A DNA stretch of 60,057 bases from positions 1 through 60,057 of the forward strand of contig JAHHHH010000042.1 of NCBI GenBank assembly GCA_019359415.1. The letters are read 5' to 3'. Under the pieces are notes generated by a model. It was not told the DNA's origin. It saw only the letters and a list, made by a program, of their open reading frames with translations, and did no database searches. Each line of letters begins with the position of its first letter. Within the stretch, counting starts at the first letter, position 1. The translations under genes and the position numbers were made by a program. Below are positions 1 to 60,057 of the stretch, piece by piece. The stretch is from Iphinoe sp. HA4291-MV1. Its GTDB lineage: Bacteria > Cyanobacteriota > Cyanobacteriia > Cyanobacteriales > Nostocaceae.

Positions 1-85
1 TCATTGAACGCTTTGTTAATTAGCGTACTATCTAACACATTTCATGCTCAAATTCGATACACCGCTCTATACTTTAGCAAATTAG

Positions 86-1537
86 TCTGTATTCTTAAGC
101 ACAAAATTAGATGCGCTTACCCTGATTGCTGGACGAGTCGCAAGAGGTGTCGCCAACCACACATGGACTTATCCTGAAATTGCTGGACAGTTGATTCCTA
201 AACTGTTCCGTGTATTGGGAATTTTTGTGTTCATCTGGTTTGTTGATTGGCGAATTGCGGTTCTCTATCTCATCTCCTTTGTCATTATCCTAGGTTTTAC
301 TTTAAGAAAATTGCAGCGGCTGATTTGGCACGACAACCGCTTGGATAAATACATGGAAGGTACTGAAAGCCGGACTTCCGAAATCATCACCAATATCAAA
401 ACGGTGAAAGCATTTGCTACTGAAGCAGAGGAACTACAGCGGCAAAAACGACGTTTGGCTCGTGAACTAACGGTGACTCTATATCGTATCCACAAAGGTT
501 ATGTGAAGCTAAATACCTGGCAAAAAACTGTGACTCAGTTTTGTGTGTTTGCAGTGCTAGGTTTGACATTGATGGAGACACTCAAAGGTCAAATTTCTCT
601 AGGTCACTTTATTATGACTTTAACGATTTCCAGCATGGCTTATGCCGAGTTGGAACCTATTAGCGTCCTAGCAGAGATTTTTGCCCGTCGTTATTCTTCA
701 ATGGTGCGGTTTCACGAGTTCCTCAAAGTCCCGTTGGGAGTCGATGCAGTTGGTCTGTTGGAAGAGCGAAACACATCAGAGAATCCTTACCAATTTACAG
801 GGAAACTGGAGTTTTCGCATGTCAGTTTTGGATATGAACCCGAACGTCCAGTTTTGCAAGATGTCAATCTCTTGATTGAGCCATATCAAACAGTGGCGTT
901 AGTGGGTCGTTCTGGTTCTGGTAAATCTACCTTAGTGAAGATGCTTTTACGATACTTTGAACCTCAACAAGGTCAAATTCTCATTGATGGTTACGATATT
1001 CGCACCCTTGATGTAGGGAGTTATAGACGAAGACTTGCGATCGTTCACCAAGAAGTAGACGTTTTTAACGGAACCTTGTTAGATAACCTGATCTACGGGA
1101 AGCCTAATGCCAGTTTTGAGCAGGTTGAAGAAGCCTGTAGAATCTCCAGATTGGATGAAGTTGTGCAGCACTTACCCAAAGACTACTACACAGTAGTCGG
1201 TGAAAGGGGTGTGAGGTTGTCAGGTGGACAAAGACAGCGCTTGGGAATTGCCAGAGCATTGCTCGTAGAACCAGATGTACTGATTTTTGACGAAGCGACC
1301 TCCAGCTTAGACTACGAGTCAGAGCGTTCAATTCAGTTAGCAATGCGCTCAATTCTGGGAACCCGTACTACAATCATCATTGCCCACCGTCTAAGTACAG
1401 TAAGGGAAGCAGATAAAATTGTGGTCCTGGATAAAGGCAGAATTGTAGAAATAGGTAGCCACGATGAACTCTTGCGCCGCGAGGGAATTTACCGCCGCTT
1501 GCACTCACTGCAAGAGACAGGTGAACTCGTAAACTAA
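86..1537 (+). CDS. ABC exporter, membrane plus ATPase half-transporter, 5' end missing or frameshifted
   Basis: The second half of a TMD-NBD exporter that would pump a lipid, peptide or drug across the inner membrane. Seen: transmembrane stretches near the start (around 210-320 and 530-650), then a complete nucleotide-binding domain with Walker A GRSGSGKST, signature LSGGQRQR, Walker B VLIFDEATS and H-loop IIIAHRLSTV. The frame is open from 86 after a TAG at 83, and TTG at 191 is the first start-like codon. However, residues encoded from about 110 (GRVARGVANHTWTYPE) already look like transmembrane domain, so the usual first 100-150 residues of a ~600-residue half-transporter are absent from this frame. 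Another frame is open from base 1 to about 177 and looks membrane-like, so a frameshift near 86-110 is likely. The ATPase identity is firm; whether the gene works is doubtful. Confidence 0.85.
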   Translation, partial: SVFLSTKLDALTLIAGRVARGVANHTWTYPEIAGQLIPKLFRVLGIFVFIWFVDWRIAVLYLISFVIILGFTLRKLQRLIWHDNRLDKYMEGTESRTSEIITNIKTVKAFATEAEELQRQKRRLARELTVTLYRIHKGYVKLNTWQKTVTQFCVFAVLGLTLMETLKGQISLGHFIMTLTISSMAYAELEPISVLAEIFARRYSSMVRFHEFLKVPLGVDAVGLLEERNTSENPYQFTGKLEFSHVSFGYEPERPVLQDVNLLIEPYQTVALVGRSGSGKSTLVKMLLRYFEPQQGQILIDGYDIRTLDVGSYRRRLAIVHQEVDVFNGTLLDNLIYGKPNASFEQVEEACRISRLDEVVQHLPKDYYTVVGERGVRLSGGQRQRLGIARALLVEPDVLIFDEATSSLDYESERSIQLAMRSILGTRTTIIIAHRLSTVREADKIVVLDKGRIVEIGSHDELLRREGIYRRLHSLQETGELVN

Positions 1538-1667
1538 GGTATAGGTTATAGGGTACAGGTTGACTTAATCTATCGATAACCACCTCACCTGTTTCCTGTG
1601 ACCTTTTTTCTAAAAAGAGCTTGCAATTTCAAAATGTTGTGATAACATTAGGAATCGTGGGCGACAC

Positions 1668-1750
1668 GGGTCGGTGTCCGAGTGGTTAATGGAGGCGGAC
1701 TGTAAATCCGCTGGCTTACGCCTACGCTAGTTCGAATCTAGCCCGGCCCA
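1668..1750 (+). tRNA. tRNA-Tyr (GTA)
   Basis: An 83-base class II tRNA. The acceptor stem GGGTCGG pairs with CCGGCCC, with one G-U pair, and the discriminator base is A. The anticodon loop reads CTGTAAA with anticodon GTA. A long variable arm follows, as expected for bacterial tRNA-Tyr, then a GTTCGAATC T-loop. CCA is not encoded. The tRNA-Thr gene follows after 45 bases, probably in the same transcript. Confidence 0.96.
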
Positions 1751-1795
1751 CCTCAAATTCAGTATTGAGTATTAAGTGAGTAACAAGCTAAGTTT

Positions 1796-1867
1796 GCCCG
1801 TGTAGCTCAGTGGTAGAGCACACCCTTGGTAAGGGTGAGGTCACGAGTTCAATCCTCGTCACGGGCT
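1796..1867 (+). tRNA. tRNA-Thr (GGT)
   Basis: A 72-base tRNA. The acceptor GCCCGTG pairs with CACGGGC, the anticodon stem CACCC/GGGTG encloses TTGGTAA with anticodon GGT, and the T-loop is GTTCAATCC. CCA is not encoded. A transposon-end-like sequence begins 30 bases downstream, so this gene may have served as an attachment landmark. Confidence 0.96.
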
Positions 1868-1897
1868 TTCGGTAACAAAACCCAGTCTTTCAGAAGG

Positions 1898-2045
1898 TGT
1901 TGATCGCTAAATTATTTGTCCGCTTTGACAGATTAATGTTCGCTTTGACAAATTAGTGTCAATTGGGCGCACTAGTATTGCATTGACAAATAATTGTGGT
2001 TCTTCAGTACATAGTATGCTAAATTACAGCGTATTGCTGTAATTT
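1898..2045 (+). mobile_element. Probable left end of a Tn7-like (type V-K CAST-like) transposon, relic
   Basis: The segment starts TGTTGATCGCTAAATTATTT and carries spaced direct repeats: AATTATTTGTCCGCTTTGACA-type units at 1910-1930 and 1931-1950, then TTTGACAAATTAGTGTC, and a further TTGACAAATAATTGTGG at 1983-2000. Repeated TGACA/AATTA-TGTC units behind a terminal TGT are the signature of TnsB-binding ends in cyanobacterial Tn7-like elements such as the Scytonema V-K CAST; this likeness is from memory of those ends. A perfect 10-base inverted repeat with a 5-base loop lies at 2021-2045. No tnsB, tnsC, tniQ or cas12k is present in the window, so this is a remnant or only one boundary. The position 30 bp past tRNA-Thr fits tRNA-directed insertion. 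Confidence 0.6.
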
Positions 2046-2488
2046 TGGACACGGTGGATGGTGCTGCGATCACCCACACCTCCTCCCTCATTACAAAACT
2101 TAAACAAATCAAAGCTAGGCTGCTGCACGACTTGCTCACACGTGGGTTAGATGAGAATGGACAATTGAGGGATGCAGAGCCGCATCCAGAAGAGTTTAAA
2201 GATTCGGCGCTGGGGAGAATTCCGAGAGAATGGGAGGTTGGCAAACTTTCAGATTTTTACGCTGTTCCAGCACGTGATGGACTATATAAACCTGCTAAAT
2301 TCTATGGTCGAGGAGCTTTAATGATTCACATGCCTCAGATGTTCAGAAGCTTAACAATTGATGTATCTGATGCTGCTCGTGTTGTAGAAGTTAACCCTAA
2401 TGAATTAGAGCGTTATAGGTTAGAGCGAGGAGATTTAGTTTTTGCTCGCCGTTCTTTAAATTTAGTTGAATTCTCGATCACGGCATAG
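2045..2488 (+). pseudogene. Type I restriction-modification specificity subunit (HsdS) fragment
   Basis: The product contains the central conserved helix region of HsdS (KLKQIKARLLHDLLTRG, then LGRIPREWEVGKL), which normally separates the two target-recognition domains. The start of the second recognition domain follows and the frame ends after about 148 codons. HsdS is usually ~400 residues, so the first recognition domain and most of the second are missing. The only start is a TTG inside a palindrome, so it is unlikely to be expressed properly. No hsdM or hsdR is nearby. Its place just inside the transposon-like end suggests it was cargo. The 3' side is cut near 2465 where unrelated minus-strand sequence begins. 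Confidence 0.75.
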
Positions 2489-2550
2489 TTGATGGCATTC
2501 TTTAAATCTTCCATTAAATGATACTTCTTTGGCAACTTCGTCTTAGACAT
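2470..2550 (-). pseudogene. Short N-terminal protein fragment, possibly from an insertion sequence
   Basis: A minus-strand stretch beginning at an ATG at 2550 reads MSKTKLPKKYHLMEDLKNAI and continues a few residues before running into the antisense of the hsdS fragment. It looks like the first ~27 residues of a real protein, and the junction coincides with where hsdS homology stops. I cannot name the family; a transposase N-terminus is a guess based only on its position at a gene break. Confidence 0.25.
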
Positions 2551-2668
2551 TCTACATCTTAAAAAAATCCCTGACTGAAGTATGTTGAGATGAGTAGCGA
2601 AATTGCTGCTTGTAGATAAAGCAACTTGTCCTCTTAATGAAATCAAAGCAAGAAAGAGAAAGCAAATG

Positions 2669-3313
2669 TTAAGTTTCCTTCTGAAAGTGATTTAACTCAT
2701 GGAGCGCATGATAAGCAACTGCTAAGCTAACTTTCGCCTTCTCAATTTCGGATAGATTTGTCCACTCACGATTGCCTACGTTCTCTACAACAGAGTTGAC
2801 ATTTTGCTGTTCACCGCTTCTCATCGCGTAAGCAAAAGGACGCGCCATAACCAAAAGATCATCTGTTCCCCAATTTGGTAATACAGATTGAACACACCGA
2901 ACCAGTTGCTCACCCTTTGATTGTCCTGAATTAAAAATCTCAGCAGCTTTCTGGGCAATTGCTGTTATCCAATCTTGAGGGACATTGGCAGCAAAGTCTG
3001 CTTGTAAATTTTTTTGAAGATTCGCCAAGACAGAATTTTTTGTATTACACTTGTAGTATACAGAATTAAGATTATTAGACCAAAGCCTATCTAAGCGATT
3101 GTAAAAAATCTGTGAACGTGCTGTCAGTTCTTCATCAAGAACATTCTCTAACTGGAACTGCTGTTCTAGTTGTGCAAAATAGTTTTCTGATTGTTCATCT
3201 GCTGGGTTCCAAGGATATGTAGCATCATCGGGTTCAAGCAGTGCTTCTAAAAGCTCTAAATCTACTTGAGATCTTAGGGAATGAGAAGTTTTTGAACTGT
3301 TTTTCTTAGCCAT
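2669..3313 (-). CDS. Hypothetical protein, 214 residues
   Basis: Starts at ATG 3313. The N-terminus is basic and polar (MAKKNSSKTSHSL), followed by an acidic segment around residues 20-60 and a mostly helical remainder with no signal peptide or membrane segment. It ends in a His-containing helix (VAYHALHELNHFQ). I recognise no domain. It lies downstream of the CHAT-FHA gene on the same strand with a 144-base gap, so it may belong to the phosphatase/CHAT set. A pair of 20-22 bp direct repeats sits just upstream and could be a regulatory site. Confidence 0.7.
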   Translation of the reverse strand: MAKKNSSKTSHSLRSQVDLELLEALLEPDDATYPWNPADEQSENYFAQLEQQFQLENVLDEELTARSQIFYNRLDRLWSNNLNSVYYKCNTKNSVLANLQKNLQADFAANVPQDWITAIAQKAAEIFNSGQSKGEQLVRCVQSVLPNWGTDDLLVMARPFAYAMRSGEQQNVNSVVENVGNREWTNLSEIEKAKVSLAVAYHALHELNHFQKET

Positions 3314-3363
3314 GTGTCGCTCCGGATGAATTGTTTAGTAGTATTGACAGCTACAACTGCCAA

Positions 3364-3405
3364 AATGTCATTTCCGCAAAAAGAATGTCATTTTACCGAG
3401 AAAAG
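3364..3405. repeat. Two adjacent direct repeats upstream of the 214-residue protein gene
   Basis: Copy 1 is AATGTCATTTCCGCAAAAAG (3364-3383). Copy 2 begins AATGTCATTTTACCGAG and ends AAAAG (3384-3405). They lie 50-90 bases upstream of the minus-strand start at 3313. The head-to-tail layout could be operator sites or protein-binding repeats of another transposon end; the sequence alone does not decide. Confidence 0.6.
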
Positions 3406-3457
3406 TGCTGGCTTATTTAGCTAAATTCAGGTGCAGGAAAATCCATGCTTCCAATTC

Positions 3458-5047
3458 TTAAGCTAAGCCATTATCAACGATGAACTCCCAAGATTGACTT
3501 TTAGTACTACCAAACTTTAACTGGATCCCAGATTGTAAAGGGACTTCCTGACGATAGATTTGTTGCCAACCATTATCTCGTAAAACCCAGGTTGTGCCGT
3601 AGGTGGATAAATCTTGCAGGTAATAGGTTCGCACGGCAGTTGCTCCTGTCAGAGTATTTCGACATAATATCTCAGCATGGCGTTTTGAAACCGAAGGTTC
3701 TGGAATGACAATATCGTTGTCTGGCGTACGTCCAATGCGCGTAACTCCTGGTCGCAATGACCAAATCTTACCTCCAGGGGAGAGCGATCGCAAACAAGCG
3801 TTGGGAAGCGAAGAAGCTATTCCTGGGATAGAAGTTTCTGGGAGTTCTGTTATACCTTCATCAAAACTCCTGATCAATTCTCCATTGTAGTCTGGATGTA
3901 GGTAGAGAATCGGTAAAGTCCAAGCGGGTTGATTGAACCTGTAAGTTGTCAATAGCTTTTGCCTTGCTTCAGCAACAGCTTCATCAATTGGCTTGCGCGA
4001 TCGCAAAGCAGCAGCAAAGGCTTGAATAAAAGTGTGGCTTTCTGATGGTGCTATTTCATCACGCATCGCCAAAACTGCAGGCATACCTTGACGTATCAGC
4101 ACTTCTGCTAAACTGCTATGAGATATAGCTTGGTGATTAGCAGCAGCCGGCTGTGCTCCCCAACAAGAATTAAAAACTGTCAGTTTTACACCTGTACGAG
4201 TCAAAACTTGGGCTAATTCCATCCCATTGAGAGTCGTACCTGGTCGCAAAAACAACAAACCTCCGTCTGGTTCTTGCTTACCATGACCGGCATAAAACAA
4301 GACGTTGTATGCCTTAGTTTCTAGCTGTTGAATCAACTCCTGTGGAGTTGGTTGCAGGAGTGTGTTCACCATACAGGGTGCATAGCCACTGTAATTGCTA
4401 GCCACAATAGAGCCATTGGAAAGGGTTTGTTCTAGGATAGCTGCTTCTTGGTCAAGTTGCAGCTGCTCTTTATCTTCACCCAAAACCAACAGTATGTTTA
4501 ACGCCTGTTCTGAGCGTAAATACGGTAGAGGTTCAACTTCACTCGTGGTACGACTAAATAGTATGTGTTGCGAGAGAGAAATGGCAGCTTGACCTGCTTC
4601 GCGCTGCATGATTTCCCAAGGCAAAGCAATCAGATTCGGGTCACGAATTTCCAGTCGCACTCGCAAACGGGTATGCTGACCCATAGCAATCCCACGACTG
4701 CGTTCAAAGCTATTGAGAATTTGTCCGTCAAATACCCAACCCCATAGGCTAACTCCCAAATATTGCATTAAACGAGCGGTGTAATTGGTTGGTTGACCGG
4801 AAGTTGGTACAACCAAATCCAATGGGAGAGGATTTGCTGGGTTAGGCGTTGCTCCTGGGGAAATATCTAAGCGGCTGTGACCAGCAAACATTTGCTGCCA
4901 CTCAAGCCATGCTTGAGTCAGATGTGGAAGCCATACACAGTCACGCAGAACATTGCCACTGGGATAGGGAGCATTCACCACCCAAATGGCGAAATTATCT
5001 TTGCCGATGTTGACGAGACGGGCGATCGCCAGGTTAAGGGATGGCAT
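3458..5047 (-). CDS. CHAT-domain (caspase-like) protein with C-terminal FHA domain
   Basis: About 529 residues from ATG 5047, chosen over a TTG at 5086 because no better signal lies further upstream. The central CHAT peptidase domain has the histidine motif YAGHGK (His about residue 255, codon 4283-4285) and the cysteine motif NSCWG (Cys about residue 295, codon 4163-4165), so the catalytic dyad looks intact. The last ~100 residues form an FHA phosphothreonine-binding domain (RIGRTPDNDI, SVSKRHAE, LSTYGTT). There is no signal peptide, so it should be cytosolic. Known: CHAT proteins are caspase-clan proteases, some acting in regulated cell death or phage defence. Inferred: FHA binding to a phosphorylated partner controls or targets the protease. 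A PP2C phosphatase gene lies upstream on the same strand, about 450 bases away. Confidence 0.9.
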   Translation of the reverse strand: MPSLNLAIARLVNIGKDNFAIWVVNAPYPSGNVLRDCVWLPHLTQAWLEWQQMFAGHSRLDISPGATPNPANPLPLDLVVPTSGQPTNYTARLMQYLGVSLWGWVFDGQILNSFERSRGIAMGQHTRLRVRLEIRDPNLIALPWEIMQREAGQAAISLSQHILFSRTTSEVEPLPYLRSEQALNILLVLGEDKEQLQLDQEAAILEQTLSNGSIVASNYSGYAPCMVNTLLQPTPQELIQQLETKAYNVLFYAGHGKQEPDGGLLFLRPGTTLNGMELAQVLTRTGVKLTVFNSCWGAQPAAANHQAISHSSLAEVLIRQGMPAVLAMRDEIAPSESHTFIQAFAAALRSRKPIDEAVAEARQKLLTTYRFNQPAWTLPILYLHPDYNGELIRSFDEGITELPETSIPGIASSLPNACLRSLSPGGKIWSLRPGVTRIGRTPDNDIVIPEPSVSKRHAEILCRNTLTGATAVRTYYLQDLSTYGTTWVLRDNGWQQIYRQEVPLQSGIQLKFGSTKSQSWEFIVDNGLA

Positions 5048-5159
5048 GGATTCGTTAATCTTGGTTAATCTAAGAGGTAGAATCAAATAATTTCAAATAA
5101 CAATTTGAAAAGGCGAAAATTTTTGCCTTTTGAGTTTTTCATTTAAACTTATCACCCTT

Positions 5160-5400
5160 CTCAATAGCCCAGACGCACTCGCGTTGGCGCAAGCCTCCGC
5201 AGGACTTACGGGTATCTCCTGCAGCCCATCGGTACGGCTGCGCGGAACACGAGTGCGTGTCCAAAGGACAAGGACAAGGAAACACACCAGACGCTACTGT
5301 GTTGGCGCAAGCCCTCGCAGGACTTACGCCAGTCACAAGGGCGCGGGAAACCTGCCTGCAGTAATGGTCTCACCACAACGGACTGTCTCCCCTCCTTCAA
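5160..5400. repeat. GC-rich interspersed repeat cluster between PP2C and CHAT-FHA genes
   Basis: This 5087-5497 gap has no credible gene. It contains two diverged copies of a block with GTTGGCGCAAGCC and GCAGGACTTACG (5182-5212 and 5302-5330), plus GGGCGCGGGAAACCTGCCTG. Related blocks occur at about 24100, 32800, 40440, 44745, 47800 and 52155. The many stops and the recurrence argue for a non-coding repeat family rather than a gene. Confidence 0.7.
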
Positions 5401-5497
5401 GGCTGTCTCACCTGTATTATTTCAGGCTTCTACCAGTTTATCGAGTTTTTGACGAAGTGCTGCTCTTCGGTTAACGGGTGTCACCTATTTTAATACC

Positions 5498-7816
5498 TTA
5501 CTGCTTAGGCACAGACTTTGGCTTAGACTCAGGTGCAAATTTTTCAACAGAAGGGATAGAAGCATCTTTTGACGGCTGCTGACATTGGCTCACCATTTCT
5601 GGTTTAGCTTTAGGAACGTTCAGTGATTTGAGTTTGGAAGATAAAATTCTGACTTCATCTCCTGGGCTGAGTAGTTTTTTCGCTGTGGAAGAAGTTGATT
5701 GTGAGTTTGATGAACTTGCTTCTTCGATAATTGAGCAGACTCGCAAGTATGTCCAAGTGTCTTTCTCTATTTTCTGTGTCTTAAGAATTTGCAAGACACT
5801 ATCTCTTGGAGCAAGAATACTTCGGCTGCGAGGTGTAGTCGTCGTCATGAATTCTATTTCGCTGTTAGTCTGAATCACCTCTTTTGCACTCACATTAGAG
5901 CTGCCCGAACTGCCCTGAGAATTACTTATGATAGGTGTGTTTGTTGGACTTGCTACGGGACGAGATTTCCAAATTTTCGGGATAGGGAGTCGTCCCAACT
6001 GCCACAGGTATCCCAATAAACCTCCTCCTAATATGACTAGTGACAATACAATGAGCTGTAGCGGTACTTTTATACCTTTGGAGGACTTACTTGTTTGGAT
6101 GACCTGAGTTTTCTGATTTTGATTCACTGCTGATGCAATTTGTGCCGTTCTTATCGAACTGTCAGCAGCTGCTGGTAGGGTGGAGAGGTCAGCAAGGGCG
6201 GGTTTAAGGGTTGGTTCTGGTTCTGAGTATTTAACTTGCACTTGGCAGTGTACGAGCGCGATTGTGACATTATCATGTCCATTTTGCTCATTCGCTATTT
6301 TCACTAAGTTATCTGTTACTGTTGCTATATCAATATTTTCCGTAAGAATGGGTAAAATTTCCGTTTCCCAATATTGCTCTACGCGGTCAAAGTCACTCAA
6401 ACCGTCAGAACACAGTAGAAAAACGCAGTCTTCGTCGAGAATAAACCGTTGTGACGTCGGATGCAATGAATTGCTGGCACTCATGCCTAACGCTTGCACC
6501 AAAGATCCGGATGCTCCCTGTTGCACTGCATCCCGGTATGTGGCATAGCCCAACCGTACCTCACGAGAAGCAACATCATCATCTAGGGTCACTTGATAGC
6601 AGCCAAAACGTGTAATCCAGTAAGCACGACTATCACCAACGTGAGCAATGTAAATTTGGTGAGCAATGGGTAATGCCATGACTAGGGTTGTGCCCATGCG
6701 TTGACGCCCCTGCCGATTTTCGTCGTCGTTACGCTCGCTGATGATGTCATTCGCTGCAGCAGCAGCCGTGTCTAAGTGCGCAAGTAGAACAGCGGGGTTT
6801 ATTTGGTCAGAGGGCGATTGAGTCAGGTCATGTAGCTGCTGTTGAATAGTTTCAATGGCTAAATTTGATGCAACATTGCCTCCCTCGTGTCCACCAATGC
6901 CATCACAGACAATCGCTAAGGCTATCGGCTCAGGTGGTTTGCTAATAACGCTGCCACCAGGAGGGTAACAAGCATCTTCATTACGTTGACGACAAGGTCC
7001 GGTGTCACTCTTGGTGGCAATTTTGATTACGGGTGTTTGAGTTTGCCCTAATTCTGCCAACCCTCTATCTATAATGGCAACGAGTTGCTCACCAGAGTGT
7101 ATTTCTTTGGTCATCAAACAACGGCAAATTTCACTCAAAAATTCGGCGATCGCCCCTTTGGCTTCTGGCTGTAACTGCTGCCAAAATTCACCGAGTTGGG
7201 GTAAACCAGGAGAAGTTTGATTGTCATGACGCAATTCCAATAAGCGTACTAACGACCCTTCTGTTCTGACTAACTCTGGATTGAGTAAGCTAGAGGCTAC
7301 GCCTTCACTGGAGAGAGGTTGCCACAACTGAGCTATCTGCCACAAGAAATTCAGTTGGCGTATTGATGTTGCGTTACGCCAAGCTGTGGTTAACTCACAA
7401 GCAACCTGTACTTCCAAAGGATCTGTACTGTCCAGTACAGAAAGCGGAGGTTTTTCTAAAAGTAATATTTCTTTGTTAGAGGTGCCACCAGTCATCGGTA
7501 GCACTCCATACACCTGCGGTACGTGCAAGCGGTGGGGAAACAGCCGCAAGTAAGGTCTGATTGCCTGTAAATGTTCACCATCTGGCGTTTGAGGTGATAA
7601 ACCAGGCTTAGTATCCAAAAGAAGCGCCTTGCTGATAACCAAATAGCGATCGGCTAATAATTCTCCAGCACGAGCTACGCTCTGACCCTCTACCACAGCC
7701 CAGAGGAATCGTTTGGGCAAGGGTGTACGGCACCGTTCGCAAAATTTATGTGTCAGAGGGTTTGGAGCTTGACAAGATTCATTTGGGCAGTAGAGCGTTG
7801 CCGCGTCATTTTCCAT
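5498..7816 (-). CDS. PP2C-type Ser/Thr phosphatase with N-terminal zinc ribbon and a membrane anchor
   Basis: 772 residues from ATG 7816. An N-terminal four-cysteine ribbon (C10, C15, C26, C29) is followed by ~220 residues that may be a degenerate kinase-like fold (LLADRYLVISKAL resembles a kinase N-lobe start, but no catalytic motifs are seen). The PP2C domain lies at roughly 265-540 with RNEDACYPPGG, VCDGIGGHEGG, GDSRAYW, LCSDGLSDF and GHDNVTIAL, so the metal-binding aspartates are present. One transmembrane helix follows (around VLSLVILGGGLLGYLW), then a C-terminal region rich in Ser/Thr. Expected role: Mn/Mg-dependent removal of phosphate from Ser/Thr proteins at the membrane. The CHAT-FHA gene downstream provides a phospho-reader, so the two may act together. 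Confidence 0.93.
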   Translation of the reverse strand: MENDAATLYCPNESCQAPNPLTHKFCERCRTPLPKRFLWAVVEGQSVARAGELLADRYLVISKALLLDTKPGLSPQTPDGEHLQAIRPYLRLFPHRLHVPQVYGVLPMTGGTSNKEILLLEKPPLSVLDSTDPLEVQVACELTTAWRNATSIRQLNFLWQIAQLWQPLSSEGVASSLLNPELVRTEGSLVRLLELRHDNQTSPGLPQLGEFWQQLQPEAKGAIAEFLSEICRCLMTKEIHSGEQLVAIIDRGLAELGQTQTPVIKIATKSDTGPCRQRNEDACYPPGGSVISKPPEPIALAIVCDGIGGHEGGNVASNLAIETIQQQLHDLTQSPSDQINPAVLLAHLDTAAAAANDIISERNDDENRQGRQRMGTTLVMALPIAHQIYIAHVGDSRAYWITRFGCYQVTLDDDVASREVRLGYATYRDAVQQGASGSLVQALGMSASNSLHPTSQRFILDEDCVFLLCSDGLSDFDRVEQYWETEILPILTENIDIATVTDNLVKIANEQNGHDNVTIALVHCQVQVKYSEPEPTLKPALADLSTLPAAADSSIRTAQIASAVNQNQKTQVIQTSKSSKGIKVPLQLIVLSLVILGGGLLGYLWQLGRLPIPKIWKSRPVASPTNTPIISNSQGSSGSSNVSAKEVIQTNSEIEFMTTTTPRSRSILAPRDSVLQILKTQKIEKDTWTYLRVCSIIEEASSSNSQSTSSTAKKLLSPGDEVRILSSKLKSLNVPKAKPEMVSQCQQPSKDASIPSVEKFAPESKPKSVPKQ

Positions 7817-8718
7817 AGTCTTCGCACCGATCAGCAGATTGGCATTTTTTTCAACAGCATTGGCAGCGGCACTGTTGACCGCTCATATCTGATATATCTA
7901 ATTTTGGATCACGATTTTAACTTGCGGACAAAACTTAAGATGCTAAGAGTTTCGAAAAATTTGCTTAATGATAAAAATAGATATTTTTCAGTTGATACGC
8001 AACGCGACACACTGGACTTACCTTGAGACACTTTAACGAGATAAGGCATAAAGCCATTTTTCTTGTTTCTTTATCAAGATACAGCATTCCCAAATTCTCG
8101 TGAACTCCGGAACCAACCACAAAGGTTATTGGGCGTGAGAAATGTTCACAAACTAAATGTGATTGCTGTAGTAGACTGAAAACCGCCATATATTAAGAAG
8201 GCAATGTGATCTGATCATACAGTCCTAGGATGGTTACAGATCTGTCTTCAGAGAACAGATATTGCAACGGGAGCGTACTTCACCAAAATTTCATACCTGA
8301 ACTCATATAACTTTGTGAAAGCTTAATCACCTCCTCTGTTCAAGGCTTTCTTGATAGAAAACTGTGTTTGGTATCACAAGTTTTTTTCTTTTGCTTTTAT
8401 TCTGATATTGATATAGCTCAAGGTAGGTAGTAAGGTGTAGTGTAGCTTTATCTTACACTTTACACTCTTCTTAAGAAAAATTATTCCATCAGAAAGAGGA
8501 GATAAGTTGGGTTTGTCCTTAGTTTATACATACAGCGCTTTTGAGATAAGTGAGGTACACCAATTTTAGGGATGCTTTTTAAACTTTGAATTTGATTCAG
8601 TTGCTGTACCTCATAAACATCGAATCTGCTGTAGGTGGGAAACAATTAACTTTAGTTAAGATTATGTACCACCAATGTCAATAGCAATTCAACAAATTTA
8701 ACAACTGGTGAGAAACTG
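7817..8718. other. Intergenic region without a recognisable gene
   Basis: About 900 bases between divergently transcribed genes (the PP2C gene to the left, a small acidic protein gene to the right). Open frames here are short and low in protein likeness. It should hold both promoters, but I see no clear binding site, RNA gene or strong terminator. Confidence 0.5.
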
Positions 8719-8988
8719 ATGGAAGATAACAAAGAAAAAGATATTCACCGTACAGTTAACCCGGGTGACGTCATTTCTGAAGAACCACAAGCAGTTGAAG
8801 ACAAGGCACAACAAGTTGCTGTTGATTCTCCAGATATCACGGGTGACCAGATTCAAGTTCCGACTTACTTTGTCGTTGAGGAGCCAGATGGTGAAAAAAA
8901 GGCTCTCCATCATGTGAAAGATGCAGAGGAAATCTCTGATACAATTCGACAAGCACGAGTTGACGAAGAAGGAAATAGAGTTTGGTAG
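8719..8988 (+). CDS. Small acidic hypothetical protein, 89 residues
   Basis: Starts at ATG 8719 with GGTGAG 10 bases upstream. Very acidic and hydrophilic with no Cys, no signal and no membrane segment. It looks partly disordered for the first 45 residues, followed by a short beta-like segment (TYFVVEEPDGEKKALHHV). Codon use looks coding throughout and the frame ends cleanly. I do not recognise a family; it probably is a conserved cyanobacterial protein of unknown function. Confidence 0.7.
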   Translation: MEDNKEKDIHRTVNPGDVISEEPQAVEDKAQQVAVDSPDITGDQIQVPTYFVVEEPDGEKKALHHVKDAEEISDTIRQARVDEEGNRVW

Positions 8989-9242
8989 TAGATATTGAGC
9001 GCTCAGCAGTCAGCAATCAGCTTTTAGGTGGCTAACTGCTGATGATTTCAGCAGCGTCTGGGGTGGGAGTTGAGTACAAGTCGTAAAAGAAAGGCTGGCT
9101 GCGGTAACAGCAGACCAGCCTACAATTTTGGAAATTCGATCATTGAAACTGACTATTGAGAGAGCAAGAAAGAAGATAGAAGATGGAAAATAAAACAATC
9201 AATTTCTTCATTCTTCATTCATAACCCATAACTTTCTGTATT

Positions 9243-9593
9243 TTAGTCAGGTGTAACTTGGGGTAGCCCCATGCTGTAGTTGGTGACGCGTCCGGAGAGA
9301 TTGTAGCTGACTTCGCCTTTTTGTAGGAGCGATCGCAGAAAATGCTCCAAGTCTGAACCAATGCGGCGTAAGTTATAGTCTGTCAGGTCTGCGCCACTAT
9401 ATGCTTCTACGAGTTCATCAAACTTGCGATAAACCGTTTGCAGAGCATCTTCATTCCAGTTGAATTCGTTGTCTGGGTCAATATCCAAGGTTAAAACCTG
9501 ACTACTGGGAACGAGTTCTCCGTCCCGGTCTATTTCAGCGGCAAAAATCCTTATGTGCCGGGTTGTGGACTTAAGCAGCATTGGGTTATCCAT
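9243..9593 (-). CDS. ndhM: NAD(P)H-quinone oxidoreductase (NDH-1) subunit M
   Basis: 116 residues matching the oxygenic-photosynthesis-specific NdhM subunit along its whole length: [63 protein letters not shown] and NYSMGLPQV. NdhM sits on the cytoplasmic side of thylakoid NDH-1 and supports cyclic electron flow, respiration and CO2 uptake. The start at 9593 gives a short N-terminal extension; ATG at 9581 (MLLKSTTRH) is also possible. It stands alone, as ndhM commonly does. Confidence 0.95.
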
Positions 9594-9787
9594 AGGCGGT
9601 TTTATTTAGGGTTAATCAGCGCTGCTGTATAAAACTTGACTAAAATTTTCAAAAATCTAGCCATTCAACTAAAGTTTTCTTTAGAGGGTCTACTTCTTGC
9701 TTCTACCAAGGGAGTCGGCTCCTTCTTGTCCACAAGCGTAAATTCGGGTGCAGCCCACCCTACTCTCAATCATTGTAGACGCAATCC

Positions 9788-10333
9788 CTAACCCGAAGAA
9801 ATCATGCCTGTCTGACGAGCATAAGCAAAAATACCACCTGCATCAATCACTGGTCCCACTTCTCCCAAAGGTTTGAGGTTGTATATCTGACCAAGAGTGT
9901 GGTTAATCAATTGATTGCTTTCAAAATCTATTGATACTTCATGACCAGTCTCAAATTTGTCACATAACCTTTCTTGTGACTCCCAAGGATAAAGCTCTCC
10001 TGTAGCAGCGCAATTGCGGAAAAAGATACGCGCATAAGATTGAGCAACGACTGCTTTAACGCCGCTCGCACCCAAAGCTATCGGAGCATGTTCGCGTGAG
10101 GAACCGCAGCCAAAGTTTTCCCCTGCCACAATAATGGGGTAAGTTGTTTTCATTTCGCCCGGAAATATAAATTTGCCGTAACGGTCGGGTAAACCAGCTA
10201 AAGCATAACTTCCAAGCTTTTCGTATTCATCCGGTTTAGAAGGAACTAAGGTGAGATATTCTGCTGGAATAATTTGATCTGTGTCTATATTATCGTCCAG
10301 AATAAAAATCCTACCCCTAATTACTTTGGTCAT
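9788..10333 (-). CDS. leuD: 3-isopropylmalate dehydratase small subunit
   Basis: 181 residues from ATG 10333, which has AGGAG close upstream; the frame extends to 10402 but that extension has no homology. LeuD with LeuC converts 2-isopropylmalate to 3-isopropylmalate in leucine synthesis. Seen: NIDTDQIIPAEYL, the swivel-domain signature GENFGCGSSREHAP, SYARIFFRNCAATGE and a C-terminal GGIFAYARQTG. leuC is not next to it here. Complete and of normal length for the short bacterial/archaeal-type subunit. Confidence 0.95.
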   Translation of the reverse strand: MTKVIRGRIFILDDNIDTDQIIPAEYLTLVPSKPDEYEKLGSYALAGLPDRYGKFIFPGEMKTTYPIIVAGENFGCGSSREHAPIALGASGVKAVVAQSYARIFFRNCAATGELYPWESQERLCDKFETGHEVSIDFESNQLINHTLGQIYNLKPLGEVGPVIDAGGIFAYARQTGMISSG

Positions 10334-10808
10334 TGAGATCTCCTGACTTTTTAAATGCAAAAATTCTACATTTAGTAATTTTACGGAATTGTGGTACAGC
10401 AATGTCTGGCTATCATTAGATAGAAAAGAACCAGCGGATTCACTTACGTGTTACCACCAGTTTTTCAGTAAAAAGTCAAACTGTTATTGACATCTAAATA
10501 AAGTTGATGTGAAAAGCTTTAAAAAGGTTGAGCAAGTTCTTACAGAAACTTTATTGCATGGCATCTTAAAAACTGAATAATAGTTATGGTTTACTTGAAC
10601 CATACCTATTGCGGAAAACTGAAAAACCACCAAGAGCGAAAATCAAAACCGAAAGCTACACAGGAGAGTGAAATGCAATTGACAAGTTTGTTGACAAACA
10701 AGCATTGTTAATTCAAACACTTTGAGAGTCAAAAAAGTATAGAGAATTTTTGCTTGAAAAATAGCGGCTCACCCAAATTACCTCTTAGTACAAGGAAATC
10801 TAAAAGCT
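10334..10808. other. Intergenic region between leuD and a small regulator gene
   Basis: Divergent genes flank 475 AT-rich bases. TTGACA-like hexamers occur at 10487-10492 and at 10679-10684 (TTGACAAG), but neither has a convincing partner at the expected spacing. No gene or RNA seen. Confidence 0.4.
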
Positions 10809-11090
10809 ATGAACTTTGAAGCATTACCACGGCAAGTAAATAATGTCGATGTAGGTGTTTATGAGTGCGAAATCCATCTAAAATTCCGGTTGATAGAGGA
10901 AAAAAGTCTGTTGGGCGATCGCGACCAACTTTTGCAGGTTCTGCTAGACGCTTTAACTGAGGGTTCTGACGACTTTTTAGAGACTTTACAAGCAAATGTT
11001 AAGGCTCAAGAAGTTTCTGAGTTAAAAGCATCACCGCAAATGAGACGCCAACTGATGCGCCTACGCAACTCTGCTGAAATTAGTCAATAA
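10809..11090 (+). CDS. Small protein resembling the Npun_R1517-type heterocyst differentiation regulator
   Basis: 93 residues from ATG 10809. It has a compact conserved core (VGVYECEIHLKFRLIEEK, GDRDQLLQVLLDALTEG, SSDDFLETLQ-like and SPQMRRQLMRLRN). I recall this family as one annotated as a heterocyst-differentiation transcriptional regulator in Nostocales; that name comes from memory and not from a DNA-binding motif I can point to. No membrane segment or signal. The long upstream region (~470 bases) would suit complex regulation. The gene is certain, its role less so. Confidence 0.75.
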   Translation: MNFEALPRQVNNVDVGVYECEIHLKFRLIEEKSLLGDRDQLLQVLLDALTEGSDDFLETLQANVKAQEVSELKASPQMRRQLMRLRNSAEISQ

Positions 11091-11730
11091 TTAAGTTTGT
11101 GTCATCCTACTAATGGCAGATAATGCAGCAGGCAGCAAATATTATATTTTATTATATTTGCCCATTTGCTGATTTGTTCTAATAATGACTTGGCTTGCTT
11201 AACCAACTTCCAACCATAGCGCTGAGGCTTGCAGTAGCCCTCACTCTTAGCACTACGGAAACAATGGGTGCCTACTCAATGTCACATTTACGCCTTGCTT
11301 CTATACAGGGTTATGGTTAGTAAAAATTAGATTTCAGGGTAATTGCTCTATCCGCATTATTATTCCTCCAAAAATTGAAGGAGCAGGAGGAAAACCCAAA
11401 TTTTTTGCTATGTTTAGATAAAACTGACTAAAAACAGCAAAAGCAGAACCACTCAATGTTGTTAAGAGGTTTTGCCTTTTCTCAATCAATTAAGTAGGGT
11501 CAGCTAGCCTAGAACTCAAGCCCATAGACAAAGCATAGACAAAGTTGGAATTTATCTGCCTTGGTAAAAAAGGAGAGAAGTAAACATTAAAGTGTCATCG
11601 AAGGATTCCTGACATCTTAAACACAAAAATAGAAGGGCAAAGGCGAGTACATACGGTAATACCATTTTGGAATGGTAGGCACAAGGTACAGGTAAACAAC
11701 AGCTTTACTTGTGCCTTGTTCCTTTTATGA
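11091..11730. other. Intergenic region with a stem-loop near 11681
   Basis: 640 bases between convergent genes with no protein-like frame. The one structured element is an inverted repeat at 11681-11719 (a 16-base stem, two mismatches, loop of about 7). It lies just past the end of the minus-strand response regulator and may end its transcript, although a clear T-run is missing. Confidence 0.45.
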
Positions 11731-12426
11731 CTACTTCGCAAGACCGTGTTCTAAAGCAAAACGAACTAACTCTGTACGGCTATTGGTACCAGTTTTACTA
11801 AACAAACGGCTCACATACTTTTCTACATTGCGGACACTCGTATCTAAACGACGAGCGATTTCTTTATTCATTAATCCCTCAGCGACTAAGTTTAAAACAC
11901 TTTGTTCTCTGGGGGTTAAGTCAATAGCAAAAGGTGCTGGAGATTGAGCTATTGCATTTTTTTGAGTTAACAAAGCTTTTATTTGGGCAATCTGATTAGC
12001 GAGTTCGGTAATATCTGGTGCTTCACCTTCTTCAGTTGGAGTTGGAGTTCTGGCGGTGCGGCGTTCCAGTAAATTTTCTACAATTGCCACAAGTTCATCT
12101 GGATCAAAGGGCTTGGGTAGATAGGCGTCAACACCAGCTTGATAACCTTGGATGCGATCAGTCGTCATACCTTTAGCAGTGAGAAATATCACTGGTAGCG
12201 ATCGCAAGCGTGGATCATCCCGCAGTTGTTTGAGGAACTGATAACCATCTACCTGAGGCATCATAATGTCAGAAATGACTAAGTCCGGTGTGTTTTGCTG
12301 CACCAACTCCCAGCCTTCTCGGGCGTTACTGGCAACTTGAACACTGAAACCGCTCTCTTGCAAATAATCTTTTACGGCTTCACGCAATCCCGGTTCATCA
12401 TCCACCAGTAACAATTGTGCTGCCAT
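11731..12426 (-). CDS. NarL/LuxR-type response regulator, Rre1/Ycf29-like
   Basis: 231 residues. The receiver domain (1-125) has the acidic pair DDE, phospho-acceptor Asp in LVISDIMMPQVDG, the conserved Thr in IFLTAKG and Lys in LPKPFD. A Pro/Thr/Glu linker leads to a C-terminal LuxR helix-turn-helix (LTPREQSVLNLVAEGLMNKE and VRNVEKYVSRLFSK). The pattern fits the cyanobacterial Rre1/Ycf29 type, known as a partner of Hik34 in stress-gene control; this assignment is by recall of the family. No sensor kinase gene lies beside it. Confidence 0.88.
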   Translation of the reverse strand: MAAQLLLVDDEPGLREAVKDYLQESGFSVQVASNAREGWELVQQNTPDLVISDIMMPQVDGYQFLKQLRDDPRLRSLPVIFLTAKGMTTDRIQGYQAGVDAYLPKPFDPDELVAIVENLLERRTARTPTPTEEGEAPDITELANQIAQIKALLTQKNAIAQSPAPFAIDLTPREQSVLNLVAEGLMNKEIARRLDTSVRNVEKYVSRLFSKTGTNSRTELVRFALEHGLAK

Positions 12427-12798
12427 TTACCGTTTCCTTTGTGCTACTTTTCTCCAATTTAGCGAACTTGAGTGACATTGGGCTTTATTGGTCATGCATA
12501 ACTTCCGTCATAACCACATTTACCTCATCGAACTATTTTGCCCTTTAAACGAACTGAATCGTCGGGAAGCAGTACGCGAAGGCAAACGCCCAGGTCAAAC
12601 TCATTTACAATACTTTCTCACGGCAGGTCGCTGGATTTGCGATCTAACGTTAGATAGCTCTTTGGTGCAGACGAAGATATGGCTCGTATAGTTGTGCAGC
12701 ATATTCAGACTCAAGACCCTATTGGAGCTTTTACTAAGAACCTTGAGCGGGTGCATAAACTGCTCAATTCATAATCTAACGTCCAAAATCTCAAATCT
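12427..12798. other. Intergenic region, no convincing gene
   Basis: 372 bases between two minus-strand genes. Two short plus-strand frames (12488-12691 and 12692-12982) exist but the second overlaps the glycosyltransferase antisense and neither shows family likeness. It should contain the promoter of the response regulator. Confidence 0.4.
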
Positions 12799-13764
12799 CT
12801 ACAACTGCTCAATTATCTTGGCATTCTCCGGCAACTTCGCTTCTCTTTGCCCAGCCGCACGTGCCCGAGCTATGTACAATCCAATAGGAGTACTCAGTAA
12901 ATCTACAAGACTAGCTTTACCAACTAAAGCCTTCACGCTATTCCTTGGCAGTTCCTTCAACAACCAGCGTCCCAAGCGATAGAAACATTCGTTGAGTGTA
13001 ATATCCCGCATTAAATCTACACCGTGAAGTTCATGCAAATAGCGATTTGAGCATCCGTAGCGCCGCCATTGACTTTCTAGTTCCTTGAGTGTGGTGCGGT
13101 GGCGGTGCTTCACAACTGCACTGGAGGCAAATTCCAAACGTCCAATTTTTTGTTGCAAAATTCGCCAACACATATCAGCGTCACCACCACTGGTTAAGTA
13201 AGGACGAAACAAACCCACTTGTTCCAAAGCTTGGCGTCGAATTGCTAAATTCGCCGTTTGTCCGTAGGGACAAAAAGGATGAGCAAGAGTGTGCTTTTGC
13301 GACAGGGTTTCTTGGCGGTTTGCGTGTTGTTCTAGTAGGGTTTTTCCTGGTAGCGCCACAATCTCACCAGCGACAAGGACGACATTTTGGTTGACAAAAG
13401 GAGCAATTAATGCATATAACCATTCGGGTTGTGGACGACAATCTGCATCCGTAAAAGCAAGTATCTCACCAGTTGCGGCACGAATACCAGCGTTACGAGC
13501 GGCGTAGGAGCTTTGGATGTGGTTTTCGCTCTTGGGACGAATTGTGATTTCGCTATTTTCAGTCGCTTGTTGGAGTAAAGCAAAAGTGCGATCGCGACTG
13601 TTATTGTCCACCAGTAAATACTCTACCTGGTGTTTTGGGTAAGTTTGAGCCGATAGACAACAGAGCAACTCTGGTAAATCTGCCTCACCGTTATAAACTG
13701 GTACAATCACCGATACCTTTGGCAAGAAGGTATCGGTGGTTGTTTCAACTGATTCATGATTCAT
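12799..13764 (-). CDS. Family 2 glycosyltransferase
   Basis: About 321 residues from ATG 13764 (MNHESVETT); the frame is open to 13866 but the extra 34 residues look non-coding. GT-A fold: VSVIVPVYNGEADLPELL, the nucleotide-binding LLVDNNSRDRT, the metal-binding TDADCRP (DXD-like), then GGDADMCWRI for the acceptor site. It would move a sugar from a nucleotide donor to a polysaccharide or lipid acceptor. The C-terminus has only a weak hydrophobic stretch. It lies 123 bases downstream of the protease gene on the same strand. Confidence 0.9.
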   Translation of the reverse strand: MNHESVETTTDTFLPKVSVIVPVYNGEADLPELLCCLSAQTYPKHQVEYLLVDNNSRDRTFALLQQATENSEITIRPKSENHIQSSYAARNAGIRAATGEILAFTDADCRPQPEWLYALIAPFVNQNVVLVAGEIVALPGKTLLEQHANRQETLSQKHTLAHPFCPYGQTANLAIRRQALEQVGLFRPYLTSGGDADMCWRILQQKIGRLEFASSAVVKHRHRTTLKELESQWRRYGCSNRYLHELHGVDLMRDITLNECFYRLGRWLLKELPRNSVKALVGKASLVDLLSTPIGLYIARARAAGQREAKLPENAKIIEQL

Positions 13765-13887
13765 AGTTTTGAGATTTTGGATTAAGAATTGAGGACTATG
13801 AGTTGTTTTACTAGTAGCTAACCACTCACCACTACCTAACCAGTCTCCTTTGTCCTGTATTTCCAATCCAAAATCACCGAAGCTGAG

Positions 13888-15234
13888 CTAAGACTTTAAA
13901 TCTACCGCGCGATTAATCATTGGTTGTTGCTGCAACGGTTGATTTTGTTGAGTAGGTTGAGCAAAGCTCTTACTAGATAGAACTCCTAGCGCACGCGCGT
14001 ATTGGGGATCACTCTTAGTTCCTCGTAAATTTGGATTTGCTGCGAGTTGACGCTGTTGTGCCTCGCTCAGATCTAACTTAATATCTGGTGCGATTCCCTT
14101 GTGGTTGATATCTGTGCCGTTGGGAGTGTAATAATGGGCTATGGTAATAGCTACACCAGAACCATCTGCGAGTTCATGAACCGACTGTACTAAGGCTTTG
14201 CCAAAGGTTTGACTACCAACAACGACAGCTCGGTTATTATCCTTGAGTGCGCCTGTCAGGATTTCGCTAGCACTGGCTGAATTGCCATTCACCAGTATCG
14301 CTAGAGGGCGTTTTGTGATGGCAGTGTGATTTGCCTTCATTTCATCACTCATTCCCTTACGGTCCACTGTCTTGACAATTGCACCATTATCCATCCACAT
14401 CCGGGCAATTTCAATGCTCGCTTGCAACAAACCGCCTGGGTTATCACGCATATCTAAGACAAAGCCATCGACTTGCTTGGTATTCAAATCGCGGATAGCT
14501 CGTCGCATCTGAGTTGAAGCGTGGGCACTGAACTCACGCAGATAGATGTAGCCAACACGGCGATCGCCTTCTTGTCTCAAGTTGTAACGCACTGTTGGCA
14601 CTTCAATATTTGCCCGTGTCAAATTCACATCAAAAGCACTCTGCCCATTTCTTCCTAGCCGCAAAGTTAACCTAGTACCTGCTCTACCACGAATGAGCTT
14701 TGAGGCATCTTCCACTTTCATTTGGCTTGTAAGCTTACCATCAATTGCCACAATCCAATCCCCAGCTTTAATACCTGCTTTCAGTGCAGGGGAATTTTCT
14801 ATAGCTTCGAGAACGGTGAGCTTCTTCGTTTGATCGTTCAATTCCATCCGAATGCCAATTCCAGAGACTTCTCCAGATGTTTGGTTGGTTAAAGCTTCAT
14901 ACTGTTTGGGGTCTAAAAACCGAGTGTAAGGATCTCCCAACTTTTCTAATGCTTGACGGATGGCAGTGTATGCTTCTTCAAGGGATGTATAATCTTTATC
15001 CAGCAGACTCTGCCTAACTGCTAGCCAATCTTGTTTATTAAATGAGGTATCCACATATTCACGATTCACGAGTTGCCAGACAGCGTCAGCTACTGCTTTT
15101 GGGCTATCTTGGAGAGCTGCATGCACAGAGCGACACCAAACTGGACCAAAAGCGGATAATGTAGCGGTTGAGGCGATTGCTCCGCTAATAAAAGCTACTT
15201 GGAGCGGCGAGTAACGTTTCGCAGATCGATTCAT
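13888..15234 (-). CDS. Carboxyl-terminal processing protease (S41, CtpA/B family)
   Basis: About 448 residues from ATG 15234 (MNRSAKRYS); the frame extends to 15312 without homology. A signal/anchor segment (VAFISGAIASTATLSAFGP) is followed by a PDZ domain (SGIGIRMEL to KAGDWIVAIDG) and the S41 catalytic core with Ser in NGNSASASEIL and Lys in SQTFGKALVQS. Known role: periplasmic or lumenal cleavage of C-terminal extensions; in cyanobacteria CtpA matures the photosystem II D1 protein. Which paralogue (A, B or C) this is cannot be settled by eye. The proline/glutamine-rich tail (QPTQQNQPLQQQP) is low complexity. Confidence 0.93.
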   Translation of the reverse strand: MNRSAKRYSPLQVAFISGAIASTATLSAFGPVWCRSVHAALQDSPKAVADAVWQLVNREYVDTSFNKQDWLAVRQSLLDKDYTSLEEAYTAIRQALEKLGDPYTRFLDPKQYEALTNQTSGEVSGIGIRMELNDQTKKLTVLEAIENSPALKAGIKAGDWIVAIDGKLTSQMKVEDASKLIRGRAGTRLTLRLGRNGQSAFDVNLTRANIEVPTVRYNLRQEGDRRVGYIYLREFSAHASTQMRRAIRDLNTKQVDGFVLDMRDNPGGLLQASIEIARMWMDNGAIVKTVDRKGMSDEMKANHTAITKRPLAILVNGNSASASEILTGALKDNNRAVVVGSQTFGKALVQSVHELADGSGVAITIAHYYTPNGTDINHKGIAPDIKLDLSEAQQRQLAANPNLRGTKSDPQYARALGVLSSKSFAQPTQQNQPLQQQPMINRAVDLKS

Positions 15235-15503
15235 GTATATTAGCTGAAATAATTGTATTGTTGACAGTGTAGCAATCCAGCTTTGTAGGGATTTATAAGT
15301 TTTTCTTTTCAATTATGACTGTTTCATCATTTTTCCTTGATGTTTCTTGATGTTTCTTGAGAATAGTGCATATTGTTCGAGCGGCTTCTTTACTCTAGCT
15401 TACTTTTCCTGCTAGCTAACTGGCACTATATAACGCTTTCATCAGCAGTGCTATCCAATCAGGCAGTTTTATTTTAAAAAATAGCACTTAGCTAGCTCAA
15501 CTG

Positions 15504-16265
15504 GTGTTGTCGACTCTACAAAAGAAAGCGTGTATTAAGTACCATCAAAAACCTAAAGTGACAAACAGCCGATCTCATTCAGTCTTAGAGCAATTGCAGA
15601 GAAAGTGTCAATTTTTACGAAGACTAGCTTTTGGGCTGTGCCTTGTGTTGGTTAGCTGGCTGGTTTTTAACACTATAACCATTATTTCTGCATCTTCCAG
15701 GCAAGTAGATGCCTTTTTTGTGCTTGGTGGTAGTATTAGTCGGGAAATTCATGTCGCCGAGTTAGCACAACAATATCCGCAAACTCCTATCTTAATTTCT
15801 CGAGGTTCTCCTGATCCCTGCATTTGGCTGATTTTTCAACGGCTAGCGCTCCAGAGAATGCAAAACGTTTGGTTAGAAAAGTGTGCGGATTCTACCTTTG
15901 GTAATTTTTACTATTCCATTCCCATCCTGCGCCGTTGGGGAGTTCGCAAGGTGAAGCTGATTACTTCCCCAACACACTTAGCGCGAGCAAAATGGATGGC
16001 ACAAATTCTTTTTGGTGTTTATGGTATTTGGGTAGAACCAGAAATTGTTCCAGAGCAAGGTGTTCCAGGTAATCAAGAATCTTGGTGGAAAACAGGACTA
16101 GATGTCACGCGTAGCTTGTTATGGGCAGGGTTAAGTCCGATTATTCAACCAAAATGTTCCAGTGTGATGAGACTAGTAGACGTAAATATCGATTTTTGGC
16201 GGCTTCGGGGTTTTCAATGCGAACGACAAGGGAAGCAAAAGGTAATTTACGATGAAAAGCTTTGA
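15504..16265 (+). CDS. YdcF/SanA-like (DUF218) envelope protein
   Basis: 253 residues from GTG 15504. An N-terminal membrane helix (LAFGLCLVLVSWLVFNTI) anchors a DUF218 domain: DAFFVLGGSISRE, PILISRGSP, STFGNFYYSIPIL and KVKLITSPTHLARAKWM. Family members (SanA, ElyC, YdcF) are linked to envelope integrity and peptidoglycan precursor handling; the reaction is not established. Complete. An IS630-related element lies immediately downstream at 16306. Confidence 0.85.
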   Translation: MLSTLQKKACIKYHQKPKVTNSRSHSVLEQLQRKCQFLRRLAFGLCLVLVSWLVFNTITIISASSRQVDAFFVLGGSISREIHVAELAQQYPQTPILISRGSPDPCIWLIFQRLALQRMQNVWLEKCADSTFGNFYYSIPILRRWGVRKVKLITSPTHLARAKWMAQILFGVYGIWVEPEIVPEQGVPGNQESWWKTGLDVTRSLLWAGLSPIIQPKCSSVMRLVDVNIDFWRLRGFQCERQGKQKVIYDEKL

Positions 16266-16305
16266 TATAACTTTTTTCAGGTAAATGAACCACATTTTTT
16301 TGCCT

Positions 16306-16460
16306 CATATCATGTCCGGTTAATTGCTTATAAATCCCGCACAACCCCACTCCGGTTTTGTCTTGCGCCAAAACCGCCCCTCCCCTTACTAACGGGAGGG
16401 GATTAAGAGATGGGGTGCAGATATTGCGGGAATCACAACTAATCAACCGGACATGATATG
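16306..16460. mobile_element. MITE-like element, 155 bp, with ~20-bp terminal inverted repeats
   Basis: The left end CATATCATGTCCGGTTAATT (from 16306) matches the reverse complement of the right end AATCAACCGGACATGATATG (16441-16460) with one mismatch. The interior is non-coding and includes a hairpin of CCCCTCCC/GGGAGGGG at 16377-16401. The right end coincides with the point where the adjacent IS630 transposase is cut, and a related end lies at 17119-17140, so this is a non-autonomous derivative of that IS. Confidence 0.8.
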
Positions 16461-17078
16461 ACTGGCTTGAGACCAACACGATAGCGGAGCGGTAGCGAGT
16501 CCTCGATCGTCTGTTCATCCATTGCCCAAACTTCCACGTCGCAGTCTGGGTTGGTTTGCTTGATTTGTTCGACTTCGGTCGCCAAATTTTTTTTTCCACT
16601 CCTCCTGCTCTTGAAGGCTTGGCTCAGTATGTTCCGGTCGCGGGACTCGTAATCGGTAGCGCATTTGCTTAAAATATTCCCACCCTCGTTGACGACTAAC
16701 GCGACGACCAATTAATTGAGAAATCCAGTCTGCGACTTTACGACCGTTCCATAGTCCCCCTTCTGCTGGTGGCTCCTGTAATGCTTGCCAAAGATACGCT
16801 TGTTGAACATCATCAAGCAATGGTTCTATACCACCTTGATTTTGATTACGCTGGTCTGCCAATGTCCCTGGACCGATACGGTTATACCCCCAAACCAACT
16901 CGTAAATCCAGTTACGACTATATCCCGTTACTGTAGCAACTTCTTTTGTACCCAATCCTTTGGCTAACAACCAAATTATTTGATAATGTGTTCGCTCGAC
17001 ACCTTCTTTTGCTTGACGGTATCGTATCTCCAATTCATCCAGGCTAAGATGCTCCTCGATTTTGATTCGTTTCGGCAT
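16461..17078 (-). pseudogene. IS630-family transposase, truncated and frameshifted
   Basis: From ATG 17078 the product begins with the helix-turn-helix region of IS630 transposases (ATVTGYSRNWIYELVWGYN, then WISQLIGRRVSRQRGWEYF, a winged-helix continuation). Around 16590 the frame shifts; the other frame continues with VEVWAMDEQTIEDSLPLRYR, which corresponds to the first catalytic Asp (MDE) of the DDE domain. The protein then runs into the MITE end (GLKPVISCPVD) and stops. The remaining catalytic Asp and Glu are missing, so the copy is dead. Confidence 0.85.
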
Positions 17079-17118
17079 TGCGATCGCCCTTTGACTGCAC
17101 TCTTCTTCTATATTATGG

Positions 17119-17140
17119 TTGATTGTCCGGACATCATATA
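17119..17140. mobile_element. Right terminal repeat of the IS630 remnant
   Basis: TTGATTGTCCGGACATCATA, read on the minus strand, gives TATGATGTCCGGACAATCAA, close to the TATCATGTCCGG core of the MITE ends at 16306 and 16460. It lies about 40 bases upstream of the transposase start, as expected for an IS end. The outermost bases and TA duplication cannot be fixed without an empty-site comparison. Confidence 0.65.
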
Positions 17141-17280
17141 AGATTAATTATCACTATTTTTTTGACCCCATACAAATTAGATTATGAGGGACCAGAAGGT
17201 GAACAAGCAGTGTTGGAGATTTACGATGCTCTCGACAGCTTCTGAGATGTTTGGCTCATGGGTAGACTGAAAATTTGTAA

Positions 17281-19707
17281 CTACTGGAAGACTGTTTGAG
17301 GTGCGATCGCCTCAATTATCGATAACGGTACTTCAGCAAAATACTGTTGCTGAAATTGTTCTTCTCGAACAGCGGCTAAAAATTTTTCCACAGCAGCCTC
17401 TGCTAGGGTTGATTCAATGGTAGATTGTTGACTAAAAACCAACATACGGTCTTGGCGTGAGATGTTGAAACCCAAATATTTTAAACCTCTTAACCCTAAA
17501 AGTAAGGCTTGGTCACTGATACCCAGCTTTTCCAATAACTGGATACGGGTGACAGGTTGATTTGTGCGACTGAGATATTTGGCAATTCCCACAAGAGTGA
17601 GCCAGATTTGCTCAGGTGGTTTGTGTTCAGGTTTTGACCAAGCCAGCGCTAGGGGTTGTTGGTTGTGAAGCGATCGCCTAAACCAAGCACGTAAATCGTC
17701 CCAACTGGTTGGACAATCTTTGAGGAGGAGGGGGGAAGTTGGGAGTTGGGAGTCGGGAGTCGGGAGATTACGCCAGTCTATAATGAGTGTTTGAAGTGAG
17801 GAGGCTAGTGCTGAGTTCATCCGGGAACGTACAGCTACAAGTCGGATTTCGTAGCGTTTTTTGAAGGTGTTGTAGTCTAGTTCAGCTATACAATCACACC
17901 TTCCTAGAGGTAATTCATCTTTATAGTGTCCCCACCACACACCAGGAAAAGGACTTCTTGTTGAATCATTCCGAATATCAAACTCCGCTTTTATATACTG
18001 TACCTTTTTCCCCTGCCAATCTTGCTGATTACGATGCCAAGCATTTTCAAACCAGCAGTTTTGAATCAAAAGTTTCGGAACTGGGTTCCCCATTCCACAA
18101 GGTTCTAGCAGCTTCAGTTCCAAAAATAATTCTTTCCCTAAGTCTGCCACTGTGACAGCCAAGTCAGCTTGCACGGTTGGTGTTAGGATTGCTCCTCCCA
18201 AAGATTGACGCAACCTCTGGTTAATCGCTTGTGTAAATAAAGGTATGTTCTCTACTGGAAGACTTAACCCAGCTGCATAAGGATGTCCACCAAATCGATG
18301 CAACAAATGTGCTTGGTCTTTTACTAATTGGTATAAATCAATTGAGTTGACTGAACGAGCAGAACCCCGCGCCAGAGGGGATGAGGGGGATGAGGGGGAT
18401 GAAGGAGATGGGGGGATCGAAGAAAGTTCTTCTCCTTGTCCCATTGCCCATTGCCCATTGCCCATTGCCCATTGCCCATTGTCCACTCCCATCTCACCCA
18501 CTCCCTCCGTACTCAACAAAATTGTCGGGCGTCCTGTCTCCTGTGCAACTTGTCCTGCGACTAACCCCAAAACGCCGATCGCCCATTGAGAGTCTTCCAA
18601 GACAATGACGCTGGTGGTTGATAAGTCCATTTTGGAGAGCTTTTGCGTAACTTGCCCAGCAACATCTTTCTGTAAAGATTTGCGGCGGGTGTTCGCTAAT
18701 TCTGTGATTTCTGCGAGTTCATTGACACGCTTTTGGTCGCCACTTGTCAGTAATTCTACACAAAAAGATGCATCACCTTGAATGCGACTGACAGCATTAA
18801 TTCGTGGACCCAAACCAAAGGAAATATCTGTGGGGCGATCGCCACTTTTCTGGCATAATTCCAATAGTCGCCCAACCCCTGGACGCCGCCTCAACTCTGG
18901 TGTTTTCTTAAAATCCTCTTGCAGTCGCCCAATTCCCAACTGTGCTAAGTAGCGACAATCTCCACTTAACTGCACCAAATCAGCAATGAGTCCAACCGCG
19001 ACTAAATCCAATAAATCCTCTAGCGGTTGTTGCGGGATATTTGGTAGGGTTTGATAAAAAGCTTCCACCAACTTGTAAGCCACCGCCACTCCAGAAAGAT
19101 GAAATAGCTGATGTGTTTCGCTCAAATAGCGAGGGTTAATAATTGCTGTTACAGGGGGACGTTCTGGAGGTAAGGTATGATGGTCTGTGACTATAACATC
19201 TACACCTAACTGCTTGGCATAAGTAATTTCACTAATGTTTGCACTGCCAGTATCGCAAGTCACAATTAACTTAAAGCCTTGTTTGACAAGCTTATCAATT
19301 CCTTGGCAGTTCAATCCATGAGATTCCGTTAAACGATTAGGAATGTAGTAAATAAGCTGCGTATTTTGAGCGAAAAATTGTCCCAAACCATCCCACAGTA
19401 CAGCAGTAGACGTGATCCCGTCAGCATCAAAATCTCCCCAAATAGCAATTTTTTCCTCAGCATCTCGTGCTTGTCGCAACCGTTCCACCGCCTGATGCAT
19501 TTCTTGCCCAAACTCAAATGGATTTGCGGGTTGATAAGCTTGCGGATTGACAAAAGCTGCTAATTGTGTATTCTCTCGTATTCCTCGTTGCCATAACAAC
19601 TGCGCGGCAATTTGTCCATCCGATGCAGGAGCATATTGCTTCACAGCTTGGATAAACCATTCTGGAGGTTCTTCAGTTGTCGCAAGAATCCACTGTTGTT
19701 CTGGCAT
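17281..19707 (-). CDS. recJ: Single-stranded-DNA-specific exonuclease RecJ (copy 1) containing an in-frame heptamer repeat
   Basis: 808 residues from ATG 19707. RecJ degrades single-stranded DNA 5' to 3' in recombination and mismatch repair. DHH-domain motifs: WGDFDADGITST, TCDTGSAN, VDVIVTDHHTLPP and FGLGPRINAVSR; DHHA1: HRFGGHPYAAGLSL; an OB-like region follows and the C-terminal ~180 residues are a cyanobacterial extension. Between GRPTILLS and LARGSARSVN, about residues 403-446, sits a translated repeat: 7-residue units such as QWAMGNG, then SSPSSPSSP. Known RecJ proteins run directly across this point. The block is encoded by six exact CCCATTG copies (42 bp), so the frame is kept. Gain or loss of one copy would break the gene. 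Confidence 0.93.
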   Translation of the reverse strand: MPEQQWILATTEEPPEWFIQAVKQYAPASDGQIAAQLLWQRGIRENTQLAAFVNPQAYQPANPFEFGQEMHQAVERLRQARDAEEKIAIWGDFDADGITSTAVLWDGLGQFFAQNTQLIYYIPNRLTESHGLNCQGIDKLVKQGFKLIVTCDTGSANISEITYAKQLGVDVIVTDHHTLPPERPPVTAIINPRYLSETHQLFHLSGVAVAYKLVEAFYQTLPNIPQQPLEDLLDLVAVGLIADLVQLSGDCRYLAQLGIGRLQEDFKKTPELRRRPGVGRLLELCQKSGDRPTDISFGLGPRINAVSRIQGDASFCVELLTSGDQKRVNELAEITELANTRRKSLQKDVAGQVTQKLSKMDLSTTSVIVLEDSQWAIGVLGLVAGQVAQETGRPTILLSTEGVGEMGVDNGQWAMGNGQWAMGQGEELSSIPPSPSSPSSPSSPLARGSARSVNSIDLYQLVKDQAHLLHRFGGHPYAAGLSLPVENIPLFTQAINQRLRQSLGGAILTPTVQADLAVTVADLGKELFLELKLLEPCGMGNPVPKLLIQNCWFENAWHRNQQDWQGKKVQYIKAEFDIRNDSTRSPFPGVWWGHYKDELPLGRCDCIAELDYNTFKKRYEIRLVAVRSRMNSALASSLQTLIIDWRNLPTPDSQLPTSPLLLKDCPTSWDDLRAWFRRSLHNQQPLALAWSKPEHKPPEQIWLTLVGIAKYLSRTNQPVTRIQLLEKLGISDQALLLGLRGLKYLGFNISRQDRMLVFSQQSTIESTLAEAAVEKFLAAVREEQFQQQYFAEVPLSIIEAIAPQTVFQ
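18365..18481. repeat. Heptanucleotide (CCCATTG x6) plus GATGAGGGG repeats inside recJ copy 1
   Basis: Six contiguous CCCATTG units at 18440-18481, preceded at about 18379-18418 by 9-base GATGAGGGG-type repeats. Both belong to repeat types that elsewhere in this window lie between genes. On the coding strand they give low-complexity Gly/Met/Trp and Ser/Pro segments in the DHHA1 region. Confidence 0.95.
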
Positions 19708-19744
19708 ATCACAGATAATACCATTTCAGGAAATATCTGATACA

Positions 19745-19890
19745 AATGGGCAATGGGCAAAATAATTCAAAATTCGCTCATTCAAAATTCAAAATTAAGA
19801 ATCTAATTCCCAATGCCCAATTCCCATCTGTATCAAAATTTATTAAGCAACTGATGACTGATAACTGATGACTGATAACTGATAACTGTT
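19745..19890. repeat. Intergenic heptamer repeats between recJ and the acetyltransferase gene
   Basis: Contains AATGGGCAATGGGC (19745-19758), short ATTCAAA repeats (19767-19800) and an array of GACTGATAACTGAT-type heptamers (19853-19888). No gene in the 19708-19888 gap. Confidence 0.8.
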
Positions 19891-20527
19891 AAACTGCTGC
19901 TTCCTCCTCCGAAATTTGAGGTTCGCTCACCAAAGTATTCAACACGACTTCACTAGCAACCCCATCCGACTTACGAGGGCGTATAGTAGGACGAGAACGT
20001 CTGTAACCTGCCCTTTCAGCTTTTTGGTGTTCGTATTCAATCAGTCTGCCATAGTATTCGTGCTTGCTTAAGTTCATCGATAAGAAAACATGCTGACGGA
20101 CATTCCCAAAACCTTTACGAGTAAAAAACTTCACAGCGGCGGTATTTGCTGGATCTGTGTCTACCAGCATAAACCGCGTCCCATCTTCAATCATACGTGC
20201 AATGACCCTATCAACCAGCTTGTCTCCCACGCCACAACGCTGAAATTTAGGACTGACTCCTAACCATAGAATGTATCCGTAAGTCCAGCTTGCTTTGATA
20301 ATAATTGTTCCTAAAATGAATCCTGCTAGTTCTTCATCCACTTCCGCAACAAGACAATATTCTGGATCAGTGTTGTAAAGTCCTATCACCTCCCACTCAT
20401 CCCAGCAACGATATAAATAGGGATATAAATCGCTGGTAAATAACTCTTCACCTAAGTGATAAACGGGGGCTATGTCATCTATTCCTAATTCGCGGACATA
20501 TACCGCTTCAATTTTATCAAAATGCAT
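19889..20527 (-). CDS. GNAT-family N-acetyltransferase
   Basis: 212 residues. A GNAT fold is visible: an N-terminal RELGIDDIAPVYHLGEELF, beta-4 YILWLGVSPKFQRCGVGDKL (the acetyl-CoA pyrophosphate-binding Q-x-x-G-x-G/A loop is QRCGVGD) and TDPANTAAVKFFTRKGF near the end. The last ~50 residues are basic and variable. Substrate unknown; it resembles RimI-like acetyltransferases. It lies 29 bases downstream of the RecB-like nuclease gene on the same strand, probably one transcript. Confidence 0.88.
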   Translation of the reverse strand: MHFDKIEAVYVRELGIDDIAPVYHLGEELFTSDLYPYLYRCWDEWEVIGLYNTDPEYCLVAEVDEELAGFILGTIIIKASWTYGYILWLGVSPKFQRCGVGDKLVDRVIARMIEDGTRFMLVDTDPANTAAVKFFTRKGFGNVRQHVFLSMNLSKHEYYGRLIEYEHQKAERAGYRRSRPTIRPRKSDGVASEVVLNTLVSEPQISEEEAAV

Positions 20528-20556
20528 AAAATAATAATCAAGAAGTTATCTGCAAT

Positions 20557-21408
20557 TTACAGAGTGACTTCTTGAATACTAGCTATATTCAGTAGATTCG
20601 TGTCTACTATTGTAGGAGATTTTGCTTCAAGCATCTGCTCAGAAGTGGCGAGTGAGTGAATGTCTTCGGTACGGCTTTGTCTATTGCACCGCTTTGTATA
20701 CTGACAGTAATCGCAGGCTTTGCTACCTTCTGGTTCTTGTGGAAATGGTTCTTTGTGGTAGTAACGTTCTATCCAATATGTTAACCGAGTTAAAATTTGA
20801 TTAAGTTTTTTTACTGTTTTTTGGTGTTGGATGTTGCTGTAGCTAAATTTAACACTTTGCGGCTTACCTTCAGATTGGACAAACCAGTAAGTCATAGAAA
20901 TATTTTCTGGCAAATAATCGCTAGTTTCAGCTAAGACATACAGGTAAAGACGTGTTTGCCAGTTTTGTTCCAACTTGCGTTTATTAAGCGGTTTGGGATA
21001 AGTTTTCCAGTCAAGAATTTGTGCTTGCTGGTTATCTGCAATCAATAAATCATAGATAACCGTGAACAAATAGTCTTGAACTTGCAGAGTACGGTAGTGT
21101 TCGCTTTCACGAAAAGTTTGATTATTGGAAACAGAGTTTAAAATTTCTGGTGCTGCATTCGCAAAGCTTGACATCCAGCGTTGCAGTTGGGCATCCTCTT
21201 GTAGGAAAGTATCAATGGGTAAACCCATTTCTCGTTGCTGCATCAGCAGGTGAAAGCGGCTTCCTAAAGTTTGCCGTTCCTCATGTTCTGGATTTGAAGG
21301 AGAATGGAGTTGTTCTAGGTAGGTATGTTGAAATTGACGAGGACAACGTTCTAGTAGGTTCAGTTGTCCTTGGGAAAGTCGCAATAATTGAGTTTGAGTT
21401 GATTGCAT
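20557..21408 (-). CDS. PD-(D/E)XK (RecB/Cas4-like) nuclease
   Basis: 283 residues. Motifs of the RecB nuclease superfamily: LSQGQLNLLERCPRQF at the N-terminus, catalytic ILDWKTY (D-x-K) near the middle, and QTRLYLYVLAE (QxxxY). One cysteine in the first motif (CPRQF) and three in ACDYCQYTKRC near the C-terminus match the 4Fe-4S cluster layout of AddB/Cas4-type nucleases. No CRISPR array or cas genes are in the window, so a general DNA-repair or processing role is likelier than adaptation. Starts at ATG 21408. Confidence 0.88.
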   Translation of the reverse strand: MQSTQTQLLRLSQGQLNLLERCPRQFQHTYLEQLHSPSNPEHEERQTLGSRFHLLMQQREMGLPIDTFLQEDAQLQRWMSSFANAAPEILNSVSNNQTFRESEHYRTLQVQDYLFTVIYDLLIADNQQAQILDWKTYPKPLNKRKLEQNWQTRLYLYVLAETSDYLPENISMTYWFVQSEGKPQSVKFSYSNIQHQKTVKKLNQILTRLTYWIERYYHKEPFPQEPEGSKACDYCQYTKRCNRQSRTEDIHSLATSEQMLEAKSPTIVDTNLLNIASIQEVTL

Positions 21409-21512
21409 ACTTCTATTTTAGAGCTACAAGTCAAAACTTTTGAGGTTTTAGGAGCGATCGCACTTTGTTTGTTAGGGAGTGCGATCGCTCAACAAAGTTG
21501 AGTTCTTAATCG

Positions 21513-21698
21513 CTACCAATCGCTCTTTTCATAGTAATACTCTTCGACCCATTGTGAGCCGTCTGCAAGACCGCGACGGTAGTAAAGAAAGATGCTCAAC
21601 AGCCAGTGCTGAAGTGGAGGAAGATGCTTGTGCAAACCATTCCGCCATCCCACACTATAGAGCTTGTAGCCGATGTATCCCATCCGTTCAATATACAT
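21513..21698 (-). CDS. Possible small Trp/Tyr-rich protein, 61 residues
   Basis: Reads MYIERMGYIGYKLYSVGWRN and continues with QHWLLSIFLYYRRGLADG, ending EKSDW. The composition looks protein-like (an amphipathic helix rich in aromatics) and no other gene occupies this strand. I do not recognise a family. It overlaps one copy of a ~100-bp direct repeat at its 5' end, so it could be a decayed gene. Confidence 0.35.
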   Translation of the reverse strand: MYIERMGYIGYKLYSVGWRNGLHKHLPPLQHWLLSIFLYYRRGLADGSQWVEEYYYEKSDW

Positions 21699-21984
21699 TC
21701 CAAACCTTCATTTACTTACTAAAGAATCTTTGGACAGATGAGCGATCGCTGCTCGGTGACTGCTTAAGGCTGGCTCACCAACACTTTGCTGCTCCTGATG
21801 CCCAATGAGTGACAACAGAAGAATCTGTCCGCACTCTCGCTACTACTCTTTACTTAGGAGTGAAACGCAAGTCCATATGCATTCCAAACCTCCATTTCCT
21901 TACTGAAGAATCTTTGGACAGATGAGCGATCGCTGCTGAGCTGCTTGGTGACTGCTTAAGGCTGGCTCACCAACACTTTGCTGC
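21696..21984. repeat. Pair of ~100-bp imperfect direct repeats
   Basis: Copy 1 is 21696-21792 and copy 2 is 21880-21984. Shared blocks include CATTCCAAACC, GAATCTTTGGACAGATGAGC, GATCGCTGCT, GTGACTGCTTAAGGCTGGCT and CACCAACACTTTGCTGC. Copy 2 has an 8-base duplication (CTGAGCTG). The 717-base gap between the RecB-like gene and the kinase gene otherwise shows only the small frame above. Confidence 0.9.
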
Positions 21985-22125
21985 CTTTCATTTGCTTTCA
22001 ACCACGGTTGAAAATATTTCCAATTCCCTAACTATCCTTGTGTTTCATGCAATTTAAAAGCGCATTAGCTTAGTTCTGGGAAGATGGAAGATGTAGTAGT
22101 CATGAGAGCCTCTGGCTTCTCGCTA

Positions 22126-23601
22126 TCATTTTCTAAAATATCTGCGATTGTAACGGTTTTGATATTCTACAATATATTCCACATTCCGCTGCTCTGTAGC
22201 TGAGAGCAAGTTGCGCTTATCAAATTCCATTGGTGAATAAATTGGACGATACCACGACTGTTTATCAAAGTACTGTTGTAAGCCAGGAGTGTCAAAACGA
22301 CGACCATGACGTGCGAAAATTGAATTTCGCATAATATCTAGCTCATAACCGTCTTTAGCATTCAAATCTGCATCTGTTACAAGTCTTTGGGAAAGCCAAG
22401 AATAAAAAGAACTGGGAAGATTAGTACTATTTGTATCTAGTTGTGCAGGCGTTGACACGTTTTGAGGTTGAAGATTTGTGTTTCCAGATGCGGAAGGGGA
22501 CAAGGTACCTAGATTTTCTGATGGCGAAGTTCCTTCAGGGACTGATGAAGCTGTTTGTTTTGCTACTGGCTGTTCTAAAGACGGTTGAGAAGATTTTGTT
22601 AACACAAGACCAAGAATTACAGATGCACCGATTAACCCACCTGCAATAATACTTCCTATAAGGATACCATTGTAACTATGAGCGCCAGCTGTAGATGGTG
22701 TAGATCTGACACTCTCACGAGATGATGCAGATACTGCAGGCGGTTGAATAGAAGGCGGTTGTGTTGGTAAAATCGTATTTGCTATTCCCTGCAAAGCTTC
22801 CAGCATTTCTCTAGCACTGGCAAACCTATCTCGTGGATGGTAAGCAATTGCTTTATCAATAATAAATGTCATCGTTGGGCTAATATTCAAGGCATGAGAG
22901 TGCCAAACAATTTCTCCAGAGTGTGTATCTGTTTCCAGTTCTTGCGGTTGTTTCCCTGTCAGTAGATAAATAACTGTGATTCCCAAACTATATAAATCAC
23001 TAACATAAACTGGTCTACCCATTGCTTGCTCGCTAGGCATATATCCTGGTGTTCCAATGATAATTGAGCTTGCAAGACTCCCTTGAGAATTTATCACCGT
23101 ACCCATTGTCTCCCGTACGGCACCAAAATCAATCAGTACTGGCTTTCCATCTGATGAGCGCAAAATAATATTATCTGGCTTAATATCACGGTGGACAATA
23201 TGCTTTGAATGTACGTATTCCAGTACAGGTAATAAATTTACCAATAGTTCGCGGATGGCACTTTCACTAAAGACTAGCTGCTGTTTGACTTTAGCTGTCA
23301 GCGTATCGCCTTCAATATACTCCTGGACTAAGTAGAATAGCCCATTTAACTGAAAATAAGCATATAAAGCTGGTATTTTGTCACTGTTTCCGCCTAATTC
23401 TTCTAAAATTGCTGCTTCCCGCTGAAACCTCTCTTGAACAAGTTGATAAATCTGAAGGTTATTGTGAATGGGTTTGAGTTGCTTAATGACACAACGACGG
23501 AGTGAAGGCATTTGGGTATCTTCTGCTAAGAAAGTCTCACCAAATCCACCGCTTCCCAAAGTGCGAAGAATTCGATAGCGGTTGTTCAGCAGCATTTGCA
23601 T
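22126..23601 (-). CDS. Ser/Thr protein kinase with transmembrane helix and YARHG domain
   Basis: 491 residues. Eukaryotic-type kinase domain (about 7-275): LGSGGFGETFLAED, catalytic loop HRDIKPDNIIL, LIDFGAV and a GTPGYMPSEQ activation segment. A Pro/Ser-rich linker and one transmembrane helix follow (GILIGSIIAGGLIGASVILGL), then an extracytoplasmic tail ending in a YARHG domain (DIMRNSIFARHGRRF, YFDKQSWYRP). YARHG domains are thought to act in the periplasm. All catalytic residues are present (Lys in VIKQLKP). It may be a counterpart of the PP2C phosphatase at 5498-7816, but that is inference. Confidence 0.94.
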   Translation of the reverse strand: MQMLLNNRYRILRTLGSGGFGETFLAEDTQMPSLRRCVIKQLKPIHNNLQIYQLVQERFQREAAILEELGGNSDKIPALYAYFQLNGLFYLVQEYIEGDTLTAKVKQQLVFSESAIRELLVNLLPVLEYVHSKHIVHRDIKPDNIILRSSDGKPVLIDFGAVRETMGTVINSQGSLASSIIIGTPGYMPSEQAMGRPVYVSDLYSLGITVIYLLTGKQPQELETDTHSGEIVWHSHALNISPTMTFIIDKAIAYHPRDRFASAREMLEALQGIANTILPTQPPSIQPPAVSASSRESVRSTPSTAGAHSYNGILIGSIIAGGLIGASVILGLVLTKSSQPSLEQPVAKQTASSVPEGTSPSENLGTLSPSASGNTNLQPQNVSTPAQLDTNSTNLPSSFYSWLSQRLVTDADLNAKDGYELDIMRNSIFARHGRRFDTPGLQQYFDKQSWYRPIYSPMEFDKRNLLSATEQRNVEYIVEYQNRYNRRYFRK

Positions 23602-23773
23602 ATTTAGCGTCGTCAGGAGAAATATACTCGACAGACATTGTACTCTTTTCTCCTGTTGCCGAAATATATAGCAGTCCTATAATTTTTCACTCTCGTCCAA
23701 ACTTTAGTTCAGAACATGGTTCTAGTATCATTAATATTAGAAACGTTTCGTAAATAAGTTTAAAAGTACCACT

Positions 23774-23863
23774 ATGGAAATTTTGACACTCGGTTGGGTT
23801 TCTTTACTTGTTGTTTTCACCTGGTCAATTGCAATGGTAGTTTGGGGTCGCAACGGACTCTAA
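23774..23863 (+). CDS. petN: Cytochrome b6-f complex subunit VIII (PetN)
   Basis: A 29-residue single-helix membrane protein: it begins [17 protein letters not shown] and ends in VVWGRNGL, the near-invariant PetN sequence. PetN is needed for assembly and stability of the cytochrome b6-f complex in the thylakoid membrane. The next gene starts 7 bases after its stop, so the two are probably co-transcribed. Confidence 0.97.
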
Positions 23864-23870
23864 GAGAATC

Positions 23871-24053
23871 GTGGAAAGTCCATTTCTGAATATTTTGGCT
23901 TTAGTTGCTTTGGTGCTGCTTGTCGCAGTTACCGGAGGCATTGGTTATTTGACACTAGCAGATTGGCGCGATCGCCGTCTGCGAGACGAAGAAAAACGCG
24001 AAACGCGACGCACCACTCCTAGCAACACTCCTAAGCCTAAGAAGAAAAAATAA
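23871..24053 (+). CDS. Small single-pass membrane protein downstream of petN
   Basis: 60 residues from GTG 23871. One N-terminal helix (FLNILALVALVLLVAVTGGI) is followed by a highly charged basic tail (DWRDRRLRDEEKRETRR, ending in a KPKKKK run). The orientation is probably tail-in. The 7-base gap from petN suggests shared expression. Function unknown; a conserved cyanobacterial small membrane protein is the best description. Confidence 0.75.
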   Translation: MESPFLNILALVALVLLVAVTGGIGYLTLADWRDRRLRDEEKRETRRTTPSNTPKPKKKK

Positions 24054-24201
24054 TTTTCTTTTAAATTTCGCAACAGAGGCGCAGAGGGTTTTTTGGCGAC
24101 GTCAGTCGCCTCTGTCGGGAAACCCTCCTGCAGTGCTGGCTCGTCTTTGCGTAAAATATCATTTTGCCATTTCGTCGCGTAGACAACTGAGGTTGTTTTC
24201 C

Positions 24202-24283
24202 ACTTGCTTGGTGTTCTTCTCCCTGTACTTTGCGTTGGATATGCAAAGCTTGATTGTATAAAGATTCGGCTTTGCTCGTACCT
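24202..24283 (-). pseudogene. Short TPR-repeat remnant
   Basis: On the minus strand one frame reads SKAESLYNQALHIQRKVQGE then EHQ, matching one kinesin-light-chain-type tetratricopeptide repeat (pattern AEPLYxQAL.I...LGEEHP). Nothing in frame on either side continues the protein. The rest of the 24054-24340 gap holds an interspersed GC-rich repeat (about 24100-24140). Confidence 0.45.
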
Positions 24284-24340
24284 TTTCTGTGTAACCTTTA
24301 GGGTGACGGCTACGTTAATCGAGAAGTATTGTCCTATCTT

Positions 24341-25270
24341 CTAACTCATTTTCAATCGCGTCATTTCAAACAACTGCTGAGCATTCCTTCCTAGAAAAGC
24401 ATCAAACAACACTTGCTGACCAGGTTCCACTTCTACCATATAACGTTGAGCAATTTCATAATAGGCGTAAGTCCAAGGAACTTGAATTTCTACATCTGTA
24501 GTATCTTCTAAGACTGTAACAACTTCCGTAACTGCTTGAGTTGCCGTTTGCCGCAAACCACAAGCAATATCCCCCTCAATCTCAGCTTTCATTGGCACAC
24601 CCAAGTTAGCTAAACCACGAGATGTCGTCTCAATATCCGGGTATTCTGGGGTGTTTTGTTGGTTAACGTATCCTGTAAAGTGGTTAACTGCGTAACCATG
24701 CAGTAGTACCCAAGCACCATATTGAGTGACTGTGTTCACTTCTTCTAATAACGAACGCCGAGGGGGTTGCCAAGGGCACGTAAAGATTCTATGGAGTTCC
24801 TTAGCAAGGCGTTCAGTGTCTTGATTAAATGTATCGAAGATAGCTGAAAAAATCAGTAAATTTACACCTGAAACTGTTTGATGGATGAGTTGGGCAATCT
24901 TCTTTGGTAATTCATCCACAATCAACTCACTGATAAACAACTTGGGCAAGCCAAACTCTTCTTGCTGAGGATGGCGATAGTGACGGGCGTAAAGATGGGT
25001 TTCTGGAAAAAAATACTCCCCAACCGCCTCGTAACCCAAAGCTTCAGCAAGCTGTCCTAGATAGCCAATACCCAAATTAACCTTACCCTGTGGACTGTCC
25101 ACCACCATCCGTAAAGACCGAAAAGCAATGTGATCATTAGCAACAGTCCCGCCCGCATGAGTGATCATTTGCGCGTAGGTGCGGGCATAACTTACCCGGA
25201 TGCTGTAATCTTGCCAAAGTAATTCCCAAAGATGACGAGCAATTTCGGGGTTCATGGTGTTTGGTGGCAA
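24341..25270 (-). CDS. DUF1338 protein, 2-oxoadipate dioxygenase/decarboxylase family
   Basis: 309 residues. The family (HglS/YdcJ-like) converts 2-oxoadipate to D-2-hydroxyglutarate with Fe(II) and O2 in lysine catabolism. Seen: an N-terminal metal-site region ITHAGGTVANDHIAFRSL (two candidate His), LGIGYLGQLAEALGY, HLYARHYRHP and HGYAVNHFTGY. The last gene of a probable three-gene unit after an aldehyde dehydrogenase and an aminotransferase on the same strand (59-base gap), which supports a lysine/aminoadipate pathway. The substrate is inferred from family and context. Confidence 0.85.
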   Translation of the reverse strand: MPPNTMNPEIARHLWELLWQDYSIRVSYARTYAQMITHAGGTVANDHIAFRSLRMVVDSPQGKVNLGIGYLGQLAEALGYEAVGEYFFPETHLYARHYRHPQQEEFGLPKLFISELIVDELPKKIAQLIHQTVSGVNLLIFSAIFDTFNQDTERLAKELHRIFTCPWQPPRRSLLEEVNTVTQYGAWVLLHGYAVNHFTGYVNQQNTPEYPDIETTSRGLANLGVPMKAEIEGDIACGLRQTATQAVTEVVTVLEDTTDVEIQVPWTYAYYEIAQRYMVEVEPGQQVLFDAFLGRNAQQLFEMTRLKMS

Positions 25271-25329
25271 TGCATATTAGCTTTATGATAACCTCAGGCA
25301 AAGATGGACAACGGATTTTGTCCGTTAAA

Positions 25330-26631
25330 TCACCAATTACCATAAACTTCAGAAAGAATTTCAAGAGCGATTTGAATTTGGTCACTATCAATAACTAGAG
25401 GCGGACAAAAGCGGATTGCTGCTTTTCCACAACTAAGTAACAACAAACCACGTAAGAATGCTTCTTGAAGAATGCGATCGCGTAACTGAGGATCAAACTC
25501 ACCCTCATCATTTAACAAATCCACTGCTACCATCAAACCCTTTCCTCGCGGTGGCGAAACCTGCGGAAACTGCTGCGACAGACGATGCAAACCAGCTTGC
25601 AGTAATTCTCCCATCTGAGTAGCGTTTGCCATCAAACCACTTTCCAACAGTCGCAAAGTGACGATAGCCGCAGCGCACGCAACAGGATTACCGCCGAAAG
25701 TGGTAGCATGAGCACCAGGTTGCCAAGTCATGATTTCCGGACGAGAGAGAATCGCTCCCAAAGGCAAACCACTAGCAATGCCTTTCGCCATAGTTATGAT
25801 ATCGGGCATGACACCCCAATGTTCAATAGCAAACAGATGACCCGTGCGCCCCATCCCAGATTGCACTTCATCAACGACCATCATAATGCCATAGCGATCG
25901 CATATCTGGCGAATACGCTGCAAAAACCCATCCTCTGGCACAATATAGCCACCTTCTCCTTGTATCGGTTCAACAACGATTGCCGCCACCTCTTTAGGCG
26001 GTAGCATTGTAGGAAATAATTGTTTTTCCAAGTAATCCAAGCTAGCGTGAGTTCCGTAGGGAATATGCGTCACACCAGGAAGCAGAGGACCAAAATTTGC
26101 TCGCTGCACCGCTTTAGAACCTGTCAGCGACATCGCCCCATAAGTGCGTCCATGAAATGCTCCCAAAAAAGCAACAATCAGAGAACGCCCAGTGTAGTAC
26201 CTTGCTAATTTGATAGCTCCTTCGTTAGACTCTGCTCCAGAATTAGTAAAAAACACCCTTGCACCATTAGGAAAAGGAGCACGCGAAGCTAACTTCTCTG
26301 CCAGTTCCACCATTGGTTCGTAGTAAAAATCAGTCCCCGACATATGCACAAGCCTTGCTGCTTGCTCTTGAATAGCTTGCACAACTTCGGGGTGCGCGTA
26401 TCCGGTAGCAGTAACAGCAATTCCTGCAGTCATATCCAAAAACACATTTCCGTCCACATCTTCCACCATACACCCCTCACCACGAGCCACAACCAACGGG
26501 TAGTCACGAGTGTAGGAAGGGGAAGTGACAGCGCGATCGCGTTTTATAATATCTTTAGCGCGAGAACCAGGTAAGGACGTGATTAAGCGGGGCACACGCG
26601 GTAAAGGTCTTTTTATAGGGATACTTAACAT
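25330..26631 (-). CDS. Class III PLP aminotransferase (acetylornithine/4-aminobutyrate/lysine type)
   Basis: 433 residues. Fold type I motifs: NSGAESNEGAIKLAR, GAFHGRTYGAMSLTGSK, VVEPIQGEGGY, VVDEVQSGMGRTGH and the PLP lysine in TMAKGIASGLPLGA. It moves the terminal amino group of an omega-amino acid to 2-oxoglutarate. The N-terminal extension (PRVPRLITSLPGSRAKDII) matches the broad-specificity group seen in archaea and Thermus rather than ArgD. Placed between an aldehyde dehydrogenase and DUF1338, it may act on lysine, ornithine or 2-aminoadipate; the exact substrate is open. Confidence 0.9.
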   Translation of the reverse strand: MLSIPIKRPLPRVPRLITSLPGSRAKDIIKRDRAVTSPSYTRDYPLVVARGEGCMVEDVDGNVFLDMTAGIAVTATGYAHPEVVQAIQEQAARLVHMSGTDFYYEPMVELAEKLASRAPFPNGARVFFTNSGAESNEGAIKLARYYTGRSLIVAFLGAFHGRTYGAMSLTGSKAVQRANFGPLLPGVTHIPYGTHASLDYLEKQLFPTMLPPKEVAAIVVEPIQGEGGYIVPEDGFLQRIRQICDRYGIMMVVDEVQSGMGRTGHLFAIEHWGVMPDIITMAKGIASGLPLGAILSRPEIMTWQPGAHATTFGGNPVACAAAIVTLRLLESGLMANATQMGELLQAGLHRLSQQFPQVSPPRGKGLMVAVDLLNDEGEFDPQLRDRILQEAFLRGLLLLSCGKAAIRFCPPLVIDSDQIQIALEILSEVYGNW

Positions 26632-26777
26632 TATTTTTAGATTATTTTTAGATTACTTATGATTAAACGGTGATAAGCGATTGCTTTCTGTTGTATAAAT
26701 TACAGATAAACATAGATAATTTATCTGCGTGCATCTGCGGTTCCAAATACCTGAAATCAAATTTTTACTCCTAGTCC

Positions 26778-28352
26778 CTAACCACGATTGTCAATTTGAG
26801 CACGTTGTAAACTACCAGAGAAGTCCACATACACTGTCTTCCATTCCGTAAACACATCCAAAACAGCAGAACCAGCTTCCCGGTGTCCGTTTCCAGTTTG
26901 TTTGACACCACCAAAGGGTAAATGAACCTCTGCACCAATGGTAGGACCATTAATGTAAGTGATCCCGGCTTCGATATCGCGCATAGCGGCGAAAGCGCGG
27001 TTAACATCACGAGTGTAGATTGAAGAAGAAAGACCATAAGGCGTATCATTAAGAATAGCGATCGCGTCTTCAAACGAACTGACCTCTATAAGCACCACTA
27101 CAGGTCCAAATATCTCTTCACGGGCAACTCGCATTTTAGGAGTAACTTCATCAAGAATAGTTGGTTGAAAAAAGTAACCGTATTCTAATACTCCCTCTGT
27201 TGCGATTTCTCCACCAATCAACACTTTTGCACCCTCATCACGGGCAATATCCAGATACTTCCTCACCCGTTGAAGTTGCTTTTGGTTAATAATTGGACCA
27301 ATCTCAGTGTTGGGATCACCTCCTGCGCCCAAGCGTAACTTGCTAGTACGCTCTTTGAGCATAGCGGTAAATTTCTCTTTAATATCGCGGTGCAGAATCA
27401 GGCGACTAGTCGCAGTACACCTTTGCCCAGTTGTTCCGAATGCTCCCCAAACTGCGCCTTCCAAAGCAAGTTCTAAGTCTGCATCTTCCATAACGACTTG
27501 AGCATTTTTACCGCCCATCTCCAAACAGACGCGCTTGTGAGTTTGTCCGCAAGTCGAGGCAACAAAAGCACCCGTTTCGGAAGAGCCAGTAAAAGATACC
27601 AAATCAACACCAGGATGTTCAACCAAAGCTTTCCCCGCTTCTTCTCCTACTCCATGCACAAGGTTAATAACACCTTCAGGCAAACCTGCTTCTGCAAAAA
27701 TCTCAATAAGTTTGGTTGCACAGGCGGGAGTATCTTCAGCAGGTTTGAGGATGACAGCATTACCGCATACCAAAGCTGGCATAGCTTTCCAACAGGGAAT
27801 GGCGACGGGGAAATTCCACGGAGTGATGAGGGCGCAAACTCCAACGGACATTCTTACCGTCATCGCGAACTTGTTGGGCATTTCTGAGGGTGTGGTTTGC
27901 CCAAACAGTCGCCTTCCTTCACCAGCATTATAAAAAGCGCAATCAATTCCTTCTTGAACATCTCCCCGTGCTTCCGTCAGGGGTTTACCCATTTCCCGAC
28001 TCATGAGTTGGGCGAGTTCTTCTTTATATTTTTGTAAAAGTTCTCCCACTTTATGGATATATTCTGCTCTTGCTGGAGCGGGGACGAGTCGCCAAGTACG
28101 GTATGCCTTGCGGGCGGCTGCTACTGCAGTGTCAACATCAACTGCTGCGGAACGCGGAAAAGTCGCGACAAGTTCACGGTTATCAGCAGGGTTACGACTT
28201 TCTAGAATGTCTTGCGATGCAGCATTCACCCATTGAGCAGCAATGTAATTACGGCAAGTCAGTGGAGTGGTCACAACTAAGACCTCCGGTTTGTTATGCC
28301 CTCGAACATTTGCACTAGTTTCGCTTGCTTTATTGGTTGGCGTCAAGTACAC
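26778..28352 (-). CDS. NAD(P)-dependent aldehyde dehydrogenase, probably semialdehyde-specific
   Basis: 524 residues from GTG 28352. Motifs: ITPWNFPVAIPCWK, FTGSSETGAFV, catalytic Glu in LEMGGKNAQV and catalytic Cys in TTGQRCTATSR, and EEIFGPVVVL. The ending with LPFGGVKQTGNGHREAG resembles 2-aminoadipate or 2-oxoglutarate semialdehyde dehydrogenases. First gene of the unit with the aminotransferase (146-base gap) and DUF1338. Inferred job: oxidise the semialdehyde made by the aminotransferase. The first ~30 residues are poorly conserved, so the start may be a little downstream. Confidence 0.9.
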   Translation of the reverse strand: MYLTPTNKASETSANVRGHNKPEVLVVTTPLTCRNYIAAQWVNAASQDILESRNPADNRELVATFPRSAAVDVDTAVAAARKAYRTWRLVPAPARAEYIHKVGELLQKYKEELAQLMSREMGKPLTEARGDVQEGIDCAFYNAGEGRRLFGQTTPSEMPNKFAMTVRMSVGVCALITPWNFPVAIPCWKAMPALVCGNAVILKPAEDTPACATKLIEIFAEAGLPEGVINLVHGVGEEAGKALVEHPGVDLVSFTGSSETGAFVASTCGQTHKRVCLEMGGKNAQVVMEDADLELALEGAVWGAFGTTGQRCTATSRLILHRDIKEKFTAMLKERTSKLRLGAGGDPNTEIGPIINQKQLQRVRKYLDIARDEGAKVLIGGEIATEGVLEYGYFFQPTILDEVTPKMRVAREEIFGPVVVLIEVSSFEDAIAILNDTPYGLSSSIYTRDVNRAFAAMRDIEAGITYINGPTIGAEVHLPFGGVKQTGNGHREAGSAVLDVFTEWKTVYVDFSGSLQRAQIDNRG

Positions 28353-28506
28353 AAGTCAGGGGCGGTGGACTAAAAGCAAAGCTATATTTTGCCTATTTTT
28401 CTCTCACAAGTGCATAAGTTGATTTTAGTTCCTACTACTAAGAATACAGAAGGAAGGCAAATAAGCTTAACTTTCTGTCTAACTCATACATTAAAAAGTT
28501 GGTTAA

Positions 28507-29595
28507 ATGAAAAATTATCCGAAGCCAATACGAGCATTTTTGGCTCTCGTTCCATTTACTCTTTTACTTAGCAGTTGTGGTCGTGACTTTCCATCAGTCC
28601 AAAGATTAGGAAAAATGACAACCACGCTTGAACAAACGTCATCAAACATGGCTGATGATATTTACAACTCTTGTATCACAAGAACGAAATACATATCTTT
28701 TCTGGTAGCTCAAGGTTCTTCTGGATCATTCTCACTGAGAGAACAGGAAGAAAGAAATTGTAATGATTTCAACAGACCTGCAGTCAAAAACGTTAAGGAT
28801 GCAAATTCTGTGATTGCAGAATATATAAAAGCCTTGGGTAAATTGGCTAGTGGTGATACTGTATCATTCGATAAAAACTTTAATGCCCTTGGTGAATCAC
28901 TCAAGAAATTGCAAATTCCACAATCAAGCGGACAATCCTTTAGTTTTAATAGTTCTGATGTTGATGCAGGCATAAGTATTGCCAAATTTATTACCAATGC
29001 ATTCACAAGGGAATTTCGCCGAGAAAAGTTAAAACAAGCAATTTTGTGTACCGATAAGGATATACAGACTTACATCAAGGGAGTTTCAACATCTAGTGAA
29101 AAAGATTCTACTTCTGTTAATTCTGCAACAGGAGGCTTAATAGCATTGACACAACAGGCTTATGTGAATGGAATTTTGACAGCAGAAGAGCAAGAAATCA
29201 GAAACTACTTTACTAATTACATAGGTGGACTTGCACCAGTCGCCCAGACTCAGGCTCTAGATTTCATCAAGCTAGAAGAAAACTATAACAAAGCTATGGA
29301 TTCTATCAGAAGTAGAAGAGATGCTGCAGAAAATTATGTAGAACTACTTCAGAAAATAGCCGAAATGCATAGCAAGCTGAAAATAGAGTTTCAAGGTAAG
29401 GGTGAAGATAAGCTTAGCGATGCGCAGTTACAAAACTATTGTCAAGACCTTTACACAGCAAAAGCAGATAAGGCAGCGACTAAAGAAAAAGCAATCACAT
29501 ACGATGAGGAGGAACTCAAAAGGATTGGAAATATAGTATCTAAGTACGCCAAAAGCTTAGAACCTTTAATTCAGGAAATGGATCAAGATTTGTAA
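28507..29595 (+). CDS. Hypothetical lipoprotein, 362 residues
   Basis: Starts at ATG 28507. A lipoprotein signal ends in LLLSSCGRDF (lipobox LSSC). The remainder is long and helical with several coiled-coil-like stretches (for example NYNKAMDSIRSRRDAAENYV), and contains four further cysteines (DIYNSC, RNCND, LCTDKD, YCQD). Base composition is more AT-rich than the flanking metabolic genes. It is followed 64 bases later by another unknown gene in the same direction. No family recognised. Confidence 0.78.
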   Translation: MKNYPKPIRAFLALVPFTLLLSSCGRDFPSVQRLGKMTTTLEQTSSNMADDIYNSCITRTKYISFLVAQGSSGSFSLREQEERNCNDFNRPAVKNVKDANSVIAEYIKALGKLASGDTVSFDKNFNALGESLKKLQIPQSSGQSFSFNSSDVDAGISIAKFITNAFTREFRREKLKQAILCTDKDIQTYIKGVSTSSEKDSTSVNSATGGLIALTQQAYVNGILTAEEQEIRNYFTNYIGGLAPVAQTQALDFIKLEENYNKAMDSIRSRRDAAENYVELLQKIAEMHSKLKIEFQGKGEDKLSDAQLQNYCQDLYTAKADKAATKEKAITYDEEELKRIGNIVSKYAKSLEPLIQEMDQDL

Positions 29596-29659
29596 TTTAA
29601 ATTTGCCTAGTTACCAGTTTCATTATTACTCATAATTTGAACATAAAAGGAGATGTACA

Positions 29660-30067
29660 ATGGTAGTAATTAGTCTAAATTGGAATGACTTGAAAGAATG
29701 TAATGAGCGAATAAGACAAGTTGTTCAATCAATCAGAGAGCACAGACTAGAGTTAGTTACGAAGTCTAAGATAAGTCAAGCAGATTTCTTAGAGATATCA
29801 AAATTTGAAACTCGTCTTAATAGTCTTCAAAACACTATCGCTCTTAAACAAATTGACGAAATATTGACTGATTTACAGCAACCAGCAGAAAGAATAAAAA
29901 AGGTCACGGGCAAGTTGGAAGCTGCTGTCAATAAACTAGAAGAAGTGAATAAGTTCATACAAGTCTTAACTGGTTTTACGAACCTTGTTGGCGCAATTTT
30001 AAATCCAGTTTCAGGAGGACTGGCAAAAATTGCTGCGGTAGTAAATGAGCTTGATAAGCTTACATAG
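29660..30067 (+). CDS. Hypothetical helical protein with a hydrophobic Gly-rich C-terminus, 135 residues
   Basis: ATG 29660 has a strong site AAGGAGATG just upstream. The first ~100 residues are amphipathic helices with heptad-like Leu/Ile spacing (coiled coil). The segment VLTGFTNLVGAILNPVSGGL is hydrophobic and Gly-rich and could insert in a membrane. It is paired with the upstream lipoprotein gene. It has no signal peptide. No family recognised; a membrane-active partner protein is one possibility. Confidence 0.75.
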   Translation: MVVISLNWNDLKECNERIRQVVQSIREHRLELVTKSKISQADFLEISKFETRLNSLQNTIALKQIDEILTDLQQPAERIKKVTGKLEAAVNKLEEVNKFIQVLTGFTNLVGAILNPVSGGLAKIAAVVNELDKLT

Positions 30068-30238
30068 GATAAACCTTGAGTAGATTGGTAGAATAATTTT
30101 CCTTCGCACAATTGAGTGAGGTTAAAAGGCAATGGAGAGTGAGACAAGGGGAGAGAGTTCCTTTGTCTCCTTCCCCTTTTGTCACAAAAAATATAAAAAT
30201 ATATATTGCCTATAAAAGAATAAAGAGAAGGCTGCAAA

Positions 30239-32074
30239 TTACGGCATCAACGCCAACACCCCAGCCGGAGAACCCGAACCACCACGCAACCGCAGCACAC
30301 CAATTGCTAGAGTAGCCCCTATCGACGGTAACTGATCCAAATTTGTCAAATTCTCCAGCACAATGCCCGGTTTTTCCAACACCAAGCGATTAGTCGCAAA
30401 AGTGGAATCTTGTCCTGCATCTACACCATGAGTATCAATTCCTACCCCTGTAATTTGACGTTCCTCAAGTAAGAACCGTGTCGCATCGCAACCAAACCCA
30501 GGAAAATGAATACCTCCTTGAGCATCCTGGTTAAAGAAGGCATTGTGATCCAACCATTTCTCTTGCCAACCCGTATAGAGTAATACCACACAACCAGGTG
30601 GAATCTTACCATACCGTTTCTCCCAAGCACGAATATCAGCAACCGTAAGAGCATAATCCGGATTCACCAGCGCCTGTTCCCGAATATCAATAACTACCGC
30701 AGGAACAACCAGCGACTGAGCAGAATATTCATGAATTCCCACACCATCCAGGTGAAAGCTGTTGGGAGCATTGATATGAGTTGCACTGTGCTCCCCCATA
30801 GAAAAACGCCTCAGAGAATAACCATCCTTATGCAGTTCCGCCACAATCTCAAATTCCACTGGCGGATCACCTTGCCATTGAGGAATCTCTGAGTCAATGA
30901 TATGACTCAAATGTATCACCCGCGAGTAGGTGATATTTTTCTCCTCTTCTCTTCCTTCTCTGTGTTCTCTGCGCCTCTGTGGTTTATTATCAAAACCCGA
31001 TCGCGTCAACCTCTCCAACGTTGCTTCCATCACCCTACGAGTTTGACCAGTTACAGTAAATACCAGCGCCTCACGGTACACCCGCTGTGCATTATGATGA
31101 CTATATAGAGCAGCACCACTGGAAACAGTCACTGCTGCATGAGCTATTCGCCCTGCGAGATCAATCGCCCAAGCCCGCAATTGCAAGCGTTTAGCTAATT
31201 CCAAACCAGGATTATTTTGCGCTTCCCGAACGGCGTTACAACAGTTGTTCAGTTCCTGTTGAAGAGAATCAAAAGCACGAGTGATAAAAGCTAGCGATTT
31301 TTTGCTTGTGACGGACTCCAAAATATCTAAACCAGCAAGGGCGCACCCCGTAGCTAGAAAAGTAGCGTGGAGAACATTCTTTTTATCGTTTGCATGAATC
31401 CAATCAGCAGGTTTTATGAAAACGACACTTTCTGCGGACAAGAACCAGTTTTTCAGAGTAGCAGTTACAGTGTTGGTTGATGTCATAGCCGCCAGTTGTG
31501 CAGGAGTTGACAGCGTCAGCGTACCTCCAGACTCTTTACGTGTTTCGAGTAAAGGCACAACACCAAAAACAACATGACCATCAGGTAATGTAGCGGCGAT
31601 AATAAACTCGCTAAAAAATTTCCATCCCGTCACCCAAGGAACAACGCCATGGAGTTGATATCCTCCAGGAACTGGTATCGCTACAGTTGGGGGATCTCCC
31701 TCGCGCCGCAACTGGGAAAAGCCAACACCAAGTAAAACTTGACCGTTGCTCATACGAGGAAGGTATTTTTCTTGTAGCAAGGAATTGCTACTAGCAACGA
31801 GCATACCAGCAGCACTCTGGTGTTGAGTTTGCAGAAAGGCTAAAGCACCAGAATACCGTGCTATCAGTTCTTGAAAGTTGCCATATGTCTGTTCACTAAC
31901 TTCTTTTCCACCCCAATGATGCGGAACCCTCAGCGCCAGAAGGTCTAATTCGCCAAGACCTTGAAGTGCATGGAATAAGGCAATTGGGTCGCGGTCTATC
32001 TCGTTAGCTTGAGGTACAATTTCTTTGAGCAAGTAGGACTTGGCTGTCTCTAGGAAAGAGTGATTATCCTTCAA
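30239..32074 (-). CDS. Fusion of acyl-CoA dehydrogenase-like and cyclase (kynurenine-formamidase-like) domains
   Basis: 611 residues from TTG 32074. Residues 1-363 resemble a flavin acyl-CoA dehydrogenase (QTQHQSAAGMLVASSN, VPWVTGWKFFSEFIIAA, SSGAALYSHHNAQRVYREAL). Residues 380-611 are a cyclase-family metal hydrolase with the motif HSATHINAPNSFH and a second half GVGIDTHGVDAG. The linker, about 364-379 (QRRREHREGREEEKN), is encoded by a repeat (30940-30990) of the type that usually lies between cyanobacterial genes (AACCACAGAGGCGCAGAGAA). Two formerly separate genes may have been joined by a readable repeat, or this is a stop-free readthrough. The combined reaction is unknown. Confidence 0.82.
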   Translation of the reverse strand: MKDNHSFLETAKSYLLKEIVPQANEIDRDPIALFHALQGLGELDLLALRVPHHWGGKEVSEQTYGNFQELIARYSGALAFLQTQHQSAAGMLVASSNSLLQEKYLPRMSNGQVLLGVGFSQLRREGDPPTVAIPVPGGYQLHGVVPWVTGWKFFSEFIIAATLPDGHVVFGVVPLLETRKESGGTLTLSTPAQLAAMTSTNTVTATLKNWFLSAESVVFIKPADWIHANDKKNVLHATFLATGCALAGLDILESVTSKKSLAFITRAFDSLQQELNNCCNAVREAQNNPGLELAKRLQLRAWAIDLAGRIAHAAVTVSSGAALYSHHNAQRVYREALVFTVTGQTRRVMEATLERLTRSGFDNKPQRRREHREGREEEKNITYSRVIHLSHIIDSEIPQWQGDPPVEFEIVAELHKDGYSLRRFSMGEHSATHINAPNSFHLDGVGIHEYSAQSLVVPAVVIDIREQALVNPDYALTVADIRAWEKRYGKIPPGCVVLLYTGWQEKWLDHNAFFNQDAQGGIHFPGFGCDATRFLLEERQITGVGIDTHGVDAGQDSTFATNRLVLEKPGIVLENLTNLDQLPSIGATLAIGVLRLRGGSGSPAGVLALMP

Positions 32075-32719
32075 AGTCTTTTCTAAAATCGCTTCGATAG
32101 GGTTGCAAAGGTTTGCTTGCTATCTAATATCATAAATAACCCCCCAACTCCTGTAAACATCAGATCTTGGAGGGTTCAAATGTTGCAGCAAAAAGTGAAT
32201 TAGTAATAAGTAAACAACCTTAACATTAACTCTAAATTAAAATTTGGTTAAAAAAAAGTAAAAAATCTCAGATCAGCAGACTCTTTCAAAGAAATTTACT
32301 GACAAAAAAGTATCAAATATCAAACTTGATATAATAATATTACTTAGATTTAAAGACTAAAAGTGTCGAGTCTAGACAAAGATAAAGTATCCTTACTTAT
32401 TAACCTTTGTACTATAGCGCATACACTTTAGTCCCTACTGTCTACTCCTTCATTGAAATGTCGTGAAATAGAAACTACAGATACGGCGATTTCTCTCAGT
32501 GCTAAATAACACTGCTATTGTTTCTGATGTTTTTGGACAACAATTTAGTAACTAATTCATACTACTCATACCAGTACCTTTACTGAAAAATTTGTCAGTT
32601 CTACTAGTAGAGCCTCAAGGTTGACTTGAGGAGTAAATTTTTCATAATTTCTTGTCCTCCAAGTCTGTCCTTGTCCTCCTTGTCCCATCTAAACTCGTCA
32701 ATTCAAAGTTGACAGAGTA
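32075..32719. other. AT-rich intergenic region
   Basis: 645 bases between two minus-strand genes with no protein-like frame. It should include the promoter of the fusion gene. A poorly matched inverted repeat (CCCCCAACTCCTG/AGATCTTGGAGGG) lies at 32141-32175. Nothing else stands out. Confidence 0.4.
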
Positions 32720-33904
32720 CTAGGGATATGTGATTCGGGAGCGCTCCTTAGGTACAGTTGGAGCAGTAAATTCAATTTCTTGCTGCGTGGAATGGATTGG
32801 TGATACTCCAGCTCTTAGCCGCCCAAAGGACGATGGCGCAGAGCGCCCGCTGAGTCCTCCGGACACGCTACGCGATCGCGATTGCGGACGAAATTCTACA
32901 ACATCGCGTTTAATGGTGATATCGTAATTACCAAAAAAGTCATGTCCGAGAAGCCCAGTTTCTAAATCTGCGCCTGCGATCGCGACAGCTGTGCGATTCA
33001 CCTTAACCCCACCAACTTCTATTGAATTCACATAGCCGATAGGAAATTCCACTGCTTTGGAATTTGCTGTGTTTGCCTTAGCCCTTCCGACTTGTATCAC
33101 GCTCAAAGAATTTGCCATCTTCTGAGTAATCACTGTGCCACTGGCTCCTGTATCCAAAATCATCTCAAACGGCTGAGTGCCATTGAAGGTGACTTCGATA
33201 ATTGGTGTACCACCAATGCGGCGTTTAATGGGAACTGTATACACCTGTTGTTCGTTTTGCCGTTTGGTTGGCAGTACAAACGCTTCTTGTTGTCTAGGTG
33301 GCACTACTGGAGACGGCTCTGGCAATGGTGGTTGTAGTTTTTCCGCACGCGCAGTAGGTGTTTGGATGATACTTGGTTTGGCGATAGGTGGTGTCACAGA
33401 AGTCTGGGGAACAGCAACCACTATCCTCTCAGGTTGTGCTTGTGGTGGTGGATTGGGGGGGCGAGTGGCTTTTTGTATGGCATATTTGAGATGACGCTGG
33501 TAATCTAAGATTTTTGCTTGGGCGCTTGTGAAATAAGGACTATCGACTGGCACTTTTTTCATCAACGCGATCGCATCTGCAAGCTGAACTGCCACTAAAT
33601 TCCAATCCTCTGTCGATTGAGCAGATTGGCTGATGCTGAAAGCACCAACAGCTTTGTCCAATCCCTGTTCAAAATAGCCGACTTCAATCTCTGGCAGATG
33701 CTGTACCGCTGGTTCTGGTTGTGGGCTCGCTGGTGGAGCTGCCATTGTGGCTACAGGCGAGGCAACACTCTTATCTGTGGGCGTGGCTTGCTCATCACCA
33801 CTTGTCATGGTGACTTGTTGCTTCTTATTACAGGCAACAGTCAAAACTGCCAGTGTGGTTGCAAGAAGAATCAGCGCTGTTCGGGATAAAATAAACTGAA
33901 GCAT
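32720..33904 (-). CDS. Retroviral-type aspartic protease lipoprotein with a repeat-derived tail
   Basis: 394 residues. The N-terminal signal has a lipobox-like cysteine (LAVLTVACNKK). A Pro-rich middle follows, then a single-domain aspartic protease with the catalytic motif MILDTGASGTVI and a flap/second-half motif GLLGHDFFGNYDI; such proteins act as dimers. It should face the periplasm, anchored by lipid. The C-terminal ~60 residues include a Ser/Arg/Gly-rich segment (SRSRSVSGGLSGRSAPSSFG) encoded by a GC-rich interspersed repeat (about 32800-32885) containing GCGATCGC; this part is probably not original to the protein. Confidence 0.85.
   Translation of the reverse strand: MLQFILSRTALILLATTLAVLTVACNKKQQVTMTSGDEQATPTDKSVASPVATMAAPPASPQPEPAVQHLPEIEVGYFEQGLDKAVGAFSISQSAQSTEDWNLVAVQLADAIALMKKVPVDSPYFTSAQAKILDYQRHLKYAIQKATRPPNPPPQAQPERIVVAVPQTSVTPPIAKPSIIQTPTARAEKLQPPLPEPSPVVPPRQQEAFVLPTKRQNEQQVYTVPIKRRIGGTPIIEVTFNGTQPFEMILDTGASGTVITQKMANSLSVIQVGRAKANTANSKAVEFPIGYVNSIEVGGVKVNRTAVAIAGADLETGLLGHDFFGNYDITIKRDVVEFRPQSRSRSVSGGLSGRSAPSSFGRLRAGVSPIHSTQQEIEFTAPTVPKERSRITYP
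32800..32885. repeat. Interspersed GC-rich repeat inside the aspartic protease gene
   Basis: Contains GCCGCCCAAAGGACGATGG, GCAGAGCGCCCGCTGAGTCC and ACACGCTACGCGATCGCGAT, blocks similar to the one at 47800-47880 (CACGCTACGTGATGC, TTCGCGATCGCGC). It is read in frame near the 3' end of the gene. Confidence 0.65.
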
Positions 33905-34064
33905 GATTAATTATAATTTTATCTGCGCTTAGGCATCGAAATTTATTGCGACTGCCCATTGCTGTTTGAAGATTTTATATGCCATGTTCTTAAATTTTAG
34001 TGAATTGAGTGATAAGTTCTGAGCCTTGACTCATGGCACTAACTTATGGGAGATGAGGGGGATG

Positions 34065-34131
34065 CCCATTGCCCATTGCCCATTGCCCATTGCCCATTTT
34101 CCATTGCCCATTGCCCATTTTCCATTGTCCC
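34065..34131. repeat. CCCATTG heptamer array in the carA leader
   Basis: Nine or ten heptamers, CCCATTG alternating with CCCATTT/TCCATTG, end about 31 bases before the carA ATG. In the carA frame they are open and give repeated HCPLPI units, so an automatic gene caller may extend carA into the repeat. Confidence 0.92.
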
Positions 34132-34161
34132 CTAATCCCTAACCTTGTCATTTCATCGCTT

Positions 34162-35328
34162 ATGTCTCTTTTTGACGCAATACCTGCTATTTTTGTTTTG
34201 GCAGATGGAACTACATATCGTGGTTGGTCTTTCGGTGACACTGGAACCACGATTGGGGAAGTCGTATTTAACACTGGTATGACTGGATATCAAGAAGTCT
34301 TGACCGACCCTAGTTACTGCGGACAGATAGTCGTTTTTACTTATCCTGAGTTGGGAAACACCGGCGTTAATCCAGAGGACGAAGAATCAAATAGACCGCA
34401 GGTGCGTGGTGCGATTGCTCGCAATATTTGTACTCGACCGAGTAATTGGCGCTCAACACAATCTTTACCTGAGTATCTAGAACAGCACCAGATACTTGGT
34501 ATCTATGGAATTGATACCCGCGCCCTAACTCGTAAAATTCGGATTTTCGGAGCTATGAATGGTGGCATTTCCACGGAAATTCTAGATGAGGCTGAGTTGC
34601 TAGAGCAAGTACAGGCAGCTCCTAGCATGAAAGGATTGAACCTCGTCAGCGAGGTTACCACCCCAAGTATATATGAATGGTCTGCTCCTACCCACTCAGT
34701 ATGGGAATTTAATTCTGCGTGCCAAGAAAATTCTGAGGAATCTTTCAGCGTTGTCGCCATTGACTTTGGTGTAAAGCGCAACATATTGCGTCGTTTAGCG
34801 AGTTATGGTTGCCGCGTCATTGTTGTTCCTGCAAATACCCCATCAGAAGAAATTCTCAAATACGATCCCGATGGGATCTTTCTTTCTAATGGTCCTGGCG
34901 ACCCAGCATCTGTTACCGAAGGTATTGAAACTACGAAAGCATTACTGGGAACTCACAAACCCATGTTTGGCATTTGTATGGGACACCAGATTTTGGGTCA
35001 TGCGCTAGGAGCTGAAACTTTCAAACTTAAATTTGGTCATCGTGGTTTAAATCAGCCAGCCGGTCTACAACAAAAAGTAGAAATTACCAGCCAAAACCAT
35101 AGCTTTGCCATTGACCCAGAGACCTTACCTAACAGTGTTGTAGAAATTAGCCATCTTAACTTAAACGACAGCACTGTTGCTGGGTTACGTCACAAGTCCC
35201 TGCCGGTGTTTTCAGTACAGTATCACCCAGAGGCAAGTCCTGGTCCTCACGATGCTGATTACCTGTTTGAGCAGTTTGTCCAAGCAATGCGAGCAGCTCG
35301 CCCTGCCACAGAAGCCAGAGTAGGGTAA
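34162..35328 (+). CDS. carA: Carbamoyl-phosphate synthase small (glutaminase) subunit
   Basis: 388 residues from ATG 34162 ([16 protein letters not shown]), the start that matches the family; the frame is open to 34069 only because a heptamer repeat is stop-free. The N-terminal domain ([30 protein letters not shown]) is followed by a class I glutamine amidotransferase domain with nucleophile Cys in [13 protein letters not shown], and [10 protein letters not shown] holding the catalytic His. It releases ammonia from glutamine for carbamoyl phosphate used in arginine and pyrimidine synthesis. carB is not adjacent. Confidence 0.96.
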
Positions 35329-35376
35329 AAATGGAGAAAGCTGGAGAAAAGAAGACAGGAGCATAAGGAAGATAGG

Positions 35377-35462
35377 CAATGGGCAATGGGTAATATTCGA
35401 TCCCCAGTTCCCAATTCCCAATTCTCAATTCTCAATTCCCAATGCCCCATGCCCAATTCCCA
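35377..35462. repeat. Heptamer repeats (CAATGGG, AATTCCC) downstream of carA
   Basis: GGCAATGGGCAATGGGTAAT at 35377-35396, then CAGTTCCCAATTCCCAATTC and related units to 35462. The array separates carA from the STAS gene and shares its units with the repeats at 50047, 58245 and 38487. Confidence 0.9.
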
Positions 35463-35548
35463 TCTTCTTTCCTGCCAGCAGGTTGTAGACAACCTACACC
35501 AAAACCATCTATACTGGAGCGTTCATCATAACTTATGAGGAGGGAATT

Positions 35549-35917
35549 ATTGCTGAGCCACTGAATCTAACTGTAAGCCTGAGAGGCACTCGTGAAGTCC
35601 GGGATAACTGCCAGCTATTCCGCCTCACAGGTTTGTTAGACGCCTTTTCCGAACCGACATTTCGCAAGGTACTTGGCAGCAAGATTGACGAGGGACCAAA
35701 GCACATTATTCTAGATCTGTCGAAAATCGATTTTGTTGATAGCTCTGGCTTGGGTGCTTTGGTACAGCTAGCTAAGCAAGCTCAAAACTCCAAAGGCACT
35801 TTGCAAATTGTCACTAACGCCCGTGTTACTCAAACGGTCAAGCTTGTTCGTTTGCAGGAGTTTCTTGCCCTACAACCATCAGTTGATGCGGCTCTAGAAA
35901 ACGTCAAATCATCTTGA
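35549..35917 (+). CDS. STAS-domain anti-sigma factor antagonist with a probable ATT start
   Basis: The STAS fold begins upstream of the first standard start codon: AEPLNLTVSLRGTREVRDN supplies the first strands, while the first TTG is at 35633. In this frame there is no ATG, GTG or TTG between a TAG at 35486 and 35633. A strong ribosome site GAGGAGG at 35537-35543 stands 5 bases before ATT at 35549, which I take as the start (122 codons). The core has HIILDLSKIDFVDSSGLGAL with the phosphorylatable Ser of DSSG. Such proteins bind anti-sigma kinases in partner switching. A CTG at 35561 is an alternative. Confidence 0.85.
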   Translation: MAEPLNLTVSLRGTREVRDNCQLFRLTGLLDAFSEPTFRKVLGSKIDEGPKHIILDLSKIDFVDSSGLGALVQLAKQAQNSKGTLQIVTNARVTQTVKLVRLQEFLALQPSVDAALENVKSS

Positions 35918-36366
35918 TTTCTTGACCCGAGAGCTTCATACAGCTATCCGATCATCCAATCTGGATAGCTTAATTATTATCTAATTAGGATTTCTTCTCT
36001 TGCATAACGTTGACTCATGGAGTAGGAAGGAGGAAAATAAAGTGTAAATTATGTAAGAATGAGAAATAAAAACATAAATAAAATAAATAGTGTAACAGTC
36101 TGAAGGACGGCTTACTGCATGCTACGATAGAACTATATAAAATCCATTTCATAACTCATACCTTATACTTTAGGCTTTAAAAGTATATTTGTTTTTATAT
36201 CCTAGATGAATGATTATAGACTCATCTGGATTTCACACTTCAGTGACTTTGGTATATGAAATGGTAACTAGAATTGAAAAAAGATAAAATTTAGCAAGTA
36301 AATTTTCTAATATTGATTATGGTTAGGTAGACGTACCTAATATAGCCAGTGAGGAAATAAGAACTT
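35918..36366. other. AT-rich intergenic region before mrnC
   Basis: 449 bases, strongly AT-rich, with no coding frame and no clear hairpin. The near end likely carries the mrnC promoter. Confidence 0.4.
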
Positions 36367-36849
36367 GTGACATCAAAGGAGGAAGACCCACTAGATGGCT
36401 CAAATGGAACTCCCACTCAGGATTTAGTTTGGTGTCAACTACTAAGGGCAATCAAAGAGCAATTATTCCAAGAGATTTCACAAGCACAACTGCAACAAAT
36501 CTCTCCTACTGCTTTAGCTTATTTGGGAGATGCAGTCTGTGAACTGTACGTTAGAATGTTTTATCTGCTACCACCAAGGCGACCAGAAGCATACCATAGT
36601 CTAGTCGTAGCACAAGTGAGAGCAGAGGCGCAAGCTAAAATGTTGCAGTCGCTGTATCCTCATCTCAGTAACACTGAGTTAGAAATTGTCCGACGGGGTC
36701 GCAACGCCGCCACAGGACGACCTAAGCGGGTTAATCTCGCAACCTATCAACAAGCAACTAGTTTAGAAACTTTAATTGGCTACCTGTATCTCACCGATTT
36801 CCATCGCTTAACCGAACTTTTGCAGAAACTCCACCTAGAAAAGCTATGA
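36367..36849 (+). CDS. mrnC: Mini-ribonuclease 3
   Basis: 160 residues from GTG 36367. An RNase III catalytic domain without the dsRNA-binding domain: SPTALAYLGDAVCELYVRMF (signature with the catalytic Asp of GDA) and a C-terminal LETLIGYLYL, with the second acidic residue in ETLIGY. Known to trim the ends of 23S rRNA precursor. The 23S rRNA methyltransferase rlmB follows after 198 bases, which gives a matching context in rRNA maturation. Confidence 0.95.
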   Translation: MTSKEEDPLDGSNGTPTQDLVWCQLLRAIKEQLFQEISQAQLQQISPTALAYLGDAVCELYVRMFYLLPPRRPEAYHSLVVAQVRAEAQAKMLQSLYPHLSNTELEIVRRGRNAATGRPKRVNLATYQQATSLETLIGYLYLTDFHRLTELLQKLHLEKL

Positions 36850-36859
36850 GAAATTAAAT

Positions 36860-37000
36860 TCACGAGTTGCAAAACTTGCAAAGTAGGTTCGGTGAGCCAC
36901 TTACGGTGGTGAGCGTAAGCTCCGGGAGGGAACCACTGCTCGACTAGGGTTCCCAGGTAGTCGGTGCAAGTGGTGTTTTCCAACGCCCTTCTCAAGAGCG
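36860..37000. repeat. GC-rich structured segment between mrnC and rlmB
   Basis: A block rich in short complementary words (GAGCCACTTACGGTGGTGAG, GGGAGGGAACCACTGCTCG, CAAGTGGTGTTTTCC) that stands out from the AT-rich surroundings. It is non-coding on both strands and may be an interspersed repeat or an RNA structure; I cannot name it. Confidence 0.35.
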
Positions 37001-37047
37001 GAGAAGGGTAAATTGAGATCACAAAGATACCCTATTCAGCTCTACTC

Positions 37048-38037
37048 ATGACTCACATGACAAATAAACCAATAAAAATTAAGACTTCTGGCGAACACAA
37101 TAGTGGGCAACCCTTGAGAATGAAGGGAAAGCCTGTCATTTCTCATCTAAGTCCTGATCATCCCAGAGGTAAGGGTGCCAACGGCTTGAAAGACAGCTCC
37201 CGCCCATATCGTAAATTCTCCGATTCATCTGCCTCTTCTCAACGATCAGAAGATATAGATTTGATTTACGGTCGTCATTCAGTGTTAAGTGCTTTGGAAA
37301 ATGAGCGCCGTCTTAACCGTATCTGGATTACTTCCCGCCTCCGCTACGATCACCGCTTTCATTCGCTGATTTTACGAGCGAAGGAAAATGGCACAATTAT
37401 TGACGAAGTTGAGCCTAAGCGCTTAGACCAAATTACAGAGCAAGCTAACCATCAAGGTGTGGCGGCGCAAATTGCTCCTTACGCTTACATTGACTTGGAT
37501 GAGTTGATTGCAGGCGCAAAATCTGTCAGTGATCCAGTGATTGTTGTTGCCGATGGGATCACTGACCCCCACAATTTAGGAGCAATTATTCGTACTGCAG
37601 AGGCATTGGGTACTCAAGGAATGGTCATCCCACAACGCAGAGCATCTGGCATTACCTCTACAGTCATGAAAGTAGCTGCTGGTGCTTTAGAAAACTTTCC
37701 CGTAGTGAGAGCGGTGAACTTGCAACGTGCTTTGGAAGAACTGAAAGCCGCTGGCTTTTGGATTTACGGTACTGCAGCAGAAGCAAGTGAACCTATGCAT
37801 AACGTGAATTTTAATGGTCCTATTGTTTTGGTCGTTGGTTCTGAAGGCGAAGGTCTGAGTATTCTGACACAACGCCATTGTGATTTTTTGGTGTCGATTC
37901 CCTTACAAGGTAAGACTCCAAGCCTGAATACCTCAGTAGCAGCAGGTATGGCGCTTTATGAAATTTATCGTCACCGCTGGAAAAACACACTACATCTGGA
38001 TAAATTACAAAAAATTTCTTTGAAAAAAGAAGAGTAA
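37048..38037 (+). CDS. rlmB: 23S rRNA (guanosine-2'-O)-methyltransferase RlmB (SpoU/TrmH family)
   Basis: 329 residues from ATG 37048. A variable basic N-terminal tail (~70 residues), then a substrate-binding domain ([15 protein letters not shown]) and a SPOUT knot domain: [20 protein letters not shown] (motif 1), [10 protein letters not shown] (motif 2) and [20 protein letters not shown] (motif 3). It methylates a guanosine in the 23S peptidyl-transferase loop using S-adenosylmethionine. Downstream of mrnC. Confidence 0.94.
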
Positions 38038-38135
38038 ACAGAGTATAAAGAAATGTAAAGCGGTCAAAACTAGCAGCATATCGTTTAGAATCCAGTACCA
38101 CATTTAAGTACCACATTTAGAAATTGGCGAGAACC

Positions 38136-38438
38136 ATGAAAACTATTTGGAATAACCTTAAGGAATTGTTGACTAACGTATTCGACAACTTTGGCTTTGC
38201 TTGGTGGGTGGAAATCGTAACACAAAACCCCCGTTGCACTTACTACTTTGGACCGTTTGTCGGTTCTACTGATGCAAAAGCGGCGATAAAAGGCTACGTA
38301 GAAGATTTGGAACAGGAAGGAGCGCAAGGAATTATTGTCAATGTCAAGCGCTGCAAACCAAGTACTTTAACGATCGCTGATGACCTGGGGGAACGGATTG
38401 ACCGCAAAGTACAGCCTGTCTTTAGCGGTCAAATGTAA
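38136..38438 (+). CDS. DUF1816 domain protein
   Basis: 100 residues from ATG 38136 (MKTIWNNLKELL), preferred over TTG 38124. Core motifs WWVEIVTQNPRCTYYFGPF and AAIKGYVEDLEQEGAQGI match DUF1816, a small cyanobacterial family resembling the CpcD linker domain. Function not established. Downstream of rlmB by about 100 bases. Confidence 0.88.
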   Translation: MKTIWNNLKELLTNVFDNFGFAWWVEIVTQNPRCTYYFGPFVGSTDAKAAIKGYVEDLEQEGAQGIIVNVKRCKPSTLTIADDLGERIDRKVQPVFSGQM

Positions 38439-38463
38439 TTAAACTGAGGAGAACTCACTAGTT

Positions 38464-38600
38464 CAGTTATCAGTTATCAGTTATCAATGGGCAATGGGCA
38501 ATGGGCAATGGGCAATGCTAGAAGAATTATTGCCTATTTCCTCTTTGCCTTCTTCTTCTCACTGTTTACTGTTTACTGTTTACTGTTTACTGCTTACTGT
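38464..38600. repeat. Mixed heptamer arrays (TTATCAG, CAATGGG, TTTACTG)
   Basis: TTATCAG x3 at 38467-38486, CAATGGG x4 from 38486 to about 38515, and TTTACTG x4 at about 38564-38592. Three different 7-base units are stacked in one intergenic gap between convergent genes. Confidence 0.92.
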
Positions 38601-38652
38601 GCTGAGTTCTTTTCTAGTTATAAGGCTGTTTTGTAGTTACGCCTAAGCGTAA

Positions 38653-39510
38653 CTACACACTGACAACTTGTTGGTTTTTCTCAAGCCAACGGTCAATGTC
38701 GCTCAATACTTGATTAGGGATTTCCCACGGGAAAAGATGAGCGGTATTAGGATAGCAGTGTGACTGGCAATCTTTGAGGTAACGAGATGTTTCTAAGCTA
38801 GCCTCAGCTGTGATGTGGCGATCGCAAGCACCAGCTAGTAGCAAACAAGGACATTGGATTTGTTCTAGGTCTGTTAGTCGATTGTACCCAGTCCCGATCG
38901 CGGAATAAAGAGCGCGAGTCGCAGGAGCAGAAGTTTGTAGATAGGCTGACAAGGCATCTTTTGCTATGTAGCGGTAAGCCGTGAAAGTGTGTTGTTGGAT
39001 CAAGTAGCGCAAAAGCGATCGCTTGCCGAAAGTTTCAATATTCCACTGCCAATCTGGTTTTATGTAGCTCAAGAGCGAGGCAACACCAGTGTAAACATTA
39101 TCTTGCCAAGTCACAGGTGGATGATTGCCTCTCGGTCGGGCAGCTGTCGCCACTAAAATTAGCCCAGTGACTCGCTGAGGTAGCTGCAGAGCTAGTTCCA
39201 TCGCTAAAATGCCACCGAGTGACCACCCCAATATCAGACATTTTTTGATCCCAAAGCGGTCTAGAAGCGCTTCCAAGTCAGTTAAATGGTCGCGTATATC
39301 AAAATTGCCATCAAACCGACTTTTGCCGTATCCACGTAAGTCTGGAGCGAAAGTTTGAAAGCGTTTTGATAGGTGATTGGTAAAGACAGAAAGACTAGAA
39401 CCAGAACCAGGATGACCGTGTAAGCAGAGAATTGGGAAGCCTTCACCCTGAACGTAGACATTGAGGTGAAGAGCAGGTGAAACTGTATTGCTATCGCGAG
39501 GATTTATCAT
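38653..39510 (-). CDS. Alpha/beta hydrolase
   Basis: 285 residues from ATG 39510. Oxyanion region HGHPGSGSS, nucleophile elbow GWSLGG (Ser), the acid in LLAGACDRHITAE and the catalytic His in NTAHLFPWE. Substrate cannot be read from sequence. Its start lies 2 bases after the stop of the small gene upstream (39513-39740), so the two form one transcript. Confidence 0.93.
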   Translation of the reverse strand: MINPRDSNTVSPALHLNVYVQGEGFPILCLHGHPGSGSSLSVFTNHLSKRFQTFAPDLRGYGKSRFDGNFDIRDHLTDLEALLDRFGIKKCLILGWSLGGILAMELALQLPQRVTGLILVATAARPRGNHPPVTWQDNVYTGVASLLSYIKPDWQWNIETFGKRSLLRYLIQQHTFTAYRYIAKDALSAYLQTSAPATRALYSAIGTGYNRLTDLEQIQCPCLLLAGACDRHITAEASLETSRYLKDCQSHCYPNTAHLFPWEIPNQVLSDIDRWLEKNQQVVSV

Positions 39511-39512
39511 TA

Positions 39513-39740
39513 TTATTCGTTCTGCTGTCTACCGAACAAGTGTTCGAGAATGCGTTGACTTTCAGTTCTCAATCCTCTAATTTCAGCTAAAACCACATCA
39601 AAGTTACATTGAGCAACTTCATGGTTACGTTTGTGTATTTCTGCTACTTGCACCAGTGAATTTACGGTAGAACGTAATTCAGCTGCCCTTTGTGCTGTTC
39701 GCTTTAAGATTGCCTCAACCCGGTCTAACCTTTCTGTCAT
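39513..39740 (-). CDS. Small coiled-coil protein, 75 residues
   Basis: All-helical, charged, with heptad spacing (RLDRVEAILKRTAQRAAELR, IRGLRTESQRILEHLFG). No signal or membrane segment. Directly upstream of the alpha/beta hydrolase gene with a 2-base gap. It looks like one of the short coiled-coil proteins common in filamentous cyanobacteria; function unknown. Confidence 0.75.
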   Translation of the reverse strand: MTERLDRVEAILKRTAQRAAELRSTVNSLVQVAEIHKRNHEVAQCNFDVVLAEIRGLRTESQRILEHLFGRQQNE

Positions 39741-39782
39741 CTCAATATTTTTTATGCTGCTTTATATAATTATTTGACATAC

Positions 39783-40649
39783 TCACCGCCCTAAAGGGTC
39801 GGTGATTCTTGACACTTCGTCGAGATGTGCTGGCAAGCCAGTCTTACCTTCTCTCCATGTCCGTTTAAAGTCGTGGCAATGCCCTATCCCGACTTTGTTT
39901 ATATTTTTAGCAGCGTTCTCATCTCTGTCTTGTTCAATCCCGCAATTTAGGCACAAGACAGAACGAATGGACAAATCGAGCTTACCCCACTTAAAACCAC
40001 AATCTGAACAGATTTGGCTCGTTGGTTCCCACCTGCTGATAGCGTGAAACGTTCTACCCAGTTTTTCAGACTTCGCCTCACACAACACCCGAAATTCCCG
40101 CCAACCTTGCAAGCTAATAGCTCGTGCAAGCTTACGATTCTTGACCATGCCCGATACATTCAAGTCTTCCAATATGATGGTTTGGTTCTCGCTCACCACT
40201 TTGGTTGATAGCTTGTGCAAAAAATCTTTGCGGGTATCAGCTATCTTGTTATGTTGAAGCGCGATTTTGACGCGAGTTTTGTTTCTTCGATTTGAATCTT
40301 TTTGCTGACGTGCTAATTTTTTTTGAAGTTTACGAATCTTGCGGTCTTGTTTGGAATAACTAGGACTTACAGCTTTCTCCCCATTACTCATCACCGCAAA
40401 AGTTTTAATTCCCAAGTCAATTCCGATGCTTTGGTTTTTAGTGAGCCACTCCGTTGCGGGGGTTCCCGAACCACTGCGTTGGCGGGGTTCCCCCGCTTGT
40501 TCCTTGCGCGTCTCCGTAAGAAGAAGCATGTGGCGTCCCGTTGTAGGAAGTGGCGAACCCGTAAGGGCGTCAATTCTGACTGGTTCAACTTCTACAACAA
40601 AGCTGAGAAAGTAACGGCTTGTACCCATTCTTTTGGTCACACAGGTCAA
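39783..40649 (-). pseudogene. TnpB/OrfB (IS200/IS605) RNA-guided nuclease, 5' truncated, with a translated repeat insertion
   Basis: The C-terminal part of TnpB: RuvC-I Asp in SIGIDLGIKTFAV, RuvC-II Glu in IILEDLNVSGM, a zinc finger CSDCG...CLNCG and RuvC-III Asp in QDRDENAAKNI. The N-terminal ~150 or more residues are absent, and only SRYFLSFVVEVE of the preceding region is left. Between VEVEP and EWLTKNQSIG sits a ~45-residue foreign segment (RIDALTGSPLPTTGRHM onwards) encoded by a GC-rich interspersed repeat at 40440-40590. A hairpin TCACCG..CGGTGA at 39782-39804 after the stop fits the IS605 right end. No tnpA. Probably inactive. Confidence 0.88.
40440..40590. repeat. Interspersed GC-rich repeat inserted in frame in tnpB
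   Basis: Contains CACTGCGTTGGCGGGGTTCC, CCCCGCTTGTTCC and GCGTCTCCG followed by AGAAGCATGTGGCGTC. The same order of blocks occurs between genes at 52155-52320 (GTGCGTTGGCGGGGTTCCCC, CGCTTGTTCGC, GCGTCTCCCC, AGAAGCATCTGGCGTC). It is therefore a mobile or copied repeat rather than part of TnpB. Confidence 0.85.
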
Positions 40650-40670
40650 TTGGAGACATTGAGTTATGAA

Positions 40671-41372
40671 TTACGAATTTTCTACATATCCTCCTGCGTA
40701 AGTAATCACACACATCTGCCTATATGTGGTGTGAATTCCAAAAGCAACTCCCGTCACCTTAAAAGCAGGATTAAACATATTTATTCTATGACCGCGATCG
40801 GGTACTCCGTCGTCAATAATTAATTGCATGACAATATCCTGTGCTGTGTGGGAACCATAGCTGATATTTTCTCCAGCGGTGAGTTTCCAAGTTCCATAGC
40901 GGCTAAGGCGAGTAAAGGGATCACTCTTGTCGTTTCCTTTGTGACCAACAATTCCTTTTGGTCCTTGGTCTTTGACATGATCTCTAGCCGCCAAAGACAT
41001 TCCTTTAGATGCTATCAAAGGTCTCACTGGACGGACTGACTTGAGAAAAGCGATCGCCTCATCAACTGCTTTGATTCCTTCCTGTGTTTGTAAATAGACA
41101 TGACGGGAAATTCTAACTCTATTACCTTCAAAACGTTGTCTATAATTTTCTAATACAGCAGCATAAGCAGTGGGATTTGTTCTCGCCTTATTCATTTCTA
41201 CAATGACTTGTCGTTCAAGGCGCGAAAGAGTCTTCCCGCGTACTAAAGTATCAGAATCTTCTTTAGGAATGTTAGGCACAGAAGAGTTAGGCTCAAATAA
41301 TAAATCACAGGATGTGGTTAATAGGGCGATGGGTGTGAATATCCATACCATCCGACGCATGAATGACCTCAT
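40671..41372 (-). CDS. CAP-domain (SCP/PR-1-like) lipoprotein, copy 1
   Basis: 233 residues; the start is ATG 41372 or ATG 41357 (MRRMVWIF). The lipoprotein signal ends [13 protein letters not shown] domain: [20 protein letters not shown], a His in [33 protein letters not shown] and [20 protein letters not shown]. Such proteins are secreted or lipid-anchored; their biochemical role in bacteria is largely open. A close paralogue is at 42082. The gene ends 21 bases from the tnpB remnant. Confidence 0.9.
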
Positions 41373-41492
41373 AACTTTGGACCAGTCAATATGTGTTTAG
41401 ATTCATGAATTTATAACTGATTTCCAGATGACTATTTGTGAGTCACAGTTAGTATGGTCATGGTCAGATAGGTATTAGGACAATTCTAGATT

Positions 41493-41870
41493 ATGCCCGT
41501 TGTGACTATTCTTAACCGTGTGTACGTGCAAGACATAGATGCTGCGCTCCACTTTTATCAAGGATTACTCGGTGCATCAGTAGAGTCTCGATTTCGCTAT
41601 CCTGGTGTAGATGTTGAAATCGCGAAGATAGGATCGCTGTTGCTACTAAGTGGAAGCTCAGAAAGTTTGCAGTTCTTTCAAAGAGTGCAAGCAACTTTTG
41701 TTGTGGATAGTTTAGAGCAGGTAACATCTTATTTGCAGCAGCAGGGAGCAGTCATCCTCCGCCCACCGCAGCAGGTTCCCACAGGGATGAATATGATCGT
41801 GAAGCATCCTGATGGTTTAATTGTGGAGTATGTGGAACCAATCAAGCAGCGAATAGGTCATCATAGCTAG
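41493..41870 (+). CDS. VOC-family (glyoxalase-like) protein
   Basis: 125 residues from ATG 41493. One VOC module: NRVYVQDIDAALHFYQGLLG, VDVEIAKIGSLLLLSG and NMIVKHPDGLIVEYVEP with the C-terminal metal-ligand Glu. The two-repeat beta-alpha fold usually binds a metal for isomerase, lyase or dioxygenase chemistry; the substrate is unknown. It stands between the two CAP genes on the opposite strand. Confidence 0.88.
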   Translation: MPVVTILNRVYVQDIDAALHFYQGLLGASVESRFRYPGVDVEIAKIGSLLLLSGSSESLQFFQRVQATFVVDSLEQVTSYLQQQGAVILRPPQQVPTGMNMIVKHPDGLIVEYVEPIKQRIGHHS

Positions 41871-41928
41871 AGTTGTAATTTTAGAGTGCAGTGCATTGGG
41901 ATGATTCAGCAATATTCTCAATACAAAA

Positions 41929-41961
41929 CTCCCGTTATCATGTGTAAGCATTTAACGGGAG
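41929..41961. terminator. Possible stem-loop between convergent genes
   Basis: CTCCCGTTA (41929-41937) pairs perfectly with TAACGGGAG (41953-41961) across a 15-base loop. It sits between the 3' ends of the VOC gene and CAP copy 2. No strong T-run, so the terminator role is tentative. Confidence 0.4.
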
Positions 41962-42081
41962 AGTGACAACAAATTTTAATTTAGCAGAGCGACACAGATA
42001 AACTTAACTTGTTCGGGTTGGGAATAGAAAATGGGAAAGAAGCATTTCACATTTCCTATTCCCGACCCCAAAAAGTGATGT

Positions 42082-42840
42082 TTAGTTATGCCTACTGACT
42101 GCAATTGTGTTTTCTTGATATCCTGCTGCATAATCAATCACGCACATCGTTCTGTATCTGGCGTGAGTCCCATAAGCAACTCCAGCCACTTTAAAAGTGG
42201 GGTTAAAGATGTTTTTTCTATGACCGCGATTTGGTACTCCATCATCAACAAGTAACTGCATGACAATATCCTGAGCCGTTCTAGGACCATAGCTGATATT
42301 TTCCCCAGCACTAGATTGCCAATTTCCGTAACGGTCCATACGAGTAGATGGGTCACTACCATCGCTACCCTTATGACCTGTCGTACCTTTTGATCCGTTA
42401 TCTTCAAGATGATCTTTAGCACCTAAAGACATTCCCTTAGATGTGATTAAAGCACTAACAGGACTAGCTGATCGCAGAAACTTAATTGCTTCATCAACAG
42501 CTTCCGGACCTTCTTGTGTTTGCATAAAGAGCTGATTGGAGATTTTAACTCGCTTACCTTGAAAGCGCTGTTTATAGTTTTCCAAGACAGGAATGTATCC
42601 CTTGGGATTTGTCCGTAACTTGTTCATTTCGTCAATGACTTGTCGTTCCAACGATGACAGGTAACTTGCTCGTGTCTCCAAATTAGGATTGACTGTTTGG
42701 ACTTCAGTAGGAGCGACATTCCGTTCGTATTCTGCTCCTGCTAAAGATGGATTGGATATAAATAGTTGAGAGCTACAACTTGCTATCAGGGTTATAGGGA
42801 AAAACACACCAAATCCACCGCGACGCATTAATGACTTCAT
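42082..42840 (-). CDS. CAP-domain (SCP/PR-1-like) lipoprotein, copy 2
   Basis: About 252 residues from ATG 42840 (MKSLMRRGG); the frame runs to 42918 through a duplicated GTEIM-coding segment. The signal ends [10 protein letters not shown] (lipobox). It shares most of its CAP domain with copy 1: [68 protein letters not shown] and [21 protein letters not shown] local duplication with divergence and an intervening VOC gene. Both copies look intact. Confidence 0.92.
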
Positions 42841-43103
42841 GATTTCCGTTCCACTCCTCATGATTTCTGTTCCACCGAAGTTAATAGGGTTGTCTTGGAT
42901 GCACCGCGTTTTGCTCATGTTAATGAGTCATGCTTAGTTGAATAAAGCACTTTAACTGAACTCACGACTTCGCATCTTTATGTAACCTAGGGAACTAAAA
43001 ACATCAAACAGTAAGCCTAACAAGATAGGCATTTTGAGCGTTTACTTGTGATGCACCATCTAAGTATGTACGCTTTTGAGATGAAGAAGTACTCGGTATT
43101 TAC

Positions 43104-43877
43104 TTATATTTTTTGAATACGAGTTAATGCTTTCTCCATGTCCGACAGCTGTAATGCACCGGATAAAATTTCACCATTCATCACAAAGAAGGGAGTACCA
43201 GTAAGTCCTAAGTTCTCAGCAAGCAGCATATCTTTCTTAATTGCAGTGTTAGCAAGGAGGCGATCGCGTTTAAACTTTTCAAGATCCAAATTTAGATTTT
43301 TGGCAATATCCGAATATAACGATTCACCAAGTTGTTTTTGATGGGTAAAGAGTGCGTCTTGATACTCCCAAAATTTACCCTGTTGCTGTGCAGCCCAAGC
43401 AGCTGTCGCTGCTGGCATTGCTTGAGAATGAATAGGTGTCAGAGGGAAATGTTTGTAAACTAAAGTCACCTTATCTCTGTGCTTTGCCATAAACTGTTTT
43501 AGGGTTTTATGCGCTTGAGCACAATAGGGACATTGAAAATCTGAAAATTCTACCAGTAAAACCTTGAACTCAGTCGAGCCAGTCGTGGGAGACTCACCAA
43601 TCACCTCTTGAGGATTGGTTTTCATTTGACGCACAAATGTTTGCTGTGCTTGCTGTATCTGTGCTTGTTGCTTTTGTTGGTACGCTTGTACAGATTCCAG
43701 AATGACTTCCGGATGTTCGCGGATAATTTGCAAAACTTGTTGTTCCAGTTGCGAATTGGTGGAGTTAGCTGCTTGTGCAGGAAATGACGAACCTAAAACT
43801 AGAAACAGTAATATGAGCGCAGCCAAGTTACGTAGCCACTGAAGTCGTTTTCCGAGCCTACAGAAGAATGCACGCAT
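43104..43877 (-). CDS. DsbA-like thioredoxin-fold protein, secreted
   Basis: 257 residues. Signal peptide (NLAALILLFLVLGSSFPAQA), a helical Gln-rich segment (QAYQQKQQAQIQQAQQTF), then a DsbA/DsbG-type domain with active-site FSDFQCPYCAQAH and the cis-Pro region LTGTPFFVMNG. It would form or shuffle disulfides in periplasmic or lumenal proteins. Known relatives in cyanobacteria are annotated as DsbA family or thioredoxin domain proteins. Confidence 0.92.
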   Translation of the reverse strand: MRAFFCRLGKRLQWLRNLAALILLFLVLGSSFPAQAANSTNSQLEQQVLQIIREHPEVILESVQAYQQKQQAQIQQAQQTFVRQMKTNPQEVIGESPTTGSTEFKVLLVEFSDFQCPYCAQAHKTLKQFMAKHRDKVTLVYKHFPLTPIHSQAMPAATAAWAAQQQGKFWEYQDALFTHQKQLGESLYSDIAKNLNLDLEKFKRDRLLANTAIKKDMLLAENLGLTGTPFFVMNGEILSGALQLSDMEKALTRIQKI

Positions 43878-44070
43878 ACAGAAACTTGTTGTGGTTTATA
43901 TTTCTACATTATTCTTTTAGTATTATTCCTTGTTATGGGTTACTTTAGTTAATACTCCGCAAACAAATTAATTAAGTGTGATTACTTATTTTGTCCTAAA
44001 TCTATAAATCATCTCATAAATTGAACAGTATGCATAGTCTATTTTTTACCATCGTGATTGAAACATTGAG

Positions 44071-44607
44071 GTGTTTAGAACAAAGATGATAGTCAAAAGC
44101 TCTTACTCTAAGGTGAACCCAGTGACAATAACAAAAAAATCTGTCTCATTTTTTCTTGCCTTCCTTGGAACATTATCTTTCTCCACATTAGTCAGTGCTG
44201 TGATTCAACAAGAAAGAACAAATTTCATACCTCAAGAAACGATAAGCGAACAGGAGAAAAAAGTATTAATAGCCCAAAATCTTAAGTCTTGTCCAAATCC
44301 AGACAATCCTAGTACACTTGTATACCTGATTGCCGGTAGAAAATCAGTAAGAGTTTTTTCCAGCAATAGAAAAACATATATGAATGTTGCCTTCAACAAC
44401 AAAGCCTTAATTGAGAATGCTGAGGTCAGAATAGATAATGAAAACCCAAGAATCTATAGTGCGAAGAATCAGAATAACACGACAAGATACTATGTCGTAT
44501 ACTTTAACAATTCTCAAAATACTCAGAGGGAAGGACTTTTGATAACACGATATTATAATGACCAACTATCGATAGAAAAAGCTACTTGCATACCGTATGT
44601 GCGATAA
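44071..44607 (+). CDS. Hypothetical secreted protein, 178 residues
   Basis: Starts at GTG 44071 or ATG 44086. An N-terminal hydrophobic segment (SVSFFLAFLGTLSFSTLVSAV) acts as a signal or anchor. The mature part has two cysteines (SCPNPD and ATCIPYVR), polar, Asn-rich and likely beta. No family recognised. AT-rich, with a repeat-rich gap downstream. Confidence 0.68.
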   Translation: MFRTKMIVKSSYSKVNPVTITKKSVSFFLAFLGTLSFSTLVSAVIQQERTNFIPQETISEQEKKVLIAQNLKSCPNPDNPSTLVYLIAGRKSVRVFSSNRKTYMNVAFNNKALIENAEVRIDNENPRIYSAKNQNNTTRYYVVYFNNSQNTQREGLLITRYYNDQLSIEKATCIPYVR

Positions 44608-44744
44608 GTTGTAGATGGACATAATTAACAATTCAAGTAAAGATTCAGGTCTAAAGTTGAGGTATTAAAGATGGTGCTTGCACAAAAGGATTGACCATTG
44701 TTTTTATCGCTTGGTCAAAAAATTCAATGACAAAACGTCCTTGG

Positions 44745-44946
44745 CGACGCACGGCAGTCGCTACAACGGGGGGAACCCCAACGCCAGATACCTACGGTAA
44801 GTCCTGCGGATAGACTGCGCCAACGCGTAGCGTCTCCCTTAGGTGTACACACAAATAATTTAATCACCCCAAACTCCATTTTGTAGGGTGGGCACTGTCC
44901 ATCAATGACAAAGACAATTGCAATATGGGCAAAGTGCCCACCCTAC
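44745..44946. repeat. Interspersed repeat plus a 14-bp inverted repeat pair
   Basis: 44745-44845 has GC-rich family blocks (ACGGCAGTCGCTACAACGGG, CGTAGCGTCTCCC). Next, GTAGGGTGGGCACT (44883-44896) and AGTGCCCACCCTAC (44933-44946) form a perfect inverted repeat around a 36-base spacer, typical of a tiny MITE. A related CAGCCCACCCTACT occurs at 9753-9766. Confidence 0.75.
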
Positions 44947-44968
44947 CTTGGATTTGCGCTCATTCGTA

Positions 44969-47887
44969 TCAACGCGCAGCACAACTAGCAGGTGTTGGCT
45001 GCTCACGTTGTACACCAGTCTTGGTGGGATCATAAGCTACCAGCACCACCTGACCTTTTTCATTGAATATCCATCCTCGAGCCGGTACTATCTCTTCGAC
45101 TCTTGCACTGCTAGATCGCTGCTTTTTAGTTGCACTTGTTGAATTCCTCGTACTGCTGGCGACAGGCTTGACTAAATCCACGCGCACATTGTCACTACCT
45201 AGAATTTGACTGGGATTAGTTGGAAATCCGCCACGTCCGGTGATGGTAAATTCGCCACCACCTCGTAGACAAGGATTTTGGGCAATTTGCTGTGTGGGAT
45301 CGATGACAGTTTCTGAGAATTCAATTAACCCCTGGCTGGGGTCAATGTTTGGGGTATTCAAGATAATTTGACCACTCAGGTCTGGACCTTGTTCGGAAAA
45401 AGCTGTGATATCACTTTTATCTGTTAATTGCTCCTGAACCTCTAACCCAAAAACTTTTTCAGCAGTAATTTTGATTGTACCTCCACTACCTCCAAAGGCA
45501 TTGGCAGTGATGTCGCTATTTTCATTTGGGAAGGCGACTACGAAGCCATCTTTGGCATTGATGGTGATTTTGCCACCATCGCCACCGCCACTCTCTCGTG
45601 TACCAGCCGTTGTAGATATCAGACTTTGGTTACGCAACAGCAATAAGTCTTGCACTTGCAGGTTTTCGATATTACCCCCATTACCGGAAAGGCTTGTAGT
45701 GGTAATTGAGCCTTTATCTAGTGTCAAGTTACGAGCAGTGATATTGAGGATGTTGCCTGCATTACCTGTTCCAAAACTACTGGCTGTGACTTGTGCTCCA
45801 TCTCGGATAGTTAACTGTTCAGTTGTTATGCTTAAATCTCCTCCATTACCGCTTGAGCTTGGAGTGGTAGAAGTAAATATTCCACTAGGAATTCTACCAT
45901 CAGCGGAAGTGCCGACCAACTCTACTGACTTAGCTTCGATTGTGACAATTCCTCCTGAACCCTGAGCAGCAGTTGATGCTCCAATGCGCGAACCATTGTT
46001 TGCAAAAAGCTCGTTTGCCTTAATAGTTAATTGTCCAGCATTGCCAGAACCAAGAGTATCAGCAGTAATAAACGCTCCATCATACAAGGAGATTTTGCCT
46101 TTTGGTACATTGACAATTAAATTCCCAGCATTACGGTTGCCTAAAGTACCAGTCCCTAAACCTGCTTGTCCCTGCAATTCCACGAAATCAGTCGCATTGA
46201 CTGTTACTGTTCCTCCATTAAATTTTGGTTCAGAAGAGAGAGCTTCATCTCCTGATACGACTGCTGCTCCATTTCGGATTATTAATCGTCCAGTATTAAT
46301 AGTTATGTTTCCAGGGACACCACCGTCGATATTTGATGTTGTTATTCCCGTTGGAACCTTCTTAAGAGTACCGACTGCCGATTCAGTTAACTCAGGAGTA
46401 AATGCTCCAGGTCGATTGCCTACAATTTCTATTGATTCATCGGCATTAACTGTGATATTACCACCTAGAGTCTCCTGGGGATAAATTTTAAAAGTTTGGA
46501 ATCCAGTCAAAATACCACTATCATTACGGAGCATCAAGTTTCTGGTTTTTATATTGATATCACCAGCATTACCAGTTCCAGTTGTAACGATTCCTAAGCC
46601 AGTTCCAGACAAGTTGTTAGATAACCTTGGCGATTTTTCCAGAAGATTTCTTACTAACGGGTTACGTGGTTGAGATATATTAGAGACATTGGTACTGACT
46701 ATTTCAATAGTATCTTTAGCTTTAACATTAATATTTCCACTATGAACTGAGTCAGTTGTCAAGTTAATTATTCGAGCAAAATTGGTAAGAGCAATTGATT
46801 TCGCGGAAAGTTCAATATTACCTCCGACCAGATTTCCAGGAGCATTACCTGAAGAAATACTATCAATAATGCTATTGTTGATAGCAAGATTACCACTACT
46901 GTTGAGAGTAAGATTACCGCCGACTAAACCAACTGATCCGATCGCGGTACCTGGTTGAATCATGATATCGCCACTACTGTTGAGAGTAATATTACCGCCT
47001 AATAAACCAACTGATTCGATCGCTGTACCTGGTTGAGTGACAATACCGCCGCCAGCTGTCAAACGAACGTCTCCACCATTGCTGTTGGGGATAAGTTGAC
47101 CATTTGGAGCGAGAAAGAGTTTTGCGGAGACATCCACTGCGCCATTGATGCTCAGATTATTACGAGCATCAATAGTAACAGAACCACTCTGTGCTTGCAG
47201 TTTACCCTGTATATTTATATCGCCCCCTGATAGAGTCAGATTTTGACCGACTCCTACCTCTAATTGGGACCCCTGCACTTGAATGCTTGCAGGATTGTCC
47301 CGAAAGCGCAACCCATTAGGAATATTTATAGTTAACAATGGCGGTGCTTGCGGATTCGTAGCACTAAACTCAAACCCATTATCAAACACAAAACTATTCG
47401 CCGTAGTTGCCAAAAATGAACCACCTATATTCAAACTAGCATTTGGTCCAAAAATAATCCCCGCAGGATTGAGTAAAAACAGGTTCGCGTTACCTAGTGC
47501 TCTAATCAAACCATCAATAGTAGAAACAGAACCACCCGTCACTCGGCTGATGATGTTTCGCACATCAGCTGCATTATTAAAGTTAGCCGAACCACCTGTG
47601 GGGACAGAAAAATCTTTGAAGCTGTGGAAAAGATTTCCTCCCCTTCTGGTTCCGTCATTGATGTTGAAATTTCTGCCATCAGGAGTGGTAACTGTGGTGG
47701 ATACAGTTCCATCAGAAGTCACTTGTTGCGCTGTGACTGTATTTATAGAAGTTAAACTCCCTATGGTGCATAGGGGTAAAGTGATTAAAAAGAGCGATGC
47801 TCCAAAGGAGCCGCTTCGCGATCGCGCTTTACGCACGCTACGTGATGCTCTCGCTCTTAGCTGGCGTGATCGCCGATTATGTTTCAT
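44969..47887 (-). CDS. Filamentous-haemagglutinin-type (two-partner secretion) exoprotein
   Basis: 972 residues from ATG 47887. The N-terminal TPS secretion domain (about 55-190: NFNINDGTRRGGNLFHSFKD, NLFLLNPAGIIFGPNASLNI, GGSFLATTANSF) is followed by a beta-helix of Gly/Asn-rich repeats (GNAGDINIKTRNL, SGNGGDLSITTEQLTIRDGA) and a typical end (PTQQIAQNPCLRGGGEFTIT, GGFPTNPSQILG). It is exported by an outer-membrane TpsB pore not encoded here. The first ~30 residues before the hydrophobic signal (RSRQLRARASRSVRKARSRS) are extraordinarily Arg/Ser-rich and come from an interspersed repeat. Confidence 0.92.
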   Translation of the reverse strand: MKHNRRSRQLRARASRSVRKARSRSGSFGASLFLITLPLCTIGSLTSINTVTAQQVTSDGTVSTTVTTPDGRNFNINDGTRRGGNLFHSFKDFSVPTGGSANFNNAADVRNIISRVTGGSVSTIDGLIRALGNANLFLLNPAGIIFGPNASLNIGGSFLATTANSFVFDNGFEFSATNPQAPPLLTINIPNGLRFRDNPASIQVQGSQLEVGVGQNLTLSGGDINIQGKLQAQSGSVTIDARNNLSINGAVDVSAKLFLAPNGQLIPNSNGGDVRLTAGGGIVTQPGTAIESVGLLGGNITLNSSGDIMIQPGTAIGSVGLVGGNLTLNSSGNLAINNSIIDSISSGNAPGNLVGGNIELSAKSIALTNFARIINLTTDSVHSGNINVKAKDTIEIVSTNVSNISQPRNPLVRNLLEKSPRLSNNLSGTGLGIVTTGTGNAGDINIKTRNLMLRNDSGILTGFQTFKIYPQETLGGNITVNADESIEIVGNRPGAFTPELTESAVGTLKKVPTGITTSNIDGGVPGNITINTGRLIIRNGAAVVSGDEALSSEPKFNGGTVTVNATDFVELQGQAGLGTGTLGNRNAGNLIVNVPKGKISLYDGAFITADTLGSGNAGQLTIKANELFANNGSRIGASTAAQGSGGIVTIEAKSVELVGTSADGRIPSGIFTSTTPSSSGNGGDLSITTEQLTIRDGAQVTASSFGTGNAGNILNITARNLTLDKGSITTTSLSGNGGNIENLQVQDLLLLRNQSLISTTAGTRESGGGDGGKITINAKDGFVVAFPNENSDITANAFGGSGGTIKITAEKVFGLEVQEQLTDKSDITAFSEQGPDLSGQIILNTPNIDPSQGLIEFSETVIDPTQQIAQNPCLRGGGEFTITGRGGFPTNPSQILGSDNVRVDLVKPVASSTRNSTSATKKQRSSSARVEEIVPARGWIFNEKGQVVLVAYDPTKTGVQREQPTPASCAAR
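47800..47880. repeat. Interspersed repeat encoding the signal-peptide N-region of the TPS exoprotein
   Basis: Blocks CCGCTTCGCGATCGCGCTTT, CGCACGCTACGTGATGC and TCTCGCTCTTAGC belong to the GC-rich family seen at 32800 and 52155. Translated on the minus strand they give the Arg/Ser-rich start of the exoprotein. Confidence 0.65.
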
Positions 47888-47946
47888 AAATTTAAGTTTT
47901 TATACTAGTATTACCTAACACTCAGGATAAAACGGAAGAGGCACAA

Positions 47947-48153
47947 ATGAATACAAAAGAAAAAATCCAAGCAGAAATTGACAGCCTCAACGAAGAATAT
48001 CTTGATGAGCTATATCTCTTGATCTAAAGATTTTACACAATCTAAACAACACTCTAGAAAGCCTAGCTTCATGTCTAAACTGAAGCAGATAAAAATTGAT
48101 GCGATGCTCCAGAGAATTTGTCTGCCAATCTCGATTTTTCTTCTGACTACTGA
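47947..48153 (+). pseudogene. Antitoxin-like gene relic with two frame breaks
   Basis: From ATG 47947: MNTKEKIQAEIDSLNEEYLD continues six residues, then stops at 48025. One base shift restores DFTQSKQHSRKPSFMSKLKQ, and a 5-base duplication GATGC GATGC (48098-48107) breaks it again. Removing it yields IDAPENLSANLDFSSDY then TGA at 48151-48153. The rebuilt ~66-residue protein resembles the short antitoxins paired with PIN-type toxins in cyanobacteria. No toxin gene follows. Confidence 0.6.
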
Positions 48154-48181
48154 GTTGTGAGTCGGTGAGTTCTTTCTCCAG

Positions 48182-48532
48182 TCAAATACCTACAGCTTTA
48201 TCGAAACGCAACATTTCCAAGCTTCTGTCTCCATACACCCCCTCTATCTGCTGACGACAACACTCAATCGCAAAATCGTTTAACTCCTCCGGCTCAATAC
48301 CGTACATATCCTGAAAGACTTCTGGTTCTACACGGCAAAATCGCGGACGATTTGGGTAGATGCGACATTCTCGCGAATCTTTATCGAAATTTACGCACCA
48401 TCCCCCATCACCAACCATGCTCAGATACAGTTCCAGTTCCTCTGGTGATAAATACTCATACAAGTCTGGACGATCTGCTGGATCAAGATGACAGCAGGCT
48501 CCACATTGCTTAACACATTGCCAAGTTGCCAT
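48182..48532 (-). CDS. YkgJ-family cysteine-cluster protein
   Basis: 116 residues from ATG 48532. Cysteines: CVKQCGACC at the start, GGWCVNFDKDSRECRIYPNR in the middle, FCRVEP, and ECCRQQ near the end. This is the YkgJ-type zinc- or iron-sulphur-binding layout. Cytosolic; the function is not established in the family. Stands alone, divergent from psb30. Confidence 0.9.
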   Translation of the reverse strand: MATWQCVKQCGACCHLDPADRPDLYEYLSPEELELYLSMVGDGGWCVNFDKDSRECRIYPNRPRFCRVEPEVFQDMYGIEPEELNDFAIECCRQQIEGVYGDRSLEMLRFDKAVGI

Positions 48533-48677
48533 AACGAAAATCTGTTCTAAACGTTCTACCTTTTTGAATCTTTATAGTTTTTTTTATAATTTTGTTAAGT
48601 AAATTAAAGGCGATCGCTCATCGCCGGATATGATCTATTGCGGGTTTTGCAATAACGCTAGTTTTCAAGGAGGATCA

Positions 48678-48818
48678 ATGGACGCTATATTCAATATATT
48701 CAATGCTGTAGCCAATATTAATTGGGAAGTCATTTTCCAGCTACTTTTTGTTACACTCATTATGCTGGCTGGTCCTGCAGTCATTTTTGTGCTGGCATTT
48801 CGCAACGGTGACTTATAA
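48678..48818 (+). CDS. psb30: Photosystem II reaction centre protein Psb30 (Ycf12)
   Basis: 46 residues from ATG 48678, with an ideal AAGGAGG seven bases upstream. A single transmembrane helix with the family pattern [20 protein letters not shown] and the end RNGDL. Psb30 lies at the edge of the photosystem II core near cytochrome b559 and stabilises it under strong light. The N-terminus is about a dozen residues longer than in some relatives. Confidence 0.9.
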
Positions 48819-48859
48819 AAGTACTGAGAACCGAGTACCGAGTAGAAATGACTCGGTAC

Positions 48860-51094
48860 TCAGTGTTCGTTGCTCAGCACTGATAAAACTTGAAGGGCAG
48901 TTTGAATAATCTGGTTGTATTCGGGTTGAGAAACATCAACCTCTATGGCTTCTTGACGACTGATTCCCAGTAAGCCGATGTTATGTCCTAGCTGAACGGC
49001 TAATATTTTACCTTCGGGACTTCCGATTCTTAATTCTGGTACAGAACCGTTTTTATAGATTCCACAGGTATAGTGGCGTTGATTGTACTCAAAAGTGGTT
49101 CTTAAGGTTGCTGATTGTGCAGCAAAAAAAATGGGAGACTGGATTGGGAGCCGAACGCCAAGTAACTCCAACTCGATAGTTGTGTTGCCATTAAAGTGGT
49201 TTTCTCGTAGTTTGTAAGCGATATCTAGTCGCGGCGGTAGAGGAAAATACTCACGAGCGCGCCAAGCGATCGCCTTAATTTTGTACTCTAAATCATCAAT
49301 AGTCTGTGCTAGGGTTAGCTTGAGATGACCCTTACCTATAGTTTCTTGCTCAATGACTCGCACATGAGGTGTCCAAAAGACTGGATCTGGGTTGTCGATT
49401 CCGCATGGCTCTAAAACATTAAGCTGTTGATAAAGCTGAGGATGAATTTGATTGAGGTTGGCAGATGTGTCAATTTTCAAAAGTGGTTTGAGGTGTTGAG
49501 GTTCTAGACACTTATTTGCAAATTCACTAAGACGCGATCGCAATATCTCTAAATTCTTTGATGGCAGAGAAAATCCCCCAGCGGCTTTGTGTCCGCCAAA
49601 TTTGCCAAGCAAGTCCCGACAATATTCTAAAGCGTCAAACACATGGAACTCTGGAATTCCACGCGCTGAACCGCGAATGTGCTCCTCATCCTCATATGTG
49701 CCAATAAATACCGGGACACCGTAACGTTCTACCAAACGAGAAGCAACGATACCAATCACACCATGATGCCAGTTAGGTTGTACAATGACCAACACGCGGT
49801 CTCGCTGTAGATAAGCATTATAGCACATCTCTACAATTTCTCTCGCCTCTTTCTCAATTTGCTCGCACATTTCCCGGCGTTGGCGGTTAATTGCTTCACA
49901 CTGCATCGCCCGCTCTTGCGCTATCCCCATATCATCAGTCGTCAGCAATTCGATAACAATCTGCGGATCAGCAATACGACCAATTGCATTAATTCTCGGA
50001 CCTAATCGAAAGCCAATGTCCTCTGGCTTGAGAGAAGATGAGGGAGAATTGGGAATTGGGAATTGGGAATTGGGAATCGAGTATTGCCCCTTGCCCATTG
50101 CCCATTGCCCATTGCCCATTGCCCCTTGCCCATTGCCCATTGCCCCTTGCCCATTGCCCATTGCCCATTGCCCCTTGCCCATTGCCCATTGCCCCTTGCC
50201 CATTGCCCCTTGCCCCTCTTGTCTTCCATTCAACTGCACTCCAGACATCTGAATCAAAGCTTGCACTCCAGGGAGATTGGATTTGGGTAACTGCTGCAAA
50301 CCGTTTTTCACCCAGTGGCGATTTACGCCAGTCAAGGGAGCCAAATCTGCAATGGTTCCTAATGTAAAAAGTTCCAGCATTGAAGTTAATATGCCATCAT
50401 TAGCTTGTCCCAATTTTTCAGCGAGGGATACAGCTAAAATGTAAGCAACACCAACACCAGCAATACCCCGATAAGGTGAAAATTCTCGTATAAGTTTGGG
50501 ATTGAGAATGGCGTGTGCTGGGGGTAATTGTTGAGGGATATCGTGATGGTCGGTGACAATAACTTTTACACCAAGTTCTCTCGCTCGCTCAATTGGTTCA
50601 AACGCTGAGATACCATTATCCACAGTAAGTATTAATTTTACACCTTCGCCGTGGAATTCTTCAACGATACGTTTATTGATACCATAGCCTTCATGCATTC
50701 GGCTGGGGATAGCATAATCGACTTGAGCACCCAACCAACGAAGACCACGCAAAAGTAAAGCAGTGCTTGTCATCCCATCAGCATCGTAATCACCGCAGAT
50801 AGCTATTTTCTCTTGAGAAGCGATCGCATTTTGCAACAACTCCAGGCTGATTCCCAAATCAGGAAAGTCATCTAAAGGCGAAGGCAATTCCAGGTATCCT
50901 GAATTTAAAAAGATTTGTGCTTGTTCTGGCGTTTCAATACCCCGATTTATCAGCAGTTGGTTGATTAAGGGCGGTAAATTTGTGATTTCCGCCATTTCTT
51001 GTGCCAATTCTGTTTTTTGAGGGTAAAATTGCCACCTTTGGTGAGGTAGTCGCTGACGAGAACGGGAAGATTCCGGTATGGATTGGTTGGACAC
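48860..51094 (-). CDS. recJ: Single-stranded-DNA-specific exonuclease RecJ (copy 2) containing eighteen in-frame heptamers
   Basis: About 744 residues taking GTG 51094 as start (the frame is open to GTG 51175; homology begins near PHQRWQFYPQ). DHH motifs: ICGDYDADGMTSTALLLRG, LTVDNGISAF, VIVTDHHDIPQQLPPA and IGFRLGPRINAIGR; DHHA1: LLGKFGGHKAAGGFSLP; an OB-like domain follows (KLTLAQTIDDLEYKIKAIAW). About residues 291-353 are a translated repeat: 7-residue units [14 protein letters not shown], then PNSQFPI. Relatives lack it. It lies in a surface loop region before the RLGPRIN motif. This copy is shorter than copy 1 and lacks its C-terminal extension. Confidence 0.92.
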   Translation of the reverse strand: MSNQSIPESSRSRQRLPHQRWQFYPQKTELAQEMAEITNLPPLINQLLINRGIETPEQAQIFLNSGYLELPSPLDDFPDLGISLELLQNAIASQEKIAICGDYDADGMTSTALLLRGLRWLGAQVDYAIPSRMHEGYGINKRIVEEFHGEGVKLILTVDNGISAFEPIERARELGVKVIVTDHHDIPQQLPPAHAILNPKLIREFSPYRGIAGVGVAYILAVSLAEKLGQANDGILTSMLELFTLGTIADLAPLTGVNRHWVKNGLQQLPKSNLPGVQALIQMSGVQLNGRQEGQGAMGKGQWAMGKGQWAMGNGQGAMGNGQGAMGNGQWAMGKGQYSIPNSQFPIPNSPSSSLKPEDIGFRLGPRINAIGRIADPQIVIELLTTDDMGIAQERAMQCEAINRQRREMCEQIEKEAREIVEMCYNAYLQRDRVLVIVQPNWHHGVIGIVASRLVERYGVPVFIGTYEDEEHIRGSARGIPEFHVFDALEYCRDLLGKFGGHKAAGGFSLPSKNLEILRSRLSEFANKCLEPQHLKPLLKIDTSANLNQIHPQLYQQLNVLEPCGIDNPDPVFWTPHVRVIEQETIGKGHLKLTLAQTIDDLEYKIKAIAWRAREYFPLPPRLDIAYKLRENHFNGNTTIELELLGVRLPIQSPIFFAAQSATLRTTFEYNQRHYTCGIYKNGSVPELRIGSPEGKILAVQLGHNIGLLGISRQEAIEVDVSQPEYNQIIQTALQVLSVLSNEH
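50047..50212. repeat. AATTGGG x4 and CCC(A/C)TTG x18 inside recJ copy 2
   Basis: AATTGGG four times at 50047-50074, then eighteen contiguous heptamers at 50087-50212 (CCCATTG with CCCCTTG variants). Eighteen units make 126 bp, a multiple of three, so the reading frame is kept. The variants are arranged in a semi-regular order, suggesting growth by slippage or unequal exchange. Confidence 0.96.
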
Positions 51095-51191
51095 AGTGTG
51101 AATTAATGATTGTGTTGGGAAAACTTCTTGAGGATTTTGACATCTCCCCTCACTAATTGCAAGGCGCGATCGCACTACTCCATACCTCCCG

Positions 51192-51254
51192 CATTGTTAA
51201 TGCATCGGCTTACATTGTTAATGTATCGACTTACATTGTTAATGCATCGGCTTA
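51192..51254. repeat. Three 21-bp tandem repeats
   Basis: Unit CATTGTTAATGCATCGGCTT plus A at 51192-51212, 51213-51233 (two changes) and 51234-51254, with a partial fourth. Non-coding, upstream of the recJ copy 2 start and of the protease relic. Confidence 0.9.
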
Positions 51255-51255
51255 C

Positions 51256-51444
51256 ATTGTTTTTCCCTACTCCAAAGTATAAACAGTATTTCACCGCTAG
51301 TTCTGGATGGACGGCAAGTTTCCAAGCTGGTTGTAGTATTCTTAAGGAAGAACAAAATTTCCTTTTACATGATTGCGATACTGCGGCTGGTTCTTCTGGA
51401 GGACCAATTATCGCCAGAATTAATTTTGTAAAATTTTTTATGTA
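51256..51444 (+). pseudogene. Trypsin-like serine protease C-terminal relic
   Basis: The plus frame contains SGWTASFQAGCSI and FLLHDCDTAAGSSGGPIIA. The latter matches the catalytic-serine region of V8/trypsin-like peptidases (D-T-A-x-G-S-S-G-x-P). The His and Asp parts of the triad and the last strands are missing, and no start lies close by. The 5' side is replaced by 21-bp tandem repeats. Confidence 0.65.
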
Positions 51445-51467
51445 AATTTTCATGGTAATACTTAATT

Positions 51468-52046
51468 ATGAGCGCGTTAACCTTACAGTTACCTCCATCG
51501 TTAAAATTAACTGATGAAGAATTTGAACAACTTGTGGCTGTTAATCAAGAATTACGGTTGGAATTGGATGCTCAAGGGGAATTAATTATCATGTCACCTA
51601 CGGGAGGAGAAACGGGGAATCGTAATTTTGATTTATTAGGTCAAGTCTGGTTTTGGAATCGTAAAAATAATCTCGGAAAAGCTTTTGATTCTTCGACAGG
51701 TTTTAAGCTCCCCAATGGTGCGACTCGTTCACCTGATGCATCTTGGATAACTATAGAACGATGGAAAAGATTAACACTGCAACAAAGAAAGAAGTTTCTT
51801 CCTTTGTGTCCTGATTTTGCAGTGGAGTTGGTTTCCGAAAGTGATGATATAGAAGATACTCAAGCTAAGATGCGGGAATATATAAAGAATGGTTTGCGTC
51901 TTGGTTGGTTGATTCATCCTCAAGAGAAACGAGTGGAAATTTATCGTCCTCAAGTTGCGGTGGAAGTTCTGAATTCTCCTAAAAGTTTATTGGGTGAGGA
52001 TGTGTTGCCTGGTTTTGTGTTAGATTTGTCAGCGATTTTTGGTTAA
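51468..52046 (+). CDS. Uma2-family (DUF820) putative endonuclease
   Basis: 192 residues from ATG 51468. A PD-(D/E)XK-like fold: LTDEEFEQLVAVN, GELIIMSPTGGETGNRN, RSPDASWI (acidic), PDFAVELVSESD (E-x-x core) and LGWLIHPQEKRVEIYRP. Hundreds of copies exist in cyanobacterial genomes, and the role is unsettled, probably nuclease activity. Complete. Confidence 0.93.
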   Translation: MSALTLQLPPSLKLTDEEFEQLVAVNQELRLELDAQGELIIMSPTGGETGNRNFDLLGQVWFWNRKNNLGKAFDSSTGFKLPNGATRSPDASWITIERWKRLTLQQRKKFLPLCPDFAVELVSESDDIEDTQAKMREYIKNGLRLGWLIHPQEKRVEIYRPQVAVEVLNSPKSLLGEDVLPGFVLDLSAIFG

Positions 52047-52154
52047 GTATTATCTGCTATATAGGACTCCTATTTGATTTTTGCTCAGCTAGGTACACCT
52101 TTATTCCTTCGGGAGCATCCCAAATGTGTAAATTTATTTTATTTTGTAGTGCCA

Positions 52155-52320
52155 AGAGTTGCGCGTTGCGGTGAATCCAGCGCTGCAGGCGGGTTTCCCG
52201 CCGTAGGCGACGGGCGTTCCCGAAGGGAGCCAGTGCGTTGGCGGGGTTCCCCCGCTTGTTCGCATGATTGCGTCTCCCCTTGGGAGAAGCATCTGGCGTC
52301 GGGTTAAGCGCGTTGTAGCG
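52155..52320. repeat. GC-rich interspersed repeat (best preserved copy)
   Basis: Includes GCGCTGCAGGCGGGTTTCCC, GTAGGCGACGGGCGTTCCCG, GTGCGTTGGCGGGGTTCCCC, CGCATGATTGCGTCTCCCC and CATCTGGCGTCGGGTTAAGC. It shares its ordered blocks with the insertion in tnpB. The rest of the 52047-52478 gap is non-coding. Confidence 0.85.
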
Positions 52321-52478
52321 ACTTAGGGGCTTCTAGCCCGCTTCTGTAATGAAAGTAGGGAGCAATCCTAGGCTCCCACTACCGTCCTTTTTGCACGCAT
52401 TGGGATGCTCCCTATTCCTTCTTCCCTGTTAAGAGGATGTTTGAAAAGTCGGACTGAGTCAAAAATTATGCAATCCAT

Positions 52479-55028
52479 ATGAAAAAACAACAAACACTCA
52501 ACTTCAAATTATGCTTTAGGTACTTGGGGCAAAGTGTACTTGTCGTTTTTTTATGTTTATTATTGAGTCTAAAAAGTTATGCACAATTACCTCCAAAATA
52601 CACTGGACTCGCTCCCAATTCTCCCTTCGGTTTGGAGTTTGGTTATACTGATCCAGAAACTATAGGTCCAATAGCTCAAGAGCTTGGAGTCAAATGGATT
52701 CGTGGTATCAAAGTAGATTTTGACCCATGGAATGGTGATCCTAAGATTCTTAGAGACAGAATAAACACGTTAAAAAGGTATGGCGTCTCTACATTACAAA
52801 CTCCTTTTTATCCAATAGATTGGAAAGAGAAGGGCAAATTAGGACCTCCAAAAAATATGGATGCTTATGTACAAAAATTCTCTGACTGGGTAGCGGCTAC
52901 TCATGATTTGATGCCTTATTATGAGCATTGGAATGAACCATGGGTTGATGAGTGGGCGTGGAATGGTGGTACTGCTGAAGAATACAGAGACATGATTAAA
53001 CGAATTTGGAAAAAGGTAAAAGCTAAGTTTCCAAATGTTAATTTAATTGGCGGAGGTTCTTTAGCCTATAACAGGGATATCATGTATGCGAAGGGAAATG
53101 ACATAGGGTATGTGGATGGATCTGTAAACCATGCATATGCTTTTCCTAGTCCGAGTATCTTCCACAGTACATTGATGCAATTAACATTAGATAAGAAATT
53201 TTCTAAAACACAAGGTAGAGCAGGAGCTTGGCAAACAGAGTTTGGAACATTTCGTGATATGTTCTCCTCAGATCAGGATATATGGGTAGCCCGTACGATC
53301 CCCTCTAGTTTCCTCTTACATATGTTAGCTGGTTATTATGCTCAAAGACCCGTAAGAGCTTTTTGGTTTAACTGGAGTGGACATGGAATGCACGATATAA
53401 AAGATAATAATGCTGCAAAAGATGCATATAAAACTATGACTAGGGTATTGGAAGGAACCAAAATAGTTGATGATGTATTTACTAATTCCAAATCAATGTG
53501 GGGAATCGTTTTTGAAAACGATTATTCAGCAGATAAACGTGCTAGAGCGGCGGTATTTGTCAATGGTCCATTTTATGGTGATATAGGTAATCCCTGGAAT
53601 CCCAATGGAGGTAGTCAGGCTAAAGGTAAAGTTCCTTCTGATGAATATTCTGGTACTCTGTCTATTAATGGAGCAGGAATACAGGTCTACGATTACAGAG
53701 GAAATAGGATAAACAATTTGAGTAACATTCCTTTGAATCCGGTAGAAGTCGTATATATACTAGCCGATATGCCAGCTTCAAAGTTAAAGCAGATACTACA
53801 GAATGCTGATTTTCAATTAAAAAATGAGATAAAAGTCACCGCATTATCTTTATCAGGACCTGTGACAAAAGGTAGAACAATTGATGTAAAAGTAGAGAAT
53901 GTCGTCAATAAACCTCGTAGTGGAACCTTAATAATAACTCCTCCTAGTGGATGGAATTTATCTACAAATAATATAGTCTTTAAAAATTTAAGACCAGGAG
54001 AACAAAGAATTATAAGCTTCCCAATCAATTCTTTCTCTAAAAATAGCGATAATAACTACAATATTAACTACTCCTTATCAACAAATGGAAAATCATCACC
54101 CCAAACAGGTTCTTGGAAAATACAATCAGCCTATGCTCCAAAGAAAACGATAAATGTAGATGGTAATTTGAAAGACTGGTCTGATGTCATTGCGACAAGT
54201 ATGGGTGATGGAGCGTATAAGTTCAAAGTGTCATGGGACGCAAATCATTTATATTTTGCTGGGGAAATTGCTGACGATAAGCATGAACCATTTCCTCCAT
54301 TTAATCCTAGCTTTGAATGGTTCAGAGAAAATAGAGTTGATGGCGCTAAAGGTGATGACAATGCAGATGGATTATTTATTAATATCGATTGTACAAAAAA
54401 GAATCCTGATGACTTGCTAAAAGGTCACTCGCTTTATGAAAAGGCTTTGGCTGCAGATGTCGATTATGAATTTTTTGCAACATATAGTACGGGAAATAAC
54501 AGTGAGTTGTGGAGATATCGTGCTCCTGGTACAAATCATCAAGGGTATTATCCAACCAATCCAAAGCTTAGTCCACCTTTGATGAAAATGAATGCTAGCC
54601 CCTCAGGTGGAGCAGAAGGTAAAATAAAGTTTACTCGTTCTGGTAATAAGACGATTTATGAGGGTGCAATTTCTTTGAGTGCAATCCCTGAATTAAAGTC
54701 AGAATTAAGTAGATTGAAAGCAGGAGATTATTATTTCCCTAACCTTGCATGGCGCGTCAATGGAGGAAATAAAGATAAAAAATTCTGGACTATAGAGTCA
54801 GGACAATGGGAAGAAGGGGGCTATGGTTTTGTACCACAATGGTTATCAGGAAATTTGGCAAACGGAGGAAGAGTGATTAGTCGTTGGGCTTTTGTTAATG
54901 GAGATGGAAATACATTGCCAGATGGGGCGACTGCGTTTCAAGCCAAATGGACAGACTATGTTACAAAAATAGCCAATTCGTGCTGGATGTTTGTTAAAAA
55001 TATTGTACAAAGTTTCTACAAAATGTAA
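52479..55028 (+). CDS. Large secreted glycoside-hydrolase-like protein with Ig-like and CBM9-like domains
   Basis: 849 residues from ATG 52479. Signal peptide (LVVFLCLLLSLKSYA). Residues ~35-340 form a TIM-barrel of clan GH-A type (GH39/GH5-like): the acid/base Glu in YYEHWNEPWV and a second Glu in AWQTEFGTF. Residues ~450-550 resemble a NEW3/Ig-like domain (VKVENVVNKPRSGTLIITPP). Residues ~565-815 resemble a CBM9/DOMON-type carbohydrate-binding domain (NVDGNLKDWSDV, FKVSWDANHLYFAGEIADD). Expected to hydrolyse an extracellular polysaccharide, but the family and substrate are unproven. Strongly AT-rich with eukaryote/Bacteroidetes-like codon use compared with neighbours, hinting at transfer. 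Confidence 0.85.
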   Translation: MKKQQTLNFKLCFRYLGQSVLVVFLCLLLSLKSYAQLPPKYTGLAPNSPFGLEFGYTDPETIGPIAQELGVKWIRGIKVDFDPWNGDPKILRDRINTLKRYGVSTLQTPFYPIDWKEKGKLGPPKNMDAYVQKFSDWVAATHDLMPYYEHWNEPWVDEWAWNGGTAEEYRDMIKRIWKKVKAKFPNVNLIGGGSLAYNRDIMYAKGNDIGYVDGSVNHAYAFPSPSIFHSTLMQLTLDKKFSKTQGRAGAWQTEFGTFRDMFSSDQDIWVARTIPSSFLLHMLAGYYAQRPVRAFWFNWSGHGMHDIKDNNAAKDAYKTMTRVLEGTKIVDDVFTNSKSMWGIVFENDYSADKRARAAVFVNGPFYGDIGNPWNPNGGSQAKGKVPSDEYSGTLSINGAGIQVYDYRGNRINNLSNIPLNPVEVVYILADMPASKLKQILQNADFQLKNEIKVTALSLSGPVTKGRTIDVKVENVVNKPRSGTLIITPPSGWNLSTNNIVFKNLRPGEQRIISFPINSFSKNSDNNYNINYSLSTNGKSSPQTGSWKIQSAYAPKKTINVDGNLKDWSDVIATSMGDGAYKFKVSWDANHLYFAGEIADDKHEPFPPFNPSFEWFRENRVDGAKGDDNADGLFINIDCTKKNPDDLLKGHSLYEKALAADVDYEFFATYSTGNNSELWRYRAPGTNHQGYYPTNPKLSPPLMKMNASPSGGAEGKIKFTRSGNKTIYEGAISLSAIPELKSELSRLKAGDYYFPNLAWRVNGGNKDKKFWTIESGQWEEGGYGFVPQWLSGNLANGGRVISRWAFVNGDGNTLPDGATAFQAKWTDYVTKIANSCWMFVKNIVQSFYKM

Positions 55029-55058
55029 AAACCCGGTTTCTTGGAGAAATCGGGTTTT
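55028..55058. terminator. Intrinsic terminator after the glycoside-hydrolase gene
   Basis: AAAACCCGGTTTCT pairs with AGAAATCGGGTTTT (one G-T mismatch) around a TGG loop, directly after the TAA at 55026-55028. A 14-base stem ending in T-rich sequence. Confidence 0.8.
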
Positions 55059-55113
55059 GGGGTTAACTTCAGCTTTATCGAAAAGTTTTCCAGAACCCTT
55101 ATCAGCGTGTGAA

Positions 55114-55926
55114 CTATATCACTTTAGTTTTTACTTCATGCATACTTCTTACTATTTTTGTCACTAGCTTTCTGGGCGTAAATCTTACCAATTCAGCCAA
55201 TATCTTATTTTTCACACCCGGAATCACAATAGTTGTGTTCGCCATTAAGCCACTATAGCCAATCTTAGCTACCGTTTCTGCAGTCATCATCTTCTTATTT
55301 TTGAGCAGTTCAGAATCAGCCATCCCGGTTGTTTCATGAAAAGCAGATTCTGTAGGTCCTGGACAAAGAACAGTTACAATAACACCTGTATCCTTTAACT
55401 CATTAGCAAGCGCTTCTGAAAATAATAAAACATAGGCTTTAGTAGCAGAATAAACCGCCATCAAAGGTCCTGGTTGAAATGCAGCTGTTGAGGCAACATT
55501 TAATATTTTTCCGTTACCTTGGTTGACCATATCCTTCAGAAATAATTTCGTTAAATGGGTGAGAGACACCAAATTGACCTGCAGCATTTCCAGTTCAGCA
55601 GTGAGATTGGTTTCGTTAAATAAGCCATGATTACCAAATCCAGCATTGTTCACCAGTACATCAACTTTTATGGATGCTTGTTGCAAGTCTGTAAAAATTT
55701 CTTCGGGAACTGTTGGAATAGATAAATCCTTGACAATATTTTTCACAAAAATGCCGAACTTTTGTTGGAGTTTATTCGCTATTTCAGAGAGTTTTTGTCC
55801 GTTTTTATCTACTAAGATGAGATTATAAGTATCATGGGCAAAAATGTGTGCCAATTCGTAACCAATTCCACTCGCTGCCCCTGTAATCAGAGCAGTTTGT
55901 TTCTGATCTTGGTATGTGGTTTTCAT
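55114..55926 (-). CDS. Short-chain dehydrogenase/reductase
   Basis: 270 residues from ATG 55926. Classical SDR: cofactor motif TGAASGIGYELA, NNAGFGNHG, catalytic Ser in LNVASTAA and YSATKAYV (Tyr-x-x-x-Lys). LVDKNGQKL after beta-2 has Asp, favouring NAD(H). Substrate unknown; it resembles the DltE/YqjQ-like group of acyl or lipid reductases. Stands alone. Confidence 0.93.
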   Translation of the reverse strand: MKTTYQDQKQTALITGAASGIGYELAHIFAHDTYNLILVDKNGQKLSEIANKLQQKFGIFVKNIVKDLSIPTVPEEIFTDLQQASIKVDVLVNNAGFGNHGLFNETNLTAELEMLQVNLVSLTHLTKLFLKDMVNQGNGKILNVASTAAFQPGPLMAVYSATKAYVLLFSEALANELKDTGVIVTVLCPGPTESAFHETTGMADSELLKNKKMMTAETVAKIGYSGLMANTTIVIPGVKNKILAELVRFTPRKLVTKIVRSMHEVKTKVI

Positions 55927-56130
55927 ACACGATGTCCAACTTGAACCCTAAGAACTATGAATATTTCCTACTTTAGATTACAAGCTTTGCAGAAACTATT
56001 AAGCAACAGCAGCAACTAAAAATAAAATGAGAAGGAGTCAGAAGGCAGAATTATCCTGTTAGCGTAGCGGGGCGCTAGCCCATTCTGCCTTCTGACTCCT
56101 GAATTCTTTTTTGTTAAAATATAAATTATA

Positions 56131-56168
56131 AAAAAAGGCTTCTTCTGATAGGCGAAGAAACCTTTTTT
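56131..56168. terminator. Strong intrinsic terminator
   Basis: AAAAAAGGCTTCTTC pairs with GAAGAAACCTTTTTT around a short loop. T-runs on both strands allow bidirectional action. It ends the minus-strand potassium-transporter gene at 56200. Confidence 0.88.
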
Positions 56169-56199
56169 TAGTCACAAACCAAATTTGAAAAATATACTG

Positions 56200-58035
56200 T
56201 TACAGGTAATACCTCACAGTGGTAACAACTCGACTCTTCTGAGCACGTAAAGCTGTTTTTAAGAATAAAGTTGTTTGGTTGTGCAAAAGACCGTCCCACC
56301 AATTACGAGTCACAAAAGCAGGAATAATAACTGTTGTGTAAGTATCGCGATAACGCTCTTCAAACTGACTGACAAATTCGACAATAGGAGATATCACAGA
56401 GCGATAGGGTGATTCGATAATCACCAATGGGATATCCGCCTCCAATTGTTTCCATTGTTCTTTCAGTTTTTCTCCCTCTGTAGAACCAACATCTACGTGA
56501 ACTGCAACAATTTCATCAGCAATTGTGCGTGCGTAATCCAAAGCCTCTACAGTTCCCCGATTCAAGTGTCCTACCACAACAACTGCAGGGTGAGTAGCAA
56601 CTTCCACTTTCGGTCTGGGAGTATAACTTCTAGGCGGTAATCCTTGAATACTGAGACGTTCCGCTACGTATTGATAGTGACGGCGAATAGCTAAAAATAT
56701 GCTGACAAGCAAAGGAATTGCTACCACCACTAACCAAGCTCCCCCCAAAAACTTTGTTGATATGATGACGGCTAAAACTATAGCTGTAGCGATCGCTCCC
56801 AAACCATTCATCAAAGCACTAGGACGCCAACCAGGTGTGCGTTCACCGAACCAGTGGCGTACCATTCCAGCTTGGGATAGGGTAAAGGAAGTAAATACAC
56901 CTACCGCATACAAAGGAATAACAGCATTCAGATTTCCTTTGAAGATAATCACCAAGATAGCCGCACAAAGGCTCAAGAGAATGATGCCATTCGAGTAGAC
57001 TAAGCGATCGCCTAAAAGTGACAATTGTCGCGGCAAAAATCCATCTCGTGCCAAAAAGTAACAAAGTCTGGGAAAATCAGCATAGCTGGTATTTGCAGCT
57101 AAAAGCAGGATTAACAGTGTGACAACTTGGACAAAAAAGTAAAATGGTCCGTTGCCTAAAATTTCGCGACCCAACTGAGAAACCACAGTTTGTCCCTCTT
57201 CCGGAACAATATGATATACGTTGGATAAGTAGGTAATTCCCACAAACATTAGACCTAGAAGAGCGCCCAAGTAAAGCAATGTGAGGCGAGCATTTTTCCA
57301 CTCTGGTTCTTTAAAAGCTAAGACACCATCGGATATCGCTTCAACTCCTGTCAGTGCCGTACATCCAGCAGAAAAAGCTCTCAAAATCAAAAACCAAGTG
57401 AGTCCTTCTTTGACAGGAATACTGGCGTGTTCAGCTGCAACTTGTCCAGTCGCTTGTTGAAATAAACCAAGGACAATTAGCACAAAAATACTAGCAATAA
57501 AGGCATAGGTCGGAATCATAAATATCCTGCCTGATTCCTTCACACCTCGAAGATTTGCCAGCATCAATAGGAAAATAAAAATTAAGCAAAGGCTAACTGT
57601 GAATGGTCGCAGCACTGGAAGTGCCGAGGTGAGGGCAGCTGTACCCGCTGATATGCTGACGGTGACTGTCAAAATATAATCAATCATCAGAGAACCCCCT
57701 GCCACTAGTCCTGGGTATGTACCAAGGTTTTCTCTGGCTACAATGTAGGAACCGCCACCTTTGGGATAAGCTCGAATGGTTTGTCGATAAGAAAGCACGA
57801 CTATTGCTAGTAAGATGATAATTGCTATAGCAATAGGCAGAGACAAACTCAGAGCGCTACTCCCCGCTGCCACTAAAACTACCAGACTTTCCTCTGTAGC
57901 GTAAGCTACCGATGAAAGAGCATCCGATGAAAGCACTGCTAAAGCAGCAGCGTTACTCAATCGTTCTTCAGTATGAGCGCTTGTTGGTAATGTTTTACCA
58001 AGTAAGAATTGTTTAATCTGTGGGTAGAGGGACAT
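56200..58035 (-). CDS. APC-superfamily transporter, KimA (YdaO)-like potassium importer
   Basis: About 611 residues from ATG 58035 (MSLYPQIKQFLLG). Twelve predicted transmembrane helices with KimA-type motifs: LSSDALSSVAYATEE, YPKGGGSYIVARENLG, GGSLMIDYILTVTVSISAG and NLRGVKESGR, then a C-terminal cytosolic domain (~170 residues, AVVVVGHLNRGTVEALDYAR). In Bacillus KimA imports potassium with protons and is inhibited by c-di-AMP; amino-acid transport is an alternative for distant members. Placed alone, with a strong terminator after it. Confidence 0.9.
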   Translation of the reverse strand: MSLYPQIKQFLLGKTLPTSAHTEERLSNAAALAVLSSDALSSVAYATEESLVVLVAAGSSALSLSLPIAIAIIILLAIVVLSYRQTIRAYPKGGGSYIVARENLGTYPGLVAGGSLMIDYILTVTVSISAGTAALTSALPVLRPFTVSLCLIFIFLLMLANLRGVKESGRIFMIPTYAFIASIFVLIVLGLFQQATGQVAAEHASIPVKEGLTWFLILRAFSAGCTALTGVEAISDGVLAFKEPEWKNARLTLLYLGALLGLMFVGITYLSNVYHIVPEEGQTVVSQLGREILGNGPFYFFVQVVTLLILLLAANTSYADFPRLCYFLARDGFLPRQLSLLGDRLVYSNGIILLSLCAAILVIIFKGNLNAVIPLYAVGVFTSFTLSQAGMVRHWFGERTPGWRPSALMNGLGAIATAIVLAVIISTKFLGGAWLVVVAIPLLVSIFLAIRRHYQYVAERLSIQGLPPRSYTPRPKVEVATHPAVVVVGHLNRGTVEALDYARTIADEIVAVHVDVGSTEGEKLKEQWKQLEADIPLVIIESPYRSVISPIVEFVSQFEERYRDTYTTVIIPAFVTRNWWDGLLHNQTTLFLKTALRAQKSRVVTTVRYYL

Positions 58036-58244
58036 AGAAAGCCCACCTGGCAACTATATTTTTTGTCATCACTACTGTGGAAGAAAAATTAACCACAAAG
58101 CCTAGAATATTGCATTTTGCCAGATTACTTATCAATTGACCTTAAATTTTACAGTAGAGGTAGCTGGGCATCTCTACCTTCTACCGACAGATGATTTTGA
58201 CCGAACAAGGAGCAGGGGAGCAGAGGAGAATAATTTTTGACTAA

Positions 58245-58372
58245 TCTCCAATTCCCAATTCCCAATTCCCAATTCCCAATTCCCATTGCCCAATGCCCAT
58301 TGCCCATTGCCCATTGCCCCTTGCCCATTGCCCATTGCCCCTTGCCCATTGCCCATTGCCCATTGCCCGTTA
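58245..58372. repeat. Composite heptamer array next to sbcD
   Basis: AATTCCC units (about five from 58250), then CCCATTG/CCCCTTG units to 58372, seven bases past the sbcD stop. The same composite order (AATTCCC then CCCATTG) occurs inside recJ copy 2 and after carA. Confidence 0.95.
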
Positions 58373-58378
58373 ACATTC

Positions 58379-59632
58379 TTATTCATTAGTAGCTGATGCT
58401 AGCGATACTTCCATATCATCCGCTAGCAACTTGTGCGCTGCTTCCAGCATTGATGCTGCTATGTCCTTGAGGTCTTCGCGGTTATTCAAGTAAGTTTTCA
58501 ACGCTTCTATTGGGTCGATGCTGTTACTCGCGCTCAATTCTGGAACGCGGGGTCGAGCCAACTGGCTGACCAACTCTGGTTGAATGGTATAGGTATGCGC
58601 TGGACTTAAAGCATCATGCAGCGAAGCGCTATCAATGCAATCCAACTGCTCAGAGCGAAGTTTATAAATAAGCCGCACGACTGCATCTTGGATATCACGC
58701 TTGGCTAGAGCTTTCATAATCGCCGCCTGCGGATCTTCAGCCTTGGAGATATCCACCTCAATTGTATGGAAAGCCCGAACTGGCAAAGGACAAAATTCCC
58801 ACTGGACGCGACCTTTCTCCAGTTCTACCATAACGTAGCCTTTGTCCTCCTTTTCTTCGCTAAAATCCACCCGCTCAATACTCCCTGGATAAATCACCGG
58901 AGGATCATTAGATTTATTCAGGTTTTGATGGCGATGAACATGTCCCAGCGCTACATAGTCAAAGCAAGGTCGTGTTAGCAAAGATAAGGGAAGCGTAAAG
59001 CCTTTACCAACTGCTAGAAAACGCTCAGCTCCCAAGCTAGCATTGTCCGTCATCAAGTGACCTAAAAGAACAGTTGGTACATTGGGGTCAAGGCGGCGAG
59101 TTTCTGCTTCTAGAACAACTCGCAGACGTTCAGTCAGCAGCTGGTTGATTTCTACCAGAGATAAACCTTCCGTTTCCTGACGAGTCATCAGCGTGGAACG
59201 GGTTAGCCAAGGAAGGGTGAGAACCTGCACGCTTCCATTGCGGGTTTGGATGCGATGAGTTGTTAAGGTATCACCTACGACAACACCCGGAACTCCCAAG
59301 GTGCGATAAATACATAGACTAGCTCCACCCTGCCCTTGGGAATGTTGGTCATGGTTCCCCACCAGCAGCACTGTGGGGATATTTGCATCAGCCAAACGGC
59401 GAAACTGACTAGCAAAGGCTTGCTGTACGTACGGCGGTGGTGTGGCATCGGGGAAAGCATCACCGCCAAATAAAACCAAATCTACTGGTTCTGCCAGCGA
59501 TCGGTCAATACATTGAGATAGGCTATTGACAAAATCCTCAAGTCGTGTATTTAATCCTGTTTCAGGATTTATTCGTCCGTGGGAAAAGCCGCTTCCCATG
59601 TGGATGTCGGAAAGGTGAAGGATTTTAATCAT
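58379..59632 (-). CDS. sbcD: SbcD/Mre11-type DNA repair exonuclease
   Basis: 417 residues from ATG 59632. Metallophosphoesterase motifs in order: [43 protein letters not shown] and [10 protein letters not shown], giving the two-metal site. With SbcC it opens hairpins and trims double-strand ends; sbcC is not beside it. The insertion of ~10 residues after the first motif is usual in cyanobacterial forms. The stop is immediately followed by a heptamer array. Confidence 0.92.
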
Positions 59633-59988
59633 GTTTGTCCTTTGTCATTGATGATTTGTCTAATACTTTAATGTTTAATGACAAATGACTACAGTTGTTA
59701 AAATAATTTCTGCATTTTGTAAAAAATCAACCTTCCGCTGCATAAGCATAATCATCCGCTTATCTGGGTAAAAGCTTAGCAATGGTATTGCAAGGTAATA
59801 AACGTGCAGCAATAAAACCACTACATCAAGCTATCACCTTTGATTCCAAGTTAGCGATCGCTCTTTGGGTAGTGCGCTGTGCACAATCGCCTATTTTGTC
59901 CAGAAAGTATAAAAGTCGTGCGGTTTACACATAACCCACATTCCGCAGATATTAAAGCGGATTTAATAATTATGAAATTGGAGAGTAT
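59633..59988. other. Non-coding stretch before a strong terminator
   Basis: About 355 bases with no credible protein frame, containing a HIP1 site (59854-59861). It ends in a strong plus-strand terminator, so a small RNA or the leader of something transcribed rightward is possible. Nothing recognised. Confidence 0.4.
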
Positions 59989-60030
59989 AAAGCCTGAAAT
60001 GGTTATGAAACAATCATTTCAGGCTTTTTT
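59989..60030 (+). terminator. Strong intrinsic terminator, plus strand
   Basis: AAAGCCTGAAAT (59989-60000) pairs with ATTTCAGGCTTT (60016-60027), followed by a T-run. No plus-strand gene precedes it within the window, so it may end a small RNA. Confidence 0.85.
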
Positions 60031-60057
60031 TATATAAAATAATAAGCATAAAGTAGA

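Follow-up and report, generated by a model that had tools for sequence, protein, structure and literature searches.

A decayed left end beside a tRNA-Thr gene in Iphinoe sp. HA4291-MV1, very probably from a type V-K CRISPR-associated transposon

A stretch of about 100 bp downstream of a tRNA-Thr gene in Iphinoe sp. HA4291-MV1 (positions 1898–1997, plus strand) is, with a probability of roughly 0.92, the left end of a type V-K CRISPR-associated transposon (CAST) that was once inserted there. We read it as a V-K end because the tRNA, the PAM and the distance fit such an element, and because the ends nearest to it are linked to Cas12k. The claim is one of descent from a V-K CAST, not of present-day membership; the feature is a relic of a known kind, neither a working element nor a new type. 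Positions refer to the window, the whole stretch of 60,057 nucleotides analysed here, which is an entire contig (C56); the draft genome it belongs to totals 7.36 Mb in 140 contigs. The comparison set comprised 100 genomes, our own and those of 99 relatives. G000 denotes our own genome, G001 and so on the genomes of relatives, L numbers the fetched stretches and C numbers contigs.

The left end

ARAGORN places two tRNA genes on the plus strand ahead of the relic: tRNA-Tyr (1668–1752), which points rightward, and tRNA-Thr (GGT; 1796–1867), which is also matched by Rfam RF00005 (71.5 bits) and is the attachment gene. From the end of tRNA-Thr there are 30 nt to a terminal TGT (1898–1900), which opens a run of four TnsB-like units of the form (TGACA)NATTAN(N)TGT. 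They lie at 1905–1920 (CGCTAAATTATTTGTC), about 1925–1941, about 1945–1960 and about 1983–1998. Both marks of a left end, a TGT start and an array of TnsB sites, are thus found at 1898, as the initial annotation had noticed. It had let the feature run to 2045, which is too long: the end occupies 1898–1997, an ISL3-type repeat 1998–2030, and hsdS begins at 2033. Profile and model matches cover 1898–1961, and the last site is assigned from the unit pattern. The opening bases of the end, TGTTGATCGC, differ from the subgroup form TGTCGATTGC, which counts against the V-K reading.

Such units could in principle be repeats due to chance or part of an ordinary regulatory region that follows tRNA-Thr, and loose matches to the unit are no commoner than expected across the window: one pattern, at up to three mismatches, matched 25 times (17.6 expected, no excess) and a second loose pattern 17 times (22.4 expected). 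The non-random feature is the clustering of the units, not their window-wide frequency. A 63-nt profile built from 18 V-K end sequences, two of which are right ends, scored 38.3 bits at 1900–1960 (E 5.2e-11), whereas 30 dinucleotide shuffles of the entire window never scored above 10.1 bits. A 66-position model of 22 left ends, all from loci with a Cas12k match and with the window left out, gave 44.6 bits (E 6.4e-13; these E-values are rough) and had no other window match at E ≤ 1. Most of the end-only matches listed in relatives also start at the same base: among the matches listed for the 100 genomes, nine cover only the end region, seven of them starting at 1898, one (G024) at 1896 and one (G058) at 1906. 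The profile searches refute chance, which we regard as a negligible possibility.

A right-end profile (five sequences) found no right end in the window; its only match was the left end itself, at 9.4 bits, a poorer fit than the 38.3 bits of the left-end profile, although the two scores are not strictly comparable, as the latter profile includes two right ends and the models differ in length. Left ends of elements that carry Cas12k align with the window end, without gaps, for most of a 63-nt stretch. The nearest end subgroup, TGTCGATTGCCAAATTATTTGTCCGCGTTGACA and its near variants, comes from the Cas12k loci of G080, G013, G058, G022 and G036, together with G043, which has only a cas12k fragment and is 87% identical to the window end over 63 bp. 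A search of the literature for the letters TGACAAATTA listed matches that are unrelated by title.

The same tRNA-Thr site in relatives

A member of the same genus, G004, carries a V-K CAST at the same tRNA-Thr, with cas12k, both a left and a right end, and a 5-bp duplication, AGTTG, on its two sides. Its anchor spacer, behind a truncated repeat (L085), is AGGTCACGAGTTCAATC, identical to window positions 1838–1854, where GTG comes just before it. By this identity, 1838–1854 (plus strand) is the putative 17-nt anchor protospacer of the window, and GTG at 1835–1837 (plus strand), the three bases ahead of the protospacer of the G004 element, is the putative Cas12k PAM, of the GTN type. The match extends to 18 nt, as the final G of the repeat fits too; the anchor itself is 17 nt. 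Between the GTG and 1898 there are 60 nt. Parts of PMC9938897 describe V-K left ends as lying downstream of a tRNA gene directed toward them, with a GTN PAM 46–82 nt away and one exception at 147 nt. The window has this placement: a tRNA gene pointing at the end, a GTG PAM and a spacing of 60 nt. GAAGG at 1893–1897 (plus strand) is, from its position, a candidate left copy of the 5-bp target duplication. The V-K identity proposed in the initial annotation is therefore borne out by the gapless alignment with Cas12k-linked ends, the G004 element at the same tRNA and the PAM distance. Its further suggestion that the locus records a past RNA-guided insertion gains support from the G004 anchor, but in the window itself neither an anchor spacer nor a right end was found. 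An RNA-guided origin is thus inferred from the G004 case and is unreadable from the window copy alone.

The G004 element (L085, L108; contig C1, about 779–788 kb) shows two further features. By tblastn, its tnsB runs into tnsC with an internal deletion, and the host DNA outside its target duplication begins with TGTACAACCAACTACC, which is itself V-K-end-like. Elsewhere, G007 has a 31-aa tniQ fragment 1.7 kb beyond the same tRNA-Thr, and an anchor match to tRNA-Thr is likewise present in G071, which belongs to another family. A scan of named genomes for tRNA-Thr followed by a V-K-type end returned two loci, both in one Prochloraceae MAG, typed by end sequence.

Among the eight genus members, no full left end was found at tRNA-Thr in G001, G002, G003, G005, G006 or G007. 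We considered G001, G002, G003 and G005 as clean empty sites and gave up the word clean, as their flanks start with short end-like strings. The comparison with close relatives that had been proposed yielded occupied and unoccupied versions of the site within one genus. In G001 (L086, 4022–4034) a 13-nt string, TGTTGTTTGCCAA, stands at the V-K insertion point and is followed by an hsd promoter; in G003 (L087) the string at the same place is TATTGTTTGCCAA, again followed by an hsd promoter. It is possible that these 13-nt strings are extreme stubs of a CAST end, or they may be due to chance. At this one tRNA-Thr site, within one genus, ends of two V-K end subgroups are represented (G000 and G004).

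The junction and the hsdS fragment

At 1998 the end gives way to a terminal inverted repeat, GGTTCTTCAGTACATAGTATGC. This repeat also occurs in an element of 1437 bp on a Nostoc plasmid, the protein of that element being an ISL3 transposase (PF01610, E 2.6e-28), and in derivatives of 176 and 191 bp. The window has a single copy (1998–2030, plus strand), from an ISL3-family IS or a small derivative, at the deletion junction; its right edge is approximate, as there is no second repeat. Then hsdS follows at 2033. A search of the plasmid database PLSDB returned six records, all matching within 1987–2028, around this repeat, and none matching the end. As a lone terminal repeat sits between the left end and hsdS, decay probably ran through an ISL3-type insertion.

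A repeated sequence at a junction in a 140-contig draft also raises the question whether the assembly has falsely joined a CAST end to an hsdS piece. The tRNA and its flank up to 1896 are colinear with relatives, and searches of our own genome for Cas12k, TniQ, TnsB and TnsC found no other part of such a CAST available for mis-joining; we consider an artefact extremely unlikely. Positions 1–124 have no match to the fetched genus loci, homology starting at 125 inside an ABC transporter gene, and the mismatch is likely a break or an insertion at the contig edge. Adjoining the relic, at 3458–7816 on the minus strand, are genes for a protein with CHAT and FHA domains and for a PP2C-type phosphatase, for which no DNA match was found near tRNA-Thr in the compared genus loci.

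The hsdS fragment (2033–2465, plus strand) comprises the central conserved region and part of the second target-recognition domain. It is cut off by a short dispersed sequence (2466–2541, no strand assigned), copies of which are 87–89% identical in G014 and G003. No Pfam match to the fragment was obtained at E 0.05, and two Methylase_S domains were not found in this fragment. Its identification comes from alignment to hsdS genes; two of these genes were scanned, and both matched PF01420. The DNA is 92% identical to G003 over 206 bp and 81% identical to the hsdS of a CAST in G097 over 401 bp, extending into the second target-recognition domain. At the protein level the match is 77% over 145 aa to G097 and 50–51% over 141–144 aa to G002 and G012; to G003 it covers only a 76-aa core. 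A search of 60 genomes, our own included, found part of the hsdS in five others (G002, G003, G010, G012 and G070), while G014 matched 2466–2541 alone. With G097, which was added to the hsdS set from a CAST locus, the total is six relatives.

In three of the six (G010, G070 and G097), cas12k lies upstream of the hsd operon in the opposite direction. G010 and G097 have the operon placed between cas12k and tniQ, G070 has it behind cas12k, and in all three it points away from the left end. The other three loci differ in setting: in G012 the operon is behind a left end, in G003 it follows a short end-like stub at the tRNA-Thr of the window, and in G002 no end was found in 16 kb. The G013 CAST also has an hsd operon, a more distant one, which is directed toward the left end, so hsd orientation is not fixed in general. 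The G012 locus is a relic at tRNA-Cys (L127, 14836–14119, contig C2) with a left end, an anchor spacer, one CRISPR repeat, an apparent 3′ end of cvkR (recognised by eye) and hsd genes; no cas12k match was found in the L127 stretch.

Is the hsdS fragment former cargo or a resident gene? Restriction systems are frequent among CAST cargo, according to parts of PMC9938897, and the initial annotation had taken the restriction fragment for cargo. In our judgement, former cargo is probable and the better reading, because three V-K CASTs carry an hsd operon behind cas12k and one of them, G097, shares the second specificity domain. It is also possible, though clearly less likely, that the left end is V-K and the hsdS was resident at the tRNA-Thr locus, one deletion having extended across the transposon and the first part of the hsd genes. 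This alternative stays in play because of G003, which has hsdM-hsdS-hsdR in the same orientation with the hsdS core about 4.3 kb downstream of tRNA-Thr, and of G001, where the hsd promoter and the opening codons stand at this position. The flank before the G001 promoter, however, begins with TGTTGTTTGCCAA, which agrees in 12 of 13 bases with the V-K form TGTCGTTTGCCAA and stands at the G004 insertion point, so the G001 and G003 loci may themselves be CAST remains. Furthermore, it is the CAST-borne gene of G097, not that of G003, that matches the window into the second target-recognition domain. The proposal of cargo is likely; the hsd sequences of G003 and G001 at tRNA-Thr weigh against it.

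Genes, right end and anchor

The initial annotation saw no transposition genes in the window, and tblastn with TnsB, TnsC, TniQ and Cas12k likewise gave no match there. It had advised looking beyond the window for these genes, and the searches of our own genome were equally negative. The Cas12k model (NCBIfam NF038191) had no match in our genome; it matched in 58 of the 100 genomes, in 42 of these above the curated cut-off. The TnsC search was negative in our genome and positive in three of the six other genomes; among genomes with ends but no Cas12k match, it covered G001 and G003 besides our own. No TnsB match was found in our genome in a search run without a positive control, and no TniQ match in a search that gave none in its controls either, with a model that does detect a V-K TniQ protein. 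TniB matches in our genome were considered as CAST TnsC and rejected: they score 20.7–24.2 bits, in open frames of 382–928 aa, compared with 105 bits for a real V-K TnsC.

A partner copy of the GAAGG target duplication was not found. In the comparison of the 110 bp before 1898 with the next 1200 bp, the longest match was 11 nt and did not stand behind a repeat, so no anchor spacer was recognised in the window; it was either lost or never present.

End-only copies elsewhere

With the left-end model, run under stricter filters, 82 of the 100 genomes, all of this group, match at E ≤ 0.01; the E-values are rough. Of the 42 genomes that lack a Cas12k match, our own included, 12 match the left-end model when the threshold, picked after the tables had been seen, is set at E ≤ 1e-8 (G000, G001, G003, G011, G016, G019, G037, G047, G057, G073, G082 and G091). 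Nine end-only loci were then picked by hand: three in G016 and one each in G001, G003, G019, G024, G041 and G057; G024 and G041 carry Cas12k elsewhere in the genome. In stretches reaching 10–17 kb inward from these nine ends, there was no match to TnsB, TnsC, TniQ or Cas12k at E ≤ 1e-3. In seven of the nine, a tRNA gene directed toward the end lies 7–37 nt before it. A repeat stub and a 14–18-nt anchor match to the adjoining tRNA survive in five, and at least those five are therefore V-K scars. In the loci lacking an anchor the longest matches are 7–8 nt; the exception is L186, where the longest match, of 17 nt, represents a TnsB-type site instead of an anchor.

These copies bear on another reading of the window. 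Ends of related Tn7-like clades may resemble V-K ends, and the relic could come from a non-CRISPR Tn7-like (Tn5053-type) element with similar TnsB sites; nine end-only copies with no Cas12k, TnsB, TnsC or TniQ match nearby are what such an element might leave. The initial annotation had likewise stated that recurrence of the sequence at many sites away from any transposon gene would refute its reading. This is partly the case, since end-only copies occur in several relatives, but the repeat stubs and anchor matches in five of the nine speak for V-K, as do the Cas12k linkage of the nearest ends and the fit of tRNA, PAM and distance in the window. We regard a non-CRISPR origin as very unlikely and keep the V-K reading.

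Our own genome has further left-end-like matches, at C84:579–618, beside tRNA-Pro, at C12:29516–29564 and at C52:32013–32069, the last behind what appears by eye to be the 3′ half of a tRNA-Leu; weaker candidates are C138:32113–32155 and one in C133. Those in C84, C52 and C138 adjoin a tRNA or an apparent tRNA 3′ half. In G001 (contig C4), positions 6522–7320 of L191 form a 0.8-kb candidate miniature CAST beside tRNA-Pro: a V-K left end with a repeat stub and anchor match on one side, an inverted end-like sequence (29.7 bits) on the far side, and no CAST gene match; the flanking 5 bp differ (ATAAA and AAACA).

In the parts of four papers on V-K remnants (PMC9938897, PMC8649781, PMC11406308 and PMC10293859; bioRxiv preprints, including Hsieh and Peters, were outside the scope), no end-only scars are reported. 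Degenerate cas12k copies are mentioned in passages of this literature. The part of PMC9938897 that deals with decayed copies looked for them in the surroundings of cas12k or of its regulator genes, and scars of the end-only kind would go uncounted in such a search.

Proposed history and significance

We suggest the following course of events. First, as in G004, Cas12k with an anchor crRNA would have recognised the tRNA gene (1838–1854, PAM GTG), and TnsB would have joined the element about 60 nt downstream. The element likely carried hsdM-hsdS-hsdR, placed behind cas12k and the cas12k regulator and directed away from the left end. An ISL3-family element may then have inserted close to the inner side of the left end, and a deletion reaching from it into hsdS would have removed the anchor spacer, the CRISPR array, cas12k, the regulator and hsdM; the junction is observed, the mechanism conjectural. 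Finally, a second event at 2466 would have removed the rest of hsdS, and the right end would have been lost. The remnant could at most bind TnsB.

With their TnsB sites, stranded V-K left ends could conceivably go on marking used tRNA sites and so bias later insertion through target immunity. The number of end-only copies fits this idea, but the G004 CAST adjoins the end-like TGTACAACCAACTACC, which speaks against strong protection, and we consider the idea very unlikely. If it were true, tRNA loci in this group would be a readable record of past RNA-guided insertions. More generally, about 60 bp are enough to recognise a past V-K insertion whose genes have been lost, and a survey of such scars would yield the rates at which V-K CASTs in natural hosts are gained, decay and retain their cargo.

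Comparison with known systems

The named type V-K CASTs, in the parts of the four papers cited above that name them, include ShCAST, AcCAST and AnCAST. The window shares with known V-K CASTs the terminal TGT, the order and spacing of TnsB sites, a tRNA directed toward the end with a GTN PAM at 60 nt, and a type I restriction gene behind the end. In contrast to them, it retains only about 100 bp of left end; cas12k, tnsB, tnsC, tniQ, CRISPR, anchor spacer and right end were not found. Compared with the G004 CAST, the attachment gene and protospacer are the same and the end position is similar (62 nt from the PAM in G004, 60 nt in the window), whereas the ends of G004 are of a different subgroup, TGTACATCAACTAATTATTTG, and cas12k, the two ends and the target duplication are still present there. 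The relic in G012 is like the window in its retained left end, the absence of a cas12k match in the stretch and the hsd operon behind the end; unlike the window, it keeps an anchor spacer, a CRISPR repeat, an apparent cvkR remnant and hsd genes.
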